Source: a virus
IMG/VR virus record: IMGVR_UViG_3300046542_000449
Location: 1-33,115 of that record
DNA length: 33,115 nucleotides
Reading direction: 5' to 3' (one strand)
The notes below the pieces were generated by a model that saw nothing but the letters and a program-made list of their open reading frames with translations, was not told where the DNA came from and did no database searches. This document shows, piece after piece, positions 1 to 33,115 of the stretch. Positions within the stretch are counted from its first letter, which is position 1. Every line of letters begins with the position of its first letter. Made by a program: the position numbers and the translations under genes.

Positions 1-143
1 GTCGTGGCCGCGCGCAGGCCGAAGCCCGTGCACAGGCAGGCGTCAAGCAAGCCGATGAGCGCGCCCGCCGTGCCGTTGAGCACTGGAGCGCCAGGGAAAT
101 CTTCGCGAAAGAATTTGACGGATGTGTCAACAGGCGATGCCAT
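1..143 (-). CDS. Phage tail-region protein, N-terminal part only
   Basis: The first 47 codons of a leftward gene are visible; the rest lies beyond the left edge. The ATG at 143 is preceded by an AGGAAA ribosome-binding site. The peptide begins MASPVDTSVKFFREDFPG and runs through a Gly/Ala/Leu-rich stretch. I do not recognise the family. It follows the two large tail proteins with a 26-base gap and the same direction, so it is probably another late tail or baseplate gene, but that is inference from position only. Confidence 0.65.
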   Translation of the reverse strand, partial: MASPVDTSVKFFREDFPGAPVLNGTAGALIGLLDACLCTGFGLRAAT

Positions 144-169
144 GGTGCGGTTTCCTTTTTCTCAATAAA

Positions 170-2089
170 TCAAGGGGTGCTCGGCGGCCGGTCCACGTCG
201 CCGCGGCCGAGAAGTTCGAAGGTGTAGTCAATGCCGGCAGGCGGCCCCATCTGCACGGTGCGGATGCAGGCGAATGGGGCGATGGCGCCGACGATGTGCA
301 CGAACTGCACGTTGCCAGCCGCCCAACCGCTGCCCCAGCCCAGCGCGCGCAGCGTGAAATAAGGCGCGCTCCCCACCGAATTGACAGGGGCGAAATCGGT
401 GTTGATGTTTCCGCTGCCAATGAAGCCGACATGCTCGCCAATGCACTCGAATGTCGTGCTGCTGGTGAAGCGCAGCGCAAAGCGCTCGGTGAGCGCGCCG
501 GCGTTCGTCAGCTCGACCGGCGCAAGCGTGTCGTTATAGGTTGCGGCCGCAGGGTTGCCGATGATGCTGTCGGCCCAGGTGATGCCATCCCAGGTGTGCT
601 GGTCCCAGAACTGCGAGACCCGTGCGCGCAGCGTCGTCGCAGTGATGGCGCTGCTGACGGTGCTGCCTGCGGGGAAATCGTGAGCCAGCTGGCCAACGAT
701 TGCGATGTCGCCATTGATCTGCACGTCGCGCAGGCGCTCCAGCTGCTCGATGCGATGCTCGACATGAACTGGCTGCACCCACCCGGACACATCCACCGGA
801 GTGACGATGCCGGCATCAAGGTCGACGGCGTAGCCGGTGTGGATGGTCTTGCCGTCTGCTCCGACTAGGCGCACGCGAGACAGCCGCTTGCGGGCGCAGT
901 TGATGGCCTGGCCATTGCTGACCGTGGCCGGTGGCGTAGTTGCGGTGTGGCCGATCACGACATAGCTGCCGACGAGGAAAATCGGCACACGGCCGTCCTG
1001 CGGCAGGCGCACAGGATCGAGGCCCAGTATCTCGGCGTCGATCGGCAGATAGAAGTAGCTCACGCTGTTGTAGCGCAGCGTGGTCGGGTCGACGGGCCAG
1101 GGGCGCCAGATCTTGCCGGCCTGCACGGAGCCCACGTCGTCAGCGCTGTACCACCACTCAGCTTTTTGCTCTGGCGTCAGGGCGATGTCTTCGACGAAGT
1201 CGCCAAACTGCAATTCCAGCAGACCGTATTGGTAGTCGATCTTGCCGCGCAGGTGCGTGCCTGTGATGGTGCCGTTGATGTCGCCGATTGCCGTGATGGC
1301 ATTGCCTTGGGCGTCGGCGAGGTTAAGCACCACCCCGCTCGGCTTGAGCGGCGCGGCCTGGGTGCGCATGAAGATGCTGGCGGTGGTCCAGTTCTGGCGC
1401 ACGGTCCAGAGACTTTGAAGCGCGAAGTCGGTGGCCGTGGCGCCCGCACCGACCAAATAATCGAATACGCGCGCCACGCCGGTGGAGTAGTCGACCTGGC
1501 CAGCGATGATGCCTGGCGCGGCGCTGGTGTTGTCTCGCACCAGCACGCCGTCGAAGTCCTCGTAAACGTGGCCCATCCAGGTGAAGCGCACGCTGTTCGG
1601 AACGATGTAATCAGCGGTGTAGGGGCACAGGTCGATAGTGACGGGCGGTGGCGTCCATGACATGGCGTGCGCCTGCGCAGCGGAGAAGCTCTCGGCATAG
1701 GTCACGGTGACGGTACTGGCGGCCAGCACCTGTTCGCCGACCGCGGTATTGCGGTAGTCGCCGCCCTTCTTGCTGTCGGTCGTATTGCTGGGGTCGCCGC
1801 CGCTGCCACTCATCGAAGTGGTCTCAAAGGCTTTCGCGTCTTCGAAGTCGGATGTGTAGCCCTCGGTGCTGCTGCTCTTGTCCACAAAGCGCACATTGAG
1901 CGTCTTTCCGGCGTAGTTGATGGTGCCGTCCGGACCAAAACTGCCTGCACCGTCATCGGTGAGCGTGTGGCGCACCGTGTCTTGCGTCTTGCTGGTGTTG
2001 TAGCTGACGCGGTTATGTGAACTCGACGTGCTCGAGCTGGTGGAAGACTGGATGACGCTGGTCGCGATCATGCCCGGTTGTGCACTCAT
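170..2089 (-). CDS. Large phage tail protein with G-x-I-N/D-Y repeat motifs (639 aa)
   Basis: This is the downstream member of a pair of 639-residue tail-region proteins. The ATG at 2089 has a strong AGGAGG site, and that site overlaps the end of the preceding gene. After a Ser/Thr-rich N-terminus, a unit around residue 57 (TDDGAGSF then GTINYAGK) resembles two units in the upstream neighbour; GQVDYSTG and GKIDYQYG follow later. There is no signal peptide or catalytic motif. Position after the tape measure and the beta-rich, Gly/Thr/Val composition suggest a structural tail-tip or baseplate component. A name cannot be given from sequence alone; tail fibre is the main alternative. Confidence 0.8.
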   Translation of the reverse strand: MSAQPGMIATSVIQSSTSSSTSSSHNRVSYNTSKTQDTVRHTLTDDGAGSFGPDGTINYAGKTLNVRFVDKSSSTEGYTSDFEDAKAFETTSMSGSGGDPSNTTDSKKGGDYRNTAVGEQVLAASTVTVTYAESFSAAQAHAMSWTPPPVTIDLCPYTADYIVPNSVRFTWMGHVYEDFDGVLVRDNTSAAPGIIAGQVDYSTGVARVFDYLVGAGATATDFALQSLWTVRQNWTTASIFMRTQAAPLKPSGVVLNLADAQGNAITAIGDINGTITGTHLRGKIDYQYGLLELQFGDFVEDIALTPEQKAEWWYSADDVGSVQAGKIWRPWPVDPTTLRYNSVSYFYLPIDAEILGLDPVRLPQDGRVPIFLVGSYVVIGHTATTPPATVSNGQAINCARKRLSRVRLVGADGKTIHTGYAVDLDAGIVTPVDVSGWVQPVHVEHRIEQLERLRDVQINGDIAIVGQLAHDFPAGSTVSSAITATTLRARVSQFWDQHTWDGITWADSIIGNPAAATYNDTLAPVELTNAGALTERFALRFTSSTTFECIGEHVGFIGSGNINTDFAPVNSVGSAPYFTLRALGWGSGWAAGNVQFVHIVGAIAPFACIRTVQMGPPAGIDYTFELLGRGDVDRPPSTP

Positions 2090-2092
2090 TTT

Positions 2093-4012
2093 TTAGCCTC
2101 CTGCGCTGTAATAGACGCCGTTGGTTCCGCGCAGTACCACACCCCAGACGTTGTAAATGCGGCCGCCAATGGACTTTTGCCGCGCCTGCAGGAATTCGCC
2201 CTCCGACCAAATGACGCCCGTGACATCGGGTACTGGGTAGTAGTAGCCAGTAGGCGCAAATTCAGCAGCCACCTCGATGTAGACCGTCTCGCCAGTAGCG
2301 ACCCGAGTCCCGCCTGGCGCCATATGCAATTGCGACACCGCGTCACCGGCAACAGGGATACGTGTGAGCGACACTGGGGGCTGGTAGTTGGGATCTTTTT
2401 CCCAGATGTAGGTGGCCTTCGAACTGGTGTTCTTTCCGGCGGCTGAGCCGACGGCGCTCGCGCCTGAGCTGCTGGAGACCTCGCGCACGGTGGTCCACTG
2501 CACCTTGACGCTGCCAGCTGCAGGCACGGTGTCGAGCACGATGTTGTCAAAGCCGCCAGCGTCGGGGCTGACGGTGACGCTCTTGGTGGAGAGCGTGGCC
2601 CATTGGTAATCGATAGTGAACTGCGCGCCGGCGTCGGGCATGTATTGGGGGCGCAGAAACAGATCGCCTGATGCGTAGTTGATCTCGCCCGTGGCATCGC
2701 CTGCAAGTCGCCCTGTGCCGCCGTTGTCGGTGACGGTGCGCAGCACACCGCCGCTGGTCCACTTGATAACCAACGTGCCTTTCTTGATGCTGGCATGGTC
2801 GAGCTTGAGCGCGTACTCAGGCGCCCGAAAGCCGGCCTGGCCCGAGCGATCGACGAAAGCGCTTTTTTCGCCCCAGCCGTAGATGATGGCACTGCCCACA
2901 TCTGGCAGCGCCTGGGTGGTGACGGAGATAGACCCGTTGGCGTAGTTGACCGTGCCCACACCGGCGCCCGTGAGCTGGCCCGCGCCGTTGTCGGTCAGCG
3001 TGTACCAGACGCCCTGCGCCATGTACGACACAACCACGGTATTGGGCGCAGGGAAAGGCTTGAGGATGTTGACCCAGGAAAAGCCCCGGTTTTCCTGCCC
3101 CACCTTGATGCGGGTGGCATGTGGAGCGGCGCCTACCTTGACCTCACGCGGAGCGGTGGCAAGTGTGAGCAGGCGCTGGGAAGCGGGACGCTGGTCGAGC
3201 GCGACGACCTCTGTGCGGGCGCTGGGCACTAGCTGCGTGAAGATGCTGGCCACGCGCAGAGTGCTGTCGCCCAGGGCGACCGACGCAGTGAGGGACGAAG
3301 CACCGTAGAAGGTGGATGCATTGGCTACCGTGGTGTCACGCACAACAGTCCGCGTCGCCAGGCGCGTGTAGCCGCGATCCGGCGGGCTACCGGCGAAGTT
3401 GCTGCGCAGCGCGTCCGTCAGGTCGCAGATCACCACGTCGGCCACATAGTCGGCATAGGCACCGCTGGACTGATAGGTGAACGTGCGTTGCTCGACCTCA
3501 ACGCGCGTGACGCGCACGTACTGGCGTATCTCGCCCGGCTGTCCTTCGCCAGACACCAGCACCAGGGTACGCCCGATGGGCGGCGTGGGCGAGCCAGGGC
3601 GCTGGAAAAGATGTATGTTGCGCTGACCGGCAACATGGTTTTCGAGAAGATAGCCGCTCCACTCCGGCCCCTGGATAACGTAGTTCTCGATTGCGCTGGC
3701 TATCTCAGTGCGCTTCGCAAACACGCCGCACTTGGCGAGCGTGATGGACACGTTGGCATCGTTGGGCGGCTGCGAAACGATGATGCTAGGGTCCATGTAC
3801 GCAGCGGTGTTATCCGTCTGCACGGCCAGATGCAACTGTCGGATGCTGACGCCACCGCCGGCGCGCTGGCGCTCGGTGACGTCGCCAAAGATGGCATTGC
3901 TGGCCCCGTCTGGAATGACATTGCCAGTGGGGCCGCCGCCGCCGTTGGGCACGTCGTCCATGACTTTGGAGGCGAGAAGCTTGATGTCGCCGGCGAGGAT
4001 GAGGTCAGGCAC
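2093..4012 (-). CDS. Large phage tail protein with tandem beta-rich repeats (639 aa)
   Basis: This protein is exactly as long as its downstream neighbour. Two clear internal units lie near residues 335-390 and 425-480, each with a W/Y-x-T-L/V-TDNG segment followed by GTVNYANG or GEINYASG and a PDAG/PDVG turn. A related segment is found near the start of the next protein, so the repeat family spans both genes. Its stop codon lies only 3 bases before the next start, and the next gene's Shine-Dalgarno is within its last codons, so the two are surely co-translated. Likely a tail-tip or baseplate structural protein; exact role unknown. Confidence 0.8.
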   Translation of the reverse strand: MPDLILAGDIKLLASKVMDDVPNGGGGPTGNVIPDGASNAIFGDVTERQRAGGGVSIRQLHLAVQTDNTAAYMDPSIIVSQPPNDANVSITLAKCGVFAKRTEIASAIENYVIQGPEWSGYLLENHVAGQRNIHLFQRPGSPTPPIGRTLVLVSGEGQPGEIRQYVRVTRVEVEQRTFTYQSSGAYADYVADVVICDLTDALRSNFAGSPPDRGYTRLATRTVVRDTTVANASTFYGASSLTASVALGDSTLRVASIFTQLVPSARTEVVALDQRPASQRLLTLATAPREVKVGAAPHATRIKVGQENRGFSWVNILKPFPAPNTVVVSYMAQGVWYTLTDNGAGQLTGAGVGTVNYANGSISVTTQALPDVGSAIIYGWGEKSAFVDRSGQAGFRAPEYALKLDHASIKKGTLVIKWTSGGVLRTVTDNGGTGRLAGDATGEINYASGDLFLRPQYMPDAGAQFTIDYQWATLSTKSVTVSPDAGGFDNIVLDTVPAAGSVKVQWTTVREVSSSSGASAVGSAAGKNTSSKATYIWEKDPNYQPPVSLTRIPVAGDAVSQLHMAPGGTRVATGETVYIEVAAEFAPTGYYYPVPDVTGVIWSEGEFLQARQKSIGGRIYNVWGVVLRGTNGVYYSAGG

Positions 4013-4027
4013 TGCTGGTCTTCCTTT

Positions 4028-4417
4028 TTAGATGGTGATCAGCCGCAGCGTCGCGACATAGGGGTGGGTGTCGGCCGGCAGCTCTGGCCGCGCGATGGGC
4101 TTAGCAGAAAGCGGCTCTTCGGCGGCAAACTGGACGCTGAAGGTCCGGCCGTCGGCCATTTGAAGTTCGTAGGTCTCACCAGACACGTTGGCCAACTCCT
4201 GCAAGGCGAGCAGCGCGGTGCGCCGAATCCAACCCTGGGAGTCGTCGCCCTGGAGCGTGATGGGGCGGCCTGCTGTCAAAGGCGCGGCATCGATGATCAA
4301 AGCGCCGGTAATGCTTCGCTCGATGCTCTTGACTACGGCCGACCAATTGAATTCATCGACCCATATCATTCCGCGGGGGATCTGGATCGTGCCCAGAACG
4401 TGGTGTGCTGCTGCCAT
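4028..4417 (-). CDS. Hypothetical tail protein after the tape measure (129 aa)
   Basis: A 129-residue soluble protein translated directly after the tape measure: the tape measure stop is 2 bases before this ATG. It has no membrane segment or obvious catalytic motif; the sequence has a predicted alpha/beta look (IQIPRGMIWVDEF near the start, DGRTFSVQF near the end). In siphophages this slot often holds a distal-tail or tail-tip initiator protein, so a small tail component is the likely role. Family not recognised. Confidence 0.75.
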   Translation of the reverse strand: MAAAHHVLGTIQIPRGMIWVDEFNWSAVVKSIERSITGALIIDAAPLTAGRPITLQGDDSQGWIRRTALLALQELANVSGETYELQMADGRTFSVQFAAEEPLSAKPIARPELPADTHPYVATLRLITI

Positions 4418-4419
4418 AT

Positions 4420-7293
4420 TCAGTATCCCGAAAGCGACTTGCTGCGCTCAAGTTCAAGCATCAACGCCTGCAGCACTTGCACGCCTTCGGTGTCAGTCTT
4501 GACCTGGCCGTAGCCACGGCCATCAAGGTTGATGTTCAAGGTCACGGACTGCGAGCCGAACATGCTGTTGCTCGGGGGCTGCGGTGCTGGCGCGGGGCTT
4601 GGGGCAGGGACACCTCCCTGCCCTTTCAGGTAGGCCGTACGCTCGCCAGCCTCATGCTTGCCGGCGCCGTACTTGTAGTACTCAGACATCTTGCCCAAAG
4701 CCTCAGCCAGGGTGCCGTACTTCCCGCCCCACTGCTTTTGGGCTGCACTGGCCATATAGGGAACAGTGCCGTCGGGCTGGGCAAATTGCTTCGAGAGATC
4801 TTCGGCCAGAACTTCATCAAGGCCCGATTCCGTCAGATAGTCGATGATGGCTGTACGCGTCCAGATGAACTGCTGCTGAGCGTTGCCCTTTGCGTCTGAA
4901 GTAAAGCCGGCCTTATTGCGGAACTGGTAGCCACCTGTGCCGATTTCCTGCACCCCTTCGCCGATCTCTTCGCCGCGAGTGCTGATGCGACCACGTTCGA
5001 AAATCCCCTGCTCTCCCTCACCAGGCCGCCCGTATTTCTCAGCAACGCGCTGCTGATACTTCCTCACCGCTTCGCTGGCATCGTCAACAGCGCTGCGCAC
5101 CCCGCCCCAGTCCTTGCGCATCCTCGACCCGGCGCTGCTGCTCGTGCCGGCCGCACGACTGAACTCAGTATTCAGCGTCACAACTGATTTGCCTGTCTCG
5201 TCCACCTCCACCCGCAGACCACGCGCCGCGGCCTCTGCCTCGACCCATGAGGGAGCCACGCCCTTATTGGCGGCAATGGCGTCCTCGGCGGATTTCTTGA
5301 ATGCTGCAGCCAAGTCTTCCGCTGTCGCAACGCCTGATTGCTTGATGGTTTCGTAGTCGCGCCGCGCGTTGGCAGCCTGCTCGGCCAGGGCCGTGGAGCT
5401 GACAACACCAAGGCGCTCAAATGCGGCCTTGAGCTGTTCGGCAGCCTCCTGTGCAGCCTTGCTCGCATCGGCGGCAGCGCCGGGGGTCTCGCGCAGCTTC
5501 TGGTTGATCTGCTGCAGCTTGGCTGCGGCGGCGTCGAGGTCGCCGCTTTGGATGAGTTGCTTGTAATCGGCGCGAAGTTGGGCCAGCGCTACACGGTGCT
5601 GATCGGATGCGGCGCTGGCAGCTTCGTCGGCTTTGGCTTTTTTCTGCTGGGCTGCGGTGGCGGCAGCATTGGCATCGGCGGTCTTTACCAGTTCCGCTGT
5701 CACGTTGGCCAGCGCTGCACTGGTAGTGACGGCTTGCTGCCCTGCTGCACCCATGCCTGTACTAAGACCGGAGAAGCCGTCGCGCGCAAGCTGAGCACCT
5801 TGGGCCGCCGCTTCCAAAGCGGCAGCTGCCTTATCGGCAAAAGCACCAGACACCGCCGAGGTCGCTTCGGCAGACAGTCGGATCTCCTTGGCCGCGCTCG
5901 CGAAAGACTTGGATAGGTCCCCAAAAGTGACCTTGGCAAAGCCTTCCATGATGAGCGCCAGACCGGATTGCAAGTTGCTGGAGACACCTGCAAATGCTTC
6001 AGCGATCTTGTAGATGGCCGCCATGACCGTGTTGGAGCCCGCGGTCATTACCCCCCAGGCGGTCTTGACGATGTTGCCCGCGTTGGTGGCGTACTCGCCA
6101 ACGCGGTCCATGGTGGCGCCAGCCTCTTCGGCCCATACCTGCATCTTGGACAGCATGGCCGTGAAGTCCACAGACGCGACAAACTCGCGCACCCACTTCA
6201 TGGCGTTCTGGAACGCCTGTGCAAAGGTCTCACCGAAGCGCTGCACTGTGCCATCGGCCACAGCGCCACGTAAGGCCGCAGACAGCTGATCGACACCCTG
6301 CTTGATAACGGGCAGCACTGGCGTTCCGAGAACGTCTTTGACGGTTTGCCAGGCACTGGCCAGCCCTGTGGTCGAGCCGATGAGGTTGTCCTGCATAACC
6401 TTGGCAACGTCGGCGGCGCTTCCTTCGGCGCTGCGCAGCTTGTCGGTGAGCTCGTCAAGCGCCCCCATGCCCTGGTTGAGCAGAGCGCGCAAAGCTGGCC
6501 CAGCCTCTTGACCCACGGCCAGGATGGCCTGAGATCCACGCGGGCCGGCGGCAGCCAGCTGGTGCAATGCCTTCTCAAAATCGCCGGTAGTGATTCCGGC
6601 TGCTGCGAGCTCGTTGCGGAATTTGCTGGCAGGATTGCTGAACTGGCTCAAGATACTGTTCAGTGCAGTGCCGGCGCGGCTGGCATCGATGCCAGCATCA
6701 GCAAATTTGCCAACGATGGCTACCGTGCTCTCCAGGCTCAGGCCCAGACTGTTCGCAACAGGCGCAGCGTAGCTGAGGGCCTGCGCCAAGCCCTGCACGC
6801 TGGTGTTTGTGGCGTTGGCACCAAGAGCCAGCACGTCAGCCACCCTACCGGCATCGGAGAACGCCAGCCCCATCCCCATAACGGCCTTGGTCACCAGCTC
6901 GGAAGATTCGGCCAAGCCGATATCACCGGCCTGGGCGAGCTGCAACACGGCGGGCAGCGTGGCTACGGCATCCTTGGCGTTGAGGCCCGCCTTGGCCAAG
7001 TTCTCCAGTGCGCCGGCAGCTTCGACGCTGGTGTATTTGGTGCTCGCGCCTGCATCCTGCGCAGCCTTAGAAAGCTGCGCCATTTCCTCCTTGGATGCAC
7101 CTGTTGCGCCCTGCACCCGACTCATTGCGCTCTCAAACTCGGCGGCGCCCTTGATTGCGCCAACAAAGGCAGACACCCCGAAATAAGTGACGACCGCCGC
7201 GCCCACCGCGACCACCTTGGATTGCAGGCTGCTGAACACCGCGGACGCGTTGTCCTTGGCATTGATCAGAATTTCAATGGGCTTTATGGCCAT
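4420..7293 (-). CDS. Tape measure protein, TP901 family
   Basis: This 957-residue protein sets tail length and is packed inside the tail tube. The N-terminus (MAIKPIEILINAKDNASAVF) and the following region with ESAMSRVQGATGAS, a hydrophobic helix near residues 30-50, and repeated Ala/Leu/Lys-rich helices match the phage tail tape measure family of TP901 type. The middle (about 470-750) is strongly helical and Ala-rich, as expected of a rod. It lies between the tail tube gene and distal tail genes, the usual order. The start codon has no Shine-Dalgarno: the bases upstream are pyrimidine-rich, and a small ORF stops 3 bases before the ATG, so translation is probably coupled. Confidence 0.95.
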   Translation of the reverse strand: MAIKPIEILINAKDNASAVFSSLQSKVVAVGAAVVTYFGVSAFVGAIKGAAEFESAMSRVQGATGASKEEMAQLSKAAQDAGASTKYTSVEAAGALENLAKAGLNAKDAVATLPAVLQLAQAGDIGLAESSELVTKAVMGMGLAFSDAGRVADVLALGANATNTSVQGLAQALSYAAPVANSLGLSLESTVAIVGKFADAGIDASRAGTALNSILSQFSNPASKFRNELAAAGITTGDFEKALHQLAAAGPRGSQAILAVGQEAGPALRALLNQGMGALDELTDKLRSAEGSAADVAKVMQDNLIGSTTGLASAWQTVKDVLGTPVLPVIKQGVDQLSAALRGAVADGTVQRFGETFAQAFQNAMKWVREFVASVDFTAMLSKMQVWAEEAGATMDRVGEYATNAGNIVKTAWGVMTAGSNTVMAAIYKIAEAFAGVSSNLQSGLALIMEGFAKVTFGDLSKSFASAAKEIRLSAEATSAVSGAFADKAAAALEAAAQGAQLARDGFSGLSTGMGAAGQQAVTTSAALANVTAELVKTADANAAATAAQQKKAKADEAASAASDQHRVALAQLRADYKQLIQSGDLDAAAAKLQQINQKLRETPGAAADASKAAQEAAEQLKAAFERLGVVSSTALAEQAANARRDYETIKQSGVATAEDLAAAFKKSAEDAIAANKGVAPSWVEAEAAARGLRVEVDETGKSVVTLNTEFSRAAGTSSSAGSRMRKDWGGVRSAVDDASEAVRKYQQRVAEKYGRPGEGEQGIFERGRISTRGEEIGEGVQEIGTGGYQFRNKAGFTSDAKGNAQQQFIWTRTAIIDYLTESGLDEVLAEDLSKQFAQPDGTVPYMASAAQKQWGGKYGTLAEALGKMSEYYKYGAGKHEAGERTAYLKGQGGVPAPSPAPAPQPPSNSMFGSQSVTLNINLDGRGYGQVKTDTEGVQVLQALMLELERSKSLSGY

Positions 7294-7296
7294 GGG

Positions 7297-7431
7297 TCAG
7301 AGGATGAGGAATTCAGGAGGAAGGAATCTGGTTGGCGCTGCGGCCTTCAGCCAGGCCGCACTGCGAACCACCCGGCACGAGGTGCCAGGGGCAGATGTCA
7401 GGGCATCAGGCGACGGCCACCGGACGGCCAT
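7297..7431 (-). CDS. Candidate small ORF in the tail-chaperone slot (44 aa)
   Basis: A short ORF starts inside the end of the tail tube gene in a different frame and stops at TGA just 3 bases before the tape-measure ATG. The product ends in AAWLKAAAPTRFLPPEFLIL. Lambda-like phages have tail assembly chaperones G and G-T exactly here, made by frameshifting; this phage has only 112 bases between tail tube and tape measure. Because the tape-measure start lacks its own ribosome-binding site, translation of this ORF, or a shift into it from the tail tube frame, would explain how ribosomes reach that start. The ORF's own ribosome-binding site is poor (GAGG about 13 bases away), so it remains a candidate. 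Confidence 0.35.
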   Translation of the reverse strand: MAVRWPSPDALTSAPGTSCRVVRSAAWLKAAAPTRFLPPEFLIL

Positions 7432-8197
7432 CGCAGTAAATGGCCTCGTTGTTGGCGCTCTTGAGCACTTCGAGACCCATTTCCATGGTCACCACGTCGG
7501 TGCCTTCAGCGACCAGGGGAAGGTCGCCATTCGGAGTCAAGGTCACCTTGGGCATGTACCAGTCGCGGTTGCCGCCCGCAGCGTTGTCCGAGACGATGCG
7601 CAGCGCGCCGGTGAGCTCAGCCTTGGCGCCGGACTTCACAGAATCAAACTTGGCTGCCACGGGCGTGTAGCCAAACTGCACCTTGCCGGCGGCGATACCA
7701 CCACCTTCGATGATCTGCACGCGGCCGGTCTCCAGGTCCAAGTTGTAGTCAACACCCGCCGCATAGGGGGTGATGCCGTCCTCGCTTTTGACCGTCACCG
7801 CAGTTACATTGCGCACACCCAGGGGATTGACCTCCGTCGCGCCCAGCTGGTACTGGCGCCCTGGCAGAACAGACCGCACCTCGTCGGCCACGGGCGTGGC
7901 GACCTGGGTCTTCACCGTGTGCGTACCAGACAGCCACAGCGCGGCATTGCCTGGGCTGAAGTTGTCGCAGGTCACAGAGCCGGTGCGGTTGACCTGGATG
8001 TTCCAGCTGCCGTCCTTTTCACGCAGACCGCCTTCGCTGCTGTAGTGATCGGCCTTTTCAGTTTCGATGCTGATGCTCACGCCAGGGCAGTTGCCCAACG
8101 GAATCTCACCTGTCAGCGCCTCGCTCGCGTCATACGGGTCAAAGTAAACCCGGCCACGCGGGATCAGATATTCATTTTTCGTGTGCTGGATAGGCAT
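7406..8197 (-). CDS. Major tail tube protein
   Basis: A 263-residue protein. The chosen ATG at 8197 has GGGAG 8 bases upstream and gives MPIQHTKNEYLIPRGRVYFD, a normal start for phage tail tube subunits; the reading frame stays open upstream but without a good signal. The sequence is beta-rich with short loops (GVDYNLDLETGRVQII). It lies between the tail terminator and the tape measure, where lambda gpV and its relatives sit. It would polymerise around the tape measure to form the non-contractile tail tube. Confidence 0.85.
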   Translation of the reverse strand: MPIQHTKNEYLIPRGRVYFDPYDASEALTGEIPLGNCPGVSISIETEKADHYSSEGGLREKDGSWNIQVNRTGSVTCDNFSPGNAALWLSGTHTVKTQVATPVADEVRSVLPGRQYQLGATEVNPLGVRNVTAVTVKSEDGITPYAAGVDYNLDLETGRVQIIEGGGIAAGKVQFGYTPVAAKFDSVKSGAKAELTGALRIVSDNAAGGNRDWYMPKVTLTPNGDLPLVAEGTDVVTMEMGLEVLKSANNEAIYCDGRPVAVA

Positions 8198-8223
8198 TGA
8201 AATGCTCCCAAGAAAGTGAGTTT

Positions 8224-8634
8224 TTAGGGCTGGCCGTCGAACATCGCCGTGGTGGAGAAGACCACTTCGTAGCCCACCAGACCAGCAGTACTGAAATTCG
8301 CTTCGGCGACACCGATCAGCTGCAGCGGCGTCCATTGCCGACCGCCAACCTGGCCAGGCGGCCAGTTGTGCAAGGTCTCGATGACGGAAGAGAGTGCGAC
8401 GCCCAGCTGCTCGGCGACATCCTCGCCACGCCGCACTGCCAGCGAAACAGTCCAACGAGGCTCTAGCTGCGCTGCCGTGCGGCGCACATCGCCTGCCGCG
8501 GCGTTTGCCATACGAACATCGGCCGCCGGCACTTGCGCGCGGTTGACGTCATCGCATGCACCGCTCACGCGCCAGCCGGTCAGGGCCGCCAAGTCATTGA
8601 GACGGTTCTTGATGACAGGCTCAAGGCTCAGCAT
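8224..8634 (-). CDS. Probable tail terminator protein
   Basis: This 136-residue protein starts at ATG 8634, which shares a base with the stop of the preceding gene (TGATG), so the two are translationally coupled. Its layout, with an N-terminal helix (SLEPVIKNRLNDL), a central beta region and a C-terminal strand (AGLVGYEVVFSTTAMF), together with its place just before the tail tube gene, fits tail terminator or tail completion proteins (lambda gpU or Gp37/DUF1834-type role). Assignment rests on position and general fold, not on a diagnostic motif. Confidence 0.65.
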   Translation of the reverse strand: MLSLEPVIKNRLNDLAALTGWRVSGACDDVNRAQVPAADVRMANAAAGDVRRTAAQLEPRWTVSLAVRRGEDVAEQLGVALSSVIETLHNWPPGQVGGRQWTPLQLIGVAEANFSTAGLVGYEVVFSTTAMFDGQP

Positions 8635-8948
8635 CAGGCACCTCCCACAGGCATGACGGTGAAGGTGGCCCAACCGCCGGAGTCAGGAACGACGGGGCCG
8701 GTGACCAAGTAAGTCATGCCACCCACAACCAAGCCTTTACTGCCTTCGGCGATGCCAGGCGCATTCGCCACGCACATGGACACGGTGTGGAGCACGGCGG
8801 TTACCGCGTCTTCCATGAAGCCACCGTCCTGCGCGCGATCGAACACAACGCCAAAGGCTTGGCCGCCATTCCATGTAGCCAAAGTATCCGCAAGGCGCCG
8901 CTCCACTACAGCATTCAGACGGGTGACAGAGCGAGAAAACGCAGTCAT
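8634..8948 (-). CDS. Probable head-tail joining (stopper) protein
   Basis: A 104-residue protein that begins MTAFSRSVTRLNAVVERRLA and ends with a GGMTYLVTGPVVPDSGGWAT segment; a Gly-Gly-x-x-Tyr turn followed by a closing strand is typical of small neck proteins such as lambda gpFII. The order capsid, DUF2190 protein, this gene, terminator, tail tube mirrors the lambda D-E-FI-FII-Z-U-V region. It would cap the filled head and accept the tail. Function is inferred from position and size. Confidence 0.65.
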   Translation of the reverse strand: MTAFSRSVTRLNAVVERRLADTLATWNGGQAFGVVFDRAQDGGFMEDAVTAVLHTVSMCVANAPGIAEGSKGLVVGGMTYLVTGPVVPDSGGWATFTVMPVGGA

Positions 8949-8962
8949 GAACGTGCGCCCTC

Positions 8963-9331
8963 TTAACTTGCCGCCACAGTGCCTGGCACGCCCGTGAACT
9001 TGACATGCATGACCGTGGCAGCAGACGCCGCAGCATCGAATGCAACAGCAGCCGCGCCGGTCACATCACCAGCTGCTGGCGCGCCAACGGTGAATGCCTT
9101 GGAACTCGCCTTGAACACCACGGCCACGCCCTGCCCGACTGCTGCGCCTGCGACCTTCGGGACCGCGTAGACACCGTCGATAGAAACACTTCCCGTCGCG
9201 CCGATGGCGATATCAACGAGTGCCACGCCCAGCAAGGCGCCTGCCACCACCACGTCACCCGAACGCACGGCGGCGTCCGTGGTGTTCACATAGTCCAGCA
9301 CCTTGCCGGGCTGTACAGCGTTATTTGCCAT
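8963..9331 (-). CDS. DUF2190 family capsid-associated protein
   Basis: A 122-residue protein with the characteristic opening of DUF2190 proteins: MANNAVQPGKVLDYVNTT, then SGDVVVAGALLGVALVDI and a DGVYAVPK segment. Members lie next to the major capsid gene in tailed phages and are thought to decorate or stabilise the capsid, although some databases call them RecA/RadA-like. The start has a strong AAGGAG site. The composition is rich in Ala, Val and Gly, with only a few charged residues. Its neighbour upstream is the protease-capsid fusion. Confidence 0.88.
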   Translation of the reverse strand: MANNAVQPGKVLDYVNTTDAAVRSGDVVVAGALLGVALVDIAIGATGSVSIDGVYAVPKVAGAAVGQGVAVVFKASSKAFTVGAPAAGDVTGAAAVAFDAAASAATVMHVKFTGVPGTVAAS

Positions 9332-9373
9332 GTTCTGCTACTCCTTTGAGAGCTTGTTTGCGGGTGCTGACGC

Positions 9374-11485
9374 TCAAGCGCCAGCGTTAGTGGCCGCGCC
9401 GCGGTAATCGTGGCCGGCGACACCGTAGTCAAGGCGCACCTTGAAGCGGGCGCCATCGGTGTTGAACGCGTCTTCTTGCTCGATGTAAGGGCTGTCGACA
9501 CCGTCGAGGAATGCGACTTCCAGAGCCGGCGCCTCGTTGACATCCGCGAACGCGTAATGCCGCGTGCCCTGCAGACGAGGGGAGCCAACGATGTCGCGAA
9601 ACAGACCCAGCGAGATGTTGGGCGTCATCGAGTTCTTGCCAGGACCTGGCTCGTACTGCGATTCGTTGACCAGCTTGGCGGTCGCCAGATGTCCGATAGG
9701 CCCCAGCCAGACAGCAGGGCGAAGATCCAGGAAGTCATTGCCCGACACGTCCTTCTGTTGCGCCATCAGCACGGAGAAGTCATTGAAGGAAGCGCTGGTA
9801 GGCAGTGCATCCGTGCCGATGACATTGCCGTGATCAGCATGGAACAGCGTTTTGCCGTCTTGCAACACTGGACCCAAGCCACCGTTGCTGGCGATCAATG
9901 CATACACGTCTGCCTCGACGGTGCGGGCGGCCGATCGGCCCATTGCTGCTGCCTGGTCCGTAAAGGCGCCCAGATCATCATTGATGATCATTTCGCGGCT
10001 CAGGTTGATGATGAAACCCTTGGTTTCAGCAGAGATGCTGGACTTCTCACCGTCAGGGATATGAACGTTCTTGTATTCGCCCAGCTCGTTCTTGCGCTGG
10101 AGATTGCCCAGCGAGCCGACGCGGAAGCGGTTGTGCTCGCGGAAGTCCGAAACTTGACCGCGCTTGCAAAAGCGCTGCCAGGTCAGGGCCTGCACAACGT
10201 AGCTAGACAGCAGCACGCGATGAATGGCGTCGGTCAGCAAGATAGGGAAATCGCTGGTGGACTGCGTGAAGGCGGCAGCGACTACATCGCGCTTATCCTT
10301 ACCCTTGGCGCTGATGCCCTTGCTTTCGAGAGAGGCGCGAGCGACTTCCAGCAGCGACATGCCGCGATATGGGTTGCCACTGTGAGCCGCGATCTGCTCC
10401 TTGGTGCCATGACCAGCGCGCACCAGCAAAGACGCTACGACGGCCTCGCGGCGCTTATCGCCTTCGTCTTCAGTGGTCACCACATTGGCACCCGCAATGG
10501 GAGTAGCCTGGCTACCCAGATGTGCCAGCAAACGGGCGCCGGCGGCCTGAGCGCTCACGCCATGCTCGTCTTCGCACTGGCGCAAAAGCTCAGCAACGCC
10601 AGGGCTGGCCGCAAACGGCTGGAACTGTGCGCGAATCGACGTGCGACGCGTTTGGTCGGCGGCCAGAACGGCGCCGTGGTCAGCAGCTGCAACAGCAGGC
10701 GTTGCGGCGCTTCCGCCACCGGCTGCCGATGCACCAGTTGCGCCGATGGCATTCATCAGCTGTTGGGTACGGTTTTTCTTCATGGAGTCCTCTTCAGGAG
10801 CGGAATTCGCGGCGGATGCCGCAGGTGCGCCTTGTGCCTGCAGAGCAGCAGGCAAAGAGCGGAATCGGGAAAGGGGCAGATCGCGAGCGGCAGACGCAGC
10901 AACAGGCATCGCGTCCGTAACGGCGTCGATGAACTTGGCAGCCAGGGCTTCAGCGGCGGTGTAGTAGTGGTCTTTGCCGTCGGTCAGCAGAGCCAGCGCC
11001 GCGGGCTGGTCGCCGGTCTTGACGGCATAGCTGGTCGACATCGCAGCGGCCCAGGTATCGAGCTGGTCGGCCATTTCGCGTAGCTCGACTGCATTGCCTG
11101 CCGCATAGGTCCAAGGCGCATGGATCATCAACATGGCGTTGTCTGCCATGTGGACCTTGTCACCAGCCATTGCGATCAAGCTGGCGATCGAGAAGGCCAT
11201 GCCATCAACTTCGGTAGTGATGTCGGCCTTGTGACGGCGCATCGCATTGAAGATGGCCAGACCGTCGGGCACGCTGCCACCAACGGAATTGATGCGCACG
11301 GTGATGGCGTCGACATCCAGGGCATTGAGCTCGGCAATGAAGTCGCGGGCCGAGACCGTTTCGTCCCACCAGCTTTCGCCGATGTCCCCATAGATGATGA
11401 TTTCAGCAGAAGCCAGCGCGCCAGCCGCAGCAGCGGCCATAGCGGTCTTGCGGCGAACTGCGTACCATTTTTGCGATGCTTTCAT
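9374..11485 (-). CDS. ClpP-like prohead protease / major capsid protein fusion
   Basis: One 703-residue polyprotein joins a ClpP-type head maturation protease (about residues 25-200) to the major capsid protein. The protease half has the ClpP signature INSVGGSVPDGLAI, a probable catalytic Ser in GMAFSIAS, His in MLMIHAPW and Asp in KFIDAV. After an Ala/Pro linker, the capsid half begins near MKKNRTQQ and continues to the end. A methionine at codon 235 has GAGGA just upstream, so free capsid protein could also be made by internal initiation. I chose ATG 11485; a TTG at 11515 is in frame but has no ribosome-binding site. The first start lies directly against a strong RNA hairpin. Confidence 0.92.
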   Translation of the reverse strand: MKASQKWYAVRRKTAMAAAAAGALASAEIIIYGDIGESWWDETVSARDFIAELNALDVDAITVRINSVGGSVPDGLAIFNAMRRHKADITTEVDGMAFSIASLIAMAGDKVHMADNAMLMIHAPWTYAAGNAVELREMADQLDTWAAAMSTSYAVKTGDQPAALALLTDGKDHYYTAAEALAAKFIDAVTDAMPVAASAARDLPLSRFRSLPAALQAQGAPAASAANSAPEEDSMKKNRTQQLMNAIGATGASAAGGGSAATPAVAAADHGAVLAADQTRRTSIRAQFQPFAASPGVAELLRQCEDEHGVSAQAAGARLLAHLGSQATPIAGANVVTTEDEGDKRREAVVASLLVRAGHGTKEQIAAHSGNPYRGMSLLEVARASLESKGISAKGKDKRDVVAAAFTQSTSDFPILLTDAIHRVLLSSYVVQALTWQRFCKRGQVSDFREHNRFRVGSLGNLQRKNELGEYKNVHIPDGEKSSISAETKGFIINLSREMIINDDLGAFTDQAAAMGRSAARTVEADVYALIASNGGLGPVLQDGKTLFHADHGNVIGTDALPTSASFNDFSVLMAQQKDVSGNDFLDLRPAVWLGPIGHLATAKLVNESQYEPGPGKNSMTPNISLGLFRDIVGSPRLQGTRHYAFADVNEAPALEVAFLDGVDSPYIEQEDAFNTDGARFKVRLDYGVAGHDYRGAATNAGA
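10783..10795 (-). promoter_or_regulatory. Internal ribosome-binding site and start for the capsid domain
   Basis: On the minus strand GAGGA is followed by CTCC and an in-frame ATG (at 10783), located precisely at the linker between the protease and capsid halves. Initiation here would give a 469-residue capsid protein without protease. Lambda likewise uses an internal start in its protease gene C to make scaffold Nu3, but there the internal product is the scaffold. That this site is used is inference. Confidence 0.55.
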
Positions 11486-11487
11486 GT

Positions 11488-11540
11488 GAAACTGCCTGCA
11501 TTCGTTGAGCCGCAAAGTGCGGCGGAATGCAGGCAGTTTC
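11488..11540 (-). promoter_or_regulatory. Long perfect hairpin covering the capsid-gene ribosome-binding region
   Basis: A perfect 16-bp inverted repeat (arms 11488-11503 and 11525-11540) surrounds a second 5-bp stem GCCGC/GCGGC with a 5-base loop. In the leftward mRNA the 3' arm, GAATGCAGGCAGTTTC, ends 2 bases before the ATG at 11485 and contains the only purine-rich ribosome-binding sequence. No U-run follows, so it is not a standard terminator. It could hold back translation of the protease-capsid gene, be an RNase III site, or stabilise the downstream mRNA. Confidence 0.75.
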
Positions 11541-11551
11541 TCGATTTCGCT

Positions 11552-11578
11552 GTCTAGTTTTTAGGGAAGAAACTAGAC
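11552..11578 (-). promoter_or_regulatory. Second hairpin just after the portal stop codon
   Basis: A perfect 9-bp inverted repeat, GTCTAGTTT/AAACTAGAC, with a 9-base loop starts at the portal stop codon and lies 11 bases before the larger hairpin. Together the two structures fill most of the 92-base gap between portal and capsid genes. A degenerate version of the same arms is present near 13386-13412, at the end of the Mor-family gene. Confidence 0.65.
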
Positions 11579-13113
11579 TATTTTTCGACGTCCTCAGGAT
11601 CGGGCGGCACTTTCGACTCGGATGCCGGTGCGTTGCCAGCGGTGTGCGCTGCGTTGCTGGAAAACACGACACCGCGCTTAGCCGCCTCCTCTCTCCAGCC
11701 GGCGACCTGGTCGAGCATATCCATGGGGTTACCGCCCCGCCGACGGATCACCTCAACTTCGCTTGCAAAGCCGGCCTGCACAAGTTTGGTCCAGGCAGCA
11801 GCCTCTTTCAGCGGGTCGATCCATGGCATGGACTGCCCGATAAAGAGGCACTCGGCCTCTGTCCCAGGATCGACATCGGGAGGAATCGGAACCACACCAC
11901 TTAGGTGAGCGACCTGCACCAACGTTTCCCAAACAGGTTGGCTGAACTGCCCTACAAAGTCATCCGTGAGCACGGCGTAATGCACCCACTGCTCCACCAG
12001 CTCTTGACGCAAAGAACTGTACGTCCCGCCATAGTCCCGACTGATGCTGCTGTAGCTCGCGCCCACGCCTGCGGCATAGGCCTTGAGCTGCCCACCGCGC
12101 CACGCAACCAAGTTGGGATTTGGCCGGTTTGTGTCAACCAAACCGATTTCCTCGCCAACCGCCAAGTTGTCGAAAATCATGCCCGGCTCCATGCGCATCT
12201 CTCGCGGGGCGAGGGTGCCGTCTTCATCCCGCTTCATGCCCTCAGGGTCATAACCGTCCTGACCCGGCAGCCTCTTCACATATGCGGTCATGCTCGCTGC
12301 GATCTTGGCAGCAATGCGCTCGCTTTCCTCGTAGTCCTTCAAGTCCTCCACGCGAGTTAGCACGCTGGCAAACTCAGAAATTCCACGCCACTGATGCAGT
12401 CGATCCAACGTCGAAACATGCAGCATGTTGCTGGCCGGAATGATTTTCAGATCTGCTGGCGTGATCCACGCGCCGCCCTCGCGCGGGTCACGACGAAACA
12501 CATGGTAGGCAGTGGCACGCCCCCAAGAATTCACCTGTATGCCTTGGCGAATGTTGCGACTCAGGTCGGAGTACTCCAATGGCACAAAATCGGGTTCCAG
12601 CAGCTCAAGCGAAAATGGCACGTCCGAGCCATGAACCAAGCCCGGGACATGCCCCATGACCTTCTGGGCAAAGCACTCACCATCCCGCAGCCAGGTATAG
12701 GCCGACATGCGCTCGGACTGAGACCAGTGCAGACGCGCCGTCACCTCTGGACGCTTCTTCCATTTGCGATGCATGCTGCGCAACGCAGCTGCATATTCGG
12801 TGTGGATGGTCCCGTCGCGCCGCCGCGGCTGAGGCTCCACCCCAATTCCGGTGGCGCCTACCACGTTATTCACCAAGGTGCGCAGCACGCCACGCGTAAT
12901 GTCGTGATTGCGCTCAAGGTATCGCGCATGGTTGCGCAATGCTGAAGCGCTGGAGCCCACAAGCTGGTTGGGAGCAGTGTTTCGATTGCGGCTCTTGCGG
13001 TTACGGTTTGGCTTGGCCGCTTCATAAATCGCCAGCACCTGCCGCGCCTTGGCGCGCTGCACTGCAGCCGAAGGACTCACCACACCAATCATCCGATCAA
13101 CAAAGTTGAGCAT
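11578..13113 (-). CDS. Portal protein, lambda gpB family
   Basis: A 511-residue protein, close to the 533 residues of lambda gpB. It has the family pattern of an N-terminal basic region (KPNRNRKSRNRN), then LVGSSASALRNHARYLERNHD, a central LLEPDFVP and GIQVNSWGRATAYHVF segment, and EEAERIAAK-type helices followed by the YSSISRDYGGTYSSLRQ motif common in lambda-type portals. Twelve copies would form the ring through which DNA enters. It follows gpW and precedes the protease-capsid gene, the standard order. The Shine-Dalgarno is TGAGGT, just before the ATG. Confidence 0.93.
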   Translation of the reverse strand: MLNFVDRMIGVVSPSAAVQRAKARQVLAIYEAAKPNRNRKSRNRNTAPNQLVGSSASALRNHARYLERNHDITRGVLRTLVNNVVGATGIGVEPQPRRRDGTIHTEYAAALRSMHRKWKKRPEVTARLHWSQSERMSAYTWLRDGECFAQKVMGHVPGLVHGSDVPFSLELLEPDFVPLEYSDLSRNIRQGIQVNSWGRATAYHVFRRDPREGGAWITPADLKIIPASNMLHVSTLDRLHQWRGISEFASVLTRVEDLKDYEESERIAAKIAASMTAYVKRLPGQDGYDPEGMKRDEDGTLAPREMRMEPGMIFDNLAVGEEIGLVDTNRPNPNLVAWRGGQLKAYAAGVGASYSSISRDYGGTYSSLRQELVEQWVHYAVLTDDFVGQFSQPVWETLVQVAHLSGVVPIPPDVDPGTEAECLFIGQSMPWIDPLKEAAAWTKLVQAGFASEVEVIRRRGGNPMDMLDQVAGWREEAAKRGVVFSSNAAHTAGNAPASESKVPPDPEDVEK

Positions 13114-13121
13114 GGGATACC

Positions 13122-13340
13122 TCAGTCATTATTAAAGCGAGACAGCGAGTAGGACCGTCCCCCGAATGTCGGGCTTCTGGGCGCCACTTGCGCTTGCAAC
13201 AGCCGCGCGACATGGTCGCGGGCTCTGAGCAGATCAGCCGTAGATTGGTAAGTAACCGTGCGCCCGTTGAAGGACACCGTAAGTTCACCGCTGGCGATTG
13301 CCAGATCGAGTGCATCGAGATTTTCTTGAGTCAGTGCCAT
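13122..13340 (-). CDS. gpW-like head-tail joining protein
   Basis: A 72-residue protein, similar in length to lambda gpW (68 residues). It begins with helix LTQENLDALDLAIASGELTV, followed by the beta-hairpin SFNGRTVTYQST and a second helix DLLRARDHVARLLQAQ, which is the gpW layout. The product binds under the portal once DNA is packaged. The start has a strong AAGGGGGG site, and the gene ends 8 bases before the portal ATG. Confidence 0.9.
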   Translation of the reverse strand: MALTQENLDALDLAIASGELTVSFNGRTVTYQSTADLLRARDHVARLLQAQVAPRSPTFGGRSYSLSRFNND

Positions 13341-13370
13341 GCGGCCCCCCTTGATTGCAAGGCGTCAAAG

Positions 13371-13769
13371 CTATTCGGTCGGCTGTCTAGTTTCATGGGT
13401 AGAAATTGGACTTTTTGCACTACTGATTCCGATTCGCGCACTCCCTGGCTTGGGCTTGAGGATCTGATACAGCCGCGCGCGGCTGATGCCATGCTTCTTC
13501 ATCACGTCCTTGCTGTTGGTGCCATCGAACTCTTGGCGGATCTGCGCGTCGCGCTCCACCTTGCTCGGCGCCGGAATGTAGAGGCCGCGATGGCCCAGGC
13601 GCACGCCGCCATATCGCTTGCGCAGGCCCTGCACCAGCACACGCGCTATTTCGTAGGCTTCACGCTCATGCATGCCCAGTTCCCGGCGAGCGATTTCCAC
13701 GATGTCGTATTCCAGTTGTAGTACAGCGTCCTCGGCCTGGGCGGGGGTCACTGCGGTGTTGATATTCAT
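13371..13769 (-). CDS. Mor-family transcription activator
   Basis: A 132-residue protein with the Mor/C family layout of phage Mu: an N-terminal helical dimer part (EDAVLQLEYDIVEIARRELG), the strand-forming GGVRLGHRGLYIPAPSK linker, and a C-terminal helix-turn-helix (IRQEFDGTNSKDVMKKHGISRARLYQIL). In Mu these proteins activate middle or late promoters. Here the gene is placed between large terminase and gpW; its ATG overlaps the terminase stop (ATGA). An upstream in-frame ATG at 13784 exists, but GGAG favours the chosen start. It probably raises late transcription, but no target promoter was identified. Confidence 0.85.
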   Translation of the reverse strand: MNINTAVTPAQAEDAVLQLEYDIVEIARRELGMHEREAYEIARVLVQGLRKRYGGVRLGHRGLYIPAPSKVERDAQIRQEFDGTNSKDVMKKHGISRARLYQILKPKPGSARIGISSAKSPISTHETRQPTE

Positions 13770-15853
13770 AGCCGGTTGCTCCATTCTTGGGATGCGAAAG
13801 ATGAGTTGTGTTGCGCGCGCGCTGCCGGCTTCGGCAATGCGGGCTTTGGGCGAATAGGATCTGGGTTCACGGCTGCAAGCGCGTTCACCGCTGCGCTTTG
13901 GGAAACCTCCGGTTTTCTTTCCGGCAGGCTGAAAAGGTCTTGGGGCGGCTGCACGATTTGCTCCAGGCGCAACCACTGGGCCTCAGTCCACTTGTGGAGC
14001 CCCTGAGCCATGTAGGCGTGCAAGGCATAGTTGCGGATATCAAGCTCCTCATTGCGCGGCCTACGCTTGACCCACTTGTAAGCATCCTGGCCATTTGCTT
14101 TTGTGAGAACCCGCTGCTCCGCAGTGAGCTGCTTGTAGAACTCGACAGGAAGATCTGCACTGAAGTGCACATAGCCCGGACCTGGTTCATTGATTGCCAA
14201 CTGCCCTAGCAGCAGGTCTTTGGCTTGATCGACACCAACCAAATGGAGCTTGATGCCGCGCTGCACCTTGCGGCCGCGGTGGTTCACTTCCTGCAGACTG
14301 GTAGGCCCCACGATTGGCTTGTTGTCATCGCCTTTGATTGCCCGCAGATTGGCAATACGGCCCTGGTTGTTGCGCACCCAGTTGTAAACGGCGTGCGTCT
14401 GGTCGGAAGAGTCGATGCTGGTAGCGCTGATACCCAGGCTGGGGCCATGACCAACGCGCTGGAAGCGTTGAAGCAGGAAAGTGGAAACCGGCTCCCATTC
14501 ATCGTCAACAGCGGGATTCCCTTCAATGGTGATGCGCGCCACCGGCCAGCTCTCCATTCCACGCCCCCAAGCCCACACCGTTATCTGCCACCAGGTGCGC
14601 TGCACATCCACCCCGGCTGTCAGATAGAGGCCCCCATGCGGGACTACGCCCAATGGATATGGCTCGGCTCTCGTTTGCAACGCATGCTCATCGGTGCGAT
14701 CACCCTGGAGCTCCCATGTTTCGCCAAGCGTCTCATTCACGAACAGCTGCATGGGACCAGAGTCGCCGGCCTCCAAGGCTCTCTGTGCGTTCTCGAACTC
14801 CAGCACGATATCGGGCCATGCACGCTGAGGACTGTAGGCCGTCCAAACATGCACCCCAAGCGTGCGCGGCGGTCGACAGACGCGCCCTGCATCGTCTCGC
14901 CAGACCCGGTCGACACCGTAGCCTTTTCCGGTTCGCTCACACACCCAGGCGCCAGCCATCGGCATTCCGCCTGGCAGATAGTCCGCCTGCGTGATGCTCT
15001 CAAAGCAATGCGGGCAGACATGGCGCACGCTTGCCGGATTGCCGCTCTCCCATTTAAAACCGTGACGCTTGTCCTTCCCGCCCCAAATGAGTGGGTGATC
15101 GAGCTTGCAGTGCGGGCATTCAATGTGATAGCGGACCAGCCCCTCAGCCTCATCCACCGCACTCTCTATGTGACACAGCCCCTTGAGCAAGGGCGTAGAG
15201 CCGCAGACCAGCTTCGGATAAGGAGCACCCTCTAGACGACCTCGAGCCAAACCGCGAGGAGGCCCACCCTTCTCAATGCTCTGATCGAACTTTGATATCT
15301 CATCCAATATGGCAACTGCCACAGTGATACGACGATAGGCTCGAGAAGCCTTCCCACCCAGCAGATGGAGGATGCTGTCGCGAAAGGGCTTGAACTTGAT
15401 TGTTTCTTCTGTCGCACCTTTGCCGCGCTTGCGCGCCTTGTTTATGGCCTGCACACCAGTGTCAGCATCCAGCAGGGGATCGATTTCCGTCTTGACATAG
15501 CTGTCGCGGTCATCATCAGTGGGCTGCCATAGCGCCTGTTTGCGACGGCGGTGCGCGATGTTGTAGCAGACGAAAGCGGTCACCATCTTGGTGTAGCCCA
15601 CCCGCTTGGCCTTCTGCACATCGAGCTCCTCGATACGATCGTCGCTCATGAAATCGAGAATGCCCACCTGAAAAGCCCAGGCGAGCCAAGCGCCCTTTTG
15701 ATGACTGCTCTCGCCTGCCAGCTTGAAGTTGTCCTGGGCCCAATCACCGAGGCGCTCCGGCGGTTCAGCACGCAGGCTTTCCAGACCCAAGCGCACAGCT
15801 GCCTTAATCGCTGCGGCGGTTTCAGCGTGCAGCAGCTTCCCCATGGTCGTCAT
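13766..15853 (-). CDS. Terminase large subunit, lambda GpA family
   Basis: A 695-residue packaging motor, about lambda GpA length (641). The N-terminal ATPase shows the family Walker A variant KAKRVGYTKM near residue 80 (lambda has KSARVGYSK) and a Walker B-like VAVAILDEISKFD. The C-terminal nuclease region includes TAGVDVQRTWWQITVWAWG with the metal-binding Asp. It cuts concatemers and drives DNA into the prohead. The start overlaps the small terminase stop (ATGA). GpA-type terminases normally cut at cos sites, so cohesive ends are likely. Confidence 0.95.
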   Translation of the reverse strand: MTTMGKLLHAETAAAIKAAVRLGLESLRAEPPERLGDWAQDNFKLAGESSHQKGAWLAWAFQVGILDFMSDDRIEELDVQKAKRVGYTKMVTAFVCYNIAHRRRKQALWQPTDDDRDSYVKTEIDPLLDADTGVQAINKARKRGKGATEETIKFKPFRDSILHLLGGKASRAYRRITVAVAILDEISKFDQSIEKGGPPRGLARGRLEGAPYPKLVCGSTPLLKGLCHIESAVDEAEGLVRYHIECPHCKLDHPLIWGGKDKRHGFKWESGNPASVRHVCPHCFESITQADYLPGGMPMAGAWVCERTGKGYGVDRVWRDDAGRVCRPPRTLGVHVWTAYSPQRAWPDIVLEFENAQRALEAGDSGPMQLFVNETLGETWELQGDRTDEHALQTRAEPYPLGVVPHGGLYLTAGVDVQRTWWQITVWAWGRGMESWPVARITIEGNPAVDDEWEPVSTFLLQRFQRVGHGPSLGISATSIDSSDQTHAVYNWVRNNQGRIANLRAIKGDDNKPIVGPTSLQEVNHRGRKVQRGIKLHLVGVDQAKDLLLGQLAINEPGPGYVHFSADLPVEFYKQLTAEQRVLTKANGQDAYKWVKRRPRNEELDIRNYALHAYMAQGLHKWTEAQWLRLEQIVQPPQDLFSLPERKPEVSQSAAVNALAAVNPDPIRPKPALPKPAARAQHNSSFASQEWSNRL

Positions 15854-16404
15854 ACGTCCACGCCCCCCGAACTCAGCTCAGCGTCGATATCAAGACCGTC
15901 GTCCGCCAGCATCTCATCGACGCTATCAGCCACCAGTTGAGCAGTACTGCGAATCCACTCGTTTCGCGCTTTGGCGATCACCATCAACACAGCAACCTTC
16001 GCTTCTTCAGGAAGATCAGGGCTCGACTTTTTAAGCACGCTCTCCAATTGGTCGAACCGGTCCACCACGGCGCTTGCAGCCATGCCGAGCACGTCAGCGA
16101 GAAGACCTACGGCCGCAAATTCTTTTCGAGCCACAGCGTTCTTGATCGACAGCCCCTCTCGTTGCTCTCGAGCGAGCGCGGCACGCTCCTGTACCAAGTC
16201 CAGACCGCCCAGGGCACTTGAGGCGCGGCCCGCCGCTTGATCACGCAGACGCTCGCTGTAGCCCAGCAACCAAGAATGGGCGGTGTCGCCGCGCACGATC
16301 ACACCTTCGCTTATCAGCTGGCTAACCCGGGCCTCGCTGACCCCCACGATCTGAGCAAATTCCGCTTGCGAAATAGGAGCATCCAAATAAGGCAGGACCT
16401 TCAC
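15850..16404 (-). CDS. Terminase small subunit, Nu1-like
   Basis: A 184-residue protein close to lambda Nu1 (181). It starts at GTG with a strong AAGGGGG site. The N-terminus is a winged helix-turn-helix (ISQAEFAQIVGVSEARVSQLISEGVI), as in Nu1, which binds the cos region; a helical middle part (ERAALAREQREGLSIKNAVARKEF) is the self-assembly region. The GTG overlaps the stop of the preceding 51-aa gene, and its own stop overlaps the large subunit start. Confidence 0.9.
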   Translation of the reverse strand: MKVLPYLDAPISQAEFAQIVGVSEARVSQLISEGVIVRGDTAHSWLLGYSERLRDQAAGRASSALGGLDLVQERAALAREQREGLSIKNAVARKEFAAVGLLADVLGMAASAVVDRFDQLESVLKKSSPDLPEEAKVAVLMVIAKARNEWIRSTAQLVADSVDEMLADDGLDIDAELSSGGVDV

Positions 16405-16556
16405 TTAACCCCCTTAGGAGTGGTGCGCAACAGTCCGACAACGCCGCTCGAATTACCCGCGCTGACGGAAGCCAGGGAGGACCCACGATTTCCGGCGGGC
16501 AGATCGCGACGGCGGTAGCCGACCTCGACGCGCCCCGGTTGACTCGATCCATTCAT
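16401..16556 (-). CDS. Small hypothetical protein upstream of terminase (51 aa)
   Basis: A short gene wedged between two others by overlapping codons: its ATG overlaps the upstream stop (ATGA at 16556-16553) and its TGA overlaps the GTG start of small terminase (GTGA). A good GGGAGG lies about 10 bases before the start. The product begins MNGSSQPGRVEVGYRRRDLP and ends LLRTTPKGVK; it is rich in Gly, Ser and Arg with no clear domain. In lambda-like phages a small basic gpW/FI-like or connector peptide may be encoded in such places, but I do not recognise this one. Confidence 0.75.
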   Translation of the reverse strand: MNGSSQPGRVEVGYRRRDLPAGNRGSSLASVSAGNSSGVVGLLRTTPKGVK

Positions 16557-17344
16557 ACGCCTGCGGCCTCCCGAATACGAAAGCGGATGCGCCGATCCAG
16601 ATAGTTCTGCGCGTCCGCACGCTTGGCGACACGGTCCATGTCGAGCCGCACGGAGTAGCTGCCCGCTTTGACGAACATCAGCACAGGCCGCACGTCCACG
16701 CCGCCCGTGCCGCTGGCTGCCCAGATGCCCGGTGCTAGATGGCCTGAGCTGCTGTCAGGACGTAGCCGCCCATAAGCCACGAAGTAACGACGACCGACCG
16801 CCTTCTTGGTGCCCTTGTGAACGCGCTTGTAGCTTTTCTCGGACATGTTGGCCTTGTATCCCTGCTCGCCGAACGCCTGGAGATAGCTGATCAACTGCAC
16901 CAAGAATGGCCCACGCAGGTTGCCCCGACCGTCATCGCTTCCAGGAAATGGAGTAGCAGGGATAGCGGTCTGATAGCCACCGGGCAAGATCCCCACCCTG
17001 CGCAACGCGGCTTCGCTGCGCTTGTCGCCTCGACGCCCACCCATGGTTTGCGCGTTCAGAATTTTTTGCGGATCTACACCCTTGCCTCCGACGTAGGCCG
17101 GCTCAATGCTGGCGCTCAGCTTCGCAGGCTTGGCCATGCGTACCCGCGGACTGCGCAGGATGTAGTCGGTCGGCCGATCAAAGACCTGGCGCATTTCCTC
17201 TTGCATCGCACGGCGCACCTCGAATGCCGTGTCGTTGATAGCCTTGGCATAGGCCTGTGCAGCCTGCTGGCCAGAGAGGCCATGCAGCACGCGCAACACT
17301 TCCGCCATGTTGGAGGTCTTTGCAGATATTTGGATGCTTGCCAT
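16553..17344 (-). CDS. Phage structural protein, possibly gpZ-like tail/neck protein
   Basis: A 263-residue protein with an N-terminal helical part (MAEVLRVLHGLSGQQAAQAYAKAINDTAFEVRRAMQEEM) followed by DRPTDYILRSPRVRMAKP and a basic C-terminal half. The alternation of a helical start and a basic strand-rich end resembles minor tail proteins of the lambda gpZ or HK97 gp10 kind that act in tail completion. Its location ahead of the terminase genes is unusual, because gpZ normally follows the capsid genes. It starts one base after the stop of the preceding small gene. Structural role is inferred. Confidence 0.6.
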   Translation of the reverse strand: MASIQISAKTSNMAEVLRVLHGLSGQQAAQAYAKAINDTAFEVRRAMQEEMRQVFDRPTDYILRSPRVRMAKPAKLSASIEPAYVGGKGVDPQKILNAQTMGGRRGDKRSEAALRRVGILPGGYQTAIPATPFPGSDDGRGNLRGPFLVQLISYLQAFGEQGYKANMSEKSYKRVHKGTKKAVGRRYFVAYGRLRPDSSSGHLAPGIWAASGTGGVDVRPVLMFVKAGSYSVRLDMDRVAKRADAQNYLDRRIRFRIREAAGV

Positions 17345-17345
17345 C

Positions 17346-17546
17346 TCAAATGCTCCACGCCTCGGCCGTGCGCCGTACTACGCGGCCAGCCACCCGGGAC
17401 GGGTGGCAGCAGCTGGCAATGGCAGCCTGCGACACCGCCCCCCCTTGCGCCGCTTCGGTAGGTCTCGCCCTTGCCTGCCCACCCGACAGGCAGTCACTAG
17501 GTGCCTGCACGCTTTTCGAACGCTGCACTTGAAGGTCAACCTTCAT
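17346..17546 (-). CDS. Small hypothetical protein (66 aa)
   Basis: The ATG overlaps the stop of the DUF1376 gene (ATGA), and the TGA is one base before the next start, so the ORF fills its gap exactly. The 66-residue product begins MKVDLQVQRSKSVQAPSD, has two adjacent cysteines (ASCCHPSR) in its second half, and has no recognised domain. The Ala/Arg/Ser composition leaves a possibility that it is translated only to couple its neighbours. Confidence 0.55.
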   Translation of the reverse strand: MKVDLQVQRSKSVQAPSDCLSGGQARARPTEAAQGGAVSQAAIASCCHPSRVAGRVVRRTAEAWSI

Positions 17547-18547
17547 GGCGACACCACGCCTTTCTGTCCGAGGATGCGCAGCACGCGGGCTTCGTAATCG
17601 CCGAATATCCGATCAACCGATTCATCCCAAGGGCCGAGACCAAGGCGCTCACCCATGGCCTCAACGCCGCTGCGGGTGTTGGCCCAGTCGGACGGAAGAC
17701 CGCCGCCATTGGCATTCGAGGCCGGAGTATCCAACCATCGGGATTCACGCAGCCAGCGAAGCACGGCAGGGCATGCCTTGCCGTCATCCTTGCTCAGCGT
17801 GGCGGACTGACTCGCTGCGGCCGTCAGGAGTTGCTCAACCGACACGGAGCCCCCAGCAACCAAGTTGTCAATCAGGATTGCCACTTCGGCGGTACGGGTG
17901 CGCCGCTGCTCAGGGAAGTAGCCTTGCAGTTCAGATGCGATAGCCAATCCATCGCACTCACCCCCCTTGGGGGGTTGGGGGGTATTTATTTGGTTCTGGT
18001 TCTGGTTCTGGTTCTGGTTAGCCGTGACATCACCGTGACATGCCGTGACATGTGCCGTGACATTCTCGCCACCCGATACGTGAGCCCCCGCCTCGGTAAC
18101 CGTGACGCCGTGTTCTCGGCACAGTGCAAGCAGGTCAGCCATCTTGGCATTGAACGATGGCGCCAAGCCCTTGGAGCGCAGCGCTGCGAAGATGGCAGAC
18201 CGACGTGCGCGGCTCAGCTTTTGTCGGAGCGTAACGTTCTGCTTGACCTCGTCGTTTCCGACTTGACGCTGACGGTAGAACTCAATCTCACGCTCGCATC
18301 GAGCCTGGATATAACGGCCATCGTCTTGCAGCTCGAAGTACTCATCGAGCAAAAACTGCAAGGCGGCCAACTCATCATCAGACCGGCACAGCAGACGACG
18401 CGCGAGCAGCCCGAAGTCCGAACCGTCCAGCGCTGTCTCAGCGTCGTAGTACATGTCCAGCATGTCACGGTACAAGCCCCGCTCCAGCCGTGACAGGTGC
18501 CGTGTCGCAGTGTTGAAGTCACCGATATGGTGGGGATAGGTATTCAT
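17543..18547 (-). CDS. DUF1376 replication-module protein (lambda O-like role)
   Basis: A 334-residue protein. The N-terminal 90 residues, MNTYPHHIGDFNTATRHLSRLERGLYRDMLDMYYD and on, are a textbook DUF1376 (YdaU-type) domain found in phage replication regions. The middle holds a flexible NQNQNQNQNQ tract, and the C-terminus (LLTAAASQSATLSKDDGKACPAVLRWLRESRWLD) resembles the end of lambda O-like and primosomal DnaT-like phage proteins. It likely binds the phage origin and recruits host replication proteins. Four CCGTGACAT repeats, a TGGTTC tract and an A+T patch lie inside the gene, as the lambda origin lies inside O. No helicase loader gene follows. Confidence 0.8.
   Translation of the reverse strand: MNTYPHHIGDFNTATRHLSRLERGLYRDMLDMYYDAETALDGSDFGLLARRLLCRSDDELAALQFLLDEYFELQDDGRYIQARCEREIEFYRQRQVGNDEVKQNVTLRQKLSRARRSAIFAALRSKGLAPSFNAKMADLLALCREHGVTVTEAGAHVSGGENVTAHVTACHGDVTANQNQNQNQNQINTPQPPKGGECDGLAIASELQGYFPEQRRTRTAEVAILIDNLVAGGSVSVEQLLTAAASQSATLSKDDGKACPAVLRWLRESRWLDTPASNANGGGLPSDWANTRSGVEAMGERLGLGPWDESVDRIFGDYEARVLRILGQKGVVSP
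17961..18063. other. Origin-like cluster: four iterons, TGGTTC tract, A+T patch and G/C palindrome
   Basis: Four copies of CCGTGACAT begin at 18022, 18033, 18043 and 18055, spacings of 11, 10 and 12 bases, close to one helical turn. Next to them are five TGGTTC-type units (17991-18020), a short A+T patch (GTATTTATTT, about 17982-17991) and the palindrome CCCCCCTTGGGGGG (17961-17974). An inverted copy of the same 9-mer is at 18462-18470. The arrangement repeats, palindrome and A+T patch within the initiator gene resembles lambda ori. Function as an origin is inference. Confidence 0.5.
17991..18020. repeat. TGGTTC hexanucleotide tandem repeat
   Basis: Four perfect TGGTTC units and one TGGTTA, encoding Asn-Gln repeats on the minus strand. 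Unit length is two codons, so copy-number change would not shift frame, only lengthen the linker between the two domains of the DUF1376 protein. Confidence 0.9.
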
Positions 18548-18557
18548 CTACAGACCT

Positions 18558-18890
18558 TCAATCCACCAGGCGCTGCTGCCGCGCAGCGACACGCACCGTC
18601 TTGGCCAGGCGATGCGGCGGAAGACTGCAAGGACGCGAGCCTGCGTCTTCAAACACCTTGGACGCGAGCAAAGAACCCACTGGCGCAGTGATGCAATTAA
18701 TCGCAATGGTTTTGTCGGGCAGACGACGGTTATGTGCCTCCAGCAGCTCGCGCCGCGTCAGCGCGGACACGCCCTGGCGGTGTTCGGCAACCAGCACCTC
18801 ATACAGGTCCCGCTGCCGTTCCGACAGCTTCGACACGTCGAGAGCAGCAAAGGAAGCCGCTTTGATATCAGCGGAAGTAATGCTGTCCAT
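18558..18890 (-). CDS. Hypothetical early protein with HTH-like segment (110 aa)
   Basis: The ATG is 3 bases after the CII-family gene and the stop 10 bases before the DUF1376 gene, so it belongs to the same early transcript. The protein has LSERQRDLYEVLVAEHRQGVSALTRRELLEAHNRRLPDKT, a pattern resembling the start of a winged-helix domain in phage replication-region proteins, followed by a basic C-terminus (PHRLAKTVRVAARQQR). It may be a DNA-binding partner for replication or regulation. I do not recognise a named family. Confidence 0.7.
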   Translation of the reverse strand: MDSITSADIKAASFAALDVSKLSERQRDLYEVLVAEHRQGVSALTRRELLEAHNRRLPDKTIAINCITAPVGSLLASKVFEDAGSRPCSLPPHRLAKTVRVAARQQRLVD

Positions 18891-18893
18891 GGA

Positions 18894-19418
18894 TCAACCC
18901 TCCCCGCGCCGCGGCATGCGGCTACGTGCTGTTGCGACAAGATGGCCTATGGCGGCCGTGGCCTCTTGGGCTTGGTAAGAGATGCGGCGAAGCTCATTGC
19001 CGCTGATATCGCCGCCATGCATCAGCGCATCCGCAGCGGCGCGGCAAAGCTCAGCAAACTCCGACTGCATGCGCATGAACGCCTCCACCGGATGCCCCCC
19101 GGTCTGATCAGGTGTCGCGCGGTCGCAAACAAAGCCCAGCTGCGCCGCCATCGCGTGAAGGATGGATGCGTTGTTTGCCACCACCTGGAGAGTCAGAGAC
19201 TCCTTGAGCGTGAGGTGGTGCGTGGTGTTGTTCGGGTTGAGCTTGTTCTGCAACGTGCCCGCGTTGATGCCCATGCGCTGGGCGAGATTGGCGACACCAC
19301 CAGGGTGGGCCTGGCTGATCTGGAACGCGGCATCCACCGGGTCCAGGCCGTCAATGTTGAGTTGAGCCCCACCTTCAACATATCCCGGCAGCCCTGATAT
19401 CGACACACTGATGGACAT
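18894..19418 (-). CDS. Phage regulatory protein, CII (CP76) family
   Basis: A 174-residue protein with the signature of the phage regulatory CII/CP76 family: PVDAAFQISQAHPGGVANLAQRMGINAGTLQNKLNPNNTTHHLTLKE followed by ASILHAMAAQLGFVCD. The first half is a helix-turn-helix-like DNA-binding region; the C-terminal half is a helical oligomerisation part. In related phages it takes part in the lysis/lysogeny decision or early gene control. TGAGGT precedes the ATG. It heads the leftward replication and packaging series. A start 28 bases from a divergent plus-strand gene leaves little room for a promoter, so its transcript may begin farther upstream. Confidence 0.88.
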   Translation of the reverse strand: MSISVSISGLPGYVEGGAQLNIDGLDPVDAAFQISQAHPGGVANLAQRMGINAGTLQNKLNPNNTTHHLTLKESLTLQVVANNASILHAMAAQLGFVCDRATPDQTGGHPVEAFMRMQSEFAELCRAAADALMHGGDISGNELRRISYQAQEATAAIGHLVATARSRMPRRGEG

Positions 19419-19445
19419 CGATTACCTCACTTGAAAGAAAACGAA

Positions 19446-19673
19446 ATGACCGCAGCAGCACCCGCCACCAAAGAGGCAGCGCGCACCGAAGCGATGGAGA
19501 TTTTTTTGAGCCAGCTGGTCTTTGTGCTCGAGGGAGAAAGCCGCAGCGGCTTCACTGCAGACAAGCTGGACCGCTGGCTCGATGCCTGCTCGCAGCGCAT
19601 GAGCGAGACAGGAAGCGCGGCGCCAGAAGTGGTGACGCAGCTGCGCGCTTTGCAAGCACGGGTGCTGGCATGA
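19446..19673 (+). CDS. Hypothetical protein, divergent from the CII gene (75 aa)
   Basis: A small acidic helical protein (MTAAAPATKEAARTEAMEIF, then LSQLVFVLEGESRSGFTADKLDRWLDACSQRM) with amphipathic helices and good codon use. ATG 19446 was chosen; a TTG 15 bases upstream is in frame. The ribosome-binding region (GAAAG) is weak. Together with the next gene it forms a two-gene island read against the surrounding leftward early genes. Function unknown. Confidence 0.6.
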   Translation: MTAAAPATKEAARTEAMEIFLSQLVFVLEGESRSGFTADKLDRWLDACSQRMSETGSAAPEVVTQLRALQARVLA

Positions 19674-19739
19674 AAGGTGCCCACCGCACCTTGGGCTATG
19701 CTGGAAGCTCCCACACAACCAACGCCAAGGAGGGCGGAC

Positions 19740-19949
19740 ATGAACGGAGAAAAAACCATCAGCGGACTAGAGTTCCGACTGATGTTCAAGGAACTGGTCG
19801 ACAACTTGCAAGACGACGACTTAGTGTTTTTCGGGGACGGCAACTTGTCTGTGCAGAATCCGAAAGATCGCGCAGCCATTGGGCAACCACGCATAGTGCA
19901 AATTCGATTCAACGAGCTGTACACCATCAACCCCGATCAGCCGGCTTAG
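19740..19949 (+). CDS. Hypothetical phage protein (69 aa)
   Basis: The start has an excellent AAGGAGG and 6-base spacing. The 69-residue product (GLEFRLMFKELVDNLQDDDLVFFGDGNL, then RIVQIRFNELYTI) looks like a compact alpha/beta protein of a kind often seen near phage regulatory regions; no function known. Its end overlaps the end of the leftward 155-aa gene by 23 bases, tail to tail. Confidence 0.75.
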   Translation: MNGEKTISGLEFRLMFKELVDNLQDDDLVFFGDGNLSVQNPKDRAAIGQPRIVQIRFNELYTINPDQPA

Positions 19950-20394
19950 CGGCTGACTCGCAACTGCGCAACTCAGACACCAACTCACCGAGATTGCGAG
20001 CCAGGGCGCTATCAGGACAAAAAAAGGAATCTGGGCGCCTGCCACCGCAGAATGCCGTAACTCGCAGACGGCTACCATCAAGCAAGCTGATGCGCACTTC
20101 TCCATGCACTGCCGCAAGTGCCATGTCAGCGCCCGGCTTCGTCACGCCCAACTGGCTAAGAGCTTTTCGTCCGTCTGGCGATAGCTCAAGAATGCCATGC
20201 AGTCGAATTGCGGACGCCAGCAGCCCGGCTCCGGCCACACCACCCATACACGAGACTTCGATACTGCTTGGGTTGCTCCCCGGATCAAATCCGGCCTTCG
20301 CATACAGATCCTGCATAAGGCAGGCCACCGCCTCGGCGAGCGCCTTCGGATCTCCCTGCTCAAGGAATTGCGCAAAGCGATATGCATCAGCCAT
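19927..20394 (-). CDS. Hypothetical early protein downstream of cro (155 aa)
   Basis: The ATG at 20394 overlaps the cro stop by 8 bases and has GGAGG 7 bases upstream. The protein has a helical N-terminus (ADAYRFAQFLEQGDPKALAEAVACLMQDLY) and an alpha/beta C-terminal half with several cysteines. No membrane segment. Because it is coupled to cro, it would be made early after infection or induction, and might be a regulator or host-takeover protein; that role is inference. Reading frames upstream of 20394 belong to cro in another frame. Confidence 0.75.
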   Translation of the reverse strand: MADAYRFAQFLEQGDPKALAEAVACLMQDLYAKAGFDPGSNPSSIEVSCMGGVAGAGLLASAIRLHGILELSPDGRKALSQLGVTKPGADMALAAVHGEVRISLLDGSRLRVTAFCGGRRPDSFFCPDSALARNLGELVSELRSCESAAKPADRG

Positions 20395-20602
20395 GGGCGA
20401 CCTCCAAGGCTTGGACATCGATCTCCGACGCTGCCTGACGCAACCCCTTAGTTCGAGCCAGCACACCCGCAACCCGGTCCGCAGTGGACTGAGGAAGCGT
20501 GTCAGGCCATTGGTAAACCGTTTGGACAGCCCTGTAGCCCATTGCCTGGGCTGCTTTTTTTGGCGTTCCACCGAGAAGTTTGATTGCGGATTTCTTTTCC
20601 AT
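20387..20602 (-). CDS. cro: Cro-like repressor
   Basis: A 71-residue protein with a Cro-type helix-turn-helix: KSAIKLLGGTPKKAAQAMGYRAVQTVYQWPDTLPQSTADRV. It is divergent from the repressor gene and next to the operator, as in lambda. The -10 box TACAAT sits inside the operator, ending 7 bases before the ATG at 20602, so the mRNA is probably leaderless; there is no Shine-Dalgarno. Another ATG at 20611 would overlap the -10 box and is unlikely. It should shut off repressor transcription and favour lytic growth. Confidence 0.88.
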   Translation of the reverse strand: MEKKSAIKLLGGTPKKAAQAMGYRAVQTVYQWPDTLPQSTADRVAGVLARTKGLRQAASEIDVQALEVAHG

Positions 20603-20609
20603 GCCGCAC

Positions 20610-20615
20610 ATTGTA
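20610..20615 (-). promoter_or_regulatory. -10 box of the cro promoter
   Basis: TACAAT on the minus strand overlaps one half of the operator. The best -35 is TTCATC with an 18-base spacer (weak). Seven bases separate the box from the cro ATG, which predicts transcription starting at or beside the start codon. Confidence 0.5.
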
Positions 20616-20627
20616 AACAGATTTACA
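20612..20627. promoter_or_regulatory. Operator O1 between cro and the repressor gene
   Basis: The 16-bp dyad TGTAAACAGATTTACA (TGTAAA-N4-TTTACA) lies in the divergent region and overlaps the cro -10 box. The same pattern is found at 21336-21351 and, imperfectly, at 21303-21318. A separate half-site TTTACA is at 20645-20650. This is the expected binding site of the Cro-like protein and the repressor. Confidence 0.75.
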
Positions 20628-20634
20628 TCTTTTG

Positions 20635-21078
20635 ATGAATACCAATTTACACACCGTCATATACCGTCAGCGAATGCTTTACGGTGAACGACTACAACTC
20701 GCGATGACCCGCCGCAGCGAAATGCTTGGTCAGGAAGTGACACGCAACGATGTTGCGAAAGTCGCGCAAAGGTCAGTCCAGAACATTGGAATGATCATCA
20801 ACAACGCAAAGGGCACGGACCAAAAACTTGGGACCAAGGCTCACGCCGCGGTGGCTGAATACCTCAAAGTTAGCTCCGACTGGCTGCTCAACGAAGAGGG
20901 TCCAATGGAACCCCGGACCTCCGTGAACGCACCCACTGAGCTAACCCCTAGCGCTATAGAAATTGCCGTTCTCTTCGACATGATCCCTTTGACGGACAAG
21001 ATAAGGCGCGCCCAAGCCTTCAATGCCGCAAGCACCGCAATCATGCAAGTGCTGCAATCCGCTGACGCCAAGAAATAA
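20635..21078 (+). CDS. Short CI-like prophage repressor (no peptidase domain)
   Basis: A 147-residue HTH protein: YGERLQLAMTRRSEML, DVAKVAQRSVQNIGMIINN, and DWLLNEEGPM are typical of phage repressor N-terminal domains. The rest is a short helical tail (IPLTDKIRRAQAFNAASTAIMQVL); the LexA/S24 self-cleaving peptidase domain is absent. It would hold the prophage silent through the TGTAAA operators, but without self-cleavage, induction must use another trigger, for example an antirepressor. The start is uncertain: ATG 20635 is directly after O1, while ATG 20674 gives the more usual MLYGERL start (134 aa). Neither has a Shine-Dalgarno, suggesting leaderless mRNA. Confidence 0.83.
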   Translation: MNTNLHTVIYRQRMLYGERLQLAMTRRSEMLGQEVTRNDVAKVAQRSVQNIGMIINNAKGTDQKLGTKAHAAVAEYLKVSSDWLLNEEGPMEPRTSVNAPTELTPSAIEIAVLFDMIPLTDKIRRAQAFNAASTAIMQVLQSADAKK

Positions 21079-21232
21079 GCGTTTGCTCGTCTGGAAAGAC
21101 GATCGATTTCACGCCGATATCGCCCAGGCGCCGCGATTCGGCCATTAAGTCCTCCATAGACTCCTTTTCAGAGCTCACCCGAGCAATGGCCTTGGTGGTC
21201 TGCACACTGTAAACCACTGTGTTTATATCCAT
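21041..21232 (-). CDS. Hypothetical small protein convergent with the repressor (63 aa)
   Basis: A 63-residue protein (MDINTVVYSVQTTKAIARVS, then SRRLGDIGVKSIVFPDEQTLISWRQR) with natural composition. Its 3' end overlaps the repressor gene's end by 38 bases. A TTGAGC - 17 bases - TATGAT promoter is placed so that transcription begins at about the A of the ATG, so the mRNA is leaderless. A TGTAAA half-site at 21208 lies within its first codons. It may be a lysogenic gene, perhaps a repressor modulator; function is not known. Confidence 0.55.
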   Translation of the reverse strand: MDINTVVYSVQTTKAIARVSSEKESMEDLMAESRRLGDIGVKSIVFPDEQTLISWRQRIAALA

Positions 21233-21238
21233 GTGTCA

Positions 21239-21267
21239 ATCATAACCATTGGTTGCAACTAGCTCAA
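21239..21267 (-). promoter_or_regulatory. Promoter for the 63-aa gene
   Basis: On the minus strand, TTGAGC (21262-21267) and TATGAT (21239-21244) are separated by exactly 17 bases. Six bases lie between the -10 box and the ATG at 21232, which fits a leaderless transcript and the absence of a ribosome-binding site. Confidence 0.55.
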
Positions 21268-21302
21268 CAACAAAAGGTGAACTGCTGAAAAAACATGCAG
21301 CA

Positions 21303-21318
21303 TGTAAATCTGTATTCA
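21303..21318. promoter_or_regulatory. Operator O2 (imperfect)
   Basis: TGTAAATCTGTATTCA matches the complement of O1, TGTAAATCTGTTTACA, at 14 of 16 positions. Its centre is 33 bp from that of O3, about three helical turns, so two dimers on the same DNA face could cooperate. Confidence 0.55.
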
Positions 21319-21335
21319 TTTTTTACCACCCGTAT

Positions 21336-21351
21336 TGTAAATTCATTTACA
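21336..21351. promoter_or_regulatory. Operator O3
   Basis: The perfect dyad TGTAAATTCATTTACA has the same half-sites as O1 with a different 4-base centre. It lies about 0.7 kb from O1 on the other side of the repressor gene, like the two operator regions of lambda. No convincing promoter overlaps it. Confidence 0.65.
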
Positions 21352-21627
21352 CTCACCCACACCGCTGCAGTTGTTGGGCGCCACGGGATCGACCGGGCCA
21401 GCCCTGGTCCTTTAAAAATTCCTTGCCCATGTTGCTGCGCCACCTGCGGCGCTTCGTCGGGCACAAGAGCGAATCCAGGGCATGGCCTGGGCCAGCGCAG
21501 GGAGTCCACCCTGTCACCAGTCCGCCAAAGCGCGGTACACGGGCCAAAAAGGTGAGGCAAACAGGGAGGCCAAGAACAGAAACGCCCTCCGATTGATCGG
21601 CGCCGCGCCCTGAGCGACATCAGGGCG
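21352..21627. other. Gene-free leader with RNA structure ahead of the parB-like gene
   Basis: No believable coding frame is found here. A weak plus-strand promoter can be drawn (TCGACC at 21389, 18-base spacer, TAAAAA at 21413). Downstream lie a perfect stem GCCCTGA/TCAGGGC (21607-21626) and then the 12-bp hairpin with U-rich tail listed separately. The layout, operators, then structured DNA, then terminator-like hairpin, before the next gene, would suit a small RNA or an attenuated leader, but this is inference. Confidence 0.35.
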
Positions 21628-21662
21628 AAAACAAAAGCGTCGCTGGTCGGCGCTTTTGTTTT
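21628..21662 (+). terminator. Rho-independent terminator-like hairpin before the parB-like gene
   Basis: A perfect 12-bp inverted repeat, AAAACAAAAGCG/CGCTTTTGTTTT, with an 11-base loop. The 3' arm is U-rich in both directions of reading, so it could work on both strands. It ends 50 bases before the ParB-like start codon. Confidence 0.6.
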
Positions 21663-21712
21663 GCAAACAGGAATGACATGCGGCACCGCCACACAACGAC
21701 CCGGGAACAACC

Positions 21713-22609
21713 ATGACCAACTCCATTCGCAAGATGCTCGAAAGCAAGGAGGCCAAGCGCGCCCATGCCGTGCAGGTCTTGTACGAAAGCATCCACATCG
21801 AACCAGGCTTCAACCTGCGACTGGCGGATGATGCACTCGAGGAAAGCATCGAGGCGCTGACCCTGCACATCCTGTCGGGCGGCACATTTCCTCCGCTTGA
21901 AGTTCGCATACGCGATGCGGGCGGAGTCTGGATCGTTGATGGCCACCGTCGGTATGCGGCAATTGGTCGAGCGCTGGCACGCGGCGCAGATCTATGCGAC
22001 CCCAAAGACAGCAAGGTGCACATTCATGTCGTCATCTTCGAGGGAAATGACGCCGACCGCACAGCCCGCATCATCACCAGCGCAGCAGGTAAACCGCTCA
22101 TGCCCATGGAAATTGCGGAGGGCTACAAGCGTCTGCGAGCCTTTGGCTGGACGCCGCCGCACATCGCCACCAAGGTGGGAAAGACTTCCGAGCATGTTCT
22201 GCAATTGCTGGCACTCGGGGATGCAAACAGTGATGTGCGGCAGATGGTCAGCGCCGGAAAGGTCTCTGCCACGCTCGCTGCCAAGACGGCGCGCAAGCAC
22301 GGCGAACAGGCAGGCGCTGTGCTGGAGCAGCAGCTTGAATCAGCCACGGCCCAGGGGAAAACTCGCGTCACGCCCGCAACGGTAGCTGGACCAAAGGCCA
22401 AGACAAACGAGTTGCGCAAAGACTCCGAACGCCTGGACTTCTTGATCCAGAACCTCGCTCTCGTTCACCACGGCGACAGGGGCTACTGGGCCGAATGGGG
22501 GATCAAAGAACGTCAGCAGACGGAGTTCTACCCCTGCCCGCGAGAGGCCATAGACGCCGCGATATCAGCGAAGCAAACCAACCAAACCCAACAAAACCAG
22601 CCCGCCTAA
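21713..22609 (+). CDS. ParB-like nuclease/partition-fold protein with extra C-terminal domain
   Basis: A 298-residue protein. Residues 25-115 form a ParB N-terminal (Srx-fold) domain with the VDGHRRYAA box; residues 125-215 form the HTH region (PMEIAEGYKRLRAFGWTPPHIATKVGKTSEHVLQLLAL). The last 60 residues (SERLDFLIQN through PREAIDAA) are an additional module shared with the 355-aa protein at 27 kb. ParB proteins bind DNA, and phage ones act in partition, regulation or as CTP-dependent clamps; no ParA gene or obvious parS is nearby, so plasmid partition is doubtful. The ribosome-binding site is weak (GGGAA). A terminator follows the stop. Confidence 0.87.
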   Translation: MTNSIRKMLESKEAKRAHAVQVLYESIHIEPGFNLRLADDALEESIEALTLHILSGGTFPPLEVRIRDAGGVWIVDGHRRYAAIGRALARGADLCDPKDSKVHIHVVIFEGNDADRTARIITSAAGKPLMPMEIAEGYKRLRAFGWTPPHIATKVGKTSEHVLQLLALGDANSDVRQMVSAGKVSATLAAKTARKHGEQAGAVLEQQLESATAQGKTRVTPATVAGPKAKTNELRKDSERLDFLIQNLALVHHGDRGYWAEWGIKERQQTEFYPCPREAIDAAISAKQTNQTQQNQPA

Positions 22610-22625
22610 CAAGCGGGTTTTTTTT
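22601..22625 (+). terminator. Terminator of the parB-like gene
   Basis: The stem CCCGC/GCGGG (AGCCCGC/GCGGGTT with a G-U pair) encloses the stop codon of the ParB-like gene in its loop and is followed by eight T. The next gene's GGAG is directly after the T-run. Confidence 0.85.
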
Positions 22626-22635
22626 GGAGCGCCCC

Positions 22636-22968
22636 ATGGCTATACGTGTCCCGCCGCCCACCAAACACCACAACACGACCACCGCGCGATTCAAGCGAAC
22701 GCTTGCCGACGCCTTCCCCGCAGGCACCCAACGCATTGAAGAGCCTGCGCGCTTCCCTCTGCCTAACCGCCCAGGGGCGTGGTTGATATCAGCGTTGATC
22801 ACGCTTATCGCCATCACGCTGACAGGCTGCAGCGGCGCCGAAGCGCAGGTGGTGCCCATCAGCAAATCGGAACTGCGCAAGATCGCTGGCGCCGAAAAGT
22901 CGTGCGCTGGCATGACGCCAGTCTGGATCGATGAGACGACTGCGGAATGCTTCAAAAGCCATGAGTAG
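22636..22968 (+). CDS. Hypothetical membrane protein or lipoprotein-like protein (110 aa)
   Basis: The first 48 residues are polar and basic (IRVPPPTKHHNTTTARFKRT), followed by one hydrophobic segment GAWLISALITLIAITLTGC near 50-66 and a soluble end with two Cys. LTGC resembles a lipobox, but the N-terminal region is too long for a standard lipoprotein signal, so a type II inner-membrane protein is the better reading. GGAG precedes the ATG at 22636. Its last 8 bases overlap the next gene. It may be made in the lysogen. Confidence 0.7.
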   Translation: MAIRVPPPTKHHNTTTARFKRTLADAFPAGTQRIEEPARFPLPNRPGAWLISALITLIAITLTGCSGAEAQVVPISKSELRKIAGAEKSCAGMTPVWIDETTAECFKSHE

Positions 22969-23215
22969 AGGCACTTCCACGGCCAGGTTAGCCATGGACG
23001 ATGCGATCTGTGAGCAATACGGCCCGCTGGCTGTGCGTCACACCAAGGCTCAGATTGAGCGGGCGGCGCAGGCGGCCCATGCCCAGGGGCTATCGCCGAA
23101 CGAGGCCTGCCCTCACCCGTTCCAAAGCAAATGCGGGATGCACTGGCTTGCCGCCTTCAATCTTGCCATTCCACTGCCCGCAAAGCCCATCAACACACTC
23201 GAGCCACCACTATGA
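22961..23215 (+). CDS. Hypothetical phage protein (84 aa)
   Basis: The ATG lies within the end of the preceding gene (ATGAGTAG overlap). The product has AICEQYGPLAVRHTKAQIERAAQAA, a helical stretch, then EACPHPFQSKCGMHWLAAFNLAIP, a pattern common to small phage accessory proteins of unknown role. Two Cys flank a PFQSK segment, and one His follows, perhaps binding a metal. Its stop overlaps the ATG of the next reading frame (ATGA). Confidence 0.72.
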   Translation: MSRGTSTARLAMDDAICEQYGPLAVRHTKAQIERAAQAAHAQGLSPNEACPHPFQSKCGMHWLAAFNLAIPLPAKPINTLEPPL

Positions 23216-23406
23216 AGCAATGAATTAATCAACCACGCGCGGAGCGCGACCAACCCGCAGCGCAACTCGGTGGCATAGAAGCCCATGCGATCTGGTGGAT
23301 GGCCCAAGCCGACCAGCAGCAGACCATCTGCGGCAGCTGCGGCAGCTGCGGAGCACGAGTGTCTCGGCAGCGCGTTGAGGGCGAGCCCCTACCATGTTGC
23401 CACTGA
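23212..23406 (+). pseudogene. Small Cys-rich protein gene with stop at codon 4
   Basis: The frame begins with an ATG overlapping the preceding stop (ATGA), reads M-K-Q, meets TGA at 23221, and then stays open for 60 codons: INQPRAERDQPAA, EAHAIWWMAQAD, CGSCGSCGARV, EGEPLPCCH. This matches the intact 61-aa protein at 26317 (MNAPSTSRAERDRPAA, ARAVWWQAQQ, CIHCHAEA, EGESPPCGC). No ATG/GTG/TTG restarts before the conserved part; an ATT directly follows the TGA. It is either inactivated by a nonsense change, read through, or started at ATT. Confidence 0.65.
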
Positions 23407-23482
23407 TGCCTTGACTCGGACATGGACAGTTGCCCGCCGCTTAGCCTTAAATTGACCATCCACTTCGGACCAATAAGACGAT

Positions 23483-25165
23483 TTAGTAGCCTGCTCGTAC
23501 AAGCTTTTCTTCGAGGGCGATCACAAGTGCATCGATCGGATGTCTTTTGTGAATATTCAAAGCGGAAGCGGGCGCATCAGCCACTGCGCGTGCGACGACA
23601 TCTTTGACACGCGCTTTTATTCGGTCGCCCCACGGTTTTCCGGCAGCTATGAAACAGGCTTTCACTCGCTCTGACCACTTTGCGTTACCACGAAACTTGG
23701 TAACTCCGAGATCGACGCCGAACTCATTAATAACCAGGCCTCGATAGCACTCCAATTCAAAGCAGTCTTCCATTTCAGCGCTAAGCATTCCCTTGCAATT
23801 AATCAATGTCAGATCTGCAAGTTTGAGAAGGTTCGCTTCTAACGCTTTTTCGTAGCTCTCTCGGCCGGCCTCATCGTTATCCAAAAGAATATGACTCATG
23901 CAAAGAGCATTTGCTAGCATGCTCAGCTTATAGTCGAGTTTTCCCGCACCGCCAACCGGCTCAATTACAAGTATATTCTGCTTAAGTGCTTGCGCCACTC
24001 GGGTGCTGAGAGTCGGGAGAATGGCGCGCAATGCCACAACGTCTTCCGATCCTTCAACGACCAAAACATGGCTTGCATTTACAAGATTGTCAGACGCCCG
24101 AACTCCAAGGAGTTCGCGAACATTTGCTATAGATTTAGCCTGTTTAGCGCTGTTGCAGTCGATCAGTATGTTTCTGGAAACGTTCTCTCGATCTGCAAAC
24201 AATGGGCAATGCGTGGTGATTAGGACTTGATTCTCTGCAGCCAAATTCATTATCACTTCTCTAAGAGCATGAATCGCTCCTGGATGCAAGTGGGACTCGG
24301 GTTCCTCAATAGCAATCACTGACGCAGCTCCAGCAGCTCGCTGCTTGTTTCGCAGCAATCCTAACGCTGCGAGACTTTTTACGCCATCACCTTTATGCTC
24401 CAGCAAAGTGCGAGTTCCATCGTCAATTTCAACTTTGCATTGACTTCTCAGAGCAAGTCGGCGCGCCGCGGCAGGAGCCAGCACGTGTACGCTGTTGATA
24501 TTTGGAAGAAAATCAGTAAGAGATGTCTTAATCGCCTTTTCTAGTCTTTTGAGAATTGGTTTTTGCAACGACAATATTGTTTCTAACGCATCAATATACG
24601 CTTGATCATTCTCTAAGGTGGCAAGTTCTTTAGACAACATTTCCTGAACAACTGCCTCGGCTTCATCTTCCGTTCTAATAGCTGGAATATAATTGAAATC
24701 AATGCGCTCAGCAATATACCGTGCGATAGCATTTGATTTTTTAGAGAGCGCTGGTCCTCCTGGCCCCTTCTTTGGAACTTTAATATTTGGCTCGTTATCT
24801 TTCCCAATAGATATTTCAATTGGTAAAGTTCCATTGAGAGTGCTTTTTATAGAGCTCCTAAACTCTTCAACTTCCGTGGCGGTCAAAGAAAATTCAAGTC
24901 GAAATTTCGAATCTAAGTCGCGCTTTCTTGGCTGCAAGGCGATGGGGAAATCTCTTTTCCAATGATACTGACCCGTGTCTCGAGGCCGATAGGAATTAAA
25001 AATTCCGTGGGTAGTCAGAATTTTCATTGAGACTGCTAGCGCTCTGAGAATATTTGATTTTCCTTCGTTATTCTTCCCGATGATGACAGAAAAGTCACCC
25101 ACGGGAAATTTGCTAGTCCCGGTGATACTTCTATAGTTCGTAACTGAGAAGGCAGTAAGATTCAT
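23483..25165 (-). CDS. OLD-family ATP-dependent nuclease (AAA ATPase + TOPRIM)
   Basis: A 560-residue protein in the size range of P2 OLD (586). The ABC/SMC-like ATPase half has Walker A GKNNEGKSN near residue 30, a Walker B VIAIEEPESHLHP near 285 and H-loop ITTHCPLF. The TOPRIM half has VLVVEGSEDVVAL (catalytic Glu) and LLDNDEAGRE (DxD). OLD nucleases act in defence against other phages (P2 OLD excludes lambda). The gene runs against its plus-strand neighbours, is clearly richer in A+T than the rest of the phage, and has no GajB/UvrD-type helicase beside it, so this is a stand-alone OLD rather than Gabija. It was probably acquired as an accessory cassette expressed in the lysogen. Confidence 0.93.
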   Translation of the reverse strand: MNLTAFSVTNYRSITGTSKFPVGDFSVIIGKNNEGKSNILRALAVSMKILTTHGIFNSYRPRDTGQYHWKRDFPIALQPRKRDLDSKFRLEFSLTATEVEEFRSSIKSTLNGTLPIEISIGKDNEPNIKVPKKGPGGPALSKKSNAIARYIAERIDFNYIPAIRTEDEAEAVVQEMLSKELATLENDQAYIDALETILSLQKPILKRLEKAIKTSLTDFLPNINSVHVLAPAAARRLALRSQCKVEIDDGTRTLLEHKGDGVKSLAALGLLRNKQRAAGAASVIAIEEPESHLHPGAIHALREVIMNLAAENQVLITTHCPLFADRENVSRNILIDCNSAKQAKSIANVRELLGVRASDNLVNASHVLVVEGSEDVVALRAILPTLSTRVAQALKQNILVIEPVGGAGKLDYKLSMLANALCMSHILLDNDEAGRESYEKALEANLLKLADLTLINCKGMLSAEMEDCFELECYRGLVINEFGVDLGVTKFRGNAKWSERVKACFIAAGKPWGDRIKARVKDVVARAVADAPASALNIHKRHPIDALVIALEEKLVRAGY

Positions 25166-25361
25166 TTTTAATTAGCATCCCATTAAATATTTTACGATAC
25201 CCGTTATAGCACGTTGTATGGAAAATCAATGCCATTTGCACGTGCGGAAGGTGCTTGATGATATGAAGCGACCACATACATCTATGTAGAGCCATCGCCA
25301 ATGGCCACAACACATCCGAACGATGATCACCTGTCTTCCAGGCGTTTATCGGCCTAGACAC
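25166..25361. other. Intergenic region upstream of the OLD gene
   Basis: The first 60 bases are A+T-rich and must hold the OLD promoter, but no good -35/-10 pair can be named. The remaining part has no credible gene; a minus frame across it is best explained as chance. Confidence 0.4.
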
Positions 25362-25385
25362 AGCCCGCCTTAAGCGGGCTTTTTT
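25362..25385 (+). terminator. Terminator hairpin, AGCCCGC family
   Basis: A perfect AGCCCGC/GCGGGCT stem with loop CTTAA and a six-T run. It lies upstream of the four-HTH gene, whose AGGAG follows closely. The same stem recurs at 29881 and, with one change, at 22600. Confidence 0.85.
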
Positions 25386-25411
25386 CATTTTTGACTAGGA
25401 GTCAAAGCAGC

Positions 25412-26320
25412 ATGACCGTCTCACGCAAACCCAACGCCCAGACAGCACCAAAGGCCAAACACCTGCCACATCGTTACTGGCAGGACCGCCGCGAAGAGCT
25501 CGCACGCGACGCGCTGACGATGGACAACCAGCAGCTGGCAGCGAAACACAACACCACCAGCAAGCGCATCAGCAACATCCTGAGCAAGTTCAGCATTAAG
25601 AGCAAAGTCCAAAACGTTTGCTGGGAAACGCGCGAGCACGAATTGAAGCTGCTCGCAGAAACGCACACCCCCACCGAGCTGGCCGCCCACTTTGGGACCA
25701 ACCTTGCGAACATGTATTCGGTGATTCATCGGTATGGCGTCACTGCGGCCGCAGCAGATCAGCCCGTGAACCTGGCGAAGTTCACCGACGAACTCACACG
25801 CTTGGCACCGACCATGACAGAGCCTCAACTAGCCCAGCACTTCTGCCTGACCCGGCGCACGGTGCGCAACCACCTCAAGCGCAATGGCTTGCAGTGCCTG
25901 GCCATCGCACCAACCAGCCGGGCAAGCCAATGGCGCGCGCGAAAGCCGGAGATCGAGCAAATGCTGGCAAAGGGTTGCCGCGCTGCCGAGCTGGCGCAGC
26001 ATTTCAAAACCAGCCCCGACTTCATACGCAAGACCTTGCACCGCCTTGGCTTGAAGTTGGGACGCATCCCTCCCACGCCAAAAGCAAAGCGGCCCCGCGC
26101 AACCAAGCCCAAGATCCATGCGGGACTGCAAGCGGTGCCGAGCACGTCGATCAAGACGCCAGCAATGACTACAGCCCCGGTGGAAATCATCGTCCCGGAG
26201 AACGTGAAGACAACGATCGTCAAATTCACACCCAGCCCCGGCATGCGCCTATGCAACGGCACATCGTCGGGAACCTACCAGCCGGCCCTGCATGGCGGCG
26301 TGATGCGCTCATGCCGATGA
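25412..26320 (+). CDS. Protein with four successive helix-turn-helix units (302 aa)
   Basis: The ATG at 25412 follows AGGAG by 10 bases. About residues 35-195 hold four similar HTH units: NQQLAAKHNTTSKRISNILSKF, TELAAHFGTNLANMYSVIHRYG, EPQLAQHFCLTRRTVRNHLKRNG and AELAQHFKTSPDFIRKTLHRLG. Each has E/Q-L-A-x-H-F/N and a recognition helix ending in R-x-G, spaced by about 45-50 residues. A basic Pro-rich tail (TPKAKRPRATKPK) and a poorly conserved end follow. It should bind an extended or repeated DNA site as a regulator; target unknown. The stop overlaps the next ATG (ATGA). Confidence 0.75.
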   Translation: MTVSRKPNAQTAPKAKHLPHRYWQDRREELARDALTMDNQQLAAKHNTTSKRISNILSKFSIKSKVQNVCWETREHELKLLAETHTPTELAAHFGTNLANMYSVIHRYGVTAAAADQPVNLAKFTDELTRLAPTMTEPQLAQHFCLTRRTVRNHLKRNGLQCLAIAPTSRASQWRARKPEIEQMLAKGCRAAELAQHFKTSPDFIRKTLHRLGLKLGRIPPTPKAKRPRATKPKIHAGLQAVPSTSIKTPAMTTAPVEIIVPENVKTTIVKFTPSPGMRLCNGTSSGTYQPALHGGVMRSCR

Positions 26321-26502
26321 ACGCGCCCAGCACCTCCCGTGCCGAGCGCGACCGCCCCGCCGCCCTGCGCGCCAGCGAAGACGCCCGGGCCGTGTGGTGG
26401 CAGGCCCAGCAGCCGGCGCCGCCCCGGCGCTGCATCCACTGCCACGCAGAAGCACCCGCGCACCTCGAAGAAGGCGAAAGCCCTCCCTGCGGCTGCCCCT
26501 GA
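26317..26502 (+). CDS. Small Cys-rich protein, intact copy (61 aa)
   Basis: Coupled to the four-HTH gene by an ATGA overlap. The protein has RAERDRPAALRASEDARAVWW, then CIHCHAEAP and a CGCP end, so four Cys and two His could bind zinc. It is clearly related to the broken copy at 23.2-23.4 kb, which also follows another gene by an ATGA overlap. Such small zinc-finger-like proteins are frequent in phage accessory regions; role unknown. Confidence 0.75.
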   Translation: MNAPSTSRAERDRPAALRASEDARAVWWQAQQPAPPRRCIHCHAEAPAHLEEGESPPCGCP

Positions 26503-26510
26503 CTCAAGGC

Positions 26511-26852
26511 TTATGGATACAGCCGCTCTTTCACAGGGCGCCCGTATTGGTCCATGTGGACGCCCGGGCCGTACGCATTCTGCTTGATCTGCAGCGGCTC
26601 TCCCGGAGAGCCACCCGGGGCCTGCCAAGTCACCGCTTGGCCATATTGGTTCATATGTACCCCGGGACCATACGCATTTGGCTGGAGCCCTGAATTGAGG
26701 GACTGGGATTGCGCCGATGGCCGGGGCGGTACATAGCCCTTATCCATCTCTATTGCAGTACGCACGTAGTCGCCCCAATCCTCCTTGGACATACCGCTGC
26801 AGCCGCTGAGAGCCAACGAAAACAGGACAAGAAGCAGAGCTTTGAAGTTCAT
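26511..26852 (-). CDS. Lipoprotein with duplicated NAYGPGVHM-x-QYG motif (113 aa)
   Basis: A typical lipoprotein signal MNFKALLLVLFSLALSGC ends in lipobox LSGC with Cys18 as acylation site. The mature part has KEDWGDYVRTAIEMDKGYVPPRP and two copies of NAYGPGVHMNQYGQAV / NAYGPGVHMDQYGRPV, near residues 58-73 and 91-106. It is encoded opposite to the surrounding cassettes, as expected for a gene expressed by the lysogen. It may change the host envelope, for example to block superinfection, but that is inference. No clear Shine-Dalgarno is seen. Confidence 0.82.
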   Translation of the reverse strand: MNFKALLLVLFSLALSGCSGMSKEDWGDYVRTAIEMDKGYVPPRPSAQSQSLNSGLQPNAYGPGVHMNQYGQAVTWQAPGGSPGEPLQIKQNAYGPGVHMDQYGRPVKERLYP

Positions 26853-26948
26853 AAATCTGTGGCTACGTGAATGCGGTATGCGTTTTTAACAAATTGCAAC
26901 GCAAGCGCAAAGCTTTCTCCCAGCACGGCTCGCAATGGCCTGTTCAAC

Positions 26949-26972
26949 AGCTCGCACATCGCGAGCTTTTTT
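26949..26972 (+). terminator. Terminator hairpin between cassettes
   Basis: A perfect AGCTCGC/GCGAGCT stem with loop ACATC and six T. It stands before the five-gene operon that begins at 27032 and would stop transcription from the left. Confidence 0.8.
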
Positions 26973-27031
26973 GTTTCTGATGCGCGCGGCGCCAACCAAA
27001 TTATTGCCATCGAATAAACGGGGATAAATCT

Positions 27032-28099
27032 ATGACCGACAAGACACAACCCACCGCGCATGCGTGCATCAAGCCTCAATGCGATCCTGCGAAGTGCTTG
27101 GACTGCGCCTGCGCCATCACACCGAGAGATGAGGCCGGTCACGTTGTGCTGGGCCTGCTGAACGCCTTCGCTGTCAACGACCTTGGGCACCCTTTCGAGG
27201 ACGGGGATAGTGCGGCAGTGGACCGTACACGCCAGTGGCTGCAGAACCGCAGAACCGCCCTGCAAGCCGCCCCACCAGCGCCCGCAGCCGTGGCCGTTCC
27301 GGCCGAGGTGGACCTGCCCGCGCGCGAGCCGTGGCTCTTGTATCTCTCTGACCGGGCCGATGGGGTGAAAGGCCACTACGCAATCGCTCGCTGGAATCCT
27401 CGCGGGTTCCGTGAGGTATGGAACCTGCGCCGACACGCTTGGTCATCCTTCAGCGATGACGTGCTCACGCTGCAGCAAGCGGAAACACTGCTGCAAAACT
27501 TGGCCATCCCTACTGCGCCAGTTCAAGTAACGGCCCAGCCAACGCGCGAGCCGGTGACGGCTGAGCAGATCGAAGTGAGCCAGGGCCACTTTGCCCCGGC
27601 GCAGGAGCATGCAACCCAGCTTGCGGGCCAGGGGCAGGAGCAATGGCACCCAATGGAGACGGCGCCGAAGGACGGCACGCTGCTGAGGTTGCTGGTCGAG
27701 TTCGAGGATCACGCGACCGAAGACGGCGAAGGGCCGCAGCCAACCATCGGGGCCAACACCTGGGACAACCATCACGACTTCGATGAATGGCAGTTCGCGG
27801 GCTGGAATTGGGAGCAGGACTGCTACACGCAAGGCGTCGGCAAGCCGGTCGGCTGGTTGCCCATGCTCGCCGCGCCCGCCCAGGCGCAGGAGGATGCGCG
27901 CGACACCGAGCGCCTGGATTTCGTGGTCGAGAAAGACGCCTTCATCGTTTGGACTGAACGTGACGGCAGCATTCGGCAATGCCAGTTGCTCACTCAGGAC
28001 CACGACGAGAACTACCACGTCCTGTCCGGCGAGCACCGCTACTTCAACACGCCGCGCGAGGCCATCGACGCAGCCCGCGCTGCGCAAGGAGGTGCGTGA
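27032..28099 (+). CDS. Mosaic phage protein: CxxC start, DUF551-like middle, ERLDF/REAIDAA end (355 aa)
   Basis: First gene of a five-gene overlapping operon, with GGGGA before the ATG. The N-terminus has several Cys (CIKPQCDPAKCLDCACA), possibly metal-binding. The middle (about 205-280) carries QWHPMETAPKDGTLLRLL and GWNWEQDC ... VGWLPM, the layout of DUF551-type phage proteins. The C-terminal 55 residues (DTERLDFVVE ... TPREAIDAARAA) are the same kind of module that ends the ParB-like protein. Function unknown. Confidence 0.8.
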   Translation: MTDKTQPTAHACIKPQCDPAKCLDCACAITPRDEAGHVVLGLLNAFAVNDLGHPFEDGDSAAVDRTRQWLQNRRTALQAAPPAPAAVAVPAEVDLPAREPWLLYLSDRADGVKGHYAIARWNPRGFREVWNLRRHAWSSFSDDVLTLQQAETLLQNLAIPTAPVQVTAQPTREPVTAEQIEVSQGHFAPAQEHATQLAGQGQEQWHPMETAPKDGTLLRLLVEFEDHATEDGEGPQPTIGANTWDNHHDFDEWQFAGWNWEQDCYTQGVGKPVGWLPMLAAPAQAQEDARDTERLDFVVEKDAFIVWTERDGSIRQCQLLTQDHDENYHVLSGEHRYFNTPREAIDAARAAQGGA

Positions 28100-28443
28100 T
28101 GGAAGAAGTCGCACTCCAATTCAACCCGTTCGACGGCGACTTCGGCGCCCCAGGCGACACCGCGCTCTCCGACAAGATAGTCACGGCACGGAAAGAGGGG
28201 CCCTGCTCCCACTGTGGACAGACGATCTGCAAGGGCGAGCGCGTGCGCAGCATGTCGGCCAAGTTCGACGGGGAGTTGATGTCCTACCGCTGGTGCGCAC
28301 TTTGCTGTGCGGCCATGGTCAACTGCCAAGCTACAGAAGAAGACCCCAGCGGTGATGATGACCAGCCGCCCGCTTGGGAGGCGTACGAAGCTCGCGCCGG
28401 ACTCGCCCAGCGTGCGACAGCGCAGAAAGGCGGTGCGTCATGA
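28099..28443 (+). CDS. Zinc-ribbon-like protein (114 aa)
   Basis: The ATG shares one base with the previous stop (TGATG) and AAGGAGG lies just upstream. The protein has CSHCGQTICKG near residues 35-45 and CALCCAAMVNC near 66-76, a likely four-Cys zinc site, and an acidic C-terminal part. No family name recognised; position in an overlapping operon suggests a small early protein. Confidence 0.8.
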   Translation: MEEVALQFNPFDGDFGAPGDTALSDKIVTARKEGPCSHCGQTICKGERVRSMSAKFDGELMSYRWCALCCAAMVNCQATEEDPSGDDDQPPAWEAYEARAGLAQRATAQKGGAS

Positions 28444-28712
28444 AACAAATCATTCTCATGCTCGGCATCGCGGCAATGCTGCTTGGCTGCACCGTGGTCC
28501 CTGTGTCCATGGTCGCAGAGGCCTGCACTGCATTGGAAATTGCCCAGGACGAAGCCATCATGGCCCCGGAGTGGTACGTCTCCGCGGGCAAGGTTTTGCA
28601 CGCCTGCGGCATTCCGGGCGCGCTTCAAGAGGGGGAGACCAGGGCCTGTTTTGCGCGACGAGCAAATGGGGGCAACGGGGAATGCCAGGAACTGCAGAAG
28701 GTGAAACGATGA
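28440..28712 (+). CDS. Small lipoprotein (90 aa)
   Basis: ATGA overlap with the previous gene. The N-terminus MKQIILMLGIAAMLLGC is a lipoprotein signal with lipobox LLGC (Cys17). The mature part carries four further Cys (EACTAL, HACGIP, RACFAR, GECQEL), perhaps paired as disulphides in the periplasm. A lipoprotein inside a block of cytoplasmic zinc-ribbon proteins is unexpected; it could be an Rz1-like or envelope-modifying protein, but the typical proline-rich Rz1 pattern is absent. Confidence 0.78.
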   Translation: MKQIILMLGIAAMLLGCTVVPVSMVAEACTALEIAQDEAIMAPEWYVSAGKVLHACGIPGALQEGETRACFARRANGGNGECQELQKVKR

Positions 28713-29068
28713 GCGAAGACACAAACGTCAGGCTGTTCCCGGGCGCTGAAATTCCAGAGCAGACGCTTTCCGTTGAGCGCAAGCGCTTCGGGTTTTGCTC
28801 ACACGAAAAGATCACCCTGGACGAGCACAGCCGCTCTGTGCGCTGCCCAGCATGTGAGCAGGTTTTCGATCCGTTCGACTTCCTGCAGAAAGAGGTGGCA
28901 CGCATCCAGCAGGCATGGGAGAGGCACAGGGAAGTACGGGGCACCCTCAACGAACTGCTTGATCGAGTTGACGCGCTGAAGAAGGAAGAAGCCCGGCTGA
29001 AAGGCCGCATCAAGACGGCAAGGGCCAAGGCCGAGCCAGTCATCAACCTCCGGAGCCGTGAGCTATGA
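28709..29068 (+). CDS. Zinc-binding coiled-coil phage protein (119 aa)
   Basis: ATGA overlap with the previous gene. The first half has CSHEKITLDEHSRSVRCPACEQVFDPFDFL, a Cys/His zinc motif found in many small phage proteins of Burkholderiales; the second half is a long charged helix (VARIQQAWERHREVRGTLNELLDRVDALKKEEARLKGRI) expected to form a coiled coil. Function not established. Confidence 0.82.
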   Translation: MSEDTNVRLFPGAEIPEQTLSVERKRFGFCSHEKITLDEHSRSVRCPACEQVFDPFDFLQKEVARIQQAWERHREVRGTLNELLDRVDALKKEEARLKGRIKTARAKAEPVINLRSREL

Positions 29069-29844
29069 CCACAGCACAAGACCAACAGAGCCGCGCGGAG
29101 TTTCCAAGCGGCATTGCAGCCGCATCAGTCTTGCGGGCCATGGCGATGAACTATCGAACTGGGCACGCATGGGACGCGCTGGACGAGAGGGCGTGCACCA
29201 GCGCAGCAAATGAAATCGACCGCCTGAATGCCGAGCTGCAAGCAGCGCGCACACTGCCTGCGGGCATGGAGCCGCTTTGCTACCTGCGCCCAGCCGCAGC
29301 CACCACGCCTGCGCGCGCCTGGCAGGCGTGGGAGAACGATGGAACAGCACAGCCGGTCTACACCGCAGCCCAGGTGCTGGCCATGGGCCGCGTGCCGCCA
29401 GGGTGGCAGGCCGTGCCAGTGGAGCCTAGTGCTGAAATGGTAGAGGCAGGCGTAGAGGACTTGCGCCTACGTGGGTACAAACATGCACTGATCGTCGGCA
29501 CTGTAGAGGTGTGGCGCGCCATGCTCGTAGCAGCCCCGCGACCACCTGCAGCGCAGGAGGTGGCGAGCGGACCATGCGGTCAGTGCAAGGACGCGCGCCA
29601 GCCGTGCCAGTGCTCCCTCGACACGATCCTGAAAGAGCGCGGCCTGGTAGCGGTCAACCGCGAGAGCTTCCAGCACATGGTTACCAAGATCGCGGCCGCC
29701 AGCGCGCCGGATTGCTGGTGCGCAGCCTGCGACAGCGCCGCTTCGCCTTTTGGCATTCCTACACGCATGAGCTTGTGCCCCAAGTGCGGAGACAAACGTT
29801 GTCCACGAGCTCAGCACCACAACAGCGATTGCTCAGCCCCATGA
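29065..29844 (+). CDS. Cys-rich phage protein with three zinc-knuckle-like motifs (259 aa)
   Basis: Last gene of the operon, ATGA overlap with the one before. The N-terminal half has AANEIDRLNAELQAA and GWQAVPVEPSAEMVEAG, the latter typical of phage accessory proteins. Then come CGQCKDARQPCQC, CWCAACDS and the C-terminal LCPKCGDKRCPRAQHHNSDC, the last a well-known phage pattern. Probably nucleic-acid or protein binding through zinc; no enzyme motif. Confidence 0.8.
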   Translation: MTTAQDQQSRAEFPSGIAAASVLRAMAMNYRTGHAWDALDERACTSAANEIDRLNAELQAARTLPAGMEPLCYLRPAAATTPARAWQAWENDGTAQPVYTAAQVLAMGRVPPGWQAVPVEPSAEMVEAGVEDLRLRGYKHALIVGTVEVWRAMLVAAPRPPAAQEVASGPCGQCKDARQPCQCSLDTILKERGLVAVNRESFQHMVTKIAAASAPDCWCAACDSAASPFGIPTRMSLCPKCGDKRCPRAQHHNSDCSAP

Positions 29845-29880
29845 GCCGCCGCAAAAGAGAGCCCCTCCCCGACTTAGACC

Positions 29881-29906
29881 AGCCCGCCCAGCCAGCGGGC
29901 TTTTTT
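29881..29906 (+). terminator. Terminator hairpin, AGCCCGC family
   Basis: A perfect AGCCCGC/GCGGGCT stem, loop CCAGCCA and six T, ending the five-gene operon 37 bases after its last stop. Stem identical to that at 25362. Confidence 0.88.
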
Positions 29907-29914
29907 ACGAGCAC

Positions 29915-30262
29915 ATGAACATGCAAGTCACCGACTCTGAAATTCTCTATCCCGACGACCTTGCGGCGCTATTGGGCTGCGACAAGGGAACGGCCCAGCA
30001 GCGCATCATCTCCGGCGACCTCCCGGGCACAAAGTTTGGCCGCGACTGGGTAATCCCACGCCAAGCCTTCATTGAGCGCCTGAATGAGAAAGCGCGGGAG
30101 GAAGCCGCTGCACGGCGCGCGGCCCTGGCAACAAAGCGCGATCAGGCCCTCACACCCAGCCCCTCGCCAATGCTACCGACCAGCCAACCGCTGGCTCGCA
30201 CAGCAAGTCGCCGGCGTCAGCCGCCACCACTTCCCAACCTGCCCGCAACGGCGTCATGCTAG
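29915..30262 (+). CDS. Excisionase-like HTH protein (115 aa)
   Basis: The first 60 residues (EILYPDDLAALLGCDKGTAQQRIISGDLPGTKFGRDWVIPRQAF) are a MerR-type winged helix of the excisionase/AlpA class, where GTKFGRDWVIPRQ forms the wing. The remaining tail is basic and Pro/Ser-rich. The gene faces the integrase gene, and their stop codons are the two readings of a single CTAG. It probably directs integrase toward excision. ATG 29915 was taken; ATG 29921 is also possible. No strong ribosome-binding site. Confidence 0.7.
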   Translation: MNMQVTDSEILYPDDLAALLGCDKGTAQQRIISGDLPGTKFGRDWVIPRQAFIERLNEKAREEAAARRAALATKRDQALTPSPSPMLPTSQPLARTASRRRQPPPLPNLPATASC

Positions 30263-31467
30263 CCGTACATGCGCGCCGCCAGATCCTCAGCGCGGAAACT
30301 GGCGTAGCGCTGCGGCATCTTGCTACCCGGCGCCCATCCCATAATTGCCGGGATCTCGATTTCTCGAAACATCCAATCACCCGACTTAGGGTGACGCATC
30401 TCATACCAGCGGCAGGTAGCTTCATGCCGCAAATCATGCTCCGACAAATTGTCGCAGCCAGCATAGGCAAATACAGTCCTGAATCGATTGGACAGCTTAT
30501 GCGAAACCCTATCCATCTCATCCGGCTCACCGTTCCAGAACGGAAAAATCAACTGCTCAGCATCCCCGGCCGGCAGCCACTCGAGATACTTGCGCAGTAT
30601 TCCGAGTAGCTCGGGACGCACAGGCACGTCGCGCCATTTCACATGGCCATGCCATTGCTTACTGGTGCGCACCTTGAGCTTCACCGCATCCAGCATCACC
30701 TGGCCGCGCGTAAGCGTATAGGCCTCACGCAAGCGCAATCCAGTCCAGACTATCAAGCCAAACAGCACCGACAACGGGTACATGTCGGGCGCTGCCAGTG
30801 ACCGCTCACGGTCTGGTCGTTTTTCCCCACTCATCGCACGCTCAATCTTCTGCTGCTCGCCGGGAAATAGGCGGCGCTCCCTGCTCACGTCAACTCGCAC
30901 AGTTAAGCCCTGATCGCCCGGCTTGGCGGCTGCATTTGCCATGGCGATTTCTTCACGATCCTTGCCGTTGTACGATGCCATGCCGCGGGGCAGCAACTTG
31001 AGCGGGTTGCCGAAATTGACATCTTGGCTCTGCCGCAGCCACCAGTCAAAGCACCGCGATAGTGAGCCAATGCGCTTGCGGATGGTGCTGGGTGCATAGT
31101 TCTTGCTGGCATCGAGCTTCATGCTCTTGACCCAAGCCTCTGCCCATTTGTACGTGACATCGGCAATAAGCACCTGACCCAGCTCCAGATGCAGCAACCT
31201 TAGGATTTCCATATCGCTTTTCGCGGGCTGACCAGTATTCATCCAGGCGGCAATGATGAAACGCAGTCTCTCCGTAGGCTTTGGCTGATCGTTTGTCTTA
31301 ACCAGCCCCCCGGGTATCACACCCGCAGCCAGGAGCTTGTCGACCTGCTCGCCATAGGTTTCCGCCGCTTCCCTCGTATCAAAGGTCAGATAGACGGCCT
31401 TCGGCAACAGCCTGTTTCTGATCGTCAGCTCGAAGCGCCCCGGCCTCGTCTCGCGCACACTCGCCAT
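30259..31467 (-). CDS. int: Tyrosine-family phage integrase
   Basis: A 402-residue site-specific recombinase. The N-terminal arm-binding part (SVRETRPGRFELTIRNR) is followed by a core-binding helical domain (AEAWVKSMKLDASKNYAPSTIRKRI) and the catalytic domain with Arg in WTGLRLREAYTL, Lys in LKVRTSKQW, HDLRHEA (His-x-x-Arg), Trp instead of His in MGWAPGSK, and the nucleophile Tyr in QRYASF. The ATG at 31467 has GGGG upstream. It sits beside tRNA-Cys, reading away from it, the normal position of an integrase beside its attachment site. Confidence 0.93.
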   Translation of the reverse strand: MASVRETRPGRFELTIRNRLLPKAVYLTFDTREAAETYGEQVDKLLAAGVIPGGLVKTNDQPKPTERLRFIIAAWMNTGQPAKSDMEILRLLHLELGQVLIADVTYKWAEAWVKSMKLDASKNYAPSTIRKRIGSLSRCFDWWLRQSQDVNFGNPLKLLPRGMASYNGKDREEIAMANAAAKPGDQGLTVRVDVSRERRLFPGEQQKIERAMSGEKRPDRERSLAAPDMYPLSVLFGLIVWTGLRLREAYTLTRGQVMLDAVKLKVRTSKQWHGHVKWRDVPVRPELLGILRKYLEWLPAGDAEQLIFPFWNGEPDEMDRVSHKLSNRFRTVFAYAGCDNLSEHDLRHEATCRWYEMRHPKSGDWMFREIEIPAIMGWAPGSKMPQRYASFRAEDLAARMYG

Positions 31468-31482
31468 ACAAACCCCAATGAC

Positions 31483-31511
31483 TGTATAAAACAACAGCAC
31501 TTAAGTGTACT
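31483..31511 (-). promoter_or_regulatory. Possible integrase promoter
   Basis: On the minus strand AGTACA (31506-31511) and TATACA (31483-31488) are 17 bases apart; the -10 box ends 15 bases before the integrase ATG, leaving room for a short leader with the GGGG site. The -35 matches consensus at 3 of 6 positions only. Confidence 0.4.
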
Positions 31512-31600
31512 CGTGTGGACGGCAAAAAGGGAGTTCCACGCGTGGTTCGACCGCGCTTCTCAAGCGGTTTGCCCGCCGTTTGAATCGGATTTCAGCGCGC

Positions 31601-31632
31601 CAAAACAAAAAGGCCACCCGCTAGGGTGGCCT
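31601..31632 (-). terminator. Terminator downstream of tRNA-Cys
   Basis: A perfect 9-bp stem AGGCCACCC/GGGTGGCCT with a 4-base loop is followed on the minus strand by TTTTGTTTTG. It would end the tRNA transcript and separate it from the integrase gene. Confidence 0.85.
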
Positions 31633-31658
31633 AAGTTGTTGATTTCCTTGGAGAAATC

Positions 31659-31732
31659 TGGAGGCGCGAACCAGAGTCGAACTGGTCTAACCGGATTTGC
31701 AATCCGGGGCATAACCGCTTTGCTATCGCGCC
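31659..31732 (-). tRNA. tRNA-Cys (GCA)
   Basis: A 74-base cloverleaf with acceptor GGCGCGA/TCGCGCC, anticodon stem CCGGA/TCCGG around GCA, T-loop GTTCGACTC and encoded CCA end. Its 3' end faces the prophage and is the most probable attachment target. Confidence 0.95.
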
Positions 31733-31745
31733 AGAACTCACACTT

Positions 31746-31774
31746 AGAAAAATGGGAAGCATGTGCTTCCCATT
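31746..31774 (-). terminator. Hairpin with U-run between tRNA-Gly and tRNA-Cys
   Basis: The 10-bp stem AATGGGAAGC/GCTTCCCATT with a 4-base loop is followed on the minus strand by TTTCT. It may terminate part of the tRNA-Gly transcription, or be a processing structure, since tRNA-Cys lies beyond it. Confidence 0.6.
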
Positions 31775-31780
31775 CTAATT

Positions 31781-31856
31781 TGGAGCGGGAAAACGGGTTC
31801 GAACCGTCGACCTATACCTTGGCAAGGTATCGCTCTACCAACTGAGCTATTCCCGC
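31781..31856 (-). tRNA. tRNA-Gly (GCC), copy nearest the prophage
   Basis: A 76-base cloverleaf with acceptor GCGGGAA/TTCCCGC, D-arm AGCTCAGTTGGTAGAGC, anticodon GCC, T-loop GGTTCGAACC and encoded CCA. Its sequence is identical to the other two copies. Confidence 0.96.
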
Positions 31857-31921
31857 AAACTCCTGAGAAACTTTCATCTCTCCGGAATTTCGCCAGCCAC
31901 CGAAGCGACCGACTGAAAAAC

Positions 31922-31997
31922 TGGAGCGGGAAAACGGGTTCGAACCGTCGACCTATACCTTGGCAAGGTATCGCTCTACCAACTGAGCTATTCCCGC
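31922..31997 (-). tRNA. tRNA-Gly (GCC), middle copy
   Basis: Identical in sequence to its neighbours. Spacers between copies (65 bases each) are similar to each other, with shared words such as ACTTTCATCTCTC, so the unit including spacer was duplicated. Confidence 0.96.
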
Positions 31998-32062
31998 AAA
32001 CTTCTCAAAAAACTTTCATCTCTCGAGATTTGCGCCAGCCGCTGACGCGACTGACTAAAACC

Positions 32063-32138
32063 TGGAGCGGGAAAACGGGTTCGAACCGTCGACCTATACC
32101 TTGGCAAGGTATCGCTCTACCAACTGAGCTATTCCCGC
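32063..32138 (-). tRNA. tRNA-Gly (GCC), first copy of the array
   Basis: First transcribed of the three identical genes. Upstream, minus-strand -10-like boxes TAGAAT (32158-32163) and TACAAT (32191-32196) are present but have no good -35, so the promoter is not fixed; co-transcription with lon is also possible. Confidence 0.96.
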
Positions 32139-32242
32139 ATTTCCTCTGCAGCCTCACATTCTACAATGTTTCGTTGCTGCGATGGAGTGAATTGTAGCGT
32201 ACTTTTTTGCCCACTTTTGCCGAGCACGGAATTTTTTCAAAT

Positions 32243-33115
32243 TCAGTGCTGTACGGTGGCCGAGGTGCCTGCGGCCTTGGCGTTTGCCACCATGGCCGCA
32301 ACCTCCTCGTCCGTCAGGGGTTCGGGCATGCGCTCGAGCGCATGCTTGAGCACCTGATCGACCCAACGCACCGGCACGATCTCCAGCCCGCTCTTGACGT
32401 TCTCGGGGATGTCCTGCAGGTCCTTGACGTTTTCCTCGGGAATCAGCACGGTCTTGATGCCGCCGCGCAGTGCGGCCAGCAGCTTTTCCTTCAGACCGCC
32501 AATGCCCGTGACTTCACCGCGCAGGGTGATTTCACCGGTCATCGCCACATCGGCGCGCACGGGAATGCCCGTGAGTGCCGACACAAAGGCCGTGCACATT
32601 GCCGCTCCGGCGCTGGGGCCGTCCTTGGGCGTCGCGCCGTCGGGCACGTGCACATGGATGTCGCGCTTCTCGAAGGCCTCATCCTTGATGCCCAGCAGAC
32701 GCGCGCGGCTGCGGATCACGGTGCGTGCGGCCTCGACCGATTCCTTCATCACGTCGCCCAGCGAGCCGGTGCGCGTGATCACGCCCTTGCCCGGCATGGC
32801 TGCGGCTTCGATGGTCAGCAGATCGCCGCCCACTTCGGTCCACGCCAGTCCGACCACCTGGCCAACCTGGTTTTGCTGCTCGGCACGGCCATAGGTGTAC
32901 TTCTGCACTCCCAGGAACTCCGACAGATTGGAATCGGTCACGACCACGGGAGCGGTCATCTTGGCCAACTGCACGGCCTTGACCACCTTGCGGCAGATCT
33001 TGGACAGCTCGCGCTCAAGCGAACGCACGCCGGCTTCACGTGTGTAGTAGCGCACCACATCGCGAATCGCCGATTCCTGCACTTCCAGCTCGCCTTCCTT
33101 GAGGCCGTTGTTGGT
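32243..33115 (-). CDS. lon: ATP-dependent protease Lon, C-terminal part
   Basis: The final 290 residues of Lon; the start is beyond the right edge. The end of the AAA+ domain ([24 protein letters not shown]) is followed by the proteolytic domain with catalytic Ser in [10 protein letters not shown] and Lys in [12 protein letters not shown]. Lon degrades misfolded and regulatory proteins in the cytoplasm. This is chromosomal host sequence; the tRNA array follows about 100 bases after its stop. Confidence 0.98.

Follow-up and report, generated by a model that had tools for sequence, protein, structure and literature searches.

The cI gene of phage lambda, when transcribed from PRM, is expressed from a leaderless phage mRNA. 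In the T4 genes e, soc, and I-TevI, the ribosome-binding site (RBS) is hidden in the longer early RNA and freed in the late RNA: the 5' strand of the stem harbors the late promoter and is missing from the late RNA (PMC3014915, PMC2988022). In phage Mu, the dyad of the Mor promoter is 16 bp long and centered at -43.5 (PMC4390567, PMC4287176), and in Pm an AT-rich proximal UP subsite precedes the dyad (PMC4390567). The control of the capsid gene described here seems to combine Mu-type activation with a logic of the T4 gene e type in a family of lambda-like prophages.

The window, i.e., the whole stretch of 33,115 nt analyzed, is a lambda-like prophage carrying, according to its Pfam domains, a GpA-type terminase, a lambda-type portal, and a Clp-protease/capsid fusion, and its late genes are on the minus strand (Table 1). 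The ATG of the capsid gene (11485-11483) opens an N-terminus common to the relatives. The element preceding this gene is very probably a late promoter, P2, which would be activated by a Mor-like protein and is embedded in a predicted RBS-hiding hairpin, an arrangement that would tie the translation of the capsid to initiation at its own promoter.

Table 1. Coordinates of the features of the late region and the evidence on which they are based
Feature	Position	Strand	Basis
Protease-capsid fusion gene (Clp-type protease + phage capsid)	11485-9374	-	Pfam CLP_protease + Phage_capsid_4
16-bp stem-loop hiding the capsid ribosome site in read-through RNA (computed)	11540-11488	-	Fold, opening cost, arm-swap test
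Predicted transcription start of P2, +/- 1-2 nt	11528	-	7 nt after T(-7)
-10 element of P2, GAAACT	11540-11535	-	A/T at fixed positions in 67/67 non-redundant copies
P2 dyad GTCTAGTTT-N9-AAACTAGAC, predicted Mor-like activator site	11578-11552	-	Inverted repeat, covariation with recognition helix
A-tract before dyad (UP-like)	11585-11579	-	A at -5, -3, -1
Portal gene	13113-11578	-	Pfam Phage_portal_2, E 5e-91
gpW-like head-tail adaptor gene, first gene after P1	13340-13122	-	PHROG head-tail adaptor
-10 element of P1, TAGCTT	13373-13368	-	Fixed spacing from P1 dyad
P1 dyad GTCCAATTT-N9-AAACTAGAC, second predicted activator site, inside 3' end of Mor-like gene	13411-13385	-	Repeat search, relatives
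Mor/C-family activator gene, recognition helix SRARLYQI	13769-13371	-	Pfam Mor, Foldseek

The preliminary description of this locus reported two hairpins in the gap before the capsid gene. Both inverted repeats are present. The perfect 16-bp stem (11488-11503 with 11525-11540), topped by a GCCGC/GCGGC stem, ends 2 bases short of the ATG; it is the sole perfect repeat with arms of at least 13 bases in the window and by far the longest there, whereas no perfect repeat arm above 12 occurred in simulated sequences of the same dinucleotide content (n = 6). Folding of the 151-nt RNA around the hairpins gave a z of -5.1, none of the 200 shuffles being equally stable, and the 3' arm does contain the ribosome-binding sequence, a weak GCAGG (-3.1 kcal/mol with the anti-SD). 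The 9-bp repeat just upstream (11552-11560 with 11570-11578) has a second copy at 13385-13411 and recurs in many relatives; its length alone is not rare, since about five perfect 9-bp repeats are expected per simulated window. Of the two, the 16-bp repeat alone is best interpreted as a hairpin in the RNA.

The relatives fetched consisted of 80 viral loci with related capsids and 14 bacterial loci with related portals, the latter mostly from Acidovorax, Delftia, Variovorax, and Comamonas. In many of them, the pattern GTCnnnTTT-N7-10-AAAnnnGAC is located before the capsid gene, and the same dyad occurs again about 1.8-2 kb further up, before gpW/portal. In the window, the P2 dyad begins with the last base of the portal stop codon, and the P1 dyad lies just before the gpW-like and portal genes. 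A further copy (P3) precedes the holin and endolysin genes in Comamonas, Variovorax, and other phages; a third dyad was sought in the window and not found, and the lysis-gene promoter, which in relatives follows the capsid promoter at a distance of about 17-18 kb, would fall outside it. In whole genomes the dyad is restricted to the prophage, with at most three identical copies, and a Comamonas genome shows no match in 5 Mb apart from its three identical copies. When 399 genomes of the order were scanned for the dyad, matches were few and several of them were due to chance; no DNA-level relatives of the element were found among cultured phages. The nnn bases are mostly the same within a genome and differ between genomes, a distribution indicative of a trans-acting protein. 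We rejected covariation within the 9-bp repeat as proof of an RNA hairpin, since the DNA half-sites of a dimer would covary likewise.

Both the sequence model and the fold place the Mor-like protein in the Mor/C family: it matches Pfam Mor with 33.1 bits (cut-off 24.9), all 20 of its aligned relatives match the family model, and in Foldseek its six best matches all belong to Mu C (9l0x) and Mor (1rr7, 9l0y), with a probability of 0.96-1.00 and E-values of only about 0.004-0.03. Among cultured phages, the window's own protein had no match, and those of the relatives matched only Mu and a few others weakly. The nnn bases of the dyad were compared with each of the 94 columns of the Mor-like protein alignment in 41 non-redundant genomes. 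The top columns for the dyad arm bases were A98, R99, and Q102, all of which lie in the predicted helix 97-104, with which the predicted helix-turn-helix ends. Base 4 was best matched by A98 (z 9.4), base 5 by Q102 and R99 (z 11.8 and 11.1), and base 6 by R99 and Q102 (z 10.3 and 9.2), compared with a z of about 2 for the median column. With overall protein similarity removed, the residue-base partial correlation was 0.60, a value that neither the 2000 permutations nor the 1000 random column triplets attained. GTCCGG pairs with an R[ST]R.YE helix, GTCTAG and GTCCAG mostly with R[AS]RLYQ (as in the window), GTCCCA with R[TS][QT].YR, and GTCTCA with RA[QTH].Y[RK]; a few genomes (L017, L243, and L261) break the pattern. 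This match between activator and site, which the comparison shows, is strong comparative evidence that the Mor-like protein would bind the dyad. The residue-base pairs (R..E with CGG, R..Q with AG and, at the fourth base, A with T and T with C) make the specificity of the activator directly testable.

Since its arm bases follow the recognition helix, the upstream 9-bp repeat, previously taken for a second RNA hairpin, is best interpreted as a target of the Mor-like activator at the DNA level. Both 9-bp copies are also followed by T-runs on the plus strand, a terminator-like pattern which would suit weak intrinsic terminators of antisense RNA; but they contain just three G-C pairs, the T-run corresponds to the promoter's conserved A-tract, and neither the agreement of the arms with the helix nor the fixed distance to the -10 fits this role, which we consider extremely unlikely.

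Apart from its predicted role as an activator site, the P1 dyad is remarkable in position: the C-terminal tail of the Mor-like protein, AKSPISTHETRQ, translates the protein's own predicted binding site (13371-13416), and the TAG stop codon of the gene is at the same time the first half of the P1 -10. Many relatives have Mor-like proteins with comparable tails. In L006 and L010 (L103), the Mor-like gene is 3.4-5.7 kb away from the capsid promoter, and promoter and stem are kept. In four dyad-bearing records (L018, L019, L032, and L035), the Mor-like gene was not found in the stretch fetched; that of L018 (G408) carries two identical dyads, at 16411 and 22849, 6.4 kb apart, and its activator may be located elsewhere or be too diverged.

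A(-11) and T(-7) are the bases of the -10 element that sigma-70 reads. Downstream of the dyad, position +13 is A and position +17 is T in all 67 non-redundant copies, corresponding to A(-11) and T(-7), so that the comparison shows a -10 conserved at a fixed distance, and upstream of the dyad A is found at -5 in 57, at -3 in 58, and at -1 in 52 of the 67. The P2 hexamer is a weak match to TATAAT. No -35 pattern was found at the promoter, and a search for an ordinary sigma-70 promoter at the site found none. The predicted start of P2 rests in addition on the depletion of G at that column and on the position of the leaderless ATGs, and the dyad center, 30 bp from T(-7), would lie at about -37. 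The locus has in common with Mu Mor/C and with Pm and Plys/PI/PP/Pmom a helix-turn-helix protein of the Mor/C family, a -10 hexamer, an upstream dyad with a central spacer in place of the -35, an AT-rich tract before the dyad and, as predicted here, several late promoters under one activator (PMC4390567, PMC4287176). However, the dyad is 27 bp long with 9-bp arms and is centered near the predicted -37, in contrast with the 5-bp arms and the more distant center of the shorter Mu dyad, and the promoter is therefore called a variant of the Mu type. Unlike Mu, moreover, the prophage is lambda-like and non-transposing, and the promoter overlaps either an RBS-hiding stem or a leaderless start. No description of Mor-type late promoters in non-Mu prophages was found in the open-access literature searched.

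Both the -10 and the predicted P2 start are located within the 5' arm (11525-11540) of the 16-bp stem, and RNA beginning at +1 lacks most of this arm but still has the small GCCGC/GCGGC stem at the 5' end. Opening the RBS region (-16 to +2) is computed to cost 24.5 kcal/mol in the read-through RNA, the existence of which we infer, versus 5.8 in the RNA from +1; shuffling the dyad-to-+1 segment alone lowers the read-through cost to 6.9 (z 21). A z above 2 was obtained with 17 of the 27 leadered capsid promoters. In the arm-swap test, the median was 16.1 with a phage's own 5' segment versus 8.8 with segments from other phages, bearing in mind that phages with similar stems replace each other and that the evolution of the stem is not independent in all rows. 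The stem sequences vary among groups (ACTGCCTGC.., ACTGAGGGCC.., CGCCATCCTTC..), and the comparison shows arms which are complementary in spite of their differing sequences. About a third of the leadered relatives have no stem, and a minority group (L036, L044, L125, L132, L153, L164, and L171) has none of this kind before the capsid gene. In L018, L021, and L032, the 5' arm is located in or before the -10 and would therefore be wholly absent from the late RNA.

The comparison across relatives supports the earlier proposal that the 16-bp hairpin controls capsid translation, but not the mechanisms then put forward, RNase III cleavage or opening by ribosomes finishing the portal gene, since the -10 lies in the 5' arm. 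A hairpin present on the main capsid mRNA and processed in one of these ways would be in keeping with the long, nearly perfect stem directly before the ATG and with the portal stop codon 92 bases upstream of it. The conserved promoter hexamer within the 5' arm and the location of this arm in L018, L021, and L032 nevertheless speak against it, and coupling to the portal is not conserved in L006, L007, and L010, where either the portal stop is far upstream of the dyad or portal and dyad are separated by unrelated sequence; we regard this explanation as unlikely. It is also quite unlikely, and slightly more so, that the arms serve the P2 RNA otherwise, by stabilizing its 5' end as a stem-loop or, as DNA, in open-complex formation, the hiding of the RBS being a by-product. 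The stem retained at the 5' end of the +1 RNA and the conservation of the promoter even where the stem is absent would agree with such a role, but the stem segment paired with the RBS mostly precedes the predicted start, and would be missing from the late RNA, and complementarity to the RBS is maintained with different sequences.

Control by a hairpin confined to read-through RNA, the preferred reading, resembles the T4 gene e type in that a stem hides the SD or start on the longer RNA, here by computation, and in that the DNA encoding the 5' strand contains the late promoter, this strand being absent from the late RNA, here given the predicted start (PMC3014915, PMC2988022). Since the promoter consists of a Mor-type dyad and GAAACT instead of the T4 late promoter TATAAATA with the gp55 sigma factor, the locus would work like the gene e system but is not a member of it. 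The gene concerned also differs from e, soc, and I-TevI in being the major capsid/protease gene, and the block is deduced here from computation.

Start codons, which in the promoter lists were picked by hand from the open frames, fall into two classes by their distance from T(-7): 6-10 nt (19 copies) and 22-58 nt (42 copies), with none in between. The ATG is at or next to the predicted +1 in 19 of the 61 classified promoters of relatives, as in lambda cI from PRM, except that the leaderless genes in the relatives are structural and lysis genes. The 6-10-nt group is predicted to be leaderless, since no room is left for a leader if the RNA starts about 7 nt past the -10; anti-SD pairing is also weaker in the sequence upstream of its start codons (Mann-Whitney p 0.0003). 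The window's own P1 and P2 both have leaders. Since an ATG without an SD should work mainly at the 5' end of an RNA, the leaderless relatives would reach the same end, a dependence on the start site. Relatives with the same gene order in which the repeat is absent, which the preliminary description had set against its own proposal, do occur; they are predicted to be leaderless or to have an exposed SD, and the promoter is kept. In L046, L065, and L074, a predicted leaderless nine-codon frame (ATGCAC...GCATGA) precedes the capsid gene, and its stop overlaps the capsid ATG as ATGA, suggesting that the translation of the capsid may be coupled to that of a leader peptide.

In the mechanism we propose, the Mor-like gene would be expressed from upstream together with the terminase, as the gene order makes probable, and its product would turn on P1, P2 and, in relatives, P3. 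The protein, probably a dimer, would occupy the 27-bp dyad (11552-11578), which takes the place of the -35, and would bring the RNA polymerase of the host to the weak -10 (11535-11540), with the RNA beginning near 11528. Since this start is within the 5' arm of the 16-bp repeat, the late mRNA would have only the small hairpin and an open ribosome site, and the capsid would be translated. The gene order permits earlier, longer transcripts to run into the capsid gene; RNA arriving from the terminase, Mor-like, and portal genes would contain both arms, so that the 16-bp stem would fold, hide the capsid ribosome site, and make translation poor. The arm being absent from the P2 RNA and present in the read-through RNA, capsid translation in the cell would be tied to activator-driven initiation at P2. 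The capsid may be shielded even from the P1 RNA for reasons of timing before the activator accumulates, because of leaky transcription in the lysogen, or to allow separate dosing of the capsid.

That this family of lambda-like prophages has a Mor-like late regulon (head connector, capsid, and lysis), genes translated only if transcription starts right there (through an RBS-hiding hairpin or an ATG at +1), and an activator DNA code legible from three recognition-helix residues seems to us a fairly probable generalization. Mor-family proteins outside Mu-like phages would gain a function, a readable DNA code, and target promoters named from sequence alone, and the hairpin and the leaderless start are suggested to be interchangeable means by which phages make translation depend on the origin of transcription.

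A gene for a CII-like transcriptional activator (PHROG 101) is located upstream on the same strand (18894-19418), in a replication-type region with a primosomal protein. The only known RNA families found in the window are tRNAs: a tRNA-Cys and three tandem tRNA-Gly(gcc) with a spacing of 141 bp (31659-32138), which adjoin an integrase gene (30259-31500) and likely mark the integration end of the prophage.
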